Below, piece by piece: positions 1-64,000 of a stretch of DNA of 64,000 bases. The position numbers were made by a program, and so were the translations under genes. Numbering within the stretch: position 1 is the first letter of the stretch; the number at the start of each line of letters is the position of its first letter. The notes under the pieces are model-generated. The model was not told the DNA's origin. It was given only the letters and a program-made list of their open reading frames with translations, and did not search any database. The DNA is from Candidatus Kryptobacter tengchongensis. GTDB taxonomy: Bacteria > Bacteroidota > Ignavibacteria > Kryptoniales > Kryptoniaceae. Location of the stretch: the NCBI GenBank assembly GCA_001485605.1, contig FAON01000008.1, forward strand, positions 1-64,000, written 5' to 3'.

Positions 1-2
1 TT

Positions 3-725
3 TTGGAAACAATTGAGAATAGGAAATGGCAACATAGTAATCCTACAATATACAAATTAATGTTGGTAATATATTTTGACACAGTTGATGCATTTGCAAG
101 AACTTCAAGATATAACAGGAAAGGTAAAGTAAGTTTATTTATTGAAAAGTTTAAATACATAAGAGATTGCCATAAAAAAATAATGGAAATTAAAGAAAAA
201 TATGGGCTTAAATTTGAGCCAGCCCGAATTATTGAGGGTGATGTACTTGAACTAAAAAATATGGGTGATTTACAAGAAAAGTTTGATGCTTGTATTACAA
301 GCCCGCCTTATTATTTTTCTATAGATTATGTTGGAAAAGACAAAGTTGCTTATGATTATCTTGGTTTAGATATGAAAAAGATTGAATCTAAATATTTAGG
401 GATGAAAAATAACCGACCTGTAAGAACTAACTATAACGGATTACCTCCGAAGGTTGCTATATATTATGAGGATTTAAAAGAGTCCATACAAAACATATTT
501 TGGGCATTAAAACCTGGTGGAAAATTAGCAATTATAGTTGGAGATAGCACAGTTAATGGAAAGAAAATCCCCACGACTTTGACAACTAAAAAATTTTGTG
601 AGGAAGTCGGATTTAAGTTTGAAAAATTGATATTCAATCCTCTGTTAGGAGCGCGCAATAGAGCAATAAGAGGGGAAAGTGTAATAATTTGTAAGAAGCC
701 AGAGGGAATAAATTATGCGAATTAG
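3..725 (+). CDS. DNA methyltransferase, N4-cytosine/N6-adenine type (5' partial)
   Basis: C-terminal part of an S-adenosylmethionine-dependent DNA methyltransferase, probably the protective half of a restriction-modification system. The catalytic motif IV is visible as T-SPPYY around visible residues 99-104, and an LKPGGKLAIIVGD-like strand follows near residues 168-180, typical of the N-4/N-6 DNA methylase superfamily. The reading frame is open to the window edge, and the SAM-binding FxGxG motif expected upstream is not seen. The TTG at position 3 is therefore an artefact of the cut and the true start lies outside. The gene overlaps the next one by 11 bp, so the two are probably translationally coupled. 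N4 versus N6 specificity cannot be decided here. Confidence 0.85.
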   Translation: METIENRKWQHSNPTIYKLMLVIYFDTVDAFARTSRYNRKGKVSLFIEKFKYIRDCHKKIMEIKEKYGLKFEPARIIEGDVLELKNMGDLQEKFDACITSPPYYFSIDYVGKDKVAYDYLGLDMKKIESKYLGMKNNRPVRTNYNGLPPKVAIYYEDLKESIQNIFWALKPGGKLAIIVGDSTVNGKKIPTTLTTKKFCEEVGFKFEKLIFNPLLGARNRAIRGESVIICKKPEGINYAN

Positions 726-1968
726 AAAATTACTTATTTGTTCAGAGCCACGAAACGAAATAGAAAAAGGTTTAAAAAGAATGTATTTGAAGAGAGTCCA
801 AGAAATGTTCAAAAGAACTCTTAATATGGAATCAATTTTTAATATTTTTGATGAGGTTTTTCATGGATTATCTCAAGCATCTCTTGTAAGTGAAAACTTG
901 TATAGTTTTTATGAATCTTTATTGACGATAACATCGTATTACCAACATAGTCAGGCAGGAAGAGGAAGTCTTGTTGCCAAACTCTTGGAGAAATTAGGAA
1001 CATCAGAAAAAATGGAGTTTGAATTTGATTTAATAAAACTTCCTCAGTGGTTGGGGCAAACCATCAAATTAGAAGAGTCTGAATTAACAAAACTGAAATT
1101 TGACATAGTAAATAAAAGCACAGATAATCTTGTTTTTTGTGAATTGAAGATGAAGGTTTATTCTGGGTGTACTGCAGGAAGGGTTGAATTGATGGAAAAA
1201 TTTAACAAATTCACAAAGTTGATTATTGAGAATCAACATTTTAGAAATTGTATTAAGAATTCGGGTATAAGAAATGTCTTTCTCATAGGGGGAATCCTGT
1301 TTGATATTCAAGGCGAACCGGCAACAACACAAAAAGATGAAGAATGGGGTATTTGTTATAATGGTCTGATAAGAGGCAAAAATGACATAATCAAAACTCT
1401 AAAAGATAAAAATATTCAACATAAAATTGATGAAGAAAAGCTACCTGAGAAAGCATTTATTATTGAATTCGTAATTGATGGCGTAAAAGTAAATATAATT
1501 GCTGTTTATGGAAATGAAGTTATTAAAAGCCTTTTTGTAGGGAAGCAAAAATATAATATTGAGCATTTCAAAAAACAGTTGGAAGAGATGTTGTATGATG
1601 ATTTATGGCTGGGGCAAATAATTACAATGAGTGAAAGAGCGGTATTGGATCAAAATTTTAAGAAAAATAAAAAATTAAACAATTATGTAATCTCAATCTT
1701 GAAAAATAATGAAATGTTATCGGAAGTCAAAAAATTTCAATCAAATAGGAATAATAAAACCTTGGAGGAGGTTACGGAGAGGATAATTGAGAAGATAAAA
1801 CAATACGATAAGAATTTATTAGATATAAGACCCATTCCTGCAGAGGTAATATTTAAATCTTCTGGAGAAGATTATGATATAAGAGACTATGTTGCTGACA
1901 TTATTCAATTTCTATCTTGTAAGGAGGTCGTTAGTGTGTTGTCTGATTACATAAAGTTTTATGAATAA
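715..1968 (+). CDS. Putative restriction endonuclease, PD-(D/E)XK fold
   Basis: I do not recognise a named family in this 417-aa protein, but two facts suggest a restriction endonuclease. It starts inside the end of the DNA methyltransferase gene (11-bp overlap). It also carries a PD-(D/E)XK-like core: Asp130 in KFDIV, then 12 intervening residues, then Glu143-Leu-Lys145 in FCELKMK, on two predicted strands. The remainder is helical and rich in Lys, Asn and Ile, with no signal peptide or membrane segment. Composition is very AT-rich, as is common for acquired R-M cassettes. Seen: motif and overlap. Inferred: cleavage activity and pairing with the methylase. A different nuclease or a non-catalytic accessory protein is possible. 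Confidence 0.6.
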   Translation: MRIRKLLICSEPRNEIEKGLKRMYLKRVQEMFKRTLNMESIFNIFDEVFHGLSQASLVSENLYSFYESLLTITSYYQHSQAGRGSLVAKLLEKLGTSEKMEFEFDLIKLPQWLGQTIKLEESELTKLKFDIVNKSTDNLVFCELKMKVYSGCTAGRVELMEKFNKFTKLIIENQHFRNCIKNSGIRNVFLIGGILFDIQGEPATTQKDEEWGICYNGLIRGKNDIIKTLKDKNIQHKIDEEKLPEKAFIIEFVIDGVKVNIIAVYGNEVIKSLFVGKQKYNIEHFKKQLEEMLYDDLWLGQIITMSERAVLDQNFKKNKKLNNYVISILKNNEMLSEVKKFQSNRNNKTLEEVTERIIEKIKQYDKNLLDIRPIPAEVIFKSSGEDYDIRDYVADIIQFLSCKEVVSVLSDYIKFYE

Positions 1969-2059
1969 ATCATATTCTGTTAAAGTTTTGAGCTTCAACA
2001 ACTTTAAAGCGTTCATCAATAATGTTGGACAGAGCAAATACATAAAAAATATGATTTAA
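1961..2059 (+). pseudogene. 32-codon ORF, possible 5' stub of an ATPase gene
   Basis: An ATG at 1961 overlaps the end of the putative endonuclease gene by 8 bp and opens a 32-codon frame ending at TAA 2057-2059. Its residues 7-18 (VKVLSFNNFKAF) resemble the first strand and NFKAF element at the N terminus of SMC/OLD-like AAA ATPases, which often accompany restriction genes. No Walker A follows before the stop. I therefore read it as the remnant of a third gene cut off at the edge of the cassette. The match is short and could be chance; a real micropeptide is the alternative. Confidence 0.3.
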
Positions 2060-2066
2060 ATTTGGC

Positions 2067-2732
2067 ATGGAAACGCTTTATATAATTCCAATCCTTCTTT
2101 TCAGTGTTGTTGTTCACGAGGTTATGCATGGTTATGTTGCCCTTAAGTGTGGTGATCCAACTGCAAAATATGCTGGAAGGTTAACATTGAATCCAATTCC
2201 GCATATTGATCTTTTTGGTTCAATACTTGTCCCTTTATTTTCTCTTCTTGTGGCTGGGCGTGTTTTCATAGCGTGGGCAAAGCCAGTGCCCGTAAATCCC
2301 ATTAATTTTAGGAATTATAAAAGGGATTCTATTCTTGTTTCTGGTGTTGGACCACTTTCAAATTTTTTTCTTGCTTTTTGCTGTGCTTTCGCTGTGATAG
2401 TGCTTTTAAATCTTGAATCTCTCTTCAATTCGTTTAATTCAGAGCTTGTTAAGTTTGCTTATGAATTTCTTGTTAAGATGTTTTATGGTGGGATTTATCT
2501 TAACATAATTTTGGGGGTTTTTAATCTCATACCAGTGCCCCCGCTTGATGGGTCTCATATTCTTGCATCAATTTTGCCAGAGCGAATAGGTGAAAGTTAC
2601 AGACAGATTGGTTTCTTTGGGATTTTTATTGTGATATTTTTGATGCGCGTTCCTATATTTTCACATATTTTCTTCAGTATAGTTCAGGCGATAGCAGCTC
2701 CAATTGAGTTTTTAATAAATGTTTTTGTTTAA
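2067..2732 (+). CDS. Site-2 protease family zinc metalloprotease (M50)
   Basis: Intramembrane zinc metalloprotease of the M50B type. The HExxH motif is HEVMH (His17, Glu18, His21) in the first membrane segment. The third ligand is in the LIPVPPLDG motif, with Asp161. Five to six hydrophobic segments span the 221 residues, there is no PDZ domain, and the length matches the compact M50B subfamily rather than RseP. It acts in the inner membrane, but the substrate is unknown. The gene ends 4 bp inside the convergent nupC gene. The start is the ATG at 2067, which places HExxH at the usual distance from the N terminus. The family assignment is secure and the role is not. Confidence 0.9.
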   Translation: METLYIIPILLFSVVVHEVMHGYVALKCGDPTAKYAGRLTLNPIPHIDLFGSILVPLFSLLVAGRVFIAWAKPVPVNPINFRNYKRDSILVSGVGPLSNFFLAFCCAFAVIVLLNLESLFNSFNSELVKFAYEFLVKMFYGGIYLNIILGVFNLIPVPPLDGSHILASILPERIGESYRQIGFFGIFIVIFLMRVPIFSHIFFSIVQAIAAPIEFLINVFV

Positions 2733-4084
2733 CCTACAAGGACACCAGCGATTGTTGCTGTCATAAGGTTTGCCAATGTTCCGCCAAGAACAGCTCTTAA
2801 TCCAAGCCGTGCTAAATCAGGTCTTCTATTTGGGGCCATTGGGCTTATCCCGCCGATTTGAATTGCGATTGATGAAAAGTTAGCAAATCCGCAAAGGGCA
2901 AAGGTTGTCATCGTTATAGTTTTTTCAAGGACAATTTTATTTTGTGCGATTAATTCGGAAAATTTCAGGTAGGCAACGAATTCATTTATAACTATTTTGG
3001 TTCCAAGCAGACTTCCAAAGTTCAGGGCATCACTCCAGGGGATTCCAATTGCAACTCCTAAATATTGAAGCACAAGTCCGAAGATAAGTTCAAGTTTTAG
3101 AGGTGATCCAAATTTTTTTATGAGGAATTCGTTAAGTCCTCCTATAGTTCCAATTTTTTCGAGTCCCCAGTTTGTCATTGCTATTAGAGCGATAAAAGCT
3201 ATTAACATTGCGCCGACATTTAAAGCAAGGTGTAAGCCGTTTGAGGCGCCCTCAGCTGCTGCTTCTATGAGGTTTTTAGCTGTTTTTTCAACTTTGACTT
3301 TAACTGTTCCTTTTGTTACTGGTTCTTCGGTCTCTGGCCACATGATTTTAGCCATTACAAGTGCAGCGGGTGCAGCCATTACACTTGCGCCAAGGAGCTG
3401 TTCAGCGAATTTTATTTGTGCGGTCATTATATCAAGTCCATGTGATTGTGCAAATGAATATCCGAGCATCTGAACATAAGCAGCCATAACCCCACCAGCT
3501 ATAGTTGCCATTCCACCAACCATAACAGCGAGAAGTTCTGACATTGTCATCATTGCAATAAATGGTCTTACCATAAGTGGTGCTTCGGTTTGACCGACGA
3601 ATATATTTGCTGTGCAGGATAGGCTTTCTGCTCCGCTTGTTCCCATGAGGCGAAGCATAATCCAGGCCATTGCTTGGACAACTCTTTGCATGATCCCAAG
3701 AAAGTAAAGGACAGACATCAAAGATGAGAAAAATATAATTGTCGGCAAAACTTGAAATGCAAAGAAGAAACCGAGTGAATTATTTTGTCCGGGGCTAATT
3801 GCAAGATCACCGAAGACGAATTTTGCTCCTTCAATTGTAAATCCAAGTATAATGACAAATGCCTTACTTATCCATTCAAATAAAGTTTTAGGCCAGCCAA
3901 GTGGTGACCATAGATTTGCAAGCTCACGTCCTTTCAAAATAAAAATTGCAAAGATGATTTGAATTAGAAGCCCTGAAATTACAAGTCGCCAATTGACCCT
4001 TTTTTTGTTGTTTGAAACGAGGAAAGCAATTCCAACTATAACTGCCATCCCCAGTAGTCCGTTCAGGAAGGAGGTTAATTTCAT
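2729..4084 (-). CDS. nupC: Concentrative nucleoside transporter, NupC/CNT family
   Basis: Inner-membrane cation-coupled nucleoside importer of 451 aa, the normal CNT length. The first ~60 residues match the CNT N-terminal region. The core contains a GQTEAPLMVRPF segment and a GGMATIAGGVMAAYV segment, both characteristic of the family, followed by a C-terminal FANFSSIAIQIGG region. Ten or more hydrophobic segments are visible. It is the last gene of a reverse-strand run in which cdd, tdk and nupC are 2 to 24 bp apart. The natural reading is uptake of nucleosides for the deaminase and kinase next door. Its 3' end overlaps the M50 protease gene by 4 bp, and no terminator separates the two. Confidence 0.95.
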   Translation of the reverse strand: MKLTSFLNGLLGMAVIVGIAFLVSNNKKRVNWRLVISGLLIQIIFAIFILKGRELANLWSPLGWPKTLFEWISKAFVIILGFTIEGAKFVFGDLAISPGQNNSLGFFFAFQVLPTIIFFSSLMSVLYFLGIMQRVVQAMAWIMLRLMGTSGAESLSCTANIFVGQTEAPLMVRPFIAMMTMSELLAVMVGGMATIAGGVMAAYVQMLGYSFAQSHGLDIMTAQIKFAEQLLGASVMAAPAALVMAKIMWPETEEPVTKGTVKVKVEKTAKNLIEAAAEGASNGLHLALNVGAMLIAFIALIAMTNWGLEKIGTIGGLNEFLIKKFGSPLKLELIFGLVLQYLGVAIGIPWSDALNFGSLLGTKIVINEFVAYLKFSELIAQNKIVLEKTITMTTFALCGFANFSSIAIQIGGISPMAPNRRPDLARLGLRAVLGGTLANLMTATIAGVLVG

Positions 4085-4108
4085 CAGTTAATTTCTCCAT
4101 TTTTTATT

Positions 4109-4693
4109 TTACTCTTCTGGAGGTTCAAAACACCTTCTACATCTTGCTTCGTAGATGTCCGAAGCTCCAACGACAATTCTTTCACCTGCTTTTATTTTTC
4201 GTTGGGTTTTGCTTGCTGGATTTCCACATACGACACAGATCGCGTGTGTTTTTGTTATATATTCAGCTATTGCCAGAAGTTGTGGCATTGGTTCAAATGG
4301 TTTTCCACGGTAATCTTGATCAAGTCCTGCGACAATTACTCTTTTGCCATCGTTAGCAAGTTTTTCGCATACATCAACAAGGTCCATATCAAAAAATTGT
4401 GCTTCGTCAATTCCTACAACTTGTGCATCTTTTGCAAGCTCAAGGATTTGTTGTGCATTGTCAACAACGATTGAAGGAATGGAGATATCACTATGTGAGA
4501 CGATTCTGTCGGTGCTATATCTTGTGTCAATTCTTGGCTTGAAGACGGCAACTTTTAGCTTTGCTATTTGAGCTCTTCTTATTCTTCTTATCAATTCTTC
4601 TGTTTTTCCGCTGAACATGCTTCCGGCAATAACCTCAATCCAGCCGGTCCCGCGTGTTCCCTGCGGGATTTTTTCAAATTCCGTTATATCCAT
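4109..4693 (-). CDS. tdk: Thymidine kinase
   Basis: Cytosolic type II thymidine kinase (194 aa) that phosphorylates thymidine and deoxyuridine with ATP. The P-loop is [12 protein letters not shown] near residue 22, a DEAQFF motif (Walker B and lasso base) lies near residue 96, and a structural zinc site is formed by CVVCG and CRRC near the C terminus. Length and order fit the bacterial family. It lies between cdd (2 bp) and nupC (24 bp) on the same strand, giving a pyrimidine salvage operon. The ATG at 4693 is slightly upstream of the conserved [10 protein letters not shown] start and allows a short N-terminal extension. Confidence 0.97.
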
Positions 4694-4695
4694 GG

Positions 4696-5106
4696 TTATT
4701 TCTTTTTCTTTCTTTTTAAGTCTTTTGAACCAAATGGAAATGGGAGAAGCTCACTAAGCTTTAAAACTTTTGCCTCGCCTTTTGAATTTGCCAGTATGAC
4801 TTCAAGTTCACCGCCAGCTAAATCCATTAAAACTTGCCTACAAGCGCCACATGGAGAAATGTAATTTTTTGAATCTGAGACAACAGCGATTGATTTAAAT
4901 TTCTTTTTCCCCATAGAATAAGCTTTAAAAATTGCAACTCTTTCAGCGCAAATTGTCAGGGAGTAGGAGCTGTTTTCAATGTTGCATCCTGTGAAAACTT
5001 CCCCATCGTTGGTGAGGATTGCAGCTCCAACTTTGAATTTTGAATATGGAGCGTAAGCGAGTTTTTTTGCTTCAATGGCAAGTTTGATCAGTTCATCATG
5101 TTTCAT
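4696..5106 (-). CDS. cdd: Cytidine deaminase
   Basis: Zinc-dependent deaminase converting cytidine or deoxycytidine to uridine or deoxyuridine. The tetrameric-type hallmarks are all present: [11 protein letters not shown] near the N terminus, the catalytic CAE motif, and PCGACR supplying the other two zinc cysteines. I chose the ATG at 5106 ([10 protein letters not shown]) and not the frame's first ATG at 5169. It gives 136 aa, the usual length, and the 21 extra residues would be a hydrophobic stretch absent from the family. It is the first gene of the cdd-tdk-nupC salvage operon. Its promoter presumably lies in the 181-bp divergent gap to alanine dehydrogenase. Confidence 0.95.
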
Positions 5107-5185
5107 TAAGATTTTCGCATTAATTTTGAATGCAAGTAAAAATATATTTAAAGTTGTGGATAAAATCAATTAAAACTGGAGCTAT

Positions 5186-5211
5186 GGAACGGTTCCCAAT
5201 GGTCTCGTTCC
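5186..5211. promoter_or_regulatory. GGAAC/GTTCC half-site cluster in divergent gap
   Basis: In the 181-bp divergent gap between cdd and ald there is one GGAAC (5186-5190) and two GTTCC (5192-5196, 5207-5211). The first pair is a dyad with a one-base centre. GGAACG can also pair with CGTTCC at 5206-5211 over a 14-base loop. The stretch is more GC-rich than its surroundings. Its position suits an operator or a remnant repeat; function is not shown. Confidence 0.3.
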
Positions 5212-5287
5212 CTGCGAAATCTTCATAATGCCGAAACTTTTTAGTATATTTGTAAAGAGTGAAAACCAAAAAATTTAAAGCTTAACC

Positions 5288-6415
5288 ATGAACATTGGAA
5301 TTCCAAAAGAAAGCAGCGACACACAAAAAATTCTTGAAAGAAGGGTAGCACTTACGCCGGCGGGAGTTAAGGTCCTTGTGGAGCGAGGTCACGAAGTTTA
5401 TGTTGAATCTTCAGCTGGTGAGTATAGTGGTTTTAGCGATGTGGAGTATGAAAAAATGGGTGCTAAAATTGTTTTTTCACGAGAAGAAATTTATAAAAGG
5501 GCGAAAATGGTTGTAAAAGTTGCAAGACCTGGCGAGGAAGACTATGATTACTTATGCGATGATCATCTTTTATTTGGTTTTTTACATCTTGCTGTTGCAC
5601 CAAGAAAGTTTATTGAGATTTTACTTGAGAGGAGGGTAACAGCAATAGGTTATGAGATAATTGAGATGCCAGATGGACGCCTGCCAATACTTCAAGCGAT
5701 GAGCGAAATTGCTGGACAGATGGCAATAGTTGTTGCAGCAAGATATCTTCAAAATGAGGACGGCGGGCGTGGGATAATTCTTGGTGGAATTCCAGGGGTT
5801 CCACCAGCGACTGTTGTTATACTTGGTGCTGGCGTTGTTGGGCAAAATGCCATAAGAGCTGCTCTTGGGCTTGGGGCGCATGTAATGGTCCTTGACAAAG
5901 ATATTGACAAATTAAGGGAGGTGGAAAAGTTATTTGGTAAAAGGGTTGAAACTGCAATTGCAAATGTTTATAATATTGAAAAGGCAGTTCAATTTGCTGA
6001 TGTTTTAATCGGGGCAGTTTTAATTCACGGTGCCTTAACTCCAAAACTTGTCACAGAGGAAATGGTCAAAAAGATGAAGCCAGGATCCGTTATAATTGAT
6101 GTTTCAATTGACCAAGGTGGTTGCGTTGAGACGAGCAGACCAACCACAATTGCAAATCCTGTTTTCGTGAAGCATGGTGTTATTCATTATTGTGTTCCCA
6201 ACATGGCTTCAAATGTTGCCAGGACAGCAGCTCATGCTCTTACAAATGTAAGTTTGCCCTACATACTTGAAATTGCTGATAAGGGACTTTCACAAACAGT
6301 GAAAGAAAACCCATCGTTTAGCAAAGGGATTTACACCCATGCAGGTTATTGCACAAATAAAAACATTGCTGAAATTTTTAACCTTGAATATAAAAAAATT
6401 GAAGAACTAATATGA
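5288..6415 (+). CDS. ald: Alanine dehydrogenase
   Basis: NAD-dependent alanine dehydrogenase (375 aa), interconverting L-alanine with pyruvate and ammonia. It has the N-terminal NIGIPKE start, an ERRVALTP substrate-site segment, a GFLHLA segment with the catalytic histidine, and a Rossmann motif ILGAGVVGQNA near residue 180. The IDVSIDQGGCVETSRPTT block is diagnostic for alanine dehydrogenase as against the transhydrogenase alpha subunit. It shares an ATGA overlap with the downstream CoA-transferase gene, so the two are co-translated. A catabolic, ammonia-releasing role fits the nearby glyA and the serine dehydratase genes later in the window. No SD is visible before the ATG. Confidence 0.93.
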   Translation: MNIGIPKESSDTQKILERRVALTPAGVKVLVERGHEVYVESSAGEYSGFSDVEYEKMGAKIVFSREEIYKRAKMVVKVARPGEEDYDYLCDDHLLFGFLHLAVAPRKFIEILLERRVTAIGYEIIEMPDGRLPILQAMSEIAGQMAIVVAARYLQNEDGGRGIILGGIPGVPPATVVILGAGVVGQNAIRAALGLGAHVMVLDKDIDKLREVEKLFGKRVETAIANVYNIEKAVQFADVLIGAVLIHGALTPKLVTEEMVKKMKPGSVIIDVSIDQGGCVETSRPTTIANPVFVKHGVIHYCVPNMASNVARTAAHALTNVSLPYILEIADKGLSQTVKENPSFSKGIYTHAGYCTNKNIAEIFNLEYKKIEELI

Positions 6416-7707
6416 GCTGGACAAAGCACTTCAAAGAGAGAACAGTAACAGCCGAAGAAGCTGTAAAAGTAATAAAATCTGGCGATAGGGTCTGGGTTCA
6501 TCCCGGATGCGCCACGCCAGAACCTTTAATAAAAGCACTTGTTCAAAGAAAAGACGAGCTTGAAAATGTTGAGATAGCACATATCTTAACATTTGGTGAA
6601 GCCCCATATGTGAAACCGGAAATGCAGGGGCATTTTAAACATCGCGCTTTCTTTACAGGCGCAAATGTAAGGGATGCCGTTAATGATGGCAGAGCTGAAT
6701 TTGTCCCGATCTTCCTATCTGAAATCCCAAAGTTGTTTTACAGCGGCGAATATAAAATTGATGTTGCATTAATCACAGTTTCCCCACCCGATGAATATGG
6801 CTTTTGTAGTTTTGGTGTTGGCGTTGAATGCACGAAGGCAGCAGCTGAAACAGCTAAAATTGTAATTGCCGAAGTAAATTCCAATATGCCAAGAGCTCTT
6901 GGCAATAGCTTCATCCATGTTAGTAAAATTCATTACTTTGTTGAATCAAACCGACCCTTATTTGAACTTCCAAAAGATGAAATAACAGACCTTCACAGGA
7001 GAATAGCCAGCTATATTGCTGAATTAATTGAAGATGGTTCAACTTTGCAGATGGGGATAGGTGGAATTCCTGATGCTGTTTTGCTTTTTATGAAAGATAA
7101 AAGAGACCTCGGAATTCATACGGAGATGTTCAGCGATGGTTTATTACCCCTTATAGAGTCTGGCGTTGTGAACAATGAAAGAAAAACTTTGCATCGGGGT
7201 AAGGTCATAGCAAGTTTTGTGCTTGGAACGAAAAAGTTATTTGATTTCATTGATAACAATCCACTTTTTGAATTTCATCCATCTGATTATGTTAATGATC
7301 CATTTATAATAAGCCAGAATGAGAAAATGGTTGCGATAAATTCGGCGTTGCAGATTGACTTAACTGGGCAAGTGTGTTCTGATTCAATAGGTCATAAAAT
7401 TTACAGTGGCATAGGTGGACAGGTTGATTTCATCCGCGGAGCTGCGCGTTCAAAGGGTGGAAAGCCAATTATAGCTTTGCCATCAACCGCAAAGGACGGA
7501 ACTATCTCAAGGATCGTCCCAGTTTTGACTGAAGGAGCCGGTGTTGTTACATCAAGAGGAGATGTTCATTATGTTGTAACTGAATACGGCATTGCTTATC
7601 TTCATGGCAAAAGCATAAGGGAGAGGGCAAAGGCATTAATTGAAATAGCTCATCCCGATTTCAGAGATTGGTTAAAGTTTGAAGCGAAGAAAAGATGTTA
7701 TTTGTAA
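6412..7707 (+). CDS. Acetyl-CoA hydrolase/transferase family, 4-hydroxybutyrate CoA-transferase-like
   Basis: CoA-transferase of the acetyl-CoA hydrolase/transferase family (431 aa). It moves CoA between a carboxylic acid and an acyl-CoA through a glutamyl-CoA intermediate. The presumed nucleophile is Glu238 in IHTEMFSDG, the same motif and number as in clostridial 4-hydroxybutyrate CoA-transferase. A GIGGIPDAVL block precedes it and a C-terminal VVTEYGIAYLHGKS block follows. The start codon overlaps the ald stop (ATGA). Substrate is uncertain: 4-hydroxybutyrate, butyrate, propionate or succinate with acetyl-CoA are all compatible, and none of the other 4-hydroxybutyrate pathway genes is in the window. 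Confidence 0.85.
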   Translation: MSWTKHFKERTVTAEEAVKVIKSGDRVWVHPGCATPEPLIKALVQRKDELENVEIAHILTFGEAPYVKPEMQGHFKHRAFFTGANVRDAVNDGRAEFVPIFLSEIPKLFYSGEYKIDVALITVSPPDEYGFCSFGVGVECTKAAAETAKIVIAEVNSNMPRALGNSFIHVSKIHYFVESNRPLFELPKDEITDLHRRIASYIAELIEDGSTLQMGIGGIPDAVLLFMKDKRDLGIHTEMFSDGLLPLIESGVVNNERKTLHRGKVIASFVLGTKKLFDFIDNNPLFEFHPSDYVNDPFIISQNEKMVAINSALQIDLTGQVCSDSIGHKIYSGIGGQVDFIRGAARSKGGKPIIALPSTAKDGTISRIVPVLTEGAGVVTSRGDVHYVVTEYGIAYLHGKSIRERAKALIEIAHPDFRDWLKFEAKKRCYL

Positions 7708-7735
7708 GGTTTAAAAACAAAATCATTAACAGGTT

Positions 7736-9052
7736 ATGTATTCATTGAGGGAGCAAGATCCTGAAGTTTACAGTGCAATCGCTGGCGAAGTTGAAAGACA
7801 AAATTATACCCTTGAGCTTATCGCAAGCGAAAATTTTGTCTCAAGAGCTGTTCTTGAGGCGATGGGTTCAGTAATGACAAATAAATACGCCGAGGGTTAT
7901 CCTGGCAAAAGATATTATGGTGGATGTGAATTTGTGGATATCGCTGAAAATCTTGCGCGTGAGAGAGCAAAAAAATTATTTAATTGCGAATATGCAAATG
8001 TTCAACCACATTCCGGAAGCCAGGCGAATATGGCTGCATATTTTACATTCCTTCAACCAGGTGATACTATTATGGGCTTGAATCTTGCTCATGGTGGACA
8101 TTTAACACATGGAGCTCCTGTTAATTTCTCGGGCAAACTTTATCGTGCGGTCTTCTATGGTGTGTCAAAGGAAACTGGTATGATAGATATGAATGAGGTT
8201 GAAGATATAGCAAAGCGTGAAAAACCAAAAATGATAATTGTTGGAGCAAGTGCTTACCCAAGAGATTACGATTATAAAGCTTTTAGGGAAATTGCAGATA
8301 AAGTTGGGGCTTATCTTATGGCTGATATAGCTCATCCAGCGGGATTGATAGCGTCGGGTCTATTGAACAATCCATTGCCATATTGTGATATTGTCACATC
8401 AACAACCCACAAGACTTTAAGGGGACCACGTGGTGGTTTAATTTTGATGTATAAAGATAAAGAAAACCCGTTCGGGATAAAAACTCCAAAGGGGGATCGT
8501 TTTCGCATGATGTCGGAAATTATTGACGGCATTGTCATGCCCGGGATTCAAGGTGGTCCGCTTATGCATGTAATTGCAGCAAAGGCAGTTGCATTTGGTG
8601 AGGCGTTGAAACCAGAATTCAAAGAATATTCAGCACAGGTTATAAAGAATGCAAAAGCACTTGCAAATAGTTTAATTAAACTTGGATATAATCTTGTTTC
8701 CGGCGGGACGGATAATCATCTTGTTTTAATTGACCTGCGAAATAAAGGTGTCACTGGGAGAGATGCAGAAAGATCGCTTGAACAGGCAGGGATAACAGTG
8801 AATAAAAATATGGTCCCATTTGATGATAAAAGCCCACTTGTAACAAGTGGAATTCGCCTTGGGACGCCAGCATTGACAACTCGCGGAATGAAAGAGAAAG
8901 AAATGGAATACATAGCTGAACTTATTGATAGAGTTATTTCAAATATCGGAAAGGAAGAGGTTTATAAGGAAGTTAAAGAGCAAGTAAGGGAACTTTGCGA
9001 GAGGTTTCCGCTTTATGATTTTGTATCTTTAAGCAGTGTAAGCATCAAATAG
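7736..9052 (+). CDS. glyA: Serine hydroxymethyltransferase
   Basis: PLP enzyme interconverting serine and glycine with tetrahydrofolate, the main source of one-carbon units. The 438-aa protein has the PLP lysine at Lys226 in [14 protein letters not shown], the N-terminal LIASENFVS block near residue 30, and a [13 protein letters not shown] block near residue 60, all invariant in the family. Length is slightly above the usual ~420 because of a short C-terminal extension. It starts 28 bp after the CoA-transferase and is followed 9 bp later by the deacetylase-like gene, so it may be transcribed with both. No riboswitch-like structure was seen in the short gap upstream. Confidence 0.98.
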
Positions 9053-9061
9053 GTAAATCGC

Positions 9062-10540
9062 ATGAGTTTAAAAGTTCTGCTTGATGTTGAAATCCCATCG
9101 CATAGGAAAAGAATTGAGTATGTTTTAAAAAATTTTTCGCTTCTTTATAAAGTTGATTTGAACTTTGTTAATTCGTATGAAGAGGTTTCAGGAGAGGAAC
9201 TTTTTATTTTTTATGGGGAAGACTTTAAGGATGAGGGGAAGGGAATTTTCATAAGGAAAAGTGAACTGGCTATTGAACTATTTGAGGGAAGAAAAGCTTA
9301 TGACGAGGTTTTAGATGTTGCAACCGTTCATTTTGTTAGTTTAGTTGCGCCGATGATCCCGGATGAATTTGGTAATTTCGCCTTGCCTGTTTTTTTTAAA
9401 ACTGGCGAACCAGTTTTTGAAATTGAAAACAACAAAATAAACTTTGATATTCTTTCGTGTGCTTTTTATTTCCTTTCATCTTGGGATGAAAGGGTGAAGA
9501 ATAAAAAAGATGAAATCGGAAGATTTCCAGATGATGAAAACTTACTTGTCAAACTCGGTGTTTCTAATTTCCCCATCGTTAATTTTTATTTTCATGTCTT
9601 GAAGTTTTTTATTGAGAAAAGTGGGTTTAATGTTGATAATAGAAAGTGGAATGGGAAAACTTTTTCTGTTTGTCTGACGCATGATGTTGATGTCTTGAGG
9701 AAGTGGTCTGCGTTCGGAGTTTATAACGAGGTGATGAACAAGTTCATAATGGGTCGTGAAGATATACAGGCAAGGAGGGAAAGGTTTGCAAAGTTTATTT
9801 ATTTCTTTGCAAAGGGAGAAGACCCGTATCGTGTTGGGATGAAAAAACTTATTGAGTTTGAGAAATCTCAAGGTGTCAAATCAACATTTTTCTTGAAATC
9901 GGGACGGACATCAAAATATGATGCACGGTATAAATGGGATAAATTTTTTCTTGATTTTGTGGATGACCTAAAAAGATCTGGATTTGAAATCGCACTTCAC
10001 CCAAGTTTTGAAACCTTTAATAGTTTTGAGTTGATGAAGGAAGAAAAACTTAAACTTGAAAATTTTATTAACCTTAAGGTTAATGGTGTGAGACAGCATT
10101 ATTTAAGGTATGATTTTAAAATCACTCCATCAATACATGACGGGCTTAATTTTAAGTATGATTCAACACTTGGGTTTAATTTAAGGCAGGGTTTTAGATG
10201 TGGCTATGCTTTTCCGTATAAAATTTATGATGTTGAGAAAAATGTTGAACTTGAGGTTTATGAGATTCCGCTTGTTTTTATGGATGCAGTTTATCAGTAT
10301 GGTAGAAGTTCAAAGGGGATTGAAGAGATTTTGGTAGAAGTTGTAAATCTTGCAAAGGTCGTGAAAAGTTTTGGAGGTGTGTTTACGGTTTTGTTTCATA
10401 ACTTTGTGTATGATGAATTTGATTTTAAAGGATGGGACTTTATTTATGAGGAGTTTTTAAAATTTGCCATAAATTCGGATGCGTTTGTTGGAAGTTGCAG
10501 TGAAATTTTGGATTTATTTGAAAGTGAATGGATAAGTTAA
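9062..10540 (+). CDS. Polysaccharide deacetylase-like protein with N-terminal DUF7033-type region
   Basis: 492-aa protein with a NodB-type carbohydrate esterase core. The CLTHDVDVLRKW motif (His207, Asp208, Asp210) corresponds to the metal and catalytic aspartate motif. A later IALHPSFETF segment is the position of the metal histidines, although only one histidine is present. The ~190 N-terminal residues form the kind of variable domain seen before NodB in Bacteroidota deacetylase-like proteins. There is no signal peptide, so it probably acts in the cytoplasm on a polymer precursor. It is spaced 9 bp after glyA and 1 bp before the DMT transporter. The substrate is unknown. Confidence 0.8.
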   Translation: MSLKVLLDVEIPSHRKRIEYVLKNFSLLYKVDLNFVNSYEEVSGEELFIFYGEDFKDEGKGIFIRKSELAIELFEGRKAYDEVLDVATVHFVSLVAPMIPDEFGNFALPVFFKTGEPVFEIENNKINFDILSCAFYFLSSWDERVKNKKDEIGRFPDDENLLVKLGVSNFPIVNFYFHVLKFFIEKSGFNVDNRKWNGKTFSVCLTHDVDVLRKWSAFGVYNEVMNKFIMGREDIQARRERFAKFIYFFAKGEDPYRVGMKKLIEFEKSQGVKSTFFLKSGRTSKYDARYKWDKFFLDFVDDLKRSGFEIALHPSFETFNSFELMKEEKLKLENFINLKVNGVRQHYLRYDFKITPSIHDGLNFKYDSTLGFNLRQGFRCGYAFPYKIYDVEKNVELEVYEIPLVFMDAVYQYGRSSKGIEEILVEVVNLAKVVKSFGGVFTVLFHNFVYDEFDFKGWDFIYEEFLKFAINSDAFVGSCSEILDLFESEWIS

Positions 10541-10541
10541 G

Positions 10542-11402
10542 GTGGTTTATTTTTGGCTCAGCATACAGACATTAATAGCCAGTTTAACGCATATAATTGC
10601 CAAGGCGGTTGTTAAGGCGATTCCACCCTTTACGCTTACCTTTTTGAGGGCTGGTATTGCTGGTTTTGTTTTCGGTTTAATAATTTATTTTTCAAAATAT
10701 AGGAAAATAAGGGTTGAAAACTCGGATAGGGTGAAATTTTTTATTCTTGGGATTCTTTCAGTGCCCTTGAATCAATTTGCTTTCATTTTGGGGATAAAAT
10801 ATACAACTCCTGCGAATGCTTCGTTGATTTATGCTATGACGCCGATTTTCGCTTTAATTTTTTCTGCTTTGTTTTTAAAGGAGAAGGTGAATTTTTATAA
10901 GGTTTTAGGTGTTATCCTAAGTTTTGTGGGCGTTGGAATTGTTTTCGCCGAGCATGGTTTAAGTTTAAATATGGAGTATTTGAAGGGGAATGTTATTATA
11001 ATGTTTGGGGCGATGTTTTGGGCTCTTTATTCAATACTTGGGAAACCAATGGTGGTTAAATATGGTGCTTTTTATGTCACGGGAGTTGCGATGATAATTG
11101 GAAGTTTAATTTATCTGCCGATTGGTTTGTATGATTTTGTTAATCTTGATTTCCGATCCATTTCTTTTGCATCTTATCTTGGTGTTGTTTATCTTGGGGT
11201 TGGAACTTCAATCTTTGGATATTTTCTTTGGTATTACGCAATTGGTAAGATTGAAGCGAGCAAAGTTGTGATTTTCACAAATGGACAGCCGATAATGACG
11301 GCGATACTTGGAATGATAATTTTTGGTAATCCGATAACATTGCCTTTTTTGATCGGTGGAACGCTTGTTGTGGCTGGAGTTTTACTCGTCCAGCTTGGAT
11401 AA
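10542..11402 (+). CDS. EamA/DMT family transporter
   Basis: Inner-membrane permease of the drug/metabolite transporter superfamily with ten predicted membrane segments in two EamA repeats. Each repeat has the usual helix-end signature: PPFTLTFLRAG then LKEKVNFYKVLGVILSFVGVG in the first, and a matching arrangement near the C terminus. It starts at GTG 10542, one base after the preceding stop. No closer ATG gives a full first helix, so translation is likely coupled to the deacetylase-like gene. Such proteins export or exchange small metabolites, and the substrate cannot be told from sequence. A second member lies at 52947. Confidence 0.9.
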   Translation: MVYFWLSIQTLIASLTHIIAKAVVKAIPPFTLTFLRAGIAGFVFGLIIYFSKYRKIRVENSDRVKFFILGILSVPLNQFAFILGIKYTTPANASLIYAMTPIFALIFSALFLKEKVNFYKVLGVILSFVGVGIVFAEHGLSLNMEYLKGNVIIMFGAMFWALYSILGKPMVVKYGAFYVTGVAMIIGSLIYLPIGLYDFVNLDFRSISFASYLGVVYLGVGTSIFGYFLWYYAIGKIEASKVVIFTNGQPIMTAILGMIIFGNPITLPFLIGGTLVVAGVLLVQLG

Positions 11403-11419
11403 ACATATAAAATTTGATC

Positions 11420-12319
11420 ATGAGTGAAAACGCAAGGAAATATCTTGACCCGAAGGTTGTTTCAAGGTTATCAAATCTTGAATTAATAGCTCGCCTTGTG
11501 GTTGAGGGCTTCATCGTTGGGCTTCATAAAAGTCCATATCATGGTTTTAGTGTTGAGTTTTCTGAACACAGGCAATATTCCCCGGGAGATGAGACAAGGT
11601 ATATTGATTGGAAGGTTTATGGGAGGACAAACAGATATTTTATAAAGCAATTTGAGGAAGAAACAAATTTGAGGGCATACATAATTCTTGATGCGAGCAG
11701 GTCAATGGCTTATTCTTCTGGGGATAATATAACGAAGTTTGAATATGCGTGTTATCTTGCGGGTGCATTATCTTATCTTATGATGATGCAAAGGGATGCG
11801 GTTGGGCTTGTTATTTACGATGAAGGTATAAGAAAGTTTTTGCCACCTCGTTCTGTAAGAAGTTATCTTGATGTTATATTACATGAGCTTGAAAACGCAA
11901 AGCCTGAAAACAAAACAAATACAGCGAAGTCTCTTCATCTTATCGCAGAAAGGATAAAGAGAAGGGGGCTTATAATTTTGTTAAGTGATTTACTTGACGA
12001 TCAAGATGAAGTTATAAGTGCCTTTAAGCATTTCAAACATAAAAAGAATGAAATTATAGTTTTCCAAATCTTGGATCCTTTGGAGAGGAATTTCAATTTT
12101 AATGTTGATGCGCTTTTTAAGGATATGGAGACATCTGAGAAAATGATGACGCAGTCACTTTACATCCAGAGGGATTATCGGCGGGCGCTTAATGAATTTA
12201 TAAAGAGGTATAGATTTGAATGTCTCAACAATGGGATTGATTATGAGGTTATGGATACAGGCACATCGTTTGATGTTGCGCTTTTTAGATATTTGAGCAA
12301 AAGGCGTGGGTTGATGTGA
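11420..12319 (+). CDS. DUF58 domain protein with von Willebrand-like fold
   Basis: 299-aa cytosolic protein of the DUF58 family, usually partnered with MoxR-type AAA ATPases. The DUF58 signature is clear: a long SVEFSEHRQYSPGDE segment followed by RYIDWKVYGRTN. A metal-ion-dependent adhesion site (DASRS) begins the VWA-like part. I prefer the ATG at 11420 over the TTG two codons upstream. No moxR gene is adjacent, so the partner must be elsewhere. A BatA-like protein, which often belongs to the same gene set, lies at 57405. It ends the forward run before the promoter at 12354. Confidence 0.9.
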   Translation: MSENARKYLDPKVVSRLSNLELIARLVVEGFIVGLHKSPYHGFSVEFSEHRQYSPGDETRYIDWKVYGRTNRYFIKQFEEETNLRAYIILDASRSMAYSSGDNITKFEYACYLAGALSYLMMMQRDAVGLVIYDEGIRKFLPPRSVRSYLDVILHELENAKPENKTNTAKSLHLIAERIKRRGLIILLSDLLDDQDEVISAFKHFKHKKNEIIVFQILDPLERNFNFNVDALFKDMETSEKMMTQSLYIQRDYRRALNEFIKRYRFECLNNGIDYEVMDTGTSFDVALFRYLSKRRGLM

Positions 12320-12353
12320 ATTTTTGGGTAAGAATTTTTTAGGCAAATTTTTG

Positions 12354-12383
12354 TTGACAAAATCACTTAAATTTTTTTATATT
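12354..12383 (+). promoter_or_regulatory. Candidate promoter of the surface-protein operon
   Basis: TTGACA at 12354-12359, an 18-bp spacer, then TATATT at 12378-12383. This is near the sigma-70 consensus and is the best promoter-like match I noticed in the forward gaps. Transcription would begin near 12390 and leave a leader of roughly 105 nt before the ATG at 12496. In FCB bacteria the housekeeping consensus can differ, so the match is supportive and not decisive. Confidence 0.5.
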
Positions 12384-12400
12384 TTTTCTGAATTCGTTAG

Positions 12401-12425
12401 CTCACTTTAGAGTGTTTAAAGTGAG
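12401..12425 (+). promoter_or_regulatory. Leader hairpin, terminator/attenuator-like
   Basis: Perfect 9-bp inverted repeat CTCACTTTA (12401-12409) / TAAAGTGAG (12417-12425) with a 7-base loop, followed after two bases by five T residues. It lies just downstream of the predicted start site of the large operon. It could act as a transcriptional attenuator, a protein-binding RNA hairpin or an RNA-stabilising 5' stem. The stem is AT-rich, so as a terminator it would be leaky. Confidence 0.45.
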
Positions 12426-12430
12426 AGTTT

Positions 12431-12446
12431 TTGATAAGATTATCAA
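12431..12446. promoter_or_regulatory. 16-bp near-palindrome, operator-like
   Basis: TTGATAA (12431-12437), two central bases, TTATCAA (12440-12446): a perfect 7+7 dyad directly after the leader hairpin and 50 bp before the ATG. Size and symmetry suit a dimeric helix-turn-helix regulator. No regulator gene is adjacent, so the binding protein is unknown. Confidence 0.4.
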
Positions 12447-12495
12447 CGAGATGGCTTCAACTAAAATTAAATTGTTCAAAAATGTCAATTGAACC

Positions 12496-15400
12496 ATGCG
12501 ATTCCATTTGATTGTTGCCTTTCTAATTTTATTGATTAATTTGGTCATTTCTCAGGAAAAACTTTCCGACAGGGAGAAGGCGCTTAAAATTTTGAGAGAA
12601 CATTTTAGCAAAGATAGGGAGATTAAGAGAGAGCTTGAGTATGAGCTTATAAAAAATTATTCGCTGATGCTTCTTCAATCTTATCCCAAAAGTGATGTTG
12701 GCAAAAGGAGTGAAGTCAAGAATTTTAAAGCGAGTGATAATTTTGAACTTGAAAAGGTGAAGGCATATGCTGATAGGAAAAGTTTAATCATGAATGGCAA
12801 TAAAATAACAACGATAATTTACAATTACGGTGCAATTGGCGCAGGTGCTAATTTTAACCGTCGGTTAAATGTGATATGGAACAATTTACCACATATTTAT
12901 GAATTTAGCCCCCTTGTTGCTGCTTCTGTGGTTGATACGAATAATAGAAGAATTCACATTGTAAGTGATGGGTTGAGATATTATAGCACAGTTTCACCAG
13001 ATGGGACGGAATTTTGGACATTTAATCCTTTGCCGGGTTACGCTGATCCAAATCAGGACGAAATCGCTCACAATCCTGATAAAGACCGGGATGGGGACGG
13101 TAAGCCGGATTCATGGCCATCAAGTTGGTATGATCCAGTTTTAGGGAAATATGTTTGGCCTGGATATCTTGCAAGAGACGCAACGCAAGCAGACCTTGAA
13201 GCATTCTATGTTATGGATGATAGAGATAATGAAGAATTTGCATATTTCCCATTCCCAGATGATTCTTCAAGGAGAGGTTTAGGTGTTCAAGCTCAAGTAA
13301 GACTTTTACAATGGAGCAATCCACTTGCGGAGGATGCTATATTTATTGTTTATACGATCACTAATGTTAGTTCTAAGGATCTTGATTCGGTTGTCTTTGG
13401 AATGTGGGGTGATCCTCATGTTGGTGGAGCAACAGATTACAGCGATGATGATTCTTATTTTATCCCGCCTTATAATGTTCCGAATTATCCACCTGTTGAT
13501 AATATCCCCATTTACGCAAGGAGCATGGTTTATTCTTGGGATCACGATGGCAGAGGCATGTTTGGTTTAAGGCCTGGATATTTTGGGTATAAATTTTTGG
13601 AGTCGCCTGGGAATCCGTATGATGGTATAGACAACGATGGTGATGGGATGATAGATGAGAGTCAGCAGGATGGTATAGACAACGATGGTGATTGGAATCC
13701 TTTGATAGACGATGTTGGTATGGATGGTATACCTGGGACTGGAGATGAGGGTGAGGGTGATGGTGTTCCGACAAGGGGGAGGCTTCTTCCGGATGGGAGT
13801 TTAGATCCTTTGTATCCTGGTGAACCAAACTTTGAATTCACAGACCTTGATGAATCTGATATGATAGGACTTACAAGCTTTAATGCATTCATTTGGTCAA
13901 CTGATTATGTCAGTAATGATGAAAATATCTGGAACAGGTTAAAACCTGGAAACTTTAGCGAAATAGTTCAGACTGCTGATAATGTATTTCTTTATGGCTC
14001 TGGTTATATTCAGCTTCCGAAGGGTCAAACCAGGCGTTTTTCAGTTGCTTTATTATTGGGTGAGGATTTGAATGATTTGTTGTTGAATGCTGAGACGGTT
14101 CAGAGGATATACAATGCTAATTACAGGTTTTTCCGACCGCCTGAGAGGCCACGAGTTAGGGCAGTTGCTGGGGATAGGAGGGTTGTTTTGTATTGGGATA
14201 GTAGGGCGGAGCGTAGTTTTGATCCTTTGTTTGGTCGTAATCCTTTGGATGAGGGGGATCCTGGGTATGATTTTGAGGGTTATGTTATATACAGGTCTAC
14301 TGATCCGCAGTTTAAGGACATTGAGTTGATAACGGATGGTAGGGGTGCGAGGTATTTGAGGGTTGCGTTGAAGGATGCGTTTGGTAGGGATGCGAGGTTT
14401 GACAAGGTGGATGGTTGGCGTGGTTATAGTGTGGTTTCGTATCCTGGGCGTGGGATACATTATTATTTGGGTGATGATGTTGGTTTGGTTCATAGTTATG
14501 TAGATAGTGTTGGGGTGATGAATGGGGTTAAGTATTATTATGCTGTAGTTTCGTATGATAGGGGTGATAGTTTGGGTATACCACCGAGTGAGTGCACTAT
14601 GAAGGTGGTTGTAGATCCGATAAGTGGGGAGGAGGAGTTGGATGAGAATGTTGTAAGTGTTATACCTGGGGGTAGGGCTATTGGATATGTAGGGCCTGAG
14701 GTTAGCAGGGTAGTAGATGGTGTTAAGTTCAGGCACATAAGGGGCAGGGGTACTGGGAGGATAGAGGTTGAGGTTTTGAATGATTTGGAGGTTAGGGATA
14801 TGGGTTATAGTATATGGTTTGAGGGTAGTGGGGATAGTTTGCGTTGGAATGTTGTATCGGATGAGGAGAGGGTACAGGGTGTAGATTTTGTTGACACGGT
14901 ATGGGTAAAGCTTTTGGGTTTACCTGTAGAGGGGAGTGTTAGGGTAGGTAGTTATGTTGAGGGTGTTGATTATGTAGTTGATTACGGTCGTGGTTTGATA
15001 AGGGCGTTGGTTGGGGGTAGTTTGTTGGGTAGGCGTGGTGTGGAGGTAAGATATAGGTATTATTCTGTCAGGGGTAGTAGGGAGGTTGGGGGTGGAGATG
15101 GTAGTGATGTATTTGATGGGATGAGGATAAGGGTATGGGATGAGAAGTTAGGTTTGGATTTGGAGCGTAGTGGTTGGGGTGGAGGGAGTTTGGGTAGGAT
15201 AGGTTATAAGATAACCACAGCTACATTGGGTTTGGGTCGTAGGATGTATCCTGCGGATTTTGTTATAAGGTTTGGGGTTTTGGATACATTAAGTGATGGT
15301 AGTTTGTCAAGTCCTTTGGATACGAGTGTGAATAATGTTAAGTTGCCTTTTTATGTTGAGAATGTTACGGAGGGGTATAGGATAAAGGTATATGTTCGGG

Positions 15401-15999
15401 ATGTTAATGGGAATAGGAGGTGGGATTTGGGAGAGGATGTTATGTTTTTGGAGCGTGGGACTACTAACAGGACGACATGGCAGGTGTATTTTGAGCCTGT
15501 GAGGGAGGGTGGAGTTGAGTATAGATATCCGAGGGTTGGGATTGATTTGCGTCAGGGTGATGAGTTTTGGGTGAGGACGAGGAGGAGTTTTAACACTATT
15601 GAGGGTGGGGTTATGGATGTGGATAGTTTCAGGCTTGAGGTTAGGGGTCATAGGTATGATGTTAATTTGGCGAGTAGTTTGTTGGATAGGATAAGGGTTG
15701 TTCCGAATCCTTATGTTGGTATAAATGAGCTTGAGCCTGTGAGCAAGTTGCCAGGGCAGGTTAGGGGGGAAAGGAGGATATATTTTGATGGTTTGCCGAG
15801 GGAGTGTGTGATAAGGATATACACATTGAGTGGTGAGTTGGTAAAGGAGATATATCACAACAGTGGTGTTGATAATGGGCGTGAGTATTGGAATTTGTTG
15901 AATAGAGATGGTTTAGGTGTAAGTTATGGAGTTTACATAGCTCACATAGATGCCCCAGGTATAGGACAAAAATTAATTAAATTCGCTATAATAAAGTAA
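12496..15999 (+). CDS. Giant secreted surface protein, paralogue A, with homogenised C-terminal module
   Basis: 1167-aa exported protein. A signal peptide ends near LVISQ at residue 20, followed by a charged EKLSDREKALKIL segment shared with paralogue B. Residues ~90-355 form a conserved N-terminal domain. Residues ~375-440 are Asp/Gly-rich with two DGIDNDGD units, like calcium-binding type 3 thrombospondin repeats. A fibronectin-III-like region follows (AVAGDRRVVLYWD, then VKYYYAVVSYD). The last ~100 residues (VPNPYVGIN..., IRIYTLSGELVKEI, ending KFAIIK) look like an FlgD/T9SS-type C-terminal beta domain. About 800 C-terminal residues equal those of paralogue B. Next to a TonB receptor and PorV, it is probably a T9SS-exported surface protein. 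Ligand and enzymatic activity are unknown. Confidence 0.85.
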   Translation: MRFHLIVAFLILLINLVISQEKLSDREKALKILREHFSKDREIKRELEYELIKNYSLMLLQSYPKSDVGKRSEVKNFKASDNFELEKVKAYADRKSLIMNGNKITTIIYNYGAIGAGANFNRRLNVIWNNLPHIYEFSPLVAASVVDTNNRRIHIVSDGLRYYSTVSPDGTEFWTFNPLPGYADPNQDEIAHNPDKDRDGDGKPDSWPSSWYDPVLGKYVWPGYLARDATQADLEAFYVMDDRDNEEFAYFPFPDDSSRRGLGVQAQVRLLQWSNPLAEDAIFIVYTITNVSSKDLDSVVFGMWGDPHVGGATDYSDDDSYFIPPYNVPNYPPVDNIPIYARSMVYSWDHDGRGMFGLRPGYFGYKFLESPGNPYDGIDNDGDGMIDESQQDGIDNDGDWNPLIDDVGMDGIPGTGDEGEGDGVPTRGRLLPDGSLDPLYPGEPNFEFTDLDESDMIGLTSFNAFIWSTDYVSNDENIWNRLKPGNFSEIVQTADNVFLYGSGYIQLPKGQTRRFSVALLLGEDLNDLLLNAETVQRIYNANYRFFRPPERPRVRAVAGDRRVVLYWDSRAERSFDPLFGRNPLDEGDPGYDFEGYVIYRSTDPQFKDIELITDGRGARYLRVALKDAFGRDARFDKVDGWRGYSVVSYPGRGIHYYLGDDVGLVHSYVDSVGVMNGVKYYYAVVSYDRGDSLGIPPSECTMKVVVDPISGEEELDENVVSVIPGGRAIGYVGPEVSRVVDGVKFRHIRGRGTGRIEVEVLNDLEVRDMGYSIWFEGSGDSLRWNVVSDEERVQGVDFVDTVWVKLLGLPVEGSVRVGSYVEGVDYVVDYGRGLIRALVGGSLLGRRGVEVRYRYYSVRGSREVGGGDGSDVFDGMRIRVWDEKLGLDLERSGWGGGSLGRIGYKITTATLGLGRRMYPADFVIRFGVLDTLSDGSLSSPLDTSVNNVKLPFYVENVTEGYRIKVYVRDVNGNRRWDLGEDVMFLERGTTNRTTWQVYFEPVREGGVEYRYPRVGIDLRQGDEFWVRTRRSFNTIEGGVMDVDSFRLEVRGHRYDVNLASSLLDRIRVVPNPYVGINELEPVSKLPGQVRGERRIYFDGLPRECVIRIYTLSGELVKEIYHNSGVDNGREYWNLLNRDGLGVSYGVYIAHIDAPGIGQKLIKFAIIK

Positions 16000-16000
16000 A
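13606..16000 (+). repeat. 2395-bp direct repeat, copy 1
   Basis: By eye identical to 19950-22344 (offset 6344). The first mismatch upstream is 13605 G versus 19949 A, and the first downstream is 16001 A versus 22345 C. It covers the C-terminal ~800 codons of paralogue A plus the stop. Just upstream of the boundary the paralogues are only roughly 75% alike, so the border is abrupt. From about 14041 to 15930 the coding strand is very rich in G and T; for example 14761-14820 contains no C. No inverted ends or transposase were seen. Confidence 0.95.
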
Positions 16001-16002
16001 AT

Positions 16003-16010
16003 TAAGGAGG
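16003..16010 (+). promoter_or_regulatory. Strong ribosome binding site of the TonB receptor gene
   Basis: TAAGGAGG ends 10 bases before the ATG at 16021. Few genes in the window have a clear Shine-Dalgarno sequence, so this one suggests high expression of the receptor relative to its operon partners. Confidence 0.75.
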
Positions 16011-16020
16011 TTAGTTTAAA

Positions 16021-18717
16021 ATGAAGCGTCTTTTGATAGTTTTTTTGGCTTTAACCCTCGTAGTTGGGTTAGTTTATGGTGGGACAAAAGGTAAAATTGC
16101 TGGTAGAGTTATTGACGCTGAGACAAAAGAACCTTTGCCAGGTGTTAACATTGTCCTTGAGGGAACAACGCTGGGTGCAGCAACTGATGTTAATGGATAT
16201 TATGTTATAACTAATATTCCGCCGGGGACTTATACTGTTGTAGTTTCAGCGGTTGGTTATAGAAAGATCACGGTAAAGAATGTTAAAGTTTCAGCTGATT
16301 TGACCACAACTTTAAATTTTGAGATGGAGCCAGAAGCCATTGGTCTTCCACCAGTTGTTGTTGAAGCAGAACGTCCCCTTGTCAGGGCTGATTTGACATC
16401 TTCACAAGCCGTAGTTGATGCTGAGCAAATCAGGGAATTACCCGTTGAAAATTTTCAGAGAGTTTTGACATTACAAGCTGGTGTCGTAGTTGGTGCTGGA
16501 GGTGATATTCATATAAGAGGCGGAAGATCAACTGAAATTGCATATACAATTGATGGTGTTTCAATAAATGATCCCTTCTTTAACACGCTTGGAATGCAAA
16601 TAGCAAGAAATGCAATCCAAGAAATGACAGTTGTAAGTGGAACATTTAACGCTGAATACGGGAATGCAATGAGTGGAGTTGTTAATATAGTCACTAAGGA
16701 GGGTGGAGCTAAATATACTGGTGAGTTACTTTTATATTCAGGTGATTTTATAAGCAATAGAAAAAACATCTTTTTTAACATAGATAAAGTAGACCCGCTT
16801 AATAATTCTGTAGTTGAGTTTAGTTTGGGAGGACCATTTCCGTTTTTGGGCAAGGTTTTATCATTTTTCACATCGTTAAGATGGGAAAACAATAAAGGTT
16901 GGCTTTACGGGGTAAGGGAACATCAACCCAGCGATCAACCTAATTTCAATGACGCTAATAATTGGATTATTCCAGTGACTGGGGATGGGGCAATTGTTCC
17001 AATGAATCCGAGTTGGAATTTAAATAGCACAGCAAAGTTAACTTTCAGAGCTACTTCAACTGTTAAGATCAATATTGATGGTCTTTATGATAAAAGCTGG
17101 TATAAAAGTTATAACCACCTTTTCAAATATAATCCTGATGGAACCTATCAATTCCGTGATGAGAATTACAAGATTGGTTTGACATTATCCCATGCTTTGA
17201 GCAATAAAACATTTTATGAATTTAGGGTTTCGTATAATTATCAAAAGTTTCGCCAGTATCTTTACGAAAATCCACTTGATCCAAGATATCAACCTGTGGA
17301 AAGGTTAGCAAGACCGACAAGTTTTACCTTTTACTTTGGTGGAACGCAGAACGACCATGTTTATAGAGACTCAAAAACATTTTTGGCGAAGTTTGACATA
17401 ACGAGCCAAGTTTCTGACTATCATGAAGTAAAAACAGGTTTTGAAGTACGCCTACATAAACTTGATTTTGTTTACTTCACAGTTTTAAGAGACACTTTGA
17501 AATACCTTGAACCAACAATTCCTGAAATAACATCTCCGTATCACAACAGGTATACCCGGAAACCTGTGATTTTCTCTGTATATGCTCAAGATAAGATGGA
17601 GTATAAAGATATGATTGTTAATTTAGGTTTGCGTTATGATTATTTTGATCCGAAGGCGGACTATTCAAGGTTCATCTGGTATCCTGATCCAAATGATCCG
17701 ACGATACCACCTATAATTTTGCGTGATACTCTTATAGCGAGGGCTTCACCAAAACATCAAATAAGCCCACGACTTGGCGTTTCCTATCCAATTACAGATA
17801 GGGGTATCTTACATTTTTCTTATGGCTGGTTTTTACAGATGCCCCCATTTACATATCTTTACACTAATCCAGAGTTTAAATCTGCTCTTTTTGTTGGGAC
17901 GCCAACATTCGGGAATGCAAACTTAAAACCTGAGAAAACAGTTGCCTATGAATTCGGTCTACAACAGCAACTTACAGATAATCTTGCGATTAATATCACT
18001 GGCTTTTACAAAGATGTTCGGGATTTGCTTGCTTTGCAAAGAACGAGGATAAGCCAAGAGAAAGTTTATAATCTTTATGTTAACAAAGATTATGGCAACA
18101 TAAAAGGATTTACCTTTTCCTTGGTAAAAAGAAGATTGAAAGGTGAGTTACTTGCAGCTACACTTGACTACACTTATCAAGTCGCTGAGGGTAACGATCC
18201 AAATCCGGATGCATTCTTTATTGATCTTAAATCCGGAAGAGAGCCCGAGAAAGTTCTTGTTTATCTTGATTGGGATCAAAGGCACACCTTGAATGGAACT
18301 ATTAGCATTGGGGTTCAAGATAATTGGAATTTAAGTTTTATCGGTCAATATGGTTCTGGGCTTCCGTATACTCCTTACATTACAAACAATCGCCTTGAGC
18401 TGAGAAGAAATAGCGAACGAAAACCAGCACGTATGCAAGTTGATATGATGTTTGAAAAGTTATTTAAATGGTTTGGTTTAAGGTGGAGTTTATTTGTCAA
18501 AGTATATAACTTGTTTGATAATCTTAATGAAAGGTATGTATATGATGATACTGGAACTGCGCAATATACACTCGCCAAGCAAAGAGGAGAAGGAATTGTA
18601 GTTGATCAATGGGTTGGCAAAATCCCTGGTGTTCATTCATCTGATGATTATTATACAAGACCACATTATTACTATCCACCGAGAGAAATTAGAGTTGGAT
18701 TTTCAATTGGATTTTAA
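16021..18717 (+). CDS. TonB-dependent receptor with carboxypeptidase-regulatory-like domain
   Basis: 898-aa outer-membrane receptor. Signal peptide ~1-20. A CarboxypepD_reg-like beta domain covers ~26-110 (GRVIDAETKEPLPGVNI... NGYYVITNIPPGTYTV). The plug covers ~125-235 and includes DIHIRGGRSTEIAYTIDG and NAEYGNAMSGVVNIVTK. A beta barrel follows to a terminal phenylalanine. This architecture is the SusC/OMR-like type of FCB bacteria, which takes up substrates with energy from TonB-ExbBD. It lies between the two giant paralogues (21 and 23 bp gaps) and 5' of PorV, so the four form one operon. The large surface proteins may work with it as SusD-like partners, but no SusD fold was recognised. 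Confidence 0.93.
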   Translation: MKRLLIVFLALTLVVGLVYGGTKGKIAGRVIDAETKEPLPGVNIVLEGTTLGAATDVNGYYVITNIPPGTYTVVVSAVGYRKITVKNVKVSADLTTTLNFEMEPEAIGLPPVVVEAERPLVRADLTSSQAVVDAEQIRELPVENFQRVLTLQAGVVVGAGGDIHIRGGRSTEIAYTIDGVSINDPFFNTLGMQIARNAIQEMTVVSGTFNAEYGNAMSGVVNIVTKEGGAKYTGELLLYSGDFISNRKNIFFNIDKVDPLNNSVVEFSLGGPFPFLGKVLSFFTSLRWENNKGWLYGVREHQPSDQPNFNDANNWIIPVTGDGAIVPMNPSWNLNSTAKLTFRATSTVKINIDGLYDKSWYKSYNHLFKYNPDGTYQFRDENYKIGLTLSHALSNKTFYEFRVSYNYQKFRQYLYENPLDPRYQPVERLARPTSFTFYFGGTQNDHVYRDSKTFLAKFDITSQVSDYHEVKTGFEVRLHKLDFVYFTVLRDTLKYLEPTIPEITSPYHNRYTRKPVIFSVYAQDKMEYKDMIVNLGLRYDYFDPKADYSRFIWYPDPNDPTIPPIILRDTLIARASPKHQISPRLGVSYPITDRGILHFSYGWFLQMPPFTYLYTNPEFKSALFVGTPTFGNANLKPEKTVAYEFGLQQQLTDNLAINITGFYKDVRDLLALQRTRISQEKVYNLYVNKDYGNIKGFTFSLVKRRLKGELLAATLDYTYQVAEGNDPNPDAFFIDLKSGREPEKVLVYLDWDQRHTLNGTISIGVQDNWNLSFIGQYGSGLPYTPYITNNRLELRRNSERKPARMQVDMMFEKLFKWFGLRWSLFVKVYNLFDNLNERYVYDDTGTAQYTLAKQRGEGIVVDQWVGKIPGVHSSDDYYTRPHYYYPPREIRVGFSIGF

Positions 18718-18740
18718 AAACAAATTTTTCGTGAGTTAAA

Positions 18741-21700
18741 ATGAGAAAAGGAATTTATGTAATACTTGCAGTTTTAACTTTAGTTTCGGTTGGATTCTCT
18801 CAGCAAAAATTGTCCGACAGAGAAAAAGCACTGCAGATATTGCGCGGTTTGACATCAAAAGAAAGAGAAGAACAGAGAAAAATAGAATATAAGGTTATTG
18901 GTGATTACATCCAATCAGGGTATAGTTCCTCTTTAGCTAAATCAAAAGACCTAAAAGCAAAGGAGACTTCGGGTGATTTGCCACCGTATATAGCCAATAA
19001 TCCGAAGCTTGCGGAAAAATATAAAAAGATCAAGTCTTTATCAAGCCTGGAAATTCAGAATTTTTATCGTGAGATTGACAAGAACATCCGCAAGACGGCA
19101 GGTGAAGCGGATAGGAAAAAACTTGTGATGAATGGTAATAAAATAACCGTCACAGTTTATAACTATGGTTCTCTTTCAGCTCCGGGTGATAGAATAACTG
19201 ATGTTGTGTGGAATGGTTTGGGATATGCTTATGAATTTGGACCTCTTGTTGGTGCATCTGTGGTTGATACAAGTGGTAGAAGAATTCACATTATAACAGA
19301 TGGTTTGCTTGATGGTGGCGATCGCTCTCCTGATGGCACAAAAAGATGGGGATGGCAACCACTTCCGGGTTATGCTGATCCAAATCAGGACAAAATTGCT
19401 CACAATCCCGATCAAGACCGGGATGGGGACGGTAAGCCGGATTCATGGCCATCAAGTTGGTATGATCCAGTTTTAGGGAAATATGTTTGGCCTGGATATC
19501 TTGCAAGAGATGCAACGCAGGCAGACCTTGAAGCATTCTATGTTATGGATGATAGAGATAATAAAGAACATCCTTATTTTCCATTTCCTGATGATTCATC
19601 AAGGAGAGGGCTTGGAGTTCAAGTACAGGTTAGAGCTTTACAATGGGCTAACCCACTTGCCGAGGATTGTATTTTCTTTGTTTATACGATTACAAATGTA
19701 TCTCCTAAAACTCTTGATTCGGTTATTTTTGGGATGTACGGTGATGCTGACATTGGAGGCGGTGCCCCAACCAGTAATGAGCAAACCGATGACGATGCAT
19801 TTTTTGTGCCCCCTTATAATGTTCCAAATTATCCCCCTGTTGATAACATCCCTGTGTATGCAAGAAGTATGGTTTACATCTATGATCATGACGGTAAGGG
19901 TGAATTTGGTTTAAAGCCTGGATATTTTGGGTATAAATTTTTGGAGTCACCTGGGAATCCGTATGATGGTATAGACAACGATGGTGATGGGATGATAGAT
20001 GAGAGTCAGCAGGATGGTATAGACAACGATGGTGATTGGAATCCTTTGATAGACGATGTTGGTATGGATGGTATACCTGGGACTGGAGATGAGGGTGAGG
20101 GTGATGGTGTTCCGACAAGGGGGAGGCTTCTTCCGGATGGGAGTTTAGATCCTTTGTATCCTGGTGAACCAAACTTTGAATTCACAGACCTTGATGAATC
20201 TGATATGATAGGACTTACAAGCTTTAATGCATTCATTTGGTCAACTGATTATGTCAGTAATGATGAAAATATCTGGAACAGGTTAAAACCTGGAAACTTT
20301 AGCGAAATAGTTCAGACTGCTGATAATGTATTTCTTTATGGCTCTGGTTATATTCAGCTTCCGAAGGGTCAAACCAGGCGTTTTTCAGTTGCTTTATTAT
20401 TGGGTGAGGATTTGAATGATTTGTTGTTGAATGCTGAGACGGTTCAGAGGATATACAATGCTAATTACAGGTTTTTCCGACCGCCTGAGAGGCCACGAGT
20501 TAGGGCAGTTGCTGGGGATAGGAGGGTTGTTTTGTATTGGGATAGTAGGGCGGAGCGTAGTTTTGATCCTTTGTTTGGTCGTAATCCTTTGGATGAGGGG
20601 GATCCTGGGTATGATTTTGAGGGTTATGTTATATACAGGTCTACTGATCCGCAGTTTAAGGACATTGAGTTGATAACGGATGGTAGGGGTGCGAGGTATT
20701 TGAGGGTTGCGTTGAAGGATGCGTTTGGTAGGGATGCGAGGTTTGACAAGGTGGATGGTTGGCGTGGTTATAGTGTGGTTTCGTATCCTGGGCGTGGGAT
20801 ACATTATTATTTGGGTGATGATGTTGGTTTGGTTCATAGTTATGTAGATAGTGTTGGGGTGATGAATGGGGTTAAGTATTATTATGCTGTAGTTTCGTAT
20901 GATAGGGGTGATAGTTTGGGTATACCACCGAGTGAGTGCACTATGAAGGTGGTTGTAGATCCGATAAGTGGGGAGGAGGAGTTGGATGAGAATGTTGTAA
21001 GTGTTATACCTGGGGGTAGGGCTATTGGATATGTAGGGCCTGAGGTTAGCAGGGTAGTAGATGGTGTTAAGTTCAGGCACATAAGGGGCAGGGGTACTGG
21101 GAGGATAGAGGTTGAGGTTTTGAATGATTTGGAGGTTAGGGATATGGGTTATAGTATATGGTTTGAGGGTAGTGGGGATAGTTTGCGTTGGAATGTTGTA
21201 TCGGATGAGGAGAGGGTACAGGGTGTAGATTTTGTTGACACGGTATGGGTAAAGCTTTTGGGTTTACCTGTAGAGGGGAGTGTTAGGGTAGGTAGTTATG
21301 TTGAGGGTGTTGATTATGTAGTTGATTACGGTCGTGGTTTGATAAGGGCGTTGGTTGGGGGTAGTTTGTTGGGTAGGCGTGGTGTGGAGGTAAGATATAG
21401 GTATTATTCTGTCAGGGGTAGTAGGGAGGTTGGGGGTGGAGATGGTAGTGATGTATTTGATGGGATGAGGATAAGGGTATGGGATGAGAAGTTAGGTTTG
21501 GATTTGGAGCGTAGTGGTTGGGGTGGAGGGAGTTTGGGTAGGATAGGTTATAAGATAACCACAGCTACATTGGGTTTGGGTCGTAGGATGTATCCTGCGG
21601 ATTTTGTTATAAGGTTTGGGGTTTTGGATACATTAAGTGATGGTAGTTTGTCAAGTCCTTTGGATACGAGTGTGAATAATGTTAAGTTGCCTTTTTATGT

Positions 21701-22343
21701 TGAGAATGTTACGGAGGGGTATAGGATAAAGGTATATGTTCGGGATGTTAATGGGAATAGGAGGTGGGATTTGGGAGAGGATGTTATGTTTTTGGAGCGT
21801 GGGACTACTAACAGGACGACATGGCAGGTGTATTTTGAGCCTGTGAGGGAGGGTGGAGTTGAGTATAGATATCCGAGGGTTGGGATTGATTTGCGTCAGG
21901 GTGATGAGTTTTGGGTGAGGACGAGGAGGAGTTTTAACACTATTGAGGGTGGGGTTATGGATGTGGATAGTTTCAGGCTTGAGGTTAGGGGTCATAGGTA
22001 TGATGTTAATTTGGCGAGTAGTTTGTTGGATAGGATAAGGGTTGTTCCGAATCCTTATGTTGGTATAAATGAGCTTGAGCCTGTGAGCAAGTTGCCAGGG
22101 CAGGTTAGGGGGGAAAGGAGGATATATTTTGATGGTTTGCCGAGGGAGTGTGTGATAAGGATATACACATTGAGTGGTGAGTTGGTAAAGGAGATATATC
22201 ACAACAGTGGTGTTGATAATGGGCGTGAGTATTGGAATTTGTTGAATAGAGATGGTTTAGGTGTAAGTTATGGAGTTTACATAGCTCACATAGATGCCCC
22301 AGGTATAGGACAAAAATTAATTAAATTCGCTATAATAAAGTAA
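18741..22343 (+). CDS. Giant secreted surface protein, paralogue B, with homogenised C-terminal module
   Basis: 1200-aa paralogue of the 12496 protein with the same order: signal peptide (ending VGFSQ), QKLSDREKALQIL segment, N-terminal domain, Asp/Gly-rich DGIDNDGD repeats, fibronectin-like region and C-terminal sorting-like domain ending KFAIIK. The N-terminal ~390 residues differ from paralogue A, including a Lys-rich insertion near residues 65-125. The last ~800 residues are identical. It follows the TonB receptor by 23 bp and precedes the porV-like gene by 20 bp. A duplication whose C-terminal part has been homogenised by gene conversion explains the pattern best. A recent unequal crossover or an assembly duplication are alternatives. 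Confidence 0.85.
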   Translation: MRKGIYVILAVLTLVSVGFSQQKLSDREKALQILRGLTSKEREEQRKIEYKVIGDYIQSGYSSSLAKSKDLKAKETSGDLPPYIANNPKLAEKYKKIKSLSSLEIQNFYREIDKNIRKTAGEADRKKLVMNGNKITVTVYNYGSLSAPGDRITDVVWNGLGYAYEFGPLVGASVVDTSGRRIHIITDGLLDGGDRSPDGTKRWGWQPLPGYADPNQDKIAHNPDQDRDGDGKPDSWPSSWYDPVLGKYVWPGYLARDATQADLEAFYVMDDRDNKEHPYFPFPDDSSRRGLGVQVQVRALQWANPLAEDCIFFVYTITNVSPKTLDSVIFGMYGDADIGGGAPTSNEQTDDDAFFVPPYNVPNYPPVDNIPVYARSMVYIYDHDGKGEFGLKPGYFGYKFLESPGNPYDGIDNDGDGMIDESQQDGIDNDGDWNPLIDDVGMDGIPGTGDEGEGDGVPTRGRLLPDGSLDPLYPGEPNFEFTDLDESDMIGLTSFNAFIWSTDYVSNDENIWNRLKPGNFSEIVQTADNVFLYGSGYIQLPKGQTRRFSVALLLGEDLNDLLLNAETVQRIYNANYRFFRPPERPRVRAVAGDRRVVLYWDSRAERSFDPLFGRNPLDEGDPGYDFEGYVIYRSTDPQFKDIELITDGRGARYLRVALKDAFGRDARFDKVDGWRGYSVVSYPGRGIHYYLGDDVGLVHSYVDSVGVMNGVKYYYAVVSYDRGDSLGIPPSECTMKVVVDPISGEEELDENVVSVIPGGRAIGYVGPEVSRVVDGVKFRHIRGRGTGRIEVEVLNDLEVRDMGYSIWFEGSGDSLRWNVVSDEERVQGVDFVDTVWVKLLGLPVEGSVRVGSYVEGVDYVVDYGRGLIRALVGGSLLGRRGVEVRYRYYSVRGSREVGGGDGSDVFDGMRIRVWDEKLGLDLERSGWGGGSLGRIGYKITTATLGLGRRMYPADFVIRFGVLDTLSDGSLSSPLDTSVNNVKLPFYVENVTEGYRIKVYVRDVNGNRRWDLGEDVMFLERGTTNRTTWQVYFEPVREGGVEYRYPRVGIDLRQGDEFWVRTRRSFNTIEGGVMDVDSFRLEVRGHRYDVNLASSLLDRIRVVPNPYVGINELEPVSKLPGQVRGERRIYFDGLPRECVIRIYTLSGELVKEIYHNSGVDNGREYWNLLNRDGLGVSYGVYIAHIDAPGIGQKLIKFAIIK

Positions 22344-22344
22344 A
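19950..22344 (+). repeat. 2395-bp direct repeat, copy 2
   Basis: Second copy of 13606-16000 in the same orientation. The minus-strand shadow frames also translate identically in both copies, which supports identity at the nucleotide level over the regions they cover. The two copies enclose the TonB receptor gene and the divergent part of paralogue B. Homologous recombination between them would delete or duplicate exactly 6344 bp and leave an intact hybrid gene. Confidence 0.95.
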
Positions 22345-22363
22345 CAAAATTTAGAGATCGGCT

Positions 22364-23389
22364 ATGATTAAAAAAGTTTTCATCTTTTGCATTGCGCTTA
22401 TATTGGGATTCTCAGTTTCCGTGGCTCAAATCGGGAGTAGTCTAACGAAGACGGGAACAACATCTGCTCAGTTTTTAAAGATCGGTATAGGTGCACGAGC
22501 CATTGGAATGGGTGGAGCTTTTAATTCTATCGCAGATGATATAACTTCAATTTATTGGAATCCAGCTGGGTTAAGTAGAATAAGTGGGAGAGGTGAAGCA
22601 ATTTTTAACTATGTTGATTGGATTATGGATATAAAATACGGCTTCGCAGCGTTTGCTTTAAATCTTGGCAATTTGGGGACGATCGGAATGCAAATATCTT
22701 CTCTTACAATGGATGAGATGGAAGTCAGAACCGTTGAAATGCCCGACGGGACAGGTGAGAGATTTAAGGCTGGCGGTTTGATGATGGGGATTTCCTATGC
22801 AAGGCAATTGACGGATAGATTTTATATTGGCTTCAATGCTAAGTATGTCAGGGAATATATCTGGCATGAGGTAGCTCAAGGATTTGCGCTTGATTTCGGC
22901 ACTTTATATGTTACCCCATTTTTAAATGGGATGAGAATCGGGGCAAGCATGTCAAATTACGGGACTAAAATGCAACTTTCGGGTCGTGATTTGATAATTA
23001 TTTATACTGTTGGCGGTGGCACTGGAAATAACATAAATGCTTTCATTCAAACGGATAAATTTGAAATGCCGTTGCTATTTAAAGTTGGTCTTTCTAATGA
23101 TTTCATTAAGACTGAATCACAGAGATTAACAACTGCTATTGATGCCGTGCATCCGAATGATAATACGGAGTATTTAAATTTGGGAGTTGAATATTCGTTT
23201 AAAGAGCTCTTCTTTTTAAGAGGTGGATATAAATCGTTATTTGAAAAAGGTGGAGAGCAAAGATATACATTTGGAGCTGGGGTGAGATATTCAATAGCAA
23301 GGGGGTTAGCTATAGCTATTGATTATGCTTATCTTGATTTTGGGCGTTTGAAAAATGTTCAGTATTTGACTATAGCTGTGAAATTTTAA
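22364..23389 (+). CDS. PorV/PorQ family outer-membrane protein
   Basis: 341-aa outer-membrane beta-barrel protein of the PorV/PorQ (UPF0164) family related to FadL barrels. Signal peptide to about residue 21 (SVSVAQ). The hallmark start FLKIGIGARAIGMGGAFNSIADD is followed by SIYWNPAGLS. The C terminus ends in alternating hydrophobic strands (YLTIAVKF). In T9SS, PorV shuttles cargo from the translocon to the attachment complex; other members have unknown roles. It comes 20 bp after giant protein B, so the secreted proteins and a T9SS-type accessory are expressed together. Whether this is the core PorV or a locus-specific paralogue cannot be decided here. Confidence 0.88.
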   Translation: MIKKVFIFCIALILGFSVSVAQIGSSLTKTGTTSAQFLKIGIGARAIGMGGAFNSIADDITSIYWNPAGLSRISGRGEAIFNYVDWIMDIKYGFAAFALNLGNLGTIGMQISSLTMDEMEVRTVEMPDGTGERFKAGGLMMGISYARQLTDRFYIGFNAKYVREYIWHEVAQGFALDFGTLYVTPFLNGMRIGASMSNYGTKMQLSGRDLIIIYTVGGGTGNNINAFIQTDKFEMPLLFKVGLSNDFIKTESQRLTTAIDAVHPNDNTEYLNLGVEYSFKELFFLRGGYKSLFEKGGEQRYTFGAGVRYSIARGLAIAIDYAYLDFGRLKNVQYLTIAVKF

Positions 23390-23409
23390 ATTAACCGTGG
23401 GAATTTATT

Positions 23410-24351
23410 GTGTCTGGATACCTGATAGGAATTGATGGCGGAGGAACAAAGACGCACGGGATTATAGCTGATTTTAATTGCAATGCTATAGCTGAAGCCA
23501 TCGGTGGCTCGGCAAATTTTCAAATGCTCGGGGTTGAACCCGTTGCTAAATTGCTTGTTAACTTGATATATGAACTTGTTGATAAGGCTGGATGTAAAAT
23601 TTCGGATGTTAAACTTGCAGTGCTTGGTCTTACAGGTGCAGGCAGGGAAAAGGATAGGGAAAAAATCTATAATGGTTTGATTAATTTTGCAAAAGATAAT
23701 AATTTGTCTCTTCCAGAGATAATTATAGAGACAGATGCGAGGATTGCTCTTGAAGGTGCCTTTATGGGGAAAGCAGGGATAATTTTAATAGCTGGAACTG
23801 GTTCTGTTATGTTTGCTAAAGATATAGATGGTAAAATTCATAGAGTTGGGGGATGGGGAAGATTTATAGGGGATGAGGGGAGCGCCTTCGTTATGGGGCG
23901 TGAAGCTTTAAGGGCTGTGGCAAAATATGTTGATGGAAGAGGTGAAGAAACAATCTTAAAAAGTTTGATCTTTGATGAGTTTAATATAACAGATTTAATG
24001 CAGATTGTTAGTGAAATTTATTCAGGGAAATTTGATATAGCGAAGGTTGCACCAATTGTGATGAAAGCAGTTGAAATGGGGGATGCAGTTGCTAAAAAAA
24101 TTCTTGATCAGGCGTGTGATGAACTTTTAGCTCATGTAAAAGCGATGCTTAATAAAGCTAAATTTGGTGAAACCGTCAAACTTTCTCTGATCGGTGGTGT
24201 TCTTCAAAGCGATAACTATGTTTCAAGAAAGTTAAGGGAGATGATTAAGGTTGAACTTCCTCAAGTTGATTTAATTGAGCCAATGGCTTCGCCAGCACAT
24301 GGGGCTGTGGTTTATGCAAAAAACTTGATTAAAAATAAATCATTGAATTAA
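23410..24351 (+). CDS. BadF/BadG-type N-acetylglucosamine/N-acetylmuramic acid kinase
   Basis: 313-aa sugar kinase of the BadF/BadG/BcrA/BcrD ATPase family. The phosphate 1 loop is GIDGGGTKT at the N terminus, the phosphate 2 region is LIAGTGSVMFA near residue 130, and GGWGRFIGDEGSAFVMG matches the conserved GlcNAc kinase block. Family members phosphorylate GlcNAc or, in MurK-type enzymes, both MurNAc and GlcNAc. It precedes a NagZ-like fusion protein by 3 bp and a sodium symporter after that, a pattern typical of peptidoglycan amino-sugar salvage. The start is GTG 23410. A murQ etherase gene, which would settle a MurNAc role, is not in the window. Confidence 0.85.
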   Translation: MSGYLIGIDGGGTKTHGIIADFNCNAIAEAIGGSANFQMLGVEPVAKLLVNLIYELVDKAGCKISDVKLAVLGLTGAGREKDREKIYNGLINFAKDNNLSLPEIIIETDARIALEGAFMGKAGIILIAGTGSVMFAKDIDGKIHRVGGWGRFIGDEGSAFVMGREALRAVAKYVDGRGEETILKSLIFDEFNITDLMQIVSEIYSGKFDIAKVAPIVMKAVEMGDAVAKKILDQACDELLAHVKAMLNKAKFGETVKLSLIGGVLQSDNYVSRKLREMIKVELPQVDLIEPMASPAHGAVVYAKNLIKNKSLN

Positions 24352-24354
24352 AAG

Positions 24355-27255
24355 ATGAGGAAAACAATTTTGTTATTTCTCGCTCTCGCTCTTTCAATGG
24401 TTCTGTTGTCAATCGTGATCACTAAAGTAGCAGGCAATGTGAGGAAAGATATGTTTCTATCGCAACAATCCCAGCAGAATAAAAAGAAAAAAGTTGACTT
24501 AACTAACTTGACGAAAGATCAATGGGTAAATCATTGGATGAAAAAGTTAACACTTGAAGAGAAGGTTGCGCAGATGATAATGCCAGATGCTCGTGGGGTT
24601 TTTCTCGCACGAGATAATAAAGAGTTTAAACGGTTGGTTCGCTATGTTAAGGATAAAAAAGTTGGGGGTTTGATTTTCTTTCGTGGGGATGTTTATGAAA
24701 CAGCTGAGATGATAAATTACTTCCAAAAAATTGCTGAAATTCCGCTTTTGATCTCAGCTGATTTTGAATGGGGGACGGCAATGCGCCTTGACAATACAAC
24801 TCACTTCCCACCAGCAATGGGAATTGCTGCTACTGGAAAACCTGAATACGCCTATGAAGTAGGGAAAATAACCGCAATAGAAGGACGAGCAATTGGTATT
24901 CATCAAAATTATGCTCCAACCGTTGATGTAAATAATAACTATAAAAACCCAATTATTAACATTCGCTCTTTTGGTGAAACTCCCGAAATAGTTTCAAAAT
25001 TTGCAGTTGAATTTATCCGTGGACTTCAAGAGGGTGGGATGATTGCAACCGCCAAGCATTTCCCTGGTCATGGCGATACAGATGTTGATTCACATCTTGA
25101 TCTACCTGTTATCAATTATTCAAAATCAAGGTTAGATTCAATTGAGTTACCACCATTCAAAGAATCTATAAAAGCTGGGGTTAAGTCAATAATGGTTGCA
25201 CATATTTTTTACCCTCAAATAGATACAGGCAGAGGCTTGCCATCCACCTTATCGTATAACATTGTAACTGGAATTTTGAAGAAAGAACTCGGTTTTAAAG
25301 GTTTAATTGTAACTGATGCAATGACGATGCGAGGCGTAACGAAACTTTATTCAAATGCCCTTGCTTCTGTCCTTGCTGTTAAAGCTGGAAATGATATAAT
25401 TTTAATCCCGCCCGATGTTGAGGAGGCAATTGATGCTATCGTAAAAGCTGTAAAGAGAGGAGATATACCTGAGGAAAGAATAAATGAATCTGTAAGGAAA
25501 ATACTTGAATTCAAATATGACCTTGGTTTGCACAGGAATAGATTTGTTGATTTAAGTAAAATACCTGAACTTGTCGCCACGGAAGAGCATCTTAGGAAAG
25601 CGAAGGATATATCGCGGGCTTCAATTACCGTCGTCAAGAATGATAATGTTTTGCCTTTGATGCAGTTTGATAGCAAGAAAATTTTGCTTATAACTTTGGT
25701 GGATTCAAACGACCCGAATAGTGGAAGTTCCTTTGTTTCGGAGATTGCAAAAAGATACGATAATATCTCATTTGAAAGAGTTGATTTAAGAAGCACAATT
25801 GATGAACTTAATGCTATACTTTCAAAGTTAAATAACTTTGACCTTGTTATAGTTTCAGCTTATGTTCGTGTTAGAGCATATCAAGCGTCGCTTTCGCTGC
25901 CGGAAAAACAAGCGAAATTTTTAAAGCAAGTTGTTGATTCTGGGAAACCTGTTATTTTGATATCTTTTGGCAATCCGTACATTGTCATTGATTATCCAAG
26001 TGTAAAAGCTTATATTTGCTCGTATTCTGATGCTCAGCCTGTTGTTGAGGCGACAGCCGAAGTTTTGTTTGGTGAAATTTCACCTCAGGGGAAATTACCC
26101 ATTAGCATTCCGGGGTTTGCAAGGCTTGGAACTGGATTAAGTTATCCTCAAACAACGCTTCGTTATGGTTATCCTGATGAGGCTGGGCTTGACGCGAATA
26201 AACTTGCAAAACTTGATACTATAATGGAAAAAGCAATTCAGGATTCGGTGACGCCTGGAGCTGTGCTTCTTGTTGCAAGAAATGGTGTTATAGCATATCA
26301 TAAGGCTTTTGGAACTTATAGCTATGACCCCTATTCAAGGAAAGTTAATCCTGGTTCAATTTATGATATGGCTTCTATCACCAAGGTTGCCGCAACTACA
26401 ATTTCAATTATGAAACTTTATGATGAGGGTAAAATTGATCTTGATGATCCTGTTGCGAAGTATATCCCAAAGTTTGCTCAAAATGGAAAGGGGGGTGTCA
26501 CAATTAAAAATTTGCTTCTTCACAATAGTGGTCTTCCGTCTTGGAAACCATTTTTTAAACTTTGTAAAACGCCCAATGAGATTCTTGATTCAATTTATGC
26601 TCAACCTCTTGTTTATAAAACAGGTGATTCAACTGTTTACAGCGATCTTGGTTTTATAACGCTTGGAAAAATTGTTGAAGTTGTTACAGGAATGCCATTG
26701 GAGCAATATGTCAGTAAGACTTTTTACATCCCGCTTGGGATGAAATCAACAACTTTTCTTCCTCCTAAGGGATGGATTGATAATATTGCTCCTACCGAAT
26801 ATGATAGTTCGCTTGGTGGATTTGTTCACGGAGTTGTTCATGATGAGAACGCCAGAGCTCTTGGTGGGGTTTCGGGACACGCCGGATTATTTTCAAATGC
26901 GCGAGATCTTGCTGTGCTTATGCAAATGATTTTGAATAGGGGTGAATACGGAGGTAAGAGATTTTTCAAAAATGAAACAGTTGAGCTTTTCATAAAAAGG
27001 TGGGCTAATAACCGTGGGCTTGGCTGGGATAATGCTCTCTCACCCTACGGTAAAAGCGCACTGGATGGAGCTTTCGGTGAAAATGCCTTTGGACATACGG
27101 GTTTCACAGGAACATCTGTATATGTTTACCCGGAGAAAAATCTAATCGCTGTCCTTTTGACAAATCGCGTTCATCCAACAAGAGCAAACAATAAACATAT
27201 TCAGCTAAGGAAAATTGTTCATAAGGCAATTGCAGAGGCAATTTCATCACCTTAA
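24355..27255 (+). CDS. Exported GH3 beta-N-acetylhexosaminidase fused to a class C beta-lactamase-like domain
   Basis: 966-aa fusion with an N-terminal signal or anchor helix (~5-22). The GH3 part (~60-400) has KHFPGHGDT with a following DSH, the NagZ general acid/base loop, and the nucleophile Asp321 in IVTDAMTMRG. A GH3 C-terminal domain covers ~420-600. The last ~350 residues are a serine beta-lactamase/D,D-peptidase fold with Ser674-Ile-Thr-Lys677, Tyr762-Ser-Asp764 and His914-Thr-Gly916. The probable role is cutting GlcNAc-MurNAc and acting on the peptide or an ester in the periplasm. The kinase upstream and the symporter downstream fit use of the released sugar. The same fusion is known in other Bacteroidota; the substrate of the second domain is not established here. 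Confidence 0.92.
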   Translation: MRKTILLFLALALSMVLLSIVITKVAGNVRKDMFLSQQSQQNKKKKVDLTNLTKDQWVNHWMKKLTLEEKVAQMIMPDARGVFLARDNKEFKRLVRYVKDKKVGGLIFFRGDVYETAEMINYFQKIAEIPLLISADFEWGTAMRLDNTTHFPPAMGIAATGKPEYAYEVGKITAIEGRAIGIHQNYAPTVDVNNNYKNPIINIRSFGETPEIVSKFAVEFIRGLQEGGMIATAKHFPGHGDTDVDSHLDLPVINYSKSRLDSIELPPFKESIKAGVKSIMVAHIFYPQIDTGRGLPSTLSYNIVTGILKKELGFKGLIVTDAMTMRGVTKLYSNALASVLAVKAGNDIILIPPDVEEAIDAIVKAVKRGDIPEERINESVRKILEFKYDLGLHRNRFVDLSKIPELVATEEHLRKAKDISRASITVVKNDNVLPLMQFDSKKILLITLVDSNDPNSGSSFVSEIAKRYDNISFERVDLRSTIDELNAILSKLNNFDLVIVSAYVRVRAYQASLSLPEKQAKFLKQVVDSGKPVILISFGNPYIVIDYPSVKAYICSYSDAQPVVEATAEVLFGEISPQGKLPISIPGFARLGTGLSYPQTTLRYGYPDEAGLDANKLAKLDTIMEKAIQDSVTPGAVLLVARNGVIAYHKAFGTYSYDPYSRKVNPGSIYDMASITKVAATTISIMKLYDEGKIDLDDPVAKYIPKFAQNGKGGVTIKNLLLHNSGLPSWKPFFKLCKTPNEILDSIYAQPLVYKTGDSTVYSDLGFITLGKIVEVVTGMPLEQYVSKTFYIPLGMKSTTFLPPKGWIDNIAPTEYDSSLGGFVHGVVHDENARALGGVSGHAGLFSNARDLAVLMQMILNRGEYGGKRFFKNETVELFIKRWANNRGLGWDNALSPYGKSALDGAFGENAFGHTGFTGTSVYVYPEKNLIAVLLTNRVHPTRANNKHIQLRKIVHKAIAEAISSP

Positions 27256-27287
27256 ATTTTTAGTTTAAAAACAAAAACAAGTGTCAA

Positions 27288-29045
27288 ATGCATCTTATTG
27301 ACTGGGCTATCATTGTTTTATATTTTGTTTTAAGCATTGGTATTGGAATTTACTATTCAAAAAGAGCTGGTAAAAACATAAGTGAATTTTTTCTCTCGGG
27401 GAGAAACCTACCTTGGTGGCTTGCCGGGACATCAATGGTTGCAACGACATTTGCTGCCGATACACCTCTTGCGGTGACCGAGCTTGTCGCTAAAAATGGA
27501 ATAGCTGGAAACTGGCTTTGGTGGAACTTTCTCTTCGGTTCAATGTTGACTGTCTTCTTCTTCGCAAGGTTATGGAGAAGAGCTGGTATTCTAACAGATG
27601 TTGAATTCGTTGAACTAAGATATTCGGGTAAACCGGCATCCTTCCTTCGCGGGTTTAAAGCACTTTATCTTGGTTTGTTTATTAACACTGTGATAATTGG
27701 CTGGGTAAATGTTGCGATGATTTCAATCCTTACAGGATTTTTTGGGGTTCCAGAGGAAATGGTAAGATATTATGTCTTTGGTGCTATGTTGATAGTTGCA
27801 ATTTATTCTGCTCTTTCGGGGCTTTGGGGGGTTGCAGTTACAGATGCGGTTCAGTTTGTAATAGCAATGTCAGGCACAATAATTCTTGCGGTGGTTGTTG
27901 TTAATCTACCTCAAATAAATGGAATCGCTGGGTTGAAAGAACGTCTCCCGGAATGGGTTTTTAAATTTACGCCTGTTATCGGTGCTGAAAAGGAGATCGC
28001 CTATGGTGGGGTTTTGGCTTTGACAATCCCATCTTTTATCGCTTATATTTTTATTCAATGGTGGGCTTCCTGGTATCCAGGGGCTGAACCAGGTGGAGGC
28101 GGTTATGTTGCCCAAAGAATGATGTCAGCAAAAGATGAAAAACATTCTTTACTTGCGACTCTTTGGTTTACCGTTGCACATTACTGTATAAGACCATGGC
28201 CGTGGATAATTGTAGGGCTTGCAACTATTGTTCTCTACCCTGAACTCGGGATTGATGATAAAAAACTTGGATATATCTACGCAATGAGAGATTTTCTCCC
28301 CACAGGATTAAAGGGTCTGCTTGTAGCTGCGTTTTTCGCCGCTTATATGTCAACCATAGCAACGCACTTAAACTGGGGCACATCTTATGTGATAAACGAC
28401 TTCTATAAAAGATTTATAAAAAGAGATGCAAGTGAAAAACATTATGTCTTTATATCAAGGATTGCAACGCTTCTTGTGATGATTGCCTCCGTTTTGATAA
28501 CCCTGATAATAAAAACGATTTCAGGGGCATGGCAATTCATAATTGAAGCAAGCGCTGGGCTTGGGCTTGTGTTGATTTTGAGATGGTATTGGTGGAGAAT
28601 AAATGCCTGGAGCGAAATTGTCGCAATGATTGCTCCCTTTTTCGGTTACGCTTATATAAAACTTTACACAAAAATAAGTTTTCCCGAGACGCTTTTCTAT
28701 ATCGTTGCTTTTACAACGCTCTCCTGGCTTGTAGCGACATTTATAACAAAACCCGTTGATAAGGAACATCTTATCAATTTTTATCGCCGTGTTCATCCAG
28801 GTGGGATTGGATGGAAAAAAATATCTCAACTTGTCCCGGAAGTTAAATCTGATCCTGGGTTTATCTATTTGTTTATTGATTGGATAAGCGGTGTTGTTTT
28901 AGTTTACATGATGTTGTTTGGAATTGGCAAGATAGTTCTTGGCGAATATCTTGGTGGTGTGATTTATATTTTGATTGGTCTTTCTGCTGGATTGGTAATT
29001 TACTTTGATTTATCAAGACGTGGATGGGAAAAAGCTATTGAATGA
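27288..29045 (+). CDS. Sodium:solute symporter (SSS family)
   Basis: 585-aa inner-membrane transporter of the sodium:solute symporter family. It begins with LIDWAIIVLYFVLSIGIGIYY and the SEFFLSGRNLPWW segment, then SMVATTFAADTP, the conserved sodium-site helix region. About 13-15 membrane segments are visible, and length fits the sugar and amino-sugar branch. It starts 32 bp after the GH3 fusion gene, and the ~320 bp after it hold no long gene, so it probably ends the operon. Given the neighbours, the likely cargo is an amino sugar or muropeptide fragment, by context only. Confidence 0.9.
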   Translation: MHLIDWAIIVLYFVLSIGIGIYYSKRAGKNISEFFLSGRNLPWWLAGTSMVATTFAADTPLAVTELVAKNGIAGNWLWWNFLFGSMLTVFFFARLWRRAGILTDVEFVELRYSGKPASFLRGFKALYLGLFINTVIIGWVNVAMISILTGFFGVPEEMVRYYVFGAMLIVAIYSALSGLWGVAVTDAVQFVIAMSGTIILAVVVVNLPQINGIAGLKERLPEWVFKFTPVIGAEKEIAYGGVLALTIPSFIAYIFIQWWASWYPGAEPGGGGYVAQRMMSAKDEKHSLLATLWFTVAHYCIRPWPWIIVGLATIVLYPELGIDDKKLGYIYAMRDFLPTGLKGLLVAAFFAAYMSTIATHLNWGTSYVINDFYKRFIKRDASEKHYVFISRIATLLVMIASVLITLIIKTISGAWQFIIEASAGLGLVLILRWYWWRINAWSEIVAMIAPFFGYAYIKLYTKISFPETLFYIVAFTTLSWLVATFITKPVDKEHLINFYRRVHPGGIGWKKISQLVPEVKSDPGFIYLFIDWISGVVLVYMMLFGIGKIVLGEYLGGVIYILIGLSAGLVIYFDLSRRGWEKAIE

Positions 29046-29260
29046 AATTGGTTATCTATGCCCGATAAAATTTTTTATGAATCCACTCTATTTGTTTATT
29101 CCGTTCATGTGGGAAATCTGTGGCTATATTGAACATAATTGTCTCAGATTTATGTCATCAGCAAGGTTTTAAAAATTTACAACTAAGAAGTTTTTGAAAA
29201 TTAGCGATTGTGGAAAACAAAATTTGTTTGGTTTTACTCTTCACATAAAGAGGCGGGGGG
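29046..29260. other. Intergenic region without recognised gene
   Basis: AT-rich gap after the symporter gene. I found no tRNA-like fold, no strong hairpin with a T-run and no long frame. The next coding start I can support is the small ORF at 29261. A promoter for the 29.3-31.7 kb genes is expected here, but none stands out. Confidence 0.5.
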
Positions 29261-29368
29261 ATGAAAAGGCTTAAAAAATCTATTTATAACTTGCTCTTTT
29301 GGATTTGTGTTCTTAAAATAGTTCAAGGAATTTCATGTTTAGATAAAAAGCTTACTTTGAATCAATGA
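29261..29368 (+). CDS. Possible 35-aa membrane or exported peptide overlapping the glycosidase gene
   Basis: Small ORF with a purine-rich upstream stretch (GAGGCGGGGGG directly before the ATG). It encodes Lys/Arg-rich residues 1-6, a hydrophobic segment (~8-25) and a short polar tail. Its TGA overlaps the next ATG as ATGA, the usual arrangement for translational coupling. It could be a leader peptide whose translation opens the glycosidase start, or a short signal-peptide remnant of a former gene. No known family was recognised. Confidence 0.35.
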   Translation: MKRLKKSIYNLLFWICVLKIVQGISCLDKKLTLNQ

Positions 29369-31737
29369 AAATCTTTATACTTTCGGTTTTGCTATTAACT
29401 TCACTTTTTGCTCAAAATATCACGCATGAAAGAAAAAACTCCCAAAAGTTTAAAGATACCCTCTGTGTAAGATGGCTTGATCCAAGATTCGGGGAATTCC
29501 CAGATGCTTCACTTGTTGATTTTAGTTTTCTTTTAAATCCTCCAGCAGGTCAATTTGGATTTGTAAAGGTTGGGGGAGATGGACATTTTTACTTTGAAAA
29601 AACTGGAAAAAGAGCAAGATTTTGGGGTGTGACGATCGCTGGAAGCCATGTTGATATACCAAAGGAAAAAATTGAAACCGTTGTTGAGGTTCTCGCTCGT
29701 GCTGGATGTAATATAATAAGATTGCATGAACTTGATAACAGAGGCGGAGAAAAATTCGGCATAGTAAGAAGGAATATAATTGATGAATCTTATCCGAATG
29801 AGAATAATTCAAGAAATCTTGAAAGGGAATATCTTGATAGGGTTGATTACTGGATTTATCAGGCACAAAAACGAGGAATTTATATCTATCTTGTTCTTCG
29901 TGCATATAGAACATTTAAAGTTGGTGACGGGATTGAAAACGCTTCAAAAATGGAACGGAAAGGTTCACCTTATGGGCTTTTTGATGAAAGAATGATTGAA
30001 CTGCAAAAAGAATTTATTGATAACCTCCTTTTTAAACATGTCAATCCGTATACGGGCATACCTAATGGATTAAATCCAGCCATTGCGATGATTGAACTCA
30101 TAAATGAAGATAGTTTCTTTTTTCAATATGATAAACTTGACGAGATGATTGAACCATATAAAACGAAGTTTTTGAATCTTTGGGTTCAGTTTCTTCGGGA
30201 AAAGTATGTAAGTACCGAAAATTTAAAAAAGGCTTGGACTACAAAGGATGGTTTTTTAGTTTTGAACGAGGATGAATCTATTGAAGAAAATAAAATTTAT
30301 TTTCCGAAGTTAAAATTGAGAAAATTTAACGAAGTTGATTTTGATAGCAGGGACTGGACGATGGAACATCCGTTGAGGCAGAAAGATGGTGTTGAGTTTT
30401 TAATGTCGCTTCAAATAAAACTTTTTAGAAATTTAAAGGAATTCATACGCTCAAAAGGATGCCCCATACCATTGACCGCAACAGTTAACAGTGAGTTTAT
30501 AAATGATACATATACCGTTGCATCTGAACTTGATTTTATTGGACAAAATATGTATATGGATCATCCCTTTTTTGAACATGGTTTGGATTGGGTTGGTGTT
30601 CCTTTTTTCCGAAATGAAAATTATCTTAAAAGAAATGATAGATGGAGTTTCCCTGTTTATTCAAGTTTTTATGCTTGGGAGAAAAAGCCAGTTGTAATTC
30701 GTGAGTGGGCTTTGTGCTATCCAAATGAATATAGAGTTTCAAGTTTGATTCAGGTTGCTGTATATTCTTTGCTTCAAGATTATGACGCTTTGATTTATTT
30801 TTCTTTTTATACTTGGGGTGATGTTAATCTTTGTTCTCCGTTTGGGTTGCAATCTGACCCAACAAGATGGGGCTTATTTGGGTATGCAGGCAAAATTTTT
30901 ATCAATGGGGAAATAGAGCCGTTTCAAAAAAAGATAAACTTATGCTTTCATCCCGAAGATTTGAAAACATGGGCTGATTGGTGGAATGAAGTTTATAAAT
31001 TGTCTTATAATTTTATGTTGAGAAACAAGGTTGTGGATAAGTTAGACAAGAGCAATCTTGCAAGTCCATATGAGATTAACATTTTCATGAGAGATATTTT
31101 CAGAAATGAAAATGTTAAAAAATTCGTTGATTCATTGGCGAAAGTTTCTTACAAGCAGGTTAAAATTGACTTTACAAATGGAGTTTTGCTGGTAAATTTA
31201 GAAACTTTTAAAGCGATCGCTGGTGAAATAGATACATTAAAAGTTTATGAACTTGGTGATTTTAAAATAAAATCTTGCAGTCCTATCTCAGCGGTTATTA
31301 TATCAAGTGTTGATAATTTGCCTTTGAGTATCTCAAATAGGTTTGTCGTAAAATTTGTTTCTATTGCCCGAAATCGGGGTCAAATTTTTGAAAAAATAAG
31401 CGATAAAAAATTTGCTTTGAGAAATCAAGGCGGAGCACCTGTCCAGACATATGGGGAAAAATCTGATTCTGGGGTTGAGATATGGAAAGGGGGAAGAAAA
31501 GTAATCAAATGTTTTATGAGGAACGGAAGTTTTGAAGTTGTGATTGATAGAAGGAGAAAGCAGGTGTTTGTCTTTTGTGATACTCCGAATATAAGGTTTG
31601 AGATAAGCAATGAATTTTTCAAGTTCGGGAGAGTTGTAAAGTTCTATCAGGAGATCGGAGGTGAAATTTATGGGGAAGTTGAAGCGAATGGACAGTTTGT
31701 ATATTCTGGTTTTTCAAAATATGTGATGATTTATTAA
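29365..31737 (+). CDS. Exported (beta/alpha)8-barrel glycoside hydrolase-like protein
   Basis: 790-aa protein with a signal peptide (cleaved after about LFAQ, residue 17) and a clan GH-A-type barrel. It begins with RARFWGVTIAGS and AGCNIIRLHELDN, a pattern found in GH5/GH42-like proteins. Asn247-Glu248 in IELINED is the expected acid/base pair, and Glu447 in VIREWALCYP is the expected nucleophile. A C-terminal ~220 residues form beta-rich domains. I cannot place it in a numbered GH family. It is probably a periplasmic or surface glycosidase; the substrate is unknown. It starts at an ATGA overlap with a small ORF and shows no T9SS C-terminal domain. Confidence 0.75.
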   Translation: MKIFILSVLLLTSLFAQNITHERKNSQKFKDTLCVRWLDPRFGEFPDASLVDFSFLLNPPAGQFGFVKVGGDGHFYFEKTGKRARFWGVTIAGSHVDIPKEKIETVVEVLARAGCNIIRLHELDNRGGEKFGIVRRNIIDESYPNENNSRNLEREYLDRVDYWIYQAQKRGIYIYLVLRAYRTFKVGDGIENASKMERKGSPYGLFDERMIELQKEFIDNLLFKHVNPYTGIPNGLNPAIAMIELINEDSFFFQYDKLDEMIEPYKTKFLNLWVQFLREKYVSTENLKKAWTTKDGFLVLNEDESIEENKIYFPKLKLRKFNEVDFDSRDWTMEHPLRQKDGVEFLMSLQIKLFRNLKEFIRSKGCPIPLTATVNSEFINDTYTVASELDFIGQNMYMDHPFFEHGLDWVGVPFFRNENYLKRNDRWSFPVYSSFYAWEKKPVVIREWALCYPNEYRVSSLIQVAVYSLLQDYDALIYFSFYTWGDVNLCSPFGLQSDPTRWGLFGYAGKIFINGEIEPFQKKINLCFHPEDLKTWADWWNEVYKLSYNFMLRNKVVDKLDKSNLASPYEINIFMRDIFRNENVKKFVDSLAKVSYKQVKIDFTNGVLLVNLETFKAIAGEIDTLKVYELGDFKIKSCSPISAVIISSVDNLPLSISNRFVVKFVSIARNRGQIFEKISDKKFALRNQGGAPVQTYGEKSDSGVEIWKGGRKVIKCFMRNGSFEVVIDRRRKQVFVFCDTPNIRFEISNEFFKFGRVVKFYQEIGGEIYGEVEANGQFVYSGFSKYVMIY

Positions 31738-31827
31738 CAGGTGAATTTGAGATATCGTCGGGAATGTGTTTTTTCTTTCTCACATTTTTATTAAATTTTA
31801 AAAAACAACATAAAAAACTAAAGTGAA

Positions 31828-32313
31828 ATGTATGGGATGAAAAACCTAATCCGTCTTTTTCAGAGGAATTTAACTTTGAGGCATTTTTGGTTAATTTTGT
31901 TTCTTCTATTCCCTTTAAATTTGAATTCTCAAAACAAACTTGGTCTTGGCGTTTATCTTGGTGTTCCAACTGGCGTAACTGGAAAATATCTTCTTTCGCG
32001 ATCAAACTCTGGAGATGTTTTACTTGCGTGGAGATTTAATGATGCTTTTTTTGTGCAGGGGCATTACAACTTCAATCTTTCCGAGATTGAAAGATATAAA
32101 AATGGTGTGTTTAATTTTTACGCTGGGGCAGGTCTTTTTTTCAAAGCGGTTTCAAAGGGAGACGATTCGTTTGGTGTGAGTGGGAACATCGGGGTTAATT
32201 ATTTTTTAAAACAAAAGTATGAGTTTTTCCTTGAACTTTCTCCGAAACTTGGTCTTTTCCCTGGAACTGGATTTGATTTAACTGGAGGAATTGGATTTAG
32301 GTTTTATCTCTAA
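31828..32313 (+). CDS. Small outer-membrane beta-barrel-like protein
   Basis: 161-aa protein with a hydrophobic N-terminal export signal (WLILFLLFPLNLNSQ, ending near residue 35). Short amphipathic strands with many Gly and aromatic residues follow, ending in GIGFRFYL, a typical terminal barrel strand. The size suggests an eight-stranded barrel. No specific family was recognised. The start may be ATG 31828 or the in-frame ATG three codons later (31837); the extra residues before the hydrophobic core favour the later one slightly. It precedes the AtuA-like gene by 23 bp. Confidence 0.65.
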   Translation: MYGMKNLIRLFQRNLTLRHFWLILFLLFPLNLNSQNKLGLGVYLGVPTGVTGKYLLSRSNSGDVLLAWRFNDAFFVQGHYNFNLSEIERYKNGVFNFYAGAGLFFKAVSKGDDSFGVSGNIGVNYFLKQKYEFFLELSPKLGLFPGTGFDLTGGIGFRFYL

Positions 32314-32336
32314 AAATTAAGTTTCTATACTGATGG

Positions 32337-32669
32337 ATGAAGAAAGTGAAACTTCTTCAAATAGCTCATGCGAGATCAGGGGACAAGGGAAATTCAGCCA
32401 ATATAGGGCTTATTGCACGAAAGCCTGAGTATTATAAAATTCTCGTTGAGAAAGTCACACCTGAGGTTGTTAAGAAACATTTTGAAGGCATTTGTCTTGG
32501 TGAAGTTGAAAGGTGGGAATTGCCAAATTTATATGCGTTGAATTTTTTATTGCACGATGCGCTTGCAGGGGGTGGAACTGTATCCCTGCGAAATGACGCT
32601 CAAGGTAAAACGCTTGCTTACGCTCTTTTACGACTTGAGATAGATGTCCCAGATGATTTTGAAATTTAA
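32337..32669 (+). CDS. AtuA-like ferredoxin-fold domain protein
   Basis: 110-aa protein matching the C-terminal domain of AtuA/DUF1446 proteins. The IAHARSGDKGNSANIGLIAR start and the LNFLLHDALAGGGTVSLRNDAQGKT block are diagnostic. In other bacteria this domain is usually fused to a ~450-aa DUF1446 domain and linked to acyclic terpene or acyl-CoA catabolism. Here it stands alone, 34 bp before polA, with no DUF1446 partner in the window. The stand-alone form exists elsewhere. Its biochemical role is not established. Confidence 0.85.
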   Translation: MKKVKLLQIAHARSGDKGNSANIGLIARKPEYYKILVEKVTPEVVKKHFEGICLGEVERWELPNLYALNFLLHDALAGGGTVSLRNDAQGKTLAYALLRLEIDVPDDFEI

Positions 32670-32703
32670 CTTATTTAAAAAGCAAAGGTATTTTTATTAA
32701 GCA

Positions 32704-35496
32704 ATGGCAAAAAAAGAAAAACTTTTTCTTCTTGACGGAACTGCGCTTGCGTATAGGGCTTATTATGCATTTATTGGGAGACCGCTTGTTACATCTGGTG
32801 GAATGAATGTAAGCGCAATTTACGGTTTTACAAATTCATTGATCAAGATTCTTGAGGAGGAAAAACCTGATTACATCGCTGTTGTTTTTGATTCAGGTCA
32901 GCCAACCTTCAGACATGAGATGCACCCTGAATATAAAGCAACTCGTGAGAAAATGCCCGAGGATATGGCAATTCAACTTCAGAAATTGAAAGAGGTGATT
33001 GAAGCTTTCAATGTTCCAATCATTGAAGTCCCGGGATACGAAGCTGATGATGTTATGGGAACGCTTGCGAAAGTTGCTGAGTCAAAGGGAATTGAAACAT
33101 ATCTTGTCACGGGCGATAAAGATTTTCTTCAGCTTGTTTCACCAATGGTAAAAATTTACAAACCAACGAAAGGACTTGCTGATATTGAGATAGTTGATGT
33201 TGAAAAAGTTAAACAAGAATGGGGAGTTACCCCAGAGCAAATTGTTGATGTGCTTGGGCTTATGGGAGATAAGGTTGATAATGTCCCGGGGGTTCCCGGA
33301 ATAGGTGAGAAAACAGCAATTCAGCTTATAAAAGAGTTTGGCTCAATTGAAAATCTTATCCAAAATGTTGATAAAATTCCAACTCAGAAGATAAAAGAAA
33401 ACATCAAAAGTTCTATAGATAAGGCTAAGCTGTCAAAGGCTCTTGTCACAATAAAAACGGATATCCCACTTGGTATAGAAATTTACTCGCTTAAGGCTAA
33501 AGAACCAAACAGAGATAAGCTTGCTGAACTTTTTTACGAGCTTGAATTTAAAAGCTTGATAAGAAAGCTTGGTCTTACATCAGCAGTAAGAGAAGTTGAG
33601 GAGGAAAAGGTTGAGGAGGAGAAAAAGCCGATAAAATATGATTCAATAAAAACCAAACCGCATCAGTATCATATAATTAAAAGCATTGACGAATTAAAAG
33701 AGCTTGTTGAAAAGTTAAAGTCGTCGGATTTGGTTTCATTTGATACGGAATCAACGGGGATAGAGCCACTTAATGCAGAACTTATAGGAATGTCATTTGC
33801 GATAAAGCCCGGGGAGGCATATTATCTTCCTGTCTCGGTTGAAACCGAAGCTTCAGATTCTCTCTTTGAGCCAGAGAAGAAGAAAAAAACATCTGGGATA
33901 GAGCTTGAAACAGTTTTAAAATATGTTAAACCAGTTCTTGAAAATCCGGTGATAAAAAAGTGCGGGCAAAATTTAAAGTATGACATTCTCTTGATGTCAA
34001 AATATGGAGTCTGGATTGAGGGGATAAGTTTTGATACGATGGTTGCGGGATATATCCTTAACCCTGAAAGTTCCCACACACTGGAGGTTCTTGCGAAGGA
34101 ATATCTGAAGTATCAGGTGATACCTATTTCACAGCTCATTGGCGAAGGACGTTATCAAAGAAAAATGAGCGAAGTCCCGGTTGAAAAGGTTGCTGAATAC
34201 GCCTGTGAAGATGCCGATATAACTTTACAACTTGTTGATAAACTCAAAGATGAACTTGAAAAGAGAGATCAATTGAAACTCTGCGAGGAGGTTGAATTTC
34301 CACTTGTTGAGGTTCTTGCCCATATGGAGTTCTCAGGTGTTAGATTGGACACCGAACTTTTAAGAGAGATGAGCAAGGAGCTTGATAGAATGCTTGATAA
34401 TTTAACTCATGAAATTTATCATCTCGCAGGTATAGAGTTTAATATAAATTCACCTCAACAACTTGCGGATGTTCTTTTCAAAAAGTTGAAGCTTCCACCT
34501 GTTAAAACAACCAAAACGGGTTATTCAACCGATGTTGAAGTTCTGGAGGAGCTTGCCAAAGAGCATCCTATTGCGGAGAAGCTGCTTGAATATCGCCAAA
34601 TTCAAAAGTTGAAATCCACTTATGTTGATGCACTTCCAAAACTTGTAAATCCAAAAACCGGTAGAGTTCATACCTCGTTCAATCAAACTGGAACAGCTAC
34701 AGGTAGGTTATCAAGTAGCGATCCGAATCTTCAAAATATACCAATTAGGACGGAGATTGGGCGGGAGATAAGAAAAGCTTTTGTACCTTCCGAGGCGGAC
34801 TGGTTTATAATGTCTGCGGATTATTCACAGATTGAACTTCGTATAATGGCGCATCTATCTGGGGATGAAAATTTGATCTCTGCTTTTAGAAAAGGACTTG
34901 ATATTCACTCATCAACTGCTGCAAGCGTTTTTGGCGTCAAACCAGAGGATGTAAATTATGAGATGAGAAGAAAAGCTAAGGAAGTTAATTTTGGTATTAT
35001 GTATGGCATAAGTCCGTATGGGCTTTCACAACGGCTTGGGATTCCGCAACCAGAGGCGAAAAAAATAATTGATACATATTTTCAAAAATTTCCCAAAGTT
35101 AAAGAATATATTGATAAAACTATTGAAGAAGCCAGACAAAAAGGCTATGTCACAACATTACTTGGGCGAAGAAGATATGTGCCTGATATAAATAGCAGAA
35201 ATAGAACCGTTCGGGAATTTGCAGAAAGAACAGCTATAAATATGAGAATTCAAGGAACCGCAGCGGATTTAATAAAACTTGCAATGGTTAGAATTTATAA
35301 CGAGATGAAGAAGCGAAAATTTAAATCTAAAATGATTTTACAAGTACATGATGAGCTTGTTTTTGATGTTGCTCCCGATGAGATTCATACTTTGAAAGAA
35401 ATAGTTCAAGATAAAATGCAAAACGCACTCCAACTTGATGTACCTCTCGTTGTTGAACTTGGCATAGGTAAAAATTGGTATGAGGCACATGAGTAA
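32704..35496 (+). CDS. polA: DNA polymerase I
   Basis: 930-aa repair and replication polymerase with all three domains. The 5'-3' flap nuclease covers 1-290. The 3'-5' proofreading domain is intact, with Asp347 and Glu349 (DTEST), Asp427 in QNLKYD, and Tyr499/Asp503 in YACED. The polymerase domain has Asp706 in motif A (DYSQIELR), a KEVNFGIMYG O-helix with the dNTP-binding lysine, and Asp883/Glu884 in motif C (VHDEL). The phenylalanine in NFGIMYG would favour discrimination against dideoxynucleotides. Length is normal for a full-size enzyme. It converges on ackA with 23 bp between them. Confidence 0.98.
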   Translation: MAKKEKLFLLDGTALAYRAYYAFIGRPLVTSGGMNVSAIYGFTNSLIKILEEEKPDYIAVVFDSGQPTFRHEMHPEYKATREKMPEDMAIQLQKLKEVIEAFNVPIIEVPGYEADDVMGTLAKVAESKGIETYLVTGDKDFLQLVSPMVKIYKPTKGLADIEIVDVEKVKQEWGVTPEQIVDVLGLMGDKVDNVPGVPGIGEKTAIQLIKEFGSIENLIQNVDKIPTQKIKENIKSSIDKAKLSKALVTIKTDIPLGIEIYSLKAKEPNRDKLAELFYELEFKSLIRKLGLTSAVREVEEEKVEEEKKPIKYDSIKTKPHQYHIIKSIDELKELVEKLKSSDLVSFDTESTGIEPLNAELIGMSFAIKPGEAYYLPVSVETEASDSLFEPEKKKKTSGIELETVLKYVKPVLENPVIKKCGQNLKYDILLMSKYGVWIEGISFDTMVAGYILNPESSHTLEVLAKEYLKYQVIPISQLIGEGRYQRKMSEVPVEKVAEYACEDADITLQLVDKLKDELEKRDQLKLCEEVEFPLVEVLAHMEFSGVRLDTELLREMSKELDRMLDNLTHEIYHLAGIEFNINSPQQLADVLFKKLKLPPVKTTKTGYSTDVEVLEELAKEHPIAEKLLEYRQIQKLKSTYVDALPKLVNPKTGRVHTSFNQTGTATGRLSSSDPNLQNIPIRTEIGREIRKAFVPSEADWFIMSADYSQIELRIMAHLSGDENLISAFRKGLDIHSSTAASVFGVKPEDVNYEMRRKAKEVNFGIMYGISPYGLSQRLGIPQPEAKKIIDTYFQKFPKVKEYIDKTIEEARQKGYVTTLLGRRRYVPDINSRNRTVREFAERTAINMRIQGTAADLIKLAMVRIYNEMKKRKFKSKMILQVHDELVFDVAPDEIHTLKEIVQDKMQNALQLDVPLVVELGIGKNWYEAHE

Positions 35497-35519
35497 AAAT
35501 TACTAAAGTGGCTAACTTT

Positions 35520-36731
35520 TTATTTTACATCAGAACAATTACTTACTATCTCTGCGGTATCAAGTGCTATTACAAGTTCCTCATTTGTCGGGATTACGAG
35601 AACTTTGACTTTTGAATCATCTGTTGTTATAATTTTTTCTTTCTCTGGTGAGTTATTTTTTTCATCGTCAATTCTGATGCCAAGGAATTCAAGTCCTTCG
35701 CAAACTTTTTTCCTTACATCTGGGCTGTTTTCTCCAATTCCTGCTGTGAAGACGATAGCGTCAACCCCTCCCATTACAGCAGCATACGCACCGATGTATT
35801 TTTTTACACGATAACAGAAAACTTCAAAGGCAAGTTTTGCTCTATGATTTCCATTTTTCATCTCGTTTATTATCTCACGCATATCGCTACTTATACCTGA
35901 GATTCCAAGAAGTCCACTATGTTTATTTAAAAGCGCATTTATCTCAGACATCGTTAATCCCTCTTTGCTCATTATGTAAAGGACGACCGCAGGGTCTAAA
36001 TCTCCAGAACGTGTCCCCATAAGCAAACCTTCAAGAGGTGTAAATCCCATTGTTGTGTCAACTGAAATACCGTATTTCACTGCCGACATACTACAGCCGT
36101 TTCCGAGATGTGCAGTTATGAGCCTCATTTGTTCAAATGGAACTCCAAGTATCTCACCAGCTCTTTTTGAAACATATCTGTGCGAGGTTCCATGGAAACC
36201 GTATCTTCTGATTTTATATTTTTTGTAAAGTTCGTAAGGCAAGCCATAGATGAAGGCATGTTCGGGCATTTTTTGATGGAAAGCGGTATCAAAAACTGCG
36301 ACCTGAGGTGTCTTAGGAAGAAGTCGCTTGCAAGCTAAAATTCCACGAAGATTGTGCGGATTGTGAAGTGGAGCAAGTTCAATATTTTCTTTTATCTTTT
36401 CAATTACTTCGTCTGTTATCAAAACTGAACCTGAGAAAGTTTCACCACCGTGAACAACACGATGTCCAATTGCCTCAATCTCTGATTTATCCTTTATCAC
36501 CCCATGATTTTTGCTCAAAAGAACAGCTATTACATATTCAATAGCAATGTTATGGTCAAGTATCTCAGCACTTATTTTAACCGTGTCACCATCTGCTCTG
36601 ATATGGGTTAAAACAGCATCATCCATCCCTATTCTTTCAACTTGACCCTTGGCAAGAACCTCGCGAGTTGAGGTCTCAATGAATTGATATTTGATTGAAG
36701 AACTTCCTGAATTCAGGACGAGAACTTTCAT
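35520..36731 (-). CDS. ackA: Acetate kinase
   Basis: 403-aa ASKHA-fold kinase making ATP and acetate from acetyl phosphate, or the reverse. Conserved blocks: LNSGSSSIKYQ at the N terminus, GHRVVHGG, VFDTAFHQKMPEHAF, YGFHGTSHRYVS, HLGNGCS and GFTPLEGLLMGTRSGDLDP. Length matches the family. It lies last in a reverse-strand series behind hbd-like, GT87 and GtrA genes, 22 bp after the GtrA gene. No phosphotransacetylase gene is adjacent, which is unusual but not rare, so acetyl phosphate must come from a pta elsewhere. It points to substrate-level ATP formation during fermentation or acetate use. Confidence 0.98.
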   Translation of the reverse strand: MKVLVLNSGSSSIKYQFIETSTREVLAKGQVERIGMDDAVLTHIRADGDTVKISAEILDHNIAIEYVIAVLLSKNHGVIKDKSEIEAIGHRVVHGGETFSGSVLITDEVIEKIKENIELAPLHNPHNLRGILACKRLLPKTPQVAVFDTAFHQKMPEHAFIYGLPYELYKKYKIRRYGFHGTSHRYVSKRAGEILGVPFEQMRLITAHLGNGCSMSAVKYGISVDTTMGFTPLEGLLMGTRSGDLDPAVVLYIMSKEGLTMSEINALLNKHSGLLGISGISSDMREIINEMKNGNHRAKLAFEVFCYRVKKYIGAYAAVMGGVDAIVFTAGIGENSPDVRKKVCEGLEFLGIRIDDEKNNSPEKEKIITTDDSKVKVLVIPTNEELVIALDTAEIVSNCSDVK

Positions 36732-36753
36732 GTCTCCAAGCTAAATTTAGTTT

Positions 36754-37134
36754 TCAAAATCTAAATGTGAATTTATAATTTGCAAAGAAATTCCATAAGG
36801 TCACAGCAATTGTGGCAAATCCTTTTGAGATGTAAAAGTTCAACTTTATCCTTCCGTGAAAAAGATAAACGATGAGGTTGTTCAGCAACAGACCAATTAA
36901 TGAAATAAGAAAAAATTTGCCATATTGAACCAAAACCGCAGGATCTTTGCTTTGAAATGTCCATATCCTGTTAAGTATATAATTGTTCGTCGCAGCAAGC
37001 GTAAATCCAAGACTATTTGCGATATATTTTTGAATTTTCAATTTCTCCTTTGAAATGAATGTGACGCTGAAATCAACTATTACACCTGTGAACCCAACAA
37101 TGCTGAATTTTATAAATTTAAAAATTAACTCCAT
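36754..37134 (-). CDS. GtrA family membrane protein
   Basis: 126-aa protein with four membrane helices, the GtrA fold. FIKFSIVGFTGVIVDFSVTF at the start and the ATNNYILNRIWTF motif are family hallmarks. GtrA proteins are proposed to move or position polyprenyl-linked sugars for glycosyl transfer. It overlaps the end of the upstream GT87 gene by 10 bp, which supports a joint role in adding sugars to a surface polymer or lipid. Confidence 0.92.
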   Translation of the reverse strand: MELIFKFIKFSIVGFTGVIVDFSVTFISKEKLKIQKYIANSLGFTLAATNNYILNRIWTFQSKDPAVLVQYGKFFLISLIGLLLNNLIVYLFHGRIKLNFYISKGFATIAVTLWNFFANYKFTFRF

Positions 37135-38309
37135 CTCAATTCCTCACTTAATTCAAACTTATCAAAAAGAAGTTCATATGTTAGTTTCACCCAAATGAAG
37201 ATACATGGAACGGCTTTTAAGACATATGGGATAACGAGCAAGTCCCGTAAAAATTTCGGAAATATATCAGTTGGTGAAAGCGAAGTGAAAATGAAGGCGA
37301 ACACAAGCAAAGCCAAATTTTCAATTTTTTTCCTTTGCGAAAAATACCAGATGGCAACACCTAAAATTGCAATTACATAAGTCGGCGATTCCGCTTTATG
37401 ATTGAAGATAACTGACCAGATCAAAATTGACGCAAGATAAAGAAATCTAAAACCAAAGTTTTCAAAATTTTTGAATTTGATGAGTGGCAAGAGAAGAAAA
37501 ACAATACCAAAGAAAGTGATATAAATTTTAGGAAACTCAAGCCCAAACCATGACTTCAGCCATCCCGAGACAGATAGTCCTGTGGAGGCGGAATAATCCC
37601 ATCTTAATAGATTTAACCAACTTGAGTAGAGGAATTTTAACTGGTCAAACGAGATGGCGACAAGAGGGATAAACGCAAGAATTAACATCCAGAAAGTTGC
37701 GTAAACTATTGATTTTAATCTCTTAGGATAAAGCATGATCAAAAGAAAGCCAAGAGCGCCGAATATCTTTATATAAGTAGATACAGCAAGGAAAAGTGTA
37801 GCGATGAAGGGCTTGCCTTTTTCAAAAAATACGAAAGAAAGGATGAACAGACCAGCGACAATGCCATTGCTTTGCTCATTTTGAATTGATGTTAAAAGTT
37901 CAATCGCGGAAAACAATAAAATAAGAGATTTGATCTCGTCGTTTATGTTTAATGCTTTGACAGCTAAAAATAAAATCAGTGAGTTAGCAAGGTTCCATAG
38001 AAGTAAACCAGCCAAATCAGGTAAATATGCAAATGGAAACATCATCAATGCAAATGTTGGGCTATATTTGAAGTAATCCCAGTGTTCATCAGGGTATTCA
38101 ATGTAAAGGTCTTTATTATGAATCAGGTGAAAGTATGAGTATTTAAAGGTTAAAAAGTTATTGTAATGGGTATATTGTCTTCCGGCAAATTCTTGTGGAC
38201 CGATAAAGTAAGAGTGTAGCCCGGCAGAAAGTGCAAGAAGAATGTAAATCAAAAGGAGCGTTTTTAAGTTTAAGAGATATTGACGAAACTTTTCAAAGAC
38301 GTTTTTCAA
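37125..38309 (-). CDS. GT87 family (DUF2029) membrane glycosyltransferase
   Basis: 394-aa polytopic membrane protein of the GT-C type. A first-loop YIEYPDEHWDYFKYSPTFALMMFPFAYLP region carries the acidic residues and the KYSP motif of DUF2029/GT87 polyprenyl-phosphate-dependent mannosyltransferase-like enzymes. About ten membrane segments follow. It overlaps the 3-hydroxyacyl-CoA dehydrogenase gene upstream by 4 bp and the GtrA gene downstream by 10 bp. Donor and acceptor are unknown; context with GtrA suggests lipid-linked sugar transfer in the periplasm. Confidence 0.85.
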   Translation of the reverse strand: MKNVFEKFRQYLLNLKTLLLIYILLALSAGLHSYFIGPQEFAGRQYTHYNNFLTFKYSYFHLIHNKDLYIEYPDEHWDYFKYSPTFALMMFPFAYLPDLAGLLLWNLANSLILFLAVKALNINDEIKSLILLFSAIELLTSIQNEQSNGIVAGLFILSFVFFEKGKPFIATLFLAVSTYIKIFGALGFLLIMLYPKRLKSIVYATFWMLILAFIPLVAISFDQLKFLYSSWLNLLRWDYSASTGLSVSGWLKSWFGLEFPKIYITFFGIVFLLLPLIKFKNFENFGFRFLYLASILIWSVIFNHKAESPTYVIAILGVAIWYFSQRKKIENLALLVFAFIFTSLSPTDIFPKFLRDLLVIPYVLKAVPCIFIWVKLTYELLFDKFELSEELRWS

Positions 38310-39247
38310 GTTATTTTCCTCCCAAATTCATCATATTTGAAGAAACCTTCGCCTGTTTTCTTTCCAAGTTTACCCTCTCTGACAAGTTTTCTTAGGAGGG
38401 GACAAGGTCTATATTTTTCGCCAAGTTCTTTGTAAAGTGTTTCCATCCAAGTTAAAACTTCATCAAGCCCCATTGTATCCGCCATTTCAAGGGGTCCCAT
38501 CTGGAAGTTATAGCCAAGTTTCATCGCTGTGTCAATTCCTTCTGCTGTTGCGATCCCCTCCATTAAAACATGCATCGCTTCATTTAGCATTGGCACTATG
38601 ACTCGTGTTGTCACAAATCCTGGGTATTCATAAACCTCAACCACGGTTTTGCCGATTTGTTCTGCGAAGGCTTTAACTTTTTTAAATGTCTCATCAGATG
38701 TTTTCAGAGCACGGACAAGTTCAACAAGTGGAACTTTAGGGACTGGATTTAGGAAATGCATCCCGATGATTTTGTCAGGTCGTTTTGTTGCCTCTGAAAT
38801 TTTTGTCAGCGACAATGTTGATGTATTTGAAACGAAAATAGTATGTGGTGGGCAAATTTCGTCAAGCCTTTTAAAAATTGCCTTTTTAAGATCAAAGTCT
38901 TCATCAACCGCCTCAATTACAAGTTCACATTCTTTAACATCTTCAATGTTTGTGGTCCATTCAATTCTGGATAAAATTGATTTTTTCTCGCTTTTTGTCA
39001 TCGCCCATCTTTGGATTTCATAGTCAAGCGCTTCTTCAAGTTTTTCTTTTGCGTTGTTTAAAGATTCGTCATCTTTTTCAACTGCGATCACATCAAATCC
39101 AGCCTGCGCAATCGCTTGTGCAATTCCCCTGCCCATTACACCAACACCAATGATAGCAACGTTTTTTATCCTTTGTAAATCTCCGGTGCTGGGTTTAAAT
39201 TCACTTAATATCTCTGATCCAAGAATATCTTTCGGATTTTGTTTCAT
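38306..39247 (-). CDS. 3-hydroxyacyl-CoA (3-hydroxybutyryl-CoA) dehydrogenase
   Basis: 313-aa NAD-dependent dehydrogenase of the short, single-function 3HCDH type. A Rossmann motif IGVGVMGRGIAQAIAQAG starts near residue 34. The active-site block is HFLNPVPKVPLVELV, with a catalytic Glu/His pair. The C-terminal 3HCDH domain begins at YPGFVTTRVIVPMLNEA. Length fits the Hbd/PaaH group. The ~30 residues before the Rossmann fold are longer than usual, so an internal start is possible, but the ATG at 39247 leaves a plausible N-terminal tail. It could act in butyrate/3-hydroxybutyrate metabolism with the CoA-transferase at 6412 or in beta-oxidation. Confidence 0.92.
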   Translation of the reverse strand: MKQNPKDILGSEILSEFKPSTGDLQRIKNVAIIGVGVMGRGIAQAIAQAGFDVIAVEKDDESLNNAKEKLEEALDYEIQRWAMTKSEKKSILSRIEWTTNIEDVKECELVIEAVDEDFDLKKAIFKRLDEICPPHTIFVSNTSTLSLTKISEATKRPDKIIGMHFLNPVPKVPLVELVRALKTSDETFKKVKAFAEQIGKTVVEVYEYPGFVTTRVIVPMLNEAMHVLMEGIATAEGIDTAMKLGYNFQMGPLEMADTMGLDEVLTWMETLYKELGEKYRPCPLLRKLVREGKLGKKTGEGFFKYDEFGRKIT

Positions 39248-39328
39248 GTTTTTCCAATCTTTGTTTTTCTATGTCACACTTTTATAAATTAATTATAATT
39301 TCAAAGTCAGGCAAGAAATACAGGTGAA

Positions 39329-41752
39329 TTATCTACCGATGTTTGATTTTCTTTTAACAATTTTTAAATCGCGCAGTTGTGGCGCTTTTACCCTTATTTC
39401 AAGGTCAAACCCTCTTGCGTATCCAAGTGGTCTCCATTCAAAATTTGCTTCCCAGCAGTGTAAATCTCTGTAAATACTTATGCTTGGAACTATAATTTCT
39501 TTTCGCACCGGGTCATAACTTCCACTTCCCATTATTCTCCAATTTTTCGTCACATCAAAGCCAAATGTAAATCTAAGATTTGCTGATTTTACTGTTTGAT
39601 TCGGATTTACTTTGCTTAGTGAAAAATCAAATCCAAAAGATACATTCCATCCAAACTCAAAACTTGGTCTGAAGACATCGTAATTTCTAAAGAACTCGCT
39701 TCCTGTTTCCTCAATTCCTTGCATTCTGTCCATTTCTTGTTTTTTTCTCCCAGAGAAGGCAAATGAAAATGAAAGCGAGAAATTCGTCAACCGTGCTATT
39801 TTCCCCTCACGAATCAAAGGTTCAGTGCTATTAAACTTATAAAAGTCAAAAACAGAGCTTGAAAAAATATCAATCCCAGCTATCGTTGTTCTTGCAGTGA
39901 TGAATAAAGGCGAAAGTTTTTTATTCGGAGCGACAAAATTATATGAGAGTGATAAATTTAAATTTAAAAGTTGATACTTTTTCGGCTGTCCAGTTGAATC
40001 CTGTGCGCTTGTTTTCATTTCAAATATGTTCCCTATCCCGACATTTAACAATTGTGATTTGCCAATGGGTGCACCGCCGAAAAGAGAGTTTTCAAAATAG
40101 TTATACTTTACAACTTGACCCGTTGAATCAATATAAGTTCCATAATTTTTCCAAAATGGTGTTGAAAAATCAGGCTGGTAAATAAGTGAAATGCTTGGCA
40201 TCAAAGTATGTCTAAAGCCAGAAATCCCCAAAATTTCAGGTTGCCATATTCCATAAATTTTTGTTGAAACGGAGACCCCAAAGTTGAAATATCTTGCTTG
40301 ATAGAATCCCCTTTGTATTCTTGACTCAACTTGTTTTGTTTCCGAGTTATAAAATTTTAGCGTTCGTCTATCATACCAGTTTTCGTTATAAGTGAAAAAT
40401 GGAGTTATGTTGAAGTATCTTACCGTTGGAGCAAAGTTAACTCTTAAATTATGCGCTATACCGTACCTGAATTGTTTTGTTATTGCAGTGCTTCTTTGAT
40501 TTACAAACCTTGATGAATATCCAAAACTTAGCTTCTCATACCATCTTCCACCTGTAGTGCTTAAACCATAGGTAGTTCCACCAAATGGGAAAACCTGTGG
40601 TAAGGAAAAAGAAATTTCTGGAAGTATCTCATCAACTGTTCCAGTGTTAAGATTTTGTACTCTTGATGCATTTATTGAAATTGAACCATTTATCCCTTCA
40701 AATGTTTTTGAATAACTCACATTTGAAGTCAGTGTTTGCTGAAGAACATCTCTGACAGTCGTCCCGGTTGCGCGGAAATAATTATTAGTTGAAATGTTGA
40801 CATTTGCACTTATCCTTGAGGTTGGATCAATAGTTTGACTGTGAATTATATTAAATCTCCATTCCCTGCTTGATGTTTTGTCTGGGTCTCCTGCTTCACC
40901 GCTGTAAAAGTTTGCGAACGCGAAACCTATCGCACCGTTAAATTTATATCTTAATGCATATCTAAAATCCCCTGCAACTTGCCATCCACCACGTGTGTAC
41001 CAGTCAAATGTTGTCGTAAAGTCTGTGTAATCACTCATAGCCCAATAATAGCCAAATCTTTTGAAGTAAAAACCAGCGTTGTATGTTTGTCCCCAGATTG
41101 GGGGGATGAAACCTGACCTTCTTCCAGATTTACTTGGAAAAACGCCAAATGGCAGAGCAAAAACCGGGACATCGGCAATGTATAAAACTACAGGACGGGC
41201 GATAACTTTATCATTTACGATTATTTTCATCTCACGACCCTCAATATAAAAGTGAGGCTCTTCAGCGTCGCAAGTTGTATATCTTCCTTTATAAGCAAAG
41301 AGAATATCTTTATCAACCTTTTTAATTCTATCGCCGTAATAAAATGCATTTTCCATTTGGGTTGTTGCTTGCGTGATTCTTCCTTTTTGAGTTTTAAAGT
41401 TATAGGCAAGTTCAAAACCATGATATTCTTCTGAACCATCGTTTAAAATTGGAAGTCCTGTAAATTTACTTCCACTTGAATCCGGCATCCCTGATGCTTT
41501 AAGAAGTGCGCTGTCAAGATTCATACTAACAACAGCTGATCTTAATCGCATCGTTTTATATTTTATATCGGCACCTCCAAAAAGAAACATTTCTCTGTTT
41601 TCAACATCATAAATTGCGGAATCCGTTGCAGTATAAACAACAATTGTATCTATATCGCTTTTTTTAACTTTTACTGTATCGTTTTGATTTTGTGCGGTTG
41701 AAAGTGAAAATAAAATCAAAATCGCAATTATTTCAAATTTTAGCCTTTTCAC
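39329..41752 (-). CDS. lptD: LptD/OstA-like outer-membrane LPS assembly protein
   Basis: 807-aa outer-membrane barrel with an N-terminal OstA-type beta-jellyroll, as expected for LptD, which inserts lipopolysaccharide into the outer leaflet. Seen: a signal peptide (IIAILILFSLSTAQ), the jellyroll region AIYDVENREMFLFGGADIKY, the LPFGVFPSKSGRRSGFIPP motif typical of Bacteroidota LptD, and then a long barrel. I chose GTG 41752 and not the upstream ATG at 41800. The longer version would run through the rpsA terminator at 41783-41822 and add 16 residues before a normal signal peptide. It confirms a diderm with LPS. Confidence 0.85.
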   Translation of the reverse strand: MKRLKFEIIAILILFSLSTAQNQNDTVKVKKSDIDTIVVYTATDSAIYDVENREMFLFGGADIKYKTMRLRSAVVSMNLDSALLKASGMPDSSGSKFTGLPILNDGSEEYHGFELAYNFKTQKGRITQATTQMENAFYYGDRIKKVDKDILFAYKGRYTTCDAEEPHFYIEGREMKIIVNDKVIARPVVLYIADVPVFALPFGVFPSKSGRRSGFIPPIWGQTYNAGFYFKRFGYYWAMSDYTDFTTTFDWYTRGGWQVAGDFRYALRYKFNGAIGFAFANFYSGEAGDPDKTSSREWRFNIIHSQTIDPTSRISANVNISTNNYFRATGTTVRDVLQQTLTSNVSYSKTFEGINGSISINASRVQNLNTGTVDEILPEISFSLPQVFPFGGTTYGLSTTGGRWYEKLSFGYSSRFVNQRSTAITKQFRYGIAHNLRVNFAPTVRYFNITPFFTYNENWYDRRTLKFYNSETKQVESRIQRGFYQARYFNFGVSVSTKIYGIWQPEILGISGFRHTLMPSISLIYQPDFSTPFWKNYGTYIDSTGQVVKYNYFENSLFGGAPIGKSQLLNVGIGNIFEMKTSAQDSTGQPKKYQLLNLNLSLSYNFVAPNKKLSPLFITARTTIAGIDIFSSSVFDFYKFNSTEPLIREGKIARLTNFSLSFSFAFSGRKKQEMDRMQGIEETGSEFFRNYDVFRPSFEFGWNVSFGFDFSLSKVNPNQTVKSANLRFTFGFDVTKNWRIMGSGSYDPVRKEIIVPSISIYRDLHCWEANFEWRPLGYARGFDLEIRVKAPQLRDLKIVKRKSNIGR

Positions 41753-41782
41753 CTTTATAAAAAGTTTGCTTTGAGGTTTAAA

Positions 41783-41822
41783 TAAAAAAGCCGTCCGCAA
41801 CCCTTTGCGGGGTGGGACGGCT
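41783..41822 (-). terminator. Intrinsic terminator after rpsA
   Basis: On the reverse strand AGCCGTCC (41822-41815) pairs with GGACGGCT (41796-41789), with a partly paired GC-rich loop, followed by a run of T (A-run at 41784-41789 on the plus strand). It stands 24 bp after the rpsA stop and is the clearest terminator on the reverse strand. Confidence 0.85.
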
Positions 41823-41845
41823 GCAAGCTGGAGGTTTGATTTAGT

Positions 41846-43786
41846 TTAGTTTTGTTTTTGTTGAGCTCCCTGAGCCTTTTGCCCAGGGACACTTTCTTTG
41901 CCATAGTTTGATTCAATAAAGACGCGCTCTTCTCCCTCAGCTTCAACCCCAACTGATGTAACAGGCGCTCTGAGCTGTGCTTCATCTGATGGAACTGGAT
42001 GTTTATCAAGAAATTCCTTAACAAGTCGTTCAGATTTATCTTTGAAGTATTCGGAAACCGAAAGAATTATCTTTTGTCTTTCCTTGTCAAATTCAATCAC
42101 CTTTAGTGGCAGTGTTTCTCCTTCTTTAAAAACGGCATGTATGTTCTTTATCTGCACTTGCCCCGGCATTAGGTGTGAGATGGGAACAAAAGCGTCAACT
42201 CCATCTGGCAATTCAACTATCACACCTCTTTCAATTATTCTTGCTATCTTGCCCTGTGTTTCCGTCCCAACTTTGTAAGTTTGTTCAAATTTATCCCATG
42301 GATTTGGGTAAATTTGCTTGTGTCCAAGGGTTACTCTTCTTTGCTCTTTATCTATTCCAAGTATCACAACATCTATTTCCTGATCCTTTTTAACAATTTC
42401 AGCGGGATGGCGAATTTTCTTAGTCCATGAAAGATCTGATATGTGAATCAGACCGTCAATCCCGGGTTCAAGTTCAACAAAGACACCAAAGTTTGTGATA
42501 TTTCTTACAATTCCCTTGTGCTTTGAACCGATTGGATATTTTTCCTCCACTTTTTCCCATGGGTCGGGTTCAAGCCGTTTCATGCTAAGCGAAAGTTTTC
42601 TGCCCTCTTTATCAAGGTGCAATATCACTGCATCAACAATTTGACCCATCGTGACAAATTGTGATGGATGTTTTATATGTTGTGTCCAGCTCATTTCGGA
42701 GATATGAATCAGTCCTTCAATGCCTTTTTCAATTTCAATGAAAGCACCGTAATCTGTGATTGCAACAACTTTACCTGTAACTTTTTGTCCAACCTTGTAT
42801 TTTTGGTCTATATTCTCCCACGGATGCGGTTGAAGTTGTTTTAAGCCAAGCGAGACGCGTTTTACTTTCTCCCCAGTTGGAAGTGTGACCTCATCAACTC
42901 GCGTCACGACCATATCAAGTTCTTGATCAAGTTGCACAACCTCAGAAGGATGATTAACTCTGCCCCATGATAGATCTGTTATATGAATCAAACCATCTAT
43001 CCCGTCCATATCAACAAATACACCAAAATCAACAATCGCTTTAACTGTTCCTTTAACTCTATCTCCAACTTTAACTGTTTCAAAGAATTTGCGCTTGCGT
43101 TCTTCAAGCTCTTTTTCAACAAGGGCTTTTCTGCTAACTACGACATTTTCAGCTGCCTGATTAATTTTAACAACTTTGCACTCAATTTCTCTTCCAACCC
43201 AGGCATCGTAATCCCTTATAGGTTTGATGTCAACCTGTGAACCTGGCAGGAATGCAAGCAGTCCATCAATATCAACCACAAAACCACCTTTGATTCTCTT
43301 TATAATTGTCCCTTTCAGAATTTCATCCTTTGCGAAAGCTTCGTTTACCCTCTTCCAAACCCTAAGGAAGTGAGCACGCTTGTGTGAGACAACAATTTGT
43401 CCCTCTTTGTCCTCAACTTTTTCAATGCTGACCTCAACCTTATCCCCAACTTTTAAAGATTCAGGGTTTCTAAATTCATTCAGGGGAACAATACCTGGAG
43501 ATTTAAATCCAATGTCAATTATAACTTCACCTTTCTCGCGGTCAATTTCAATAACTTCGCCTTCAAGGATATCACCTTCAACTACTTTACTTAGCGATTG
43601 TTCATAGAGTTTAAGCAATCTTTTCTGTTCCTCTTCATCGTATCCACCTTCGTTATAGATTTTAATTTTGTCACCTTTCCTTTTCTTTAGATAAGATGCT
43701 ACCGTCTCATGCTCATCTTCAGCGCTCTGTGGTGTCGTCATTTGTTGTGTCGGTTGCTGATTGAGATTTTCAAGAATTTCTTCCAT
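41846..43786 (-). CDS. rpsA: 30S ribosomal protein S1
   Basis: 646-aa RNA-binding ribosomal protein with six S1 (OB-fold) repeats. In the later ones the GxVxxIxxFGVFVExxxGIDGLIHISDLSW signature is repeated about every 85 residues, and the first two are the divergent type expected for ribosome binding. The N-terminal ~65 residues are acidic and glutamine-rich, and a ~60-residue low-complexity tail follows the last domain. In FCB bacteria S1 helps initiation on mRNAs lacking SD sequences, which fits the sparse SD use here. A strong SD precedes it and an intrinsic terminator follows. It lies behind cmk and ispH, a widely conserved order. Confidence 0.97.
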   Translation of the reverse strand: MEEILENLNQQPTQQMTTPQSAEDEHETVASYLKKRKGDKIKIYNEGGYDEEEQKRLLKLYEQSLSKVVEGDILEGEVIEIDREKGEVIIDIGFKSPGIVPLNEFRNPESLKVGDKVEVSIEKVEDKEGQIVVSHKRAHFLRVWKRVNEAFAKDEILKGTIIKRIKGGFVVDIDGLLAFLPGSQVDIKPIRDYDAWVGREIECKVVKINQAAENVVVSRKALVEKELEERKRKFFETVKVGDRVKGTVKAIVDFGVFVDMDGIDGLIHITDLSWGRVNHPSEVVQLDQELDMVVTRVDEVTLPTGEKVKRVSLGLKQLQPHPWENIDQKYKVGQKVTGKVVAITDYGAFIEIEKGIEGLIHISEMSWTQHIKHPSQFVTMGQIVDAVILHLDKEGRKLSLSMKRLEPDPWEKVEEKYPIGSKHKGIVRNITNFGVFVELEPGIDGLIHISDLSWTKKIRHPAEIVKKDQEIDVVILGIDKEQRRVTLGHKQIYPNPWDKFEQTYKVGTETQGKIARIIERGVIVELPDGVDAFVPISHLMPGQVQIKNIHAVFKEGETLPLKVIEFDKERQKIILSVSEYFKDKSERLVKEFLDKHPVPSDEAQLRAPVTSVGVEAEGEERVFIESNYGKESVPGQKAQGAQQKQN

Positions 43787-43795
43787 TAACTCTCT

Positions 43796-43803
43796 ACCTC
43801 CCT
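43796..43803 (-). promoter_or_regulatory. Strong ribosome binding site of rpsA
   Basis: AGGGAGGT on the reverse strand, nine bases before the ATG at 43786. It is one of the few strong SD sequences in the window. Confidence 0.75.
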
Positions 43804-43893
43804 AATTATTTTAATTTTTGCGCCCGTATGGAAGTTAACGCCAAAAGCCATCCAAAACTCGTTAACTCCACACAGGCAGGTTTAACATTTTTT

Positions 43894-44802
43894 TCATGAT
43901 GGCTTTTGAAAACTCGTGTTTTGTCCGTTGCACAATCTTTCAATTTCTTTTTTAACTTCCTCCATTAACCATTGTGGGGTTGATGTTGCGCCTGTAACAC
44001 CAACCGTTTTACAATCTTTAAACCATTCAATGTTTAATTCTTTTGGCATTTCTATGAAATAAGTTCTTGGATTTTCAGATTTGCAAACTTCATAAAGAAC
44101 TTTTCCATTTGAGCTATTTCTTCCAGCGACGAAAATTACAACATCAACGCTTTTTGCAAATTCTTTAAGTTTATCATCTCTATTTGCAACCTGTCTGCAA
44201 ATTGTATCTTTTGCAATAAATTCAATTGCATCCTCTTCGGGATTTATCACAATAAGTTCTTCAACTTTTTTCTCAATTTCATCTTTTATCTTGTGAAATA
44301 AATCTTTTGGCATCGTCGTTTGTGAAAACAGGGCTACTTTTCCTTTCAAAGGTATTTTTTCAACCTCTTCAAGCGATTTTATTACGAGCACATCCCCATC
44401 GCATTGCCCAGCAAGCCCGATCACCTCTGGATGATCTTTCTTTCCAAAGATCACAATGCGATATCCATCAAGATAAAATTTTCTGACCCTGCTTTGAAGT
44501 TTCGTTACAACTGGACAAGTTGCATCAACGATTTCAACGCCATATTTTTTTGCCATCTCATATGTTGAGGGTGGTTCTCCATGTGCACGAATTAACACTT
44601 TTGCATCCTTAGCATTTTTAAGTTCATCGTGACTTATCGTGACAAGACCTTTTTCCTTTAATCTTTCAACTTCAACAGGATTATGAATTATCTCACCGAG
44701 TGAATAAAGCTTGCCCGAGGCGTTGAGTTCTTTTTCAGCCATTTCAATTGCTCTCACAACGCCCCAGCAAAATCCAGCGTTTTTATCTATGATAACTTGC
44801 AT
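43894..44802 (-). CDS. ispH: 4-hydroxy-3-methylbut-2-enyl diphosphate reductase
   Basis: 302-aa iron-sulfur enzyme for the last step of the MEP isoprenoid pathway, yielding IPP and DMAPP. The three cluster cysteines are Cys12 (GFCWGV), Cys96 (DATCPVV) and Cys202 (DTICRQVANR). Other hallmarks are GEIIHNP, RAHGEPPS and HPEVIG, with GVTGATSTPQWL near the end. Length is normal. It is 12 bp downstream of cmk and 107 bp upstream of rpsA on the same strand. It shows that the organism makes isoprenoids by the MEP route. Confidence 0.97.
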   Translation of the reverse strand: MQVIIDKNAGFCWGVVRAIEMAEKELNASGKLYSLGEIIHNPVEVERLKEKGLVTISHDELKNAKDAKVLIRAHGEPPSTYEMAKKYGVEIVDATCPVVTKLQSRVRKFYLDGYRIVIFGKKDHPEVIGLAGQCDGDVLVIKSLEEVEKIPLKGKVALFSQTTMPKDLFHKIKDEIEKKVEELIVINPEEDAIEFIAKDTICRQVANRDDKLKEFAKSVDVVIFVAGRNSSNGKVLYEVCKSENPRTYFIEMPKELNIEWFKDCKTVGVTGATSTPQWLMEEVKKEIERLCNGQNTSFQKPS

Positions 44803-44814
44803 TGTTCCCTCAAT

Positions 44815-45492
44815 TTAATTTTGGTTTATTAATTCATACGCTTTTTTCAGAACAATCTCAACTTGCTCATCAATTGTTAAATTCGTTGTGTCTATCTCAA
44901 TTGCATCATCCGCTTTTTTCAATGGTCCAATCTCACGAGTTGAGTCAAATTTATCTCTTTCTTCTATTTCTTTTATCAATTTTTCAATTTCAACATCAAA
45001 GCCCTGTGCTTTCAACTCTTTTTGTCTTCTTTTTGCTCTTTCCCTTACATCAGCGGTCATGAAAATTTTTAAATCGGCATCCGGGAAAACCACTGTTCCT
45101 ATGTCCCGTCCATCCATTACAACTCCGCCGTTCCTCCCAAGTTCCCGTTGTTTTTTAACCATTATATCTCTGAGCTTTGGATGCGCACTGACAATGCTTA
45201 CAAGCGATGTAACCTCAGGAGATCTTATTTTTTCGCTCACATCTTTTCCATCAAGTATGACTTTAAGATTTCCATTTTCATAAAGAAGTTCAATTTTCGT
45301 GTTTTCAGCAATTTTTATAATTGAACTTTCATCGTTCGGGTCAATACCTAACTCAATTACCTTAAGAGTTAAGGCACGATACATTGCTCCAGTGTCAATA
45401 TAAATATAGCCCAATTTTTGTGCCACAAGTCGGGCGGTTGTGCTTTTGCCCGAACCAGCAGGTCCATCAATGGCTATTATTATCTTCTTCAT
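44815..45492 (-). CDS. cmk: Cytidylate kinase
   Basis: P-loop kinase converting CMP and dCMP to the diphosphates. IIAIDGPAGSGKSTTA is the Walker A region, GAMYRALT and GRDIGTVVFPDADLKIFMTA are diagnostic Cmk blocks, and a LID region with ERAKRRQKEL follows. I chose ATG 45492 (MKKIIIAIDGP), giving 225 aa, the family norm. In-frame ATGs at 45525 and 45552 add residues not typical of the family, and no start has a convincing SD. It is first in the cmk-ispH-rpsA cluster and is divergent from the TonB receptor at 45622. Confidence 0.95.
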   Translation of the reverse strand: MKKIIIAIDGPAGSGKSTTARLVAQKLGYIYIDTGAMYRALTLKVIELGIDPNDESSIIKIAENTKIELLYENGNLKVILDGKDVSEKIRSPEVTSLVSIVSAHPKLRDIMVKKQRELGRNGGVVMDGRDIGTVVFPDADLKIFMTADVRERAKRRQKELKAQGFDVEIEKLIKEIEERDKFDSTREIGPLKKADDAIEIDTTNLTIDEQVEIVLKKAYELINQN

Positions 45493-45621
45493 TCCCTTGT
45501 GAACTTCAGGAACATTATCTTTCATAGCGTTTAAATATAAGAAATAGGGCAAAAATAAACAAACTTTTTAAGCAAGCGGGAAAACCATATTTTTTTCTTG
45601 ACAAATTTAAAAAGAACAGCT

Positions 45622-48396
45622 ATGAGAAAACTACTATTAATTCTCGCCCTTTTATTTGGTGTAGCGGGGTTAAAAGCTCAAATATCAACCTCCCAAATTG
45701 AGGGAAAAGTTTTGGATAATGAAGGGAGACCCCTTTCTGATGTTGAGGTTATAATTAAAAATCTTGAAACGGGGTTAACACGCGGAACGATAACCACCAA
45801 AACTGGAACTTTCCATTTCTTTGGTTTACAACCCGGTAAATATGAACTAACAGCATTACACATTGGCTATCGGAAAGCAACTGCAACTATTGAACTTCTT
45901 GTGGGTCAGACTGGAGTTGTTAATTTTACGCTTGTCCCAGAGGCTATAGAATTAGGAGCTGTTGAAGTAGTTGCAACGGCACCAGCATTTGAACTTAAAC
46001 GAACAGATGTTTCAATGCCGGTAAGACGTGAGCAGATAGTTAATTTACCACTTGATACGCGAAACGTTATGAATCTTGCTGCTCTTGTCCCGGGGATTAA
46101 GTATTACGCACCGATAGGCGGTAGAGCGTTACCTGAGGCTGGCTCATTACCACCTTTAAGATTTATCCAGCTGTATGTTGATGGTGTTGAATGGAAGAGT
46201 TATTTTAATGGCAACATAGTTGGCATACCTCAAACTGGCTCACCGCTTCCTCAAGAAGCTGTTCAAGAGTTCAGGGTTGTTTTAAACGCTTTTGATCCTG
46301 AATATACCCGTGGAACTTCATATGTTATATCTGCCGTCACACAGCGTGGGACAAATGAATTTAAATCCACAGCGTTTGCAAACTATAGGTACAAAGATTT
46401 AAACGCCAGAGGTCCATTTCAATCTGTTAAGCCTGATTATAAACGCACACAACTTGGCTTCTCTTTATCAGGTCCAATCGTACTTGACAAATTATTTTTC
46501 TTTGCTTCTTATGAATTAAATAACGAAAAAAATTATATTGATGTTGTTCCTGGACGACCTGCATATGCACCTAATATCTGGGATCAATATCGTGGTACTT
46601 TTGAATCGCCCACTAAAAATCATACAGGTGTTTTGAGATTGACATATCAATATTCAAGCGCTCATACGTTTGATTTAATATGGTCTACAAGATATATGGA
46701 TAGCAAATTTTATTTTGGCGGGACCTTTGCTTATACAGCTGGGATTTATGGGAAATATCATATTAACTCCGTTTTGTTTAAAGACACCTGGGTTATTTCA
46801 AGGAATGCTATGAACGAACTTACTTTACATTATTTAAGATGGAGACATGATGAACCTTTAATTCAAACTGGACCTGCGTTCATTTATCCTAGCATATCTC
46901 TCGGCAGAGGGACATTTCCAATCAGATTAGCTGAGGATCATTATAGAGTGGTAAATAAGTTCACATATAATCTATCTGATTTTTACGGAGATCATGTTTT
47001 CAAAACTGGCTTTGAAGTTACACGAACAACTTCTGCACCATGGTTTCCTTACTATTATTATGGTCAGTTTGTATTTAATACTGATACCAGCACACTTCCG
47101 CGTACCGCAACCATTGGTATAGGATTCTCTGATCCATATTCAACTAATGATGCTGAAGGCTCCCTTGACGGTTGGACAGTTGGTATATTTGTCCAAGACA
47201 GATGGAATCCAACTCCAAATTTCACAATTAGCCTTGGCTTTAGGTGGGATGCAGATATAAACACGCTAAATAACAAATTTAAGGTAAGATGGGCAGATAG
47301 CACTGAATTAACAAGCAAAATCCCCGATGAGTACTTTAATAGAGGCGATAGGAAAAACGATTTAAATAATTTCGCTCCTCGGATAAGTTTTAACTGGGAT
47401 CTTTTAGGAACAGGTAAAACAATTTTGAGGGGTGGATACGGAATATTTTACGATAGAACTCCTAACTTCATAGCTTACTTTGAACAATTATATTCAAAGT
47501 GGGGTATATATACCTTCATTAACCCTGATACAAAAGACCCAGATGTTTTACGCCAAAGAATACTACAAGGTCAGGGAACTATACGACCAACGGTGTATTT
47601 ACTTAATAAGCGATTAGCAACACCTTTTGTAAGACAACTATCTATTGGAATTGGTCAACAGATAACCGATAATTTAGCTCTTACAATAGATTATATTAAC
47701 AATCGTGCTGATCATCTCTATGTTCAGACAAATGCAAATTATTACATCCCCAGTCAGCGAAAAAGAGCTATATCTGATAAATATGGTGATATATACCTTT
47801 GGGATACCTTTGGGAAAGCTTTTTATCATGGTTTCTTAACAAACATTTTATACAAATCCCAAAAAGTCACATTACAACTATCTTATACCCTTTCATGGTC
47901 ATATTCTGATTTTGATGGTGTTACACCGCCTGCTTTCCCATTTGCCTCAAGCTATAAATCTCAAAGAAGCAGTGCTGATGAAAGGCATAGATTTGTGTTA
48001 AATTGGATCGTAAATCTTCCGTTTGATTTTCAATTCAGCGGTGTTGGAATCTTTGCGTCACCACGCCCATTTAATGTAATTATCGGTATGGATTTGAACG
48101 ACAATAATTTCTTTGGAGATGATTGGCCAGATGGCGTAAGGACAAAAACGCTTGATTGGCGCAAGATACGATTTTGGTATAAACAGGTAGATATCCGATT
48201 GAGCAAAATAGTAAACTTCAAAGGTTTAAGGGTTGCGTTTGTATTTGACGCTTTTAATGTCTTTAACTGGTTTAATGCTGCAAGTTATTTTGACCGAATG
48301 TTTGATGCAAGTGGGAATCCACTTGCCAACTTCGGTCAGCCGAATAGCTCTTATGCACCAAGATACTTGCAATTTGGATTGAGGTTCCTCTACTAA
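45622..48396 (+). CDS. TonB-dependent receptor with carboxypeptidase-regulatory-like domain (second)
   Basis: 924-aa outer-membrane receptor. Signal peptide MRKLLLILALLFGVAGLKAQ. The CarboxypepD_reg-like domain covers ~25-100 (EGKVLDNEGRPLSDVEVII...), followed by a plug (REQIVNLPLDTRNVMNLAALVPGI) and a barrel ending in QFGLRFLY. ATG 45622 is preferred to TTG 45598, because it puts the positive N-region directly before the hydrophobic core. The gene stands alone: divergent from cmk and closed by an intrinsic terminator at 48406-48440. Its Oar-like plug resembles OmpA-related TonB receptors. The substrate is unknown. Confidence 0.92.
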   Translation: MRKLLLILALLFGVAGLKAQISTSQIEGKVLDNEGRPLSDVEVIIKNLETGLTRGTITTKTGTFHFFGLQPGKYELTALHIGYRKATATIELLVGQTGVVNFTLVPEAIELGAVEVVATAPAFELKRTDVSMPVRREQIVNLPLDTRNVMNLAALVPGIKYYAPIGGRALPEAGSLPPLRFIQLYVDGVEWKSYFNGNIVGIPQTGSPLPQEAVQEFRVVLNAFDPEYTRGTSYVISAVTQRGTNEFKSTAFANYRYKDLNARGPFQSVKPDYKRTQLGFSLSGPIVLDKLFFFASYELNNEKNYIDVVPGRPAYAPNIWDQYRGTFESPTKNHTGVLRLTYQYSSAHTFDLIWSTRYMDSKFYFGGTFAYTAGIYGKYHINSVLFKDTWVISRNAMNELTLHYLRWRHDEPLIQTGPAFIYPSISLGRGTFPIRLAEDHYRVVNKFTYNLSDFYGDHVFKTGFEVTRTTSAPWFPYYYYGQFVFNTDTSTLPRTATIGIGFSDPYSTNDAEGSLDGWTVGIFVQDRWNPTPNFTISLGFRWDADINTLNNKFKVRWADSTELTSKIPDEYFNRGDRKNDLNNFAPRISFNWDLLGTGKTILRGGYGIFYDRTPNFIAYFEQLYSKWGIYTFINPDTKDPDVLRQRILQGQGTIRPTVYLLNKRLATPFVRQLSIGIGQQITDNLALTIDYINNRADHLYVQTNANYYIPSQRKRAISDKYGDIYLWDTFGKAFYHGFLTNILYKSQKVTLQLSYTLSWSYSDFDGVTPPAFPFASSYKSQRSSADERHRFVLNWIVNLPFDFQFSGVGIFASPRPFNVIIGMDLNDNNFFGDDWPDGVRTKTLDWRKIRFWYKQVDIRLSKIVNFKGLRVAFVFDAFNVFNWFNAASYFDRMFDASGNPLANFGQPNSSYAPRYLQFGLRFLY

Positions 48397-48405
48397 TCTT
48401 AAAAA

Positions 48406-48440
48406 GGGGACGGGTTTAATCCCGTCCCCCTTGGTTTTTT
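48406..48440 (+). terminator. Intrinsic terminator after the second TonB receptor gene
   Basis: GGGGACGGG (48406-48414), loop TTTAAT, CCCGTCCCC (48421-48429), then a T-rich tract ending at 48440. A perfect 9-bp GC-rich stem ten bases after the stop codon; the strongest terminator in the window. Confidence 0.95.
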
Positions 48441-48550
48441 CAATTCGCAGGGGGTTGAAAGCGGGAAGTTAATTTGAAATAAAGGTGAAATTGTTTTTAA
48501 TTTTATTATGTTTTTGTATAAGGGTTAAAAACAAAATTTTTAAGACTTGA

Positions 48551-49150
48551 ATGTTTGCTGTTACTTCCTTATGGACGAAATTTGTCCTTTCTTTTGTCCC
48601 GCTTTTTGTTGCAATTGATGTCATTGGAATTTTGCCAATCTTTATATCGCTTACAGAAGGACTGACAGATAAACAAAGAAAAAAGCTCGCTGTTGAATCA
48701 ACACTTGCAGCACTTGTCGTCGCAGTTATCTTCGCTTTAGCTGGAAGACCAATCTTTACATTTCTTGGAATAACTATAACTGATTTCAGAATTGGTGGTG
48801 GAATTATTCTGCTTGTCCTTGCGGTTACAGATCTTTTATTTTCAACTGAAGAAAGAAAAAGAAAAGAAACATCAATTGGTGTTGTCCCTATCGGAATACC
48901 TTTGATAATTGGACCCGCTGCTTTAACAACAATACTTCTTCTTGTTGATACTTACGGGATTTTTTTGACTATGTTTTCAATTTTTATTAATTTGATACTG
49001 GTTTTGATTGTTTTTGTAAATTCTGGTTTTATTATAAAAATTCTTGGGAATGCTGGTTCAAAAGCATTTGCAAAAATTGCGTCATTGTTTCTTGCTGCTA
49101 TTGCTGTGATGATGATCAGAGTCGGACTTGTTGAAGCTTTAAAGCAATGA
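48551..49150 (+). CDS. MarC family integral membrane protein
   Basis: 199-aa protein with six membrane segments of the MarC/NAAT family. FVPLFVAIDVIGILPIFISLTEG at the start and IGGGIILLVLAVTDLLF followed by the PIGIPLIIGPAALTTILLL helix are characteristic. Members have been linked to neutral amino acid transport or to unknown functions, and the link of E. coli MarC to antibiotic resistance was withdrawn. The gene follows the terminator by 110 bp and so should have its own promoter. Substrate unknown. Confidence 0.9.
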   Translation: MFAVTSLWTKFVLSFVPLFVAIDVIGILPIFISLTEGLTDKQRKKLAVESTLAALVVAVIFALAGRPIFTFLGITITDFRIGGGIILLVLAVTDLLFSTEERKRKETSIGVVPIGIPLIIGPAALTTILLLVDTYGIFLTMFSIFINLILVLIVFVNSGFIIKILGNAGSKAFAKIASLFLAAIAVMMIRVGLVEALKQ

Positions 49151-49186
49151 AAATTTTCCAAAAATAAATCTTTAGAAAAAACCTCA

Positions 49187-49903
49187 ATGCTTAACAGAGA
49201 TTATATCCTCACCATTGTTGAGAAAAAACTTGATTCTGGAGATATACAAGGGGCGATAAAATTTATAGAGCCTCTTATAAAAGATAACCCTAACGATCTT
49301 GAAGCTTTAAATCTTCTTGCGATCGCCCATCGCCTAAAGGGAGATTTTGCGGAAGCAATGCGAGTGCTAAAAAAAGCTCTCAAAATTGATCCTAACTACC
49401 CTGAAACTCATTATCACATCGGGCTTCTTTATTATGAACAAGGGAATTATCTCAAAGCGATTGAGGAATTTTATAAAGCAATTGAAAATTATTTGCCCCG
49501 TGAAAGAAGTTGGATGTCTGATGCTTATACCGCACTTGGCGAAGCCTTTTATAAACTTGGCATGGTTGATGACGCGATTAAATCATGGAAAAAAGCGGTT
49601 GAAATTTACCCCAAAAACAGACGTGCGAAATACTACCTTGATAAAATTGAAAAGGGCAAAGTAAGGAAAACTAAAAGCCCAATTCTGGTTTTTGATTTCC
49701 TTCGTTTTAGTGATATGAAAATTGATGAGTATTTGAGACAAAAGGGAAAAGATAAATTTGATTCCGAAAAAGAATATAAACGTGTTCTTGGGAAAATCAT
49801 AAATGCTTGGAACACAAAGGTGGCGAAAATTTCTGATAAACTTAAAAGGATGACGGATAAAGAGAAGTTGAATTATTTCAAATCAATAAAAATAAAGTTT
49901 TAA
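49187..49903 (+). CDS. Tetratricopeptide repeat protein
   Basis: 238-aa soluble protein with four to five TPR units over residues ~15-160 (for example ALNLLAIAHRLKGDFAEAMRVLKKALKIDPNYPETHYHIGL). A basic, helical C-terminal ~80 residues matches nothing I know. There is no signal peptide or membrane helix, so it probably scaffolds cytosolic complexes. It sits 36 bp after marC and 8 bp before the SDR gene. The partner is unknown. Confidence 0.85.
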   Translation: MLNRDYILTIVEKKLDSGDIQGAIKFIEPLIKDNPNDLEALNLLAIAHRLKGDFAEAMRVLKKALKIDPNYPETHYHIGLLYYEQGNYLKAIEEFYKAIENYLPRERSWMSDAYTALGEAFYKLGMVDDAIKSWKKAVEIYPKNRRAKYYLDKIEKGKVRKTKSPILVFDFLRFSDMKIDEYLRQKGKDKFDSEKEYKRVLGKIINAWNTKVAKISDKLKRMTDKEKLNYFKSIKIKF

Positions 49904-49911
49904 GTTCTTTG

Positions 49912-50703
49912 ATGGATTTAGGGCTTAAAGATAAAGTTGCAATAGTTACAGCATCAAGCAAGGGATTAGGCAAAGCGTGCGCCGTTGGATTGGTTCGTGA
50001 GGGGGCAAAAGTTGTCATCTGTGCCAGAAATGAAGACGAACTTGAAAAAACTAAAGATGAAATCAAAAGGAATTTAAATGGCGAAATTCTCTCAATTCGT
50101 GCAGATGTCACAAAATATGAAGATGTAAAAAATCTTGTCAAATCAACCGTTGATAACTTTGGAACCGTCCATATACTTGTCACAAACGCTGGGGGACCGC
50201 CAGCAGGTTATTTTGAAAATTTTTCTGACGATGATTGGAATAAGGCTTTTAATTTGAATTTTATGAGCACTGTAAGATTAATAAGGGAAGTCTTACCTTA
50301 TATGAAATCGCAAAAATGGGGTAGGATAATTAACATAACATCTGTTACAGTCAGACAACCAATTGATAATCTCATACTTTCAAATTCAATTCGTATGTCT
50401 GTCGTTGGGCTTGCGAAAACTCTTGCTCTTCAACTTGCCCGATACAACATCTTAATTAACAATGTAGCTCCAGGCTACACGCTTACGGACAGAGTTAAGT
50501 TTGTAATAGAACAACAGGCTAAAAATACAGGAAAAACATTTGAGCAGGTCAAAGAGGAACTCGCAAAAGATATCCCACTTGGTAGATTGGCTGACCCAGA
50601 AGAACTTGCAAATGTTGTCGTCTTCCTTGCTTCTGAAAAAGCAAGTTATATAACTGGCGTCACAATCCCAGTTGACGGTGGCTGGATAAAAGGAGTTTTC
50701 TGA
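49912..50703 (+). CDS. SDR family oxidoreductase with non-canonical active site
   Basis: 263-aa Rossmann-fold protein annotated by homology as a 3-oxoacyl-ACP-reductase-like SDR. The cofactor loop is TASSKGLGKA (a TGxxxGxG variant) and NAGG follows near residue 95. A serine is at the catalytic position (NITSVTV), but the YxxxK pair is replaced by SNSIR, so both tyrosine and lysine are missing. A tail with VDGGWIKGVF is typical. I chose ATG 49912 over TTG 49909. A subgroup of SDRs with LSN..R is known; they may use another mechanism or bind without reducing. It overlaps the next gene by one base (TGATG). Confidence 0.88.
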   Translation: MDLGLKDKVAIVTASSKGLGKACAVGLVREGAKVVICARNEDELEKTKDEIKRNLNGEILSIRADVTKYEDVKNLVKSTVDNFGTVHILVTNAGGPPAGYFENFSDDDWNKAFNLNFMSTVRLIREVLPYMKSQKWGRIINITSVTVRQPIDNLILSNSIRMSVVGLAKTLALQLARYNILINNVAPGYTLTDRVKFVIEQQAKNTGKTFEQVKEELAKDIPLGRLADPEELANVVVFLASEKASYITGVTIPVDGGWIKGVF

Positions 50704-52412
50704 TGAAAACAAAAATGATCCAATTAATGAGAAATTTAGTTGTCTTACTCTTTCTTTCCTACAATCTTTACGCTCAAATTGTAAAATCCCCACCTTATGA
50801 AAAATATGTTGACTCAACAAAGATAACATTTTCATGGCGAACGATCTCAGCCTCGGATTCAAGAGTTAAAATTGGAAAAACGCAAAATTTTGAGCTTGGT
50901 GAGTTTATTGACACGGCAAAAACTTCAAATCACGAGGTAACCATCACAGGGCTTGAACCTGCCACAATCTATTATGTTCAAATCGCATCTTATGGCATTG
51001 TTAAGGATTCTGTTCGTTTTATTACATCAACCTCATCCGACTCAAGATCAACTGGTAGAATAAATGTTTACTTCAATAAAAGCGTTGATACAACTGTGAG
51101 CATTTGGCAAAAGGCAGTGGGAAATGTTGACCTAAAAGCTAAGCTGATTGAGAGGATAAATCAAGCGAGGTATTCAATTGATGTTTGTATTTATAATTTT
51201 TCTGGCACGGTTGCAAGCCAAATTGCCGATGCTCTTGTCAATGCAAAGAATCGGGGGGTTAAAATTAGATTTATAACTGAAAGAGAAAATTACAACCCAA
51301 CTCGTGCGGGCTATTCAAAATTAATAAATGCTGGCATTCCAATCCTTCTTGATAATACCGATGGTTATATGCATAATAAATTTGTCGTGATTGATTACAG
51401 AGATTCAAACTCGTGGGATAATGTATGGGTTATAACGGGTTCGTGGAACTTTACTGATGAGGGGACAAACCGAGATTTTCAAAATGTGATAGAGATTCAA
51501 GATAGAGCTATTGCGGGTGCATTTACACAAGAATTTGAGGAGATGTGGGGAAGCTCCGGGGATTTCCCTGATACATTGAGGTCAAAATTCGGTTTAAATA
51601 AAACTGACAACACTCCGCATGTTTTTAACATCAAGGGCAAAAGGGTTGAAGTTTATTTCAGTCCTTCTGATATGGTTGCGTCAAAAATTATTAGTGCGAT
51701 AAATCAGGCAAACTTCTCAATCTTTTTTGCACTTTTAACATTTACAAATTCAAACCTTTCAAATGCAATTAATGCACGATACAATGCTGGCGTGAGAAAT
51801 ATAAAGGGAATACTTGACAACAATACTGATCAGGGAAGCCAATATCCTTTCCTTTCAACTTTTTCGGAAGTTTTGATTGACACGGATAAAACAGCTCAAC
51901 TACATCACAAATACTGTTTAATTGATCCGACGCATATTTATTCAGATCCAATTTTAATCACTGGTTCTTACAACTGGTCAAACTCTGCCGAAACACGCAA
52001 TGATGAAAATGTTATTATAGTCTATGATACGCTTCTTGTAAACCTTTATCTTCAAGAGTTTGTTGCAAGATATAAGCAAAATGGCGGAAGCGGTGTGATA
52101 ACTTTTGTTAAAAAGGTTGAAAGTGAACCGATGGATTTTGAACTTTATCAAAATTATCCAAACCCATTTAATTCAGAAACAAATATAACTTACACGCTTC
52201 CGTTTGGTGGATTTGTAAGTTTGAAAATTTTTGACCTCCTTGGTAGAGAAGTTTTCACGGCAGTAAATTCATATCAAGAAGCAGGGAAGTATCAGTTGAA
52301 TTTAAGGTTTGATGGTGTTAATTTAAGTTCAGGAGTTTATTTCTATCGGCTTGATCTTAACAATTCGGAGCGTCATATTTCAAGGACAAAGAAGATGATC
52401 ATTATAAAGTAG
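50703..52412 (+). CDS. Secreted phospholipase D-like protein with fibronectin domain and T9SS C-terminal domain
   Basis: 569-aa exported protein. Signal peptide to about LYAQ (residue 22). A fibronectin-III/purple-phosphatase-like domain covers ~25-110 (TISASDSRVKIG... ITGLEPATIYYVQI). Two phospholipase D modules follow: His224-Asn-Lys226...Asp231 with GSWNFTDEG, and His401-His-Lys403...Asp408 with GSYNWSNSA. A T9SS type A sorting domain covers ~480-569 (ELYQNYPNPFN... SGVYFYRLDL). Such proteins are phosphodiesterases that act on phospholipids or DNA. The sorting domain predicts passage through T9SS and release or anchoring outside the cell. The start overlaps the SDR stop by one base. Confidence 0.93.
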   Translation: MKTKMIQLMRNLVVLLFLSYNLYAQIVKSPPYEKYVDSTKITFSWRTISASDSRVKIGKTQNFELGEFIDTAKTSNHEVTITGLEPATIYYVQIASYGIVKDSVRFITSTSSDSRSTGRINVYFNKSVDTTVSIWQKAVGNVDLKAKLIERINQARYSIDVCIYNFSGTVASQIADALVNAKNRGVKIRFITERENYNPTRAGYSKLINAGIPILLDNTDGYMHNKFVVIDYRDSNSWDNVWVITGSWNFTDEGTNRDFQNVIEIQDRAIAGAFTQEFEEMWGSSGDFPDTLRSKFGLNKTDNTPHVFNIKGKRVEVYFSPSDMVASKIISAINQANFSIFFALLTFTNSNLSNAINARYNAGVRNIKGILDNNTDQGSQYPFLSTFSEVLIDTDKTAQLHHKYCLIDPTHIYSDPILITGSYNWSNSAETRNDENVIIVYDTLLVNLYLQEFVARYKQNGGSGVITFVKKVESEPMDFELYQNYPNPFNSETNITYTLPFGGFVSLKIFDLLGREVFTAVNSYQEAGKYQLNLRFDGVNLSSGVYFYRLDLNNSERHISRTKKMIIIK

Positions 52413-52422
52413 TCTGACTTTG

Positions 52423-52950
52423 ATGGAGAAAAACTTACCTTATGAGGAAATACGAAGGCGTTTTGCCGAGTCAAAAGACTTCAATGAAATTTTTGATGCT
52501 GTTGAGGAAGCGATAAGGCAAAGGATTGAGGATATAGAACTTTACAGATTGCTTTTTTGGAATAATTCTCTTTCTGCAGAAGCGATAGCTATGTTTGGTG
52601 AAAAGATAGCGAGTGAATTTCCATCAATTGCGTATGATATTTACATGTGGCTTGCGAGTGTATTTGAGGTGGTTTATTCAAAATTTGACAACTATGAAGG
52701 GGCGTTAAAATTTTATAAAAAAGCTTCATCGGTTAGACCCCAAGAAATTGACCCGTATCTTGATGCAGTGGATTGTTATGACCCAGATTTAAATATTCCA
52801 CCTGCTGAATTGTTAATTGAATTTCTTCTTGAAGGTTTAAAACATGTCCGAACTCCGAAACCAATTTACCAAAGATTATGTGCTTTGCATAGAGCTATTG
52901 GAAATGAGGAAATGGCAAGATATTACGAACAAAAGATGAAAGAGATTTGA
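52423..52950 (+). CDS. Hypothetical protein, helical, TPR-like
   Basis: 175-aa soluble protein of unknown function. It is predicted to be mostly helical; a segment EGALKFYKKASSVRPQEIDPYLDAVDCYDP resembles a single TPR pair, and the C-terminal HRAIGNEEMARYYEQKMKEI another. No catalytic motif, signal peptide or membrane helix is seen. Start ATG 52423 is preferred over TTG 52420. It overlaps the downstream transporter gene by a TTGA start-stop, so it is co-translated with it. A scaffold role is only a guess. Confidence 0.75.
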   Translation: MEKNLPYEEIRRRFAESKDFNEIFDAVEEAIRQRIEDIELYRLLFWNNSLSAEAIAMFGEKIASEFPSIAYDIYMWLASVFEVVYSKFDNYEGALKFYKKASSVRPQEIDPYLDAVDCYDPDLNIPPAELLIEFLLEGLKHVRTPKPIYQRLCALHRAIGNEEMARYYEQKMKEI

Positions 52951-53834
52951 AGACGGGTGATTTAAGAGGTTATTTGAGCATAGCGACAGCAACGCTTTTC
53001 TGGGGATTTTCGGCAACAATTGCAAAATTTTTATTTAAGCATGAGGTTGACCTTCTCACACTTGTTCAAATGAGATCAACTCTTTCATTTGTTGTTTTAT
53101 TTTTGATTCTTTTCGCATTAAAAAGGGAATATGTCAAAATCTCAAAGAGTGATATCCCCCGCTTTGCATTGCTTGGCGTCATCGGAATTGCTGGCTCAAA
53201 CTTTACATATTACTTTACTTTAAATCAGATAAATGTCGCAACTGCTATAATTATGCAGTATACGGCTCCTGTTCTTGTAGTTCTTTATGCTGTTTTATCT
53301 GGAAGTGAAAGAGTCACACCTGTTAAGATAATTTCAACGATTCTTTCTCTTGTTGGATGCTCGCTTGTGGTTCGTATATTTGATGTTCAGTTTTTGAATT
53401 TGAGTAAAATTGGAGTGATAAGTGGTGTTGCTTCGGCTCTGTGTTGGGCATTTTTTAACATCTATGGGAAAAGAATCAGTTCAAGATATAATATCTGGAC
53501 AAATTTAACATTTGGATTGATGTTTGCAGGGCTCTTCTGGCTTTTCTTCAATCCGCCATGGAAAATTTTTAACTCGGGCTATACCTTAAATGACTGGCTT
53601 ATTTTCTTTGCCTTTGCAATGATCTCTGTTTTGATACCTTATTTTTTCTATTTCAATGGGTTAAAGCATATTCTCTCATCGTCTGCGATTATAACAAGCA
53701 CGCTTGAGCCGGTTATCGCTATTGTCTCCGCATGGATAATTGTTGGAGAAAAGTTATCTTTAATTCAGATCGTTGGTTCTGTGCTTGTCTTAAAATCTGT
53801 TGTTTTATTGCAAATAAAAAGAGAAACAAGTTGA
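52947..53834 (+). CDS. EamA/DMT family transporter (second)
   Basis: 295-aa inner-membrane permease with ten segments in two EamA halves. LSIATATLFWGFSATIAKFLF opens the first, and YFFYFNGLKHILSSSAIITSTLEPVIAIVSAWIIVGEKLSLIQIVG is the classic C-terminal signature. It starts at TTG 52947 overlapping the previous stop, and its own TGA overlaps the TTG of trmH, so three genes are chained by TTGA overlaps. Substrate unknown; amino acids or metabolites are typical of the family. Confidence 0.9.
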   Translation: MKTGDLRGYLSIATATLFWGFSATIAKFLFKHEVDLLTLVQMRSTLSFVVLFLILFALKREYVKISKSDIPRFALLGVIGIAGSNFTYYFTLNQINVATAIIMQYTAPVLVVLYAVLSGSERVTPVKIISTILSLVGCSLVVRIFDVQFLNLSKIGVISGVASALCWAFFNIYGKRISSRYNIWTNLTFGLMFAGLFWLFFNPPWKIFNSGYTLNDWLIFFAFAMISVLIPYFFYFNGLKHILSSSAIITSTLEPVIAIVSAWIIVGEKLSLIQIVGSVLVLKSVVLLQIKRETS

Positions 53835-54412
53835 GAACCGAAAGGAGAATTGAAAGAGTAAAATATGTCCTCTCTCACAGACAAGATGATTTGACCGTCG
53901 TGGTTGAAAACATTCATGACCCACACAATGTAAGCGCTATAATAAGAACTTGTGATGCGGTTGGTGTTTTTATGATAAACCTTGTGTATACGATTGAACA
54001 ATTCCCAGACATCGGGAAAAAATCAAGCGCAGGGGCAATGAAGTGGGTTTATAGAAGAAATTTTAAAAGTGTGGATGAATGTTATAATACATTGAGAGAT
54101 GAAGGATTTAAAATTTATGCGACTAAGATCGTTGAAGGCGCAAAGTCACTCTATGAACTTGATCTAACGAAGAAGATTGCTTTTGTATTTGGGAATGAAC
54201 ATCGTGGCGTTTCAGACGAAGCAAGTGAAAAAGCCGATGGAATTTTCATGATACCAATGTTTGGGATGGTTCAAAGTTTAAATGTTTCAGTTGCATGTGC
54301 TGTAACCCTTTATGAAGCGTTAAGGCAACGACTTTTAGCAGGTCATTACGATAAACAGAAGTTAAACCCTGAGATTTTTGAAAAGGTTTTTCTTGAATGG
54401 ATTGAAAAATAA
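53831..54412 (+). CDS. trmH: TrmH-type tRNA/rRNA 2'-O-methyltransferase (SPOUT)
   Basis: 193-aa SPOUT-family RNA methyltransferase. DPHNVSAIIRTCDAVGV is motif 1 with the catalytic Asn and Arg, FVFGNEHRGVSDE is motif 2, and FGMVQSLNVSVACAVTLYEA is the trefoil-knot motif 3. The short N-terminal RRIERVKYVLSHRQDDLTVVVENI segment is typical of TrmH, which makes Gm18 in tRNA. The frame extends upstream to 53732 inside the transporter gene. I start it at TTG 53831, which gives normal length and the same TTGA overlap as the preceding pair. A 23S rRNA target cannot be excluded. Confidence 0.85.
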   Translation: MRTERRIERVKYVLSHRQDDLTVVVENIHDPHNVSAIIRTCDAVGVFMINLVYTIEQFPDIGKKSSAGAMKWVYRRNFKSVDECYNTLRDEGFKIYATKIVEGAKSLYELDLTKKIAFVFGNEHRGVSDEASEKADGIFMIPMFGMVQSLNVSVACAVTLYEALRQRLLAGHYDKQKLNPEIFEKVFLEWIEK

Positions 54413-54425
54413 AAATTGGGGAGTT

Positions 54426-55826
54426 ATGTTAATTGACACACACGCACATATTTACTGGGAAAGTTACGATAACGATAGAGAGGAGATGTTGAAGAGGGCA
54501 ATTGATTCGGGCATTAAATATATCATTTGTCCAGGGACAGATATTGAAACAAGTATAAAAGCGATTGAGCTTGCTGAGAAATACGATTTTGTCTATGCTG
54601 GAGTTGGGTTTCATCCACATGATGCGGTAAAAGCGGGTGAAAAGGAGCTTGAAAAAATTGAAGAGCTGAGCTATCATCCAAAGGTTGTCGCAATTGGTGA
54701 AATAGGGCTTGATTTTCACTATAACTTTTCACCTCGGGAAAAGCAAATTGAGGTCTTCAAAAAGCAAATTCAAATCGCAAAAAGGAGAAATCTTCCGGTT
54801 ATAATTCACAATAGGGAGTCGCATAAGGAAATTTTTGAGGTTCTTGAATCCGAAATAGATGATAAATGGACAGGTTTTGGGAAACTTGCTGATGGTAAAC
54901 TACCACCACCACGAGGCGTTTTTCATGCGTTTAGTGGAAATGTCAAGGATGCGTGGAGAGCTATAAATCTTGGATTTTATATCTCAATCTCTGGTGTTAT
55001 AACTTTCAAGAACGCTGGAAATTTAATTGATGTTGTGCGTGAGATTCAGCCAGAGCATTTGCTTGTTGAAACGGATTCCCCATTTCTTACACCGCATCCA
55101 TTCCGTGGGAAAAGGAATGAGCCGATGTATGTCAACTTTGTGGCTGAGAAAATCGCACAAATTCAGGGTTTAACGGTTGAAGATATTGAAAGGACAACAA
55201 CTTTCAATGTTTATCGTCTTTTTAGAATCGGAAGTAAGCCTGAACCTAAAATTGCGTATAAAATCAGAAATTCGCTTTGCCTTAACATAACTTTGCGTTG
55301 CAATGCCGATTGCGTTTTCTGCGATAGAAAAGGTGAAGCCATAGTTAAAGGTTATTTTTTAAAAATTGATCATGAGCCAACGGCGGAAGAATTTATAAAA
55401 GAAATCGGTGACCCAAAACAATACGATGAAATCGTCTTCGTTGGTTACGGCGAACCAACGATACGACTTGATGTTGTCAAAGAAGTGGCAAGATATGTGA
55501 AAGAACATGGTGGAAAAACTCGTCTTGATACAGATGGTCATGGGAATATAATAAATAAAAGAAATATCGTCCCCGAGCTCGTGGGTTTAATTGATGTTGT
55601 TTCAATTAGTTTAAATTCAATTGATCCGATTGAATATGGAAGATTGATGAACATAGATGGAGAAAAATTTCACCCAGCGATGATTGAATTCGCAAAGGAG
55701 TGCAAAAAATATGGGATAGAAACAATTATGACAATAGTTGGAATAGATGGAATTGATGTTGAAAAACATAGAAAATTTGTTGAAGAAGAAATCGGAGTAA
55801 AATTTAGATATAGACCTTTATTTTAA
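54426..55826 (+). CDS. TatD-type metal-dependent hydrolase fused to a radical SAM domain
   Basis: 466-aa two-domain protein. Residues 1-265 are a TatD-family amidohydrolase-fold nuclease: His6 and His8 (DTHAH), Glu92 (GEIGLDFHY), His128, His167 and Asp217 (ETDSPFLTP). Residues ~283-466 are a small radical SAM domain with the cluster motif Cys292-x3-Cys296-x2-Cys299, a GYGEPT block and an SLN segment. TatD-linked radical SAM proteins are known as separate or fused genes; their product is unknown. ATG 54426 is chosen because MLIDTHAH is the TatD start and a GGGGAG element precedes it. sdaAB follows after 1 bp. Confidence 0.93.
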   Translation: MLIDTHAHIYWESYDNDREEMLKRAIDSGIKYIICPGTDIETSIKAIELAEKYDFVYAGVGFHPHDAVKAGEKELEKIEELSYHPKVVAIGEIGLDFHYNFSPREKQIEVFKKQIQIAKRRNLPVIIHNRESHKEIFEVLESEIDDKWTGFGKLADGKLPPPRGVFHAFSGNVKDAWRAINLGFYISISGVITFKNAGNLIDVVREIQPEHLLVETDSPFLTPHPFRGKRNEPMYVNFVAEKIAQIQGLTVEDIERTTTFNVYRLFRIGSKPEPKIAYKIRNSLCLNITLRCNADCVFCDRKGEAIVKGYFLKIDHEPTAEEFIKEIGDPKQYDEIVFVGYGEPTIRLDVVKEVARYVKEHGGKTRLDTDGHGNIINKRNIVPELVGLIDVVSISLNSIDPIEYGRLMNIDGEKFHPAMIEFAKECKKYGIETIMTIVGIDGIDVEKHRKFVEEEIGVKFRYRPLF

Positions 55827-55827
55827 C

Positions 55828-56490
55828 ATGCCGAGTATATTTGACATACTTGGACCTGTGATGATAGGTCCATCAAGTTCGCACACTGCTGGAGCTGCTA
55901 AACTTGGTTATGTTGCAAGGCAGCTTCTTGGGGCTGAACCAGGCAGAGCAGAGATAACTCTTTATAATTCGTTTGCGAGGACTTATAAGGGACACGGAAC
56001 CGATAGAGCGATAATTGGTGGAATTCTCGGGATGAAGCCTGATGATGAGATGTTAAGAGATTCACTTGAAATAGCCAAAAAGATGGGGTTGAAATATGAA
56101 TTCAAACTTATAATGAAAGCCCCAAAACTTCACCCTAATTCCGCACGAATAAAGCTACATGACTTAGGTGGAAATAGCATTGAAATGGTTGGCTCATCCC
56201 TTGGTGGCGGAAGAATTGAAATAGTTGAGATTGAGGGATTTAAAGTTAGTTTTTCCGTTATGACCCACACAATTGTGATAATTGCGGATGATATCCCAGG
56301 GAGCATTGCTCACATAAGCGGGGCAATTGCTGAAAAGAATATAAACATCGCAAATATGTTCGTATCAAGAGAGGAAAAACTTGCAAATATGATAATTGAA
56401 GTTGATCAAGATGTTCCAGAAGATGTTCTTAAGAAAATTCGTTCTTTTGGATGGGTTCATTATGTTAGGCTTGTTGAACCGATTTTTTAA
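55828..56490 (+). CDS. sdaAB: L-serine dehydratase, iron-sulfur-dependent, beta subunit
   Basis: 220-aa beta subunit of the two-gene [4Fe-4S] L-serine ammonia-lyase, which makes pyruvate and ammonia from serine. The N-terminal IFDILGPVMIGPSSSHTAGA block is diagnostic. A C-terminal ACT domain (residues ~148-220: SFSVMTHTIVIIADDIPGSIAHISGAIAEKNINIANMFV) is the regulatory part. The alpha-subunit gene follows 20 bp downstream with a strong SD. Together with glyA and ald, it feeds amino acids into pyruvate. Confidence 0.97.
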   Translation: MPSIFDILGPVMIGPSSSHTAGAAKLGYVARQLLGAEPGRAEITLYNSFARTYKGHGTDRAIIGGILGMKPDDEMLRDSLEIAKKMGLKYEFKLIMKAPKLHPNSARIKLHDLGGNSIEMVGSSLGGGRIEIVEIEGFKVSFSVMTHTIVIIADDIPGSIAHISGAIAEKNINIANMFVSREEKLANMIIEVDQDVPEDVLKKIRSFGWVHYVRLVEPIF

Positions 56491-56499
56491 AAATATCAT

Positions 56500-56504
56500 G
56501 GAGG
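56500..56504 (+). promoter_or_regulatory. Ribosome binding site of sdaAA
   Basis: GGAGG six bases before the ATG at 56511, in the 20-bp gap between the two serine dehydratase genes. It would raise alpha-subunit translation independently of the upstream gene. Confidence 0.75.
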
Positions 56505-56510
56505 TAAAAG

Positions 56511-57392
56511 ATGGAGATAAATTCTTTTGAAGATATTTTGAGATATTCAGAACAGATGAATGCGACAATTCCAGAGGTGATGATAGAATATGAAATCCGT
56601 AAGACTGGAAAAAGTCGGGAACAGGTAATTGAAGGTGTGAGGAAAATTTTAAATGTTATGATAGAGTCAGTCAATAATGGATTGGCTCGGGATGTTAAAT
56701 CGCCAAGTGGTCTGCTTGATAATTTTGCGAAGAAAGTTTACAACGCGAAAGTGAATGTTTTGACTGTCAATTTTCAGAAGGCAATTGCCAGAGCCATGGC
56801 GGTAAGTGAAGTTAACGCATGTATGGGAAGAATTGCTGCTGCCCCAACAGCTGGTTCATCTGGAATTATCCCAGCTGTTATAACAACAATGATGGAGGAA
56901 CATGGTATAGACGAAGACAGGGCGATTGAAGGATTGCTTGTTGCTTCGGCAATTGGTTTGTTAATTGTAAAAAATGCTTCGGTAGCTGGTTCAGAAGCAG
57001 GATGTATGGGTGAAACTGGAAGTGCAGCAGCAATGGGGGCTTCAGCAATTGTTTATCTTCTTGGCGGAAATAATAAGCAAATTGAAAGCGCCGCATGTTT
57101 TGCAATTGAAGGAGCGATGGGTTTAGTTTGTGACCCAATCGCTGGGCTCGTTGAAATCCCTTGCATCTTTAGAAACGCTATAGGTGTTGCAAATGCCTTT
57201 ACCTCAGCGCAGATCGCTCTTTCTGGGGTTGAGTCAATTATTCCGCTTGATGAGGTAATACTTGCAATGAATGAAGTCGCTGAGTTGATGTCGCCAAAAC
57301 TTAAAGAGACTGCACAGGGTGGACTTGCCAATACTAAAACTGCAAGGGAAATCCAAAGAAGATTCATTTATCAAATTGACATCGGAAAATAA
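56511..57392 (+). CDS. sdaAA: L-serine dehydratase, iron-sulfur-dependent, alpha subunit
   Basis: 293-aa catalytic subunit of the [4Fe-4S] serine dehydratase. Conserved cysteines for the cluster appear in GCMGETGSAAAMG and in LVCDPIAGLVEIPC. The APTAGSSGIIPAVI loop is the substrate region. Length equals the separate alpha subunits of Gram-positive and FCB bacteria, not the single-chain form. The enzyme is usually oxygen-sensitive, in line with anaerobic or microaerobic amino-acid use. Confidence 0.97.
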   Translation: MEINSFEDILRYSEQMNATIPEVMIEYEIRKTGKSREQVIEGVRKILNVMIESVNNGLARDVKSPSGLLDNFAKKVYNAKVNVLTVNFQKAIARAMAVSEVNACMGRIAAAPTAGSSGIIPAVITTMMEEHGIDEDRAIEGLLVASAIGLLIVKNASVAGSEAGCMGETGSAAAMGASAIVYLLGGNNKQIESAACFAIEGAMGLVCDPIAGLVEIPCIFRNAIGVANAFTSAQIALSGVESIIPLDEVILAMNEVAELMSPKLKETAQGGLANTKTAREIQRRFIYQIDIGK

Positions 57393-57404
57393 ATTTGTTG
57401 TTTG

Positions 57405-59504
57405 ATGACCTTTTTAAACCCAACTTTTTTGTTTGCGCTTTTTGCCTCAGCAATACCAGTTTTGATCCACCTATTTAACCTTAGAAGGTTAAAAACCGTT
57501 GAATTCAGCAGCATTAAATTTTTAAAAGAACTTCAACGCTCAAGGATACGCTCGTTAAAGATAAAGCAGATAATTCTTTTGCTCATCCGTGTTCTTGCTA
57601 TTGTTTTTCTTGTCCTTGCTTTTTCAAGACCTGTGATAAAGGGTTACCTTTTTAAGCCAATGATCGCTGGGCATGCGAGAAGCAGTGTGGTTATAATTCT
57701 TGATAACACCTTGAGCATGGCCTCAACAGATGAAAAAGGAAGATTTATAAACCAAGCGAAGTCAATTGCTCAAAGCATCATGGATATTTTGACCGAGTCA
57801 GACGAATTTGCACTTATTCGCTTATCAGATATTCCCAATATCGCAACTGATGGATTTACCCATAACATCTCATTTATGAGAAAACTTATTGACGAGACGG
57901 AGTTTACTTATACGCATAAAAAACTTTATGATGCTCTCGCGGTTTCAAGCAAAATTATTGAAAAGTCAAAGAATTTAAATCGTGAAATTTACATCATTTC
58001 TGATATGCAAAAAAGCGAATTTGATTTTCCTTCTGATACGGTCAATCGCAAATTTAAATTGCCCCCTGATGTTCGTGTTTTTACAATAAATGTTGGTGAA
58101 TTTAAGGAACAAAATTTTTCTGTTGATAAAGTTGAAATCAAAAATAAGGTGATCTTCCCAGGTCGGACGCTCTCGCTTGAGGCGATTGTTTCAAATCATG
58201 GGAAAGTAAACATGTCAAACTATGTCGTCAGCGTCTTTTTGAACGGGAGAAGGGTTGCGCAGAAAAGCATCAACTTGAAATATGATGCATCGCAAACAGT
58301 TGATTTTAACATCTTAACAGAAGAACTATCTGGCTTTGTTGATGGATTTGTTGAAATTGAAGATGATAACTTCAACTTTGATAACAGGCGATATTTTTCA
58401 TTCTTTATACCAGGTGAGATAAGAATTTTGCTTGCTGGTGATGAAGGTGATATTAAATTTTTAAAACTTGCCCTTTCAACAGTTCATGAAATTTACAAGA
58501 GGTCATTTTTCAAGATAAATCAAGTTTCACTTCAAACTCTTTCAAGTGTTGATTTTTCAAATTTTGATGTTGTTTTTCTTGTTAAACCAATTCAAATTGA
58601 TAGGGCAACTTCAGGGCGATTGAAAAACTTTGTCTCAAATGGTGGAGCGCTTGTTTTATTTATGGGAAGTAATGCGAATCTCCAGGCTTTAAATCAAAAC
58701 TTCAATTCAATTTTTAACATTCCTGAATTTGAAGGTATCGCAAGACAAAAAATGCTCTTCTCAAAAATTGATATAACTCACCCTATCTTTGAAGGTGTTT
58801 TTACAGAGAAACCGAAAAAATTTGACTCACCCGAGATAAGAGAATATGTTAAATTTAAAACAAATTATGGCTTTACATCTATAATTGAACTCGCTGATGG
58901 AAGTCCGTTTTTGATTGAAAAGAACGAAGGGAGCGGGAAAATCCTTATTTTTACAACTGAGCCGACAGATAAAGCTTCTGATTTGCCTTACAAAGGAATT
59001 TTCATCCCACTTATTTTTCAGTCTATTTTATACATAACAACTCCATCTGGACTGAAAACAGAGTATTCAATTGGTGACACAGCTGAAGTGAGGATAGATT
59101 TCATGAGAAAATTTTATGGGCAGATTTTAAAAGATTTAAAGCTTTTAAGACCTGATGGAAGTGATTTTGCTTTTGAATTAAGTGGTGGCAATTTCCTGAA
59201 GATAAATCAGGCGACAATTCCAGGGATTTATGCAATTTCTGGCGGAAATAGAAACGCTGTTTTAAAGCTTGCGTTTAACCCACCCTATGAAGAGTTTAAG
59301 TATAAGAAGGTAAATGAAGAGGAGATAATTTCTTTTTTGAACAGGGTTGGAATAAAGCAATATAAGATGGTTGAACATTCGGACGGGATCAAGGTTAGGG
59401 AAGAGATTTTAAGGGCAAGATATGGTGTTGAGTTATGGAAGGTTTTTCTTGTTCTTTCAATTTTTATGTTTCTTGCTGAAAGCTTGATTTCAAGGAAGAT
59501 GTAA
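57405..59504 (+). CDS. BatA-like membrane protein with VWA domain
   Basis: 699-aa membrane protein. The N-terminal LNPTFLFALFASAIPVLIHLFNLRRLKTVEFSS is the BatA (aerotolerance regulator) domain with two membrane helices. A VWA domain follows with the metal site DNTLS near residue 100. A GATase-like/DUF4159-type region (LLAGDEGDIKFLKLAL...) comes next, and there is a final membrane helix near the C terminus. It lacks the batB, batC, batD and moxR neighbours often found with it. ATG 57405 is preferred to TTG 57402. The function in envelope stress is by family only. Confidence 0.85.
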   Translation: MTFLNPTFLFALFASAIPVLIHLFNLRRLKTVEFSSIKFLKELQRSRIRSLKIKQIILLLIRVLAIVFLVLAFSRPVIKGYLFKPMIAGHARSSVVIILDNTLSMASTDEKGRFINQAKSIAQSIMDILTESDEFALIRLSDIPNIATDGFTHNISFMRKLIDETEFTYTHKKLYDALAVSSKIIEKSKNLNREIYIISDMQKSEFDFPSDTVNRKFKLPPDVRVFTINVGEFKEQNFSVDKVEIKNKVIFPGRTLSLEAIVSNHGKVNMSNYVVSVFLNGRRVAQKSINLKYDASQTVDFNILTEELSGFVDGFVEIEDDNFNFDNRRYFSFFIPGEIRILLAGDEGDIKFLKLALSTVHEIYKRSFFKINQVSLQTLSSVDFSNFDVVFLVKPIQIDRATSGRLKNFVSNGGALVLFMGSNANLQALNQNFNSIFNIPEFEGIARQKMLFSKIDITHPIFEGVFTEKPKKFDSPEIREYVKFKTNYGFTSIIELADGSPFLIEKNEGSGKILIFTTEPTDKASDLPYKGIFIPLIFQSILYITTPSGLKTEYSIGDTAEVRIDFMRKFYGQILKDLKLLRPDGSDFAFELSGGNFLKINQATIPGIYAISGGNRNAVLKLAFNPPYEEFKYKKVNEEEIISFLNRVGIKQYKMVEHSDGIKVREEILRARYGVELWKVFLVLSIFMFLAESLISRKM

Positions 59505-59525
59505 AAAATTAATTTGACTTAACAA

Positions 59526-60377
59526 ATGAAAGTTAAAAGCAAACCTTTAACCTTGTATAATGTCTCGGGAGATAGGATAACTGCAGATGTTCATTTTGTT
59601 GAAAGTTTTTTGCCAGCACCAGTTGTGATTTATTCGCATGGTTTTTTAGGGTTCAAAGATTGGGGGTTCATTCCATATGTTGCGGAAAGGTTCGCTGAAA
59701 ACGGTTTTGTTTTTGTGAGATTTAACTTTTCACACAATGGAATCGGTGAAAATCCAAATAAAATAACTGAATTTGATAAGCTTGCAAAGAATACGATTTC
59801 AAAGCAAATTGAGGATTTGACTGCGGTTATTGAATATGTTTTTTCGGACGAGTTTGGAGTGTTAAACGATGGTCAATTATTTCTGCTCGGGCATTCTGGT
59901 GGAGGTGGAATTTCAATTATAAAGGCTGTTGAAGATGAAAGAGTAAGAGCACTTGCCCTATGGGCTTCAATCTCAACATTTAGAAGATATAGCAAACATC
60001 AAATTGAAGAATTGGAAAAAAATGGTTATATTTTTGTGCGTGTTCCTGATTCAGTGATTCAAGTTAAGATTGAAAAAATTGTTTATGATGATTTCGTGGA
60101 GAATTCGGAAAGATACGATATAATTAAAGCGATTTCAAAGTTGAAAATTCCAATTTTAATTGTTCATGGCACAGCTGATGCTATAGTTCCATTGGCTGAA
60201 GCAGAGAAGTTAAGAAATTCAAATCCTGAATATACAAAACTTGTTTTCATCTCAGGGGCAAACCATCTTTTCAATGTGAAACATCCAATGGAACATTCAA
60301 CTGATCAACTTGATAAAGCTATTGATGAGACGGTTTTATTTTTCAAAAAAATAATTGAAAACAAAAAAGCAGATTGA
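59526..60377 (+). CDS. Alpha/beta hydrolase (dienelactone hydrolase/prolyl oligopeptidase-like)
   Basis: 283-aa serine hydrolase. Nucleophile elbow GHSGGGG with Ser124. The acid is in HGTADAIVP and the histidine in SGANHLF, at typical spacing. The early SHGFLGFKDW supplies the oxyanion loop. No signal peptide, so cytosolic. The sequence resembles the broad group of esterases and peptidases of this fold and the substrate cannot be named. It is 21 bp after the BatA-like gene and 3 bp before bioY. Confidence 0.88.
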   Translation: MKVKSKPLTLYNVSGDRITADVHFVESFLPAPVVIYSHGFLGFKDWGFIPYVAERFAENGFVFVRFNFSHNGIGENPNKITEFDKLAKNTISKQIEDLTAVIEYVFSDEFGVLNDGQLFLLGHSGGGGISIIKAVEDERVRALALWASISTFRRYSKHQIEELEKNGYIFVRVPDSVIQVKIEKIVYDDFVENSERYDIIKAISKLKIPILIVHGTADAIVPLAEAEKLRNSNPEYTKLVFISGANHLFNVKHPMEHSTDQLDKAIDETVLFFKKIIENKKAD

Positions 60378-60380
60378 GAA

Positions 60381-60950
60381 ATGAAGCAGATAAAGGCACT
60401 GTCGCTTGAAATTGACAGGAAATTAGTTTTAGCGGGGATGATTTGGGTAGTTGCATTTGCTGGACTTACATTTCTTGGTGCAAAGGTTGAAATACCAACG
60501 CAACCAGTTCCTTATACGCTGCAAACGATGTTTGTTCTTTTAAGTGGTGCCTTTCTCGGTCCGTATCTTGGGGCTTTAAGCCAGTTGATATACCTTGGGC
60601 TTGGTTCTATTGGATTACCTGTCTTTGCGGGACCAACCGCTGGATTTATAAAACTTTTAGGACCAACAGGTGGATATCTGCTTGCTTTTCCTGCTTCAGC
60701 TTTTGTTACAGGTTATCTTGTAAGGTTAAAAGATAGTTTCTGGTGGGTTCTTTTCTCAATGTTTTTGGGATTGGCTTTGATTTTCATTTTCGGGACAATT
60801 CAATTGAATTTCGTTTTGATACACAACTGGAATGAAGCGATAAAGTCTGGGTTTTTGATTTTCTCACTTTGGGATTTAGTTAAACTTTTTGCTTCTGTTT
60901 CAATTTATATGTCTTTGAGAAGGGCTTTAAAAATAAATTTAGATCGTTAA
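60381..60950 (+). CDS. bioY: Biotin transporter BioY
   Basis: 189-aa membrane protein, the substrate-binding S component of the biotin ECF transporter. The QPVPYTLQTMFVLLSGAFLGPYLGALSQLIYLGLGSIGLPVFAGP block, with a conserved GPTGGYLLAFP helix after it, is diagnostic. Six membrane segments. No bioM/bioN energy genes adjoin, so it may share a general ECF module or work alone. It suggests at least partial dependence on external biotin. It starts 3 bp after the hydrolase gene and ends 1 bp before terC. Confidence 0.95.
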   Translation: MKQIKALSLEIDRKLVLAGMIWVVAFAGLTFLGAKVEIPTQPVPYTLQTMFVLLSGAFLGPYLGALSQLIYLGLGSIGLPVFAGPTAGFIKLLGPTGGYLLAFPASAFVTGYLVRLKDSFWWVLFSMFLGLALIFIFGTIQLNFVLIHNWNEAIKSGFLIFSLWDLVKLFASVSIYMSLRRALKINLDR

Positions 60951-60951
60951 A

Positions 60952-61926
60952 ATGCATTTGACAGAAACGATTATGTGGATTTTGTTTAATGTTTTTGTGC
61001 TTGGGATGCTTGCTCTTGATCTTGGGGTTTTCCATAGAAAGGCTCACGAGGTGAAATTTAAGGAAGCAATTATTTGGAGTGTTGTCTGGATTGTTTTGGC
61101 TCTTATATTTAATCTTTTAGTTTATTTCTGGCATGGGACACAGGCAGCGGTTGAGTTCTTAACTGGCTATCTTATTGAGAAATCCTTGAGCGTTGATAAT
61201 ATCTTTGTCTTCTTGATGATATTTACCTATTTTGGCGTGAAACCAATGTATCAACATAAGGTTTTGTTCTGGGGGATTCTCGGAGCGATAATTATGAGGG
61301 CAATTTTTATATTCGCTGGGATAACGCTTATAAAAATTTTTCATCCGATAATTTATGTTTTTGGTATTTTTCTGGTTTTTACGGGTGTAAAGATGGCGTT
61401 GCAAAAGGATAGAGAAATTCATCCTGAAAGGAATCCTGTGTTGAAAGTTTTTCGCAGATTATTTAAAATTACACCTAATTATGTTGATGGGAAATTTTTT
61501 GTGAAAGAAGGTAAAAGGTTGATCGCAACTCCCTTGTTTGTTGTTCTTCTTGTTGTTGAAAGCACAGATGTTGTTTTCGCCGTTGATTCAATTCCTGCAA
61601 TAATTGCGATTACCCGTGATCCATTTATAGTTTATACATCAAATATATTTGCAATCCTTGGTTTGAGAGCTCTTTACTTTGCGATCGCTGGATTCGTGAA
61701 GTTATTCAGATATTTCAAGTATGGATTATCGGTTGTCCTTGTCTTCATTGGGGTAAAGATGTTAATTTCAGATTTTTACAAAATTCCCACTGTGTTTGCT
61801 CTTATTGTTGTTTTCAGTATAATTACGATCTCAATTCTTGCTTCTATTTTAATTCCAGAGCCAAAACTTGCTGTTGCTAATCCCGGAACCCAGGATAATT
61901 CAAATGAAGAAAATGAACAAAAATAA
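60952..61926 (+). CDS. TerC family integral membrane protein
   Basis: 324-aa membrane protein of the TerC/Alx family with about nine segments. Family hallmarks are EKSLSVDNIFVFLMIF near residue 85 and VESTDVVFAVDSIPAI near residue 202, the two acidic pairs thought to coordinate metal. Members export manganese or insert or load metalloproteins in the membrane. It begins 1 bp after bioY; hemB follows 16 bp later. A role in metal homeostasis is by family only, and tellurite resistance is not implied. Confidence 0.93.
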   Translation: MHLTETIMWILFNVFVLGMLALDLGVFHRKAHEVKFKEAIIWSVVWIVLALIFNLLVYFWHGTQAAVEFLTGYLIEKSLSVDNIFVFLMIFTYFGVKPMYQHKVLFWGILGAIIMRAIFIFAGITLIKIFHPIIYVFGIFLVFTGVKMALQKDREIHPERNPVLKVFRRLFKITPNYVDGKFFVKEGKRLIATPLFVVLLVVESTDVVFAVDSIPAIIAITRDPFIVYTSNIFAILGLRALYFAIAGFVKLFRYFKYGLSVVLVFIGVKMLISDFYKIPTVFALIVVFSIITISILASILIPEPKLAVANPGTQDNSNEENEQK

Positions 61927-61942
61927 AATTTAAAGGGCAAAA

Positions 61943-62968
61943 ATGGGATTTGCACAATTAATAACTCAAACAATTGGTTTCCCAACGGTGCGACTTCGCA
62001 GATTAAGAATGACAGAACAATTTAGAAAAATGGTAGCTGAAACACAGCTTTCAGTTGATGATTTTATTTATCCGCTTTTCGTATGTCCCGGGGAAAATGT
62101 TAAGAGGGAAGTTCGCTCAATGCCTGGAGTTTATCAGCAATCAATAGATAACATAATTCGTGAATGTGAAGAAGTTTATAAACTTGGAATCCCAGCAGTG
62201 ATATTGTTTGGAATCCCGGAAAGAAAAGATGAGTTCGGCTCTGAAGCTTACGATGAGAATGGTATAATTCAAAGAGCCGTTAGAGCCTTAAAGAAAGAAA
62301 TTCCAGAACTTGTAGTTATAACAGATGTCTGTTTGTGTGAATACACATCGCACGGGCATTGCGGAATTGTCAGAGAAGTTGCCCCGGGCAAGTATGAAAT
62401 TGTCAATGACGAAACTGTTGATCTTCTTGCAAGAGAAGCTTTAAGCCATGCGGAAGCTGGAGCTGATATTGTAGCCCCAAGCGATATGATGGATGGAAGA
62501 GTTTTTGCGATAAGAAAAATTCTTGATGAGAATGGTTTTCAAAATGTTCCGATAATGTCATACGCTGCGAAATATGCCTCAGGTTTTTATGGACCATTTA
62601 GAGAAGCTGCGGAGTCAGCCCCTAAATTCGGGGATAGAAAAAGTCATCAAATGGACCCAGCCAACTCAGATGAGGCATTAAGAGAAATTGCGCTTGATAT
62701 TCAAGAAGGGGCTGATATTGTTATGGTTAAGCCGGCGCTTGCTTATTTGGATGTGATTTATAGGGCAAAGCAGGAGTTTAAAGTTCCAGTAGCAGCTTAT
62801 CAAGTTAGCGGTGAATACTCAATGATAAAAGCAGCAGCTTTAAATGGATGGATAGATGAACAACGGATAATGCTTGAAACATTGACGGCGATAAAAAGAG
62901 CAGGGGCAGATTTAATTTTGACTTATTTTGCTAAAGATGCGGCGAGGGTTTTAAAAAATAAAAATTGA
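61943..62968 (+). CDS. hemB: Delta-aminolevulinic acid dehydratase (porphobilinogen synthase)
   Basis: 341-aa heme-pathway enzyme that joins two 5-aminolevulinates into porphobilinogen. Schiff-base lysines: Lys210 ([17 protein letters not shown]) and Lys263 ([10 protein letters not shown]). The active-site metal site is of the zinc type: Cys130-Leu-Cys132 and Cys140 in the [15 protein letters not shown] block. APSDMMDGR is also present. Length is slightly above the ~325 norm because of a 15-residue N-terminal tail. It shows that the organism makes tetrapyrroles. No other hem genes adjoin. Confidence 0.98.
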
Positions 62969-63026
62969 TTGAATTCAACAGTGATCGGGGCAAAATGTTT
63001 TAATCTGAAATCGCCCAAAATTCCGC

Positions 63027-63055
63027 TTGAAAATTTCAATTAAAGTTTTTATCAT
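63027..63055 (+). promoter_or_regulatory. Candidate promoter before the coiled-coil gene
   Basis: TTGAAA (63027-63032), 17-bp spacer, TATCAT (63050-63055), 32 bp before the ATG at 63088, in the 119-bp gap after hemB. It is AT-rich, so chance matches are possible. Confidence 0.35.
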
Positions 63056-63087
63056 TATAAAAATTTTAAAACTGATCTTGAGATTTT

Positions 63088-63711
63088 ATGGAGATTTTCG
63101 GTGTTGCTCTCACATTAATTTCGTTAATACTTGCTTATCAGGCATGGCAAAATGGGAAATTGATGAAACAGATGCATGTTGAAAGTATGGCTATGATCAA
63201 AAGTATAAAAGAATTAAATGAGGCAATCAAGGAAGATATAAGGATTTCAAGTCAGGAGACAAGGATGTTGATGGAAAAAATAAGTCAGGAAATGAGGGCG
63301 TTGATGGAAAAATCAAGTCAAGAGACAGGGGCATTGATGGAAAAAATAAGTCAGGAAACGAGGGTATTGATAGAAAAATCAAGTCAAGAGACAAGGATAT
63401 TAATGGAAAAAATAAGTCAGGAAATGAGGACATCGTTAGAAAAGTCAAGTGAAGAGACGAAAGCGTTGCTTGAGAGGATGGAAAGGTCAAGTGAGGAAAT
63501 GAGGGCATTTATGGAAAAGTCAAGCGCGGAGACAATGGCATTGCTTAATAGGATGGAGAGGTCAAGTGAGGAAATGAAAGCATTGCTTGAGAGAATTCAT
63601 AAAGGACAAGAGGAAGCCAGAAAAGAGATGGCAAATGCAATTAAATATATCGCTGAGTTAATCGTTGCAGACGGTGAGAGGACGAGACAACTTTTAAGAT
63701 CAGGGGGGTAA
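63088..63711 (+). CDS. Membrane-anchored hendecad-repeat coiled-coil protein
   Basis: 207-aa protein of unknown function. One N-terminal membrane helix (residues 3-20) is followed by a charged helical linker. An 11-residue repeat runs from residue 54 to 170: six units alternating SSQE... and ISQE... with MEK ends, then units of 14, 11, 14 and 11 residues (SSEETKALLERMER type). Such hendecads form long, nearly straight right-handed coiled coils. Residues 171-207 are another helix without the repeat. The geometry suggests a rod projecting from the inner membrane. It has its own candidate promoter and is not clearly linked to the transporter that follows. Confidence 0.8.
   Translation: MEIFGVALTLISLILAYQAWQNGKLMKQMHVESMAMIKSIKELNEAIKEDIRISSQETRMLMEKISQEMRALMEKSSQETGALMEKISQETRVLIEKSSQETRILMEKISQEMRTSLEKSSEETKALLERMERSSEEMRAFMEKSSAETMALLNRMERSSEEMKALLERIHKGQEEARKEMANAIKYIAELIVADGERTRQLLRSGG
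63247..63597 (+). repeat. 33-bp tandem repeats (66-bp higher-order period) within the coiled-coil gene
   Basis: Ten imperfect units encode the hendecads, with unit lengths 33 x6, 42, 33, 42, 33 bp. Because SSQ and ISQ units alternate in the first six, the effective period there is 66 bp. The copies are alike enough at DNA level for replication slippage to change their number in frame. Confidence 0.8.
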
Positions 63712-63749
63712 GTTTAAATCTTATCTTTCAAAAATCAAAAACTAACCCA

Positions 63750-63756
63750 AAGGAGG
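63750..63756 (+). promoter_or_regulatory. Ribosome binding site of the NSS transporter gene
   Basis: AAGGAGG four bases before the ATG at 63761. It is a strong SD and fixes that start. Confidence 0.75.
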
Positions 63757-63760
63757 CGTA

Positions 63761-64000
63761 ATGGCAAAGAGAGAACGCTGGGGGACAAGAATTGGACTAA
63801 TACTTGCGATGGCTGGAAATGCAGTTGGACTTGGTAATTTTCTAAGGTTCCCGGTTCAAGCTGCACAAAATGGTGGAGGGGCGTTTATGATTCCTTATTT
63901 TGTTGCATTTCTTCTGCTTGGGATACCTCTTATGTGGGTTGAATGGGCGATTGGAAGATATGGGGGTAAATTTGGTCACGGAAGCGCTCCCGGAATGTTT
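63761..64000 (+). CDS. Sodium-dependent neurotransmitter symporter (NSS/SNF) family transporter, 3' partial
   Basis: First 80 codons of a LeuT-fold transporter; the frame is open to the window edge. [25 protein letters not shown] is the NSS signature of membrane helix 1, with the sodium-binding Ala, Val and Asn region. It is followed by [33 protein letters not shown], covering helix 2 with the conserved E-IGRYGG. Bacterial members import amino acids with sodium. The strong SD fixes the ATG at 63761. It would provide substrates for the amino-acid catabolic genes seen in the window, by inference. Confidence 0.95.

Follow-up and report, generated by a model that had tools for sequence, protein, structure and literature searches.

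Homogenization and the formation of chimeras between surface-protein paralogs are already known from other bacteria, and the two genes described here, A and B, are a further case. In Helicobacter pylori, gene conversion takes place between the genes of two outer-membrane protein paralogs, babA and babB (PMC4552749). A and B, found in a window of 64,000 nucleotides (the whole stretch of DNA that was analyzed) from Candidatus Kryptobacter tengchongensis, resemble this pair in that two homologous surface-protein genes share a near-identical C-terminal region next to a diverged part and have become chimeric by intragenomic recombination. Unlike babA and babB, they are direct repeats that lie 6.3 kb apart and flank the gene of a TonB-dependent receptor, they carry a swapped segment between two homogenized tracts, they have no reported phase-variable repeat, and their host is an FCB thermophile-type lineage with T9SS-type proteins.

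Large surface proteins that are retained on a barrel have been described in the T9SS, where PorU is held on PorV and PorZ on PorQ (PMC10202324, PMC8545088), and type B adhesins are held on cognate PorP/SprF barrels, as in SprB/SprF (PMC12618676, PMC9143113). As in these pairs of cargo and cognate barrel, a large surface protein with a C-terminal domain (CTD) is encoded directly beside a PorV-type barrel at the locus, and the CTD of B most resembles the one in PorZ, a protein that PorQ binds and retains. In contrast to these pairs, the CTD of B scores below the cutoff of the type A sorting-domain model TIGR04183 (12.8 versus 23 bits), the unit includes a TonB-dependent receptor, and many paralogous triads of this kind occur per genome.

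A third comparison is with SusC/SusD. There too a receptor is encoded with a large surface protein, here one with a predicted super-beta-sandwich resembling that of sugar enzymes, and the unit may work like SusC/SusD. However, the receptor is far under the SusC/RagA cutoff (TIGR04056, 92 versus 368 bits), no SusD family was found in A or B with Pfam or NCBIfam, a PorV-type barrel is part of the unit, and the surface protein would be exported by the T9SS and placed on a dedicated PorV-type barrel.

We conclude that A and B are very probably anciently duplicated T9SS-type surface-protein genes in which recombination has, on more than one occasion, replaced sequence of one copy by that of the other. 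In a lineage of which little has been cultured, the locus cleanly preserves the traces of at least two recombination rounds between genes for large surface proteins. Of greater value is the conserved triad of receptor, CTD protein, and PorV-type barrel.

An identical 3' module in diverged paralogs

The features of the locus are collected in Table 1. A and B matched no Pfam family at an E value of 0.001, with only stray matches at 0.1, and had neither a PHROG match nor a solved homolog detectable by sequence. A match to an NCBIfam phage tail tube model was ignored, as it reached 19.6 of the 60 bits required. The initial annotation had named the neighbors as a TonB receptor and PorV. The receptor stands; the barrel belongs to the PorV/PorQ family (NF033709, 222 bits against a cutoff of 90) but scores far below the threshold for PorV proper (NF033710, 78 bits against 250).

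Table 1. Features of the A/B locus, in window coordinates
Feature	Position	Strand	Evidence
Gene A, 1,167-aa surface-protein paralog, extra copy 5' of the receptor, Kryptonia genus only	12496..15999	+	ORF, homolog comparison
Patch t1 in A, second homogenized tract (B equivalent, 19414-19562)	13082..13230	+	Comparison
Segment X in A, B-type sequence	13231..13571	+	Diagnostic sites, tree
Identical module of 2,395 bp, A copy	13606..16000	+	Direct comparison
TonB-dependent receptor, CarboxypepD_reg_2 domain, 898 aa	16021..18717	+	Domain search
Gene B, 1,200-aa surface protein, regular middle member of the triad	18741..22343	+	ORF, homolog comparison
Segment X in B, A-type sequence	19563..19915	+	Diagnostic sites, tree; coordinates from offsets
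Identical module of 2,395 bp, B copy	19950..22344	+	Direct comparison
C-terminal domain of B, residues ~1104-1200, PorZ-CTD-like; identical letters end A	22051..22340	+	Sequence and predicted structure
PorV/PorQ-family outer-membrane barrel, 341 aa	22364..23389	+	Pfam/NCBIfam profiles

The two 3' segments had been described as identical base for base, and exact alignment bears this out: all 2,395 of 2,395 positions match, with 0 mismatches, and the match cannot be extended by a single base to the left or to the right. The right edge lies 1 nt past the stop codon in both genes, which is where homology between the two loci ends. The left edge is a lone mismatch at 13605, preceded by a further 33 identical bases (13572-13604). 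A search of the 2.68-Mb genome (16 contigs) for further copies of the module, as had been suggested, returned these two only, and the next DNA match was 116 bp at 71% identity.

Upstream of the module the genes are homologous and diverged, with mean identities between the heads of 70.6% in DNA and 66 to 67% in protein. An earlier estimate of about 75% DNA identity for this region was right as to divergence but suggested an evenness that is not there: identity is ~35 to 60% near the N terminus and 65 to 85% further on, and the near-identical patch t1 interrupts it. Silent sites follow the same pattern. At fourfold-degenerate sites, A and B match at 14 of 31 in the head, 21 of 21 in t1, 18 of 35 between t1 and the module, and 312 of 313 from A residue 360 to the stop codon. 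The identity tract thus includes silent sites and lies inside otherwise diverged homologous genes of one genome, and the proposal of recent gene conversion in the initial annotation is upheld.

Strong purifying selection could in principle keep the module identical, and B residues 404 to 765 and the C-terminal domain are indeed well conserved in FCB homologs. But A and B agree at silent sites within the module and diverge at those of the head, a pattern that neither chance nor selection on the protein can have caused. Moreover, module DNA differs by ~15 to 28% along most of its length when species of the genus are compared, and in the family no folded stretch is less conserved than the middle part of the module. 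We regard selection as the explanation of this identity as next to impossible. The latest homogenized tract consists of the last ~2.4 kb of the gene and stopped where homology stops, 1 nt beyond the stop codon.

A probable older exchange at t1 and segment X

Six other genomes of the genus were compared (G001 to G006; seven species in all), among them Ca. Kryptonium thompsonii JGI-4 (G001), Ca. Chrysopegis kryptomonas JGI-23 (G002), and Ca. Thermokryptus sp. RSWP10 (G005). Diagnostic sites were defined as positions where G001 and G006 share one state in their A genes while G002, G004, and G005 share another in B. In the head, up to position 13081, 46 of 53 such sites are A-type in A and B-type in B. 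Both diagnostic sites of t1 are B-type in both copies. In segment X, which separates t1 from the module, the assignment is reversed, with 27 of 31 sites B-type in A and A-type in B. The B coordinates of X were obtained from the A-to-B offset, which is 6332 before and 6344 after a 12-bp indel. In a tree of X, the window's B groups with the A gene of G001 (support 98/95), and the AU test rejects a grouping of the three A genes as a clade (P = 1.5e-5).

Because each copy holds the other's X, one-way copying cannot easily account for the swap. Within t1, exact runs of 97 and 42 bp are accompanied by two private mismatches, at 13179 (in A) and 13188 (in B). Two private changes in 149 bp versus none in the 2,395 bp of the module indicate that the module was overwritten later than t1. 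Provided that the assembly is phased correctly, an older exchange homogenized t1 and left X swapped. Both the exact identity of the module and the phase of X come from a single assembly of one genome.

Ordinary RecA-type homologous recombination between the direct repeats A and B is the presumed mechanism, with the swap of X arising through two crossovers. For example, a circle carrying module, receptor, B head, t1, and X could pop out through the module and reenter through t1, giving the observed order.

Age and loss of gene A in the genus

Gene order at the locus is kept in the genus and reads VimE-like, EamA, DUF58 (11414-12319 in the window), A where present, receptor, B, PorV-type barrel, BadF/NagK-type kinase, and GH3-beta-lactamase. 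Orthologs of the A head are found in G001, G003, and G006, and G004 is without A. G002 (locus L035) has a frameshifted remnant directly before the receptor gene, in which a piece of the head is fused to the gene's final 51 bp, and G005 (locus L081) retains only the first ~110 codons of A before its receptor gene; the two remnants arose by different deletions. In a tree of four neighboring genes, G005 and G006 pair as sisters and are split from the remaining five genomes. Together with the distribution of orthologs and remnants, this split puts A in the common ancestor of the genus, with A lost or decaying in three lineages. A is therefore ancestral and has been lost or has decayed in three of the seven species.

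In the tree of heads, the A genes and the B genes form separate clades across species (95/97 and 100/99), and the duplication thus predates the radiation of the genus. The tree of modules has no such split, and the window's two copies are identical. In the window genome the two trees conflict, as the head clusters by gene and the module by genome. Ancient duplication, recent homogenization, and repeated loss of A are all recorded at this locus.

Had the 3' module or the entire gene been duplicated very recently, with no conversion of an old paralog, the module would also be completely identical, as observed. However, A is as old as the genus, with a head clade that includes G001, G003, and G006 and remnants in G002 and G005. 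The remnant in G002 also includes the gene's 3' terminus, which means that A already possessed a module end of its own. We consider recent duplication very improbable, and conversion of an old paralog is retained.

Homogenization may have occurred earlier elsewhere in the genus. The A module of G006 has 92 to 98% protein identity to B modules over its first 126 residues, with 65 to 72% identity between its head and B heads, which is suggestive only. When the other species were analyzed alone, with one copy missing per assembly, a clade of A genes in the module was not rejected (AU test, P = 0.36 and 0.55).

The ends of contigs point the same way. In all three relatives with an A head (G001, G003, and G006), the left-hand contig stops inside A and the right-hand one inside the 3' end of B, with the receptor-bearing contig absent from the assembly. 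Assembly runs through the locus in G002 and G004, neither of which has an intact A; the G005 assembly, which is fragmented, is interrupted in the receptor gene. Any given 3.5 kb would be expected to contain 0.05 to 0.15 contig ends. Breaks at such a site are the usual sign of a near-identical repeat that the assembler did not resolve. G001, G003, and G006 probably also hold homogenized copies of A and B, and homogenization would explain why their assemblies break at this locus.

These breaks also bear on a technical explanation, in which an assembler working from short reads merged two similar modules into a single consensus and placed it twice, switched between copies at t1 and so created a false swap of X, or did both. 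The published Kryptonia genomes were assembled from short reads with SPAdes (PMC4737851), the 2.4-kb repeat exceeds the read length, three relatives break at the locus, and a switch at t1 would yield exactly the swap of X that is seen. Collapse, however, needs near-identity beforehand; it may hide a few differences but cannot create homogenization. The assembler also kept the two copies of t1 apart, with one private change each and a longest exact run of 97 bp, and the heads of A and B and both flanks are unique and present in relatives. An assembly artifact is on balance unlikely. As judged from these sequence comparisons, it is similarly unlikely that the assembler duplicated a single gene, given the orthologs of the A head in three species and the remnants at the same place in two more.

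The surface proteins and the receptor/barrel triad

The structure of B was predicted with AlphaFold2 from an alignment of 62 homologs (mean pLDDT of 79.9, pTM of 0.75). Within residues ~118 to 750, a super-beta-sandwich is predicted whose matches are mostly to the N-terminal domain of GH94/GH65/GH15-type enzymes and to GH116 (Z of ~15 to 19 over 235 to 281 aligned residues, rmsd of 3.1 to 4.3). An identification of A and B as sugar enzymes was not adopted; the match is read as a common fold, with no claim of catalysis. The last ~75 residues of B resemble the C-terminal part of PorZ in sequence (E = 4.4e-5). Foldseek also ranks PorZ first for B, with a TM-score that is low over the whole chain. 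SprA is encoded in the genome (TIGR04189, 1,003 bits against a cutoff of 200), as are 60 type A T9SS sorting domains in 2.7 Mb, which makes a T9SS likely. About 30 matches resembling TonB-dependent receptors were also seen in this genome.

The initial annotation had seen in A and B different N-terminal domains on a constant body and, by extension, a modular system of variable heads. The heads are in fact homologous, and the conversion border, at B residue 403/404, lies inside the predicted super-beta-sandwich region and so is not a domain border. Across 59 FCB homologs, identity to B is 54% in the folded core of the head and 58% over the initial part of the module; the lowest value of any folded stretch, 24%, falls within the module, in its middle part. 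These values are at odds with the idea of a constant body bearing variable heads, as the head core is about as conserved as the start of the module and the most variable stretch lies inside the module itself.

A system of antigenic or phase variation that shuffles heads onto such a body would be in keeping with the movement of segments between A and B and with the apparent surface exposure of both proteins. Against this, there are only two full copies, the border falls within a predicted domain, and the 2.68-Mb genome contains no silent variant cassettes or further heads. The A and B head clades are stable throughout the genus, which means that heads have not been shuffled. Antigenic variation is accordingly a highly unlikely account, and we favor homogenization of two old paralogs. 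A shared body could be of use if one barrel has to export and hold both proteins and one receptor works with both, in which case homogenized alleles might persist while the far N-terminal region is free to diverge.

Homologous loci were collected from Ignavibacteria, KSB1, Calditrichota, Marinimicrobia, and Rhodothermales (80 loci, L096 to L175). A TonB-dependent receptor gene immediately precedes the surface-protein gene in 64 of the 65 loci that could be judged, the sole exception being gene A of Ca. K. thompsonii, and in 66 of 66 a PorV-type gene immediately follows it. The unit is thus a triad, to which B regularly belongs and to which the Kryptonia genus has added A. The genome has further paralogous units of receptor and large CTD protein, some of them outside the window (C8, 81.8 to 87.7 kb; C14, 9 to 16 kb; C16, 70.4 to 76.4 kb), and the other members of the family are in separate triads with at most 50% amino acid identity. 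No description of the triad was found in the open-access literature searched on Ignavibacteria, Marinimicrobia, and Calditrichota, which is weak evidence of novelty, and other searches returned general T9SS papers only. The triad looks like an undescribed outer-membrane uptake unit.

By analogy with PorU on PorV, PorZ on PorQ, and the type B adhesins on PorP/SprF barrels, it may well be that the T9SS exports the surface protein and that an uncleaved CTD holds it on a PorV/PorQ-type barrel of its own. The predicted role of the triad is likely the capture of a ligand at the surface beside the TonB-dependent receptor, and the fold allows a guess that this ligand might be a carbohydrate. More tentatively, the triad could be an FCB-wide uptake complex, hitherto undescribed, in which the exported protein is locked on its own barrel beside the receptor, and of which Kryptonia keeps two such proteins per receptor and barrel, with recurrent recombination keeping the partner-facing body in step while other segments are exchanged; we hold this full reading to be possible but doubtful. 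The triad makes it testable whether the many PorV paralogs per genome are dedicated anchors for single surface proteins.

Downstream of the barrel, a BadF/NagK-type kinase, a fusion of GH3 with a class C beta-lactamase-like domain, and a sodium:solute symporter follow in a row (23410-29045), which is possibly a cluster for scavenging amino sugars or muropeptides. Scavenging of peptidoglycan or amino sugars as the function of the triad was not taken up, as the kinase and the GH3-beta-lactamase, which are conserved downstream in the genus, were not found beside the triads of other families, and this neighborhood was not used as proof. Elsewhere in the window, an ORF of 207 aa (63088-63711) has a hydrophobic N terminus and a coiled-coil-like repeat of 11 residues (SSQETRxLMEK-like), encoded by tandem units of 33 bp.
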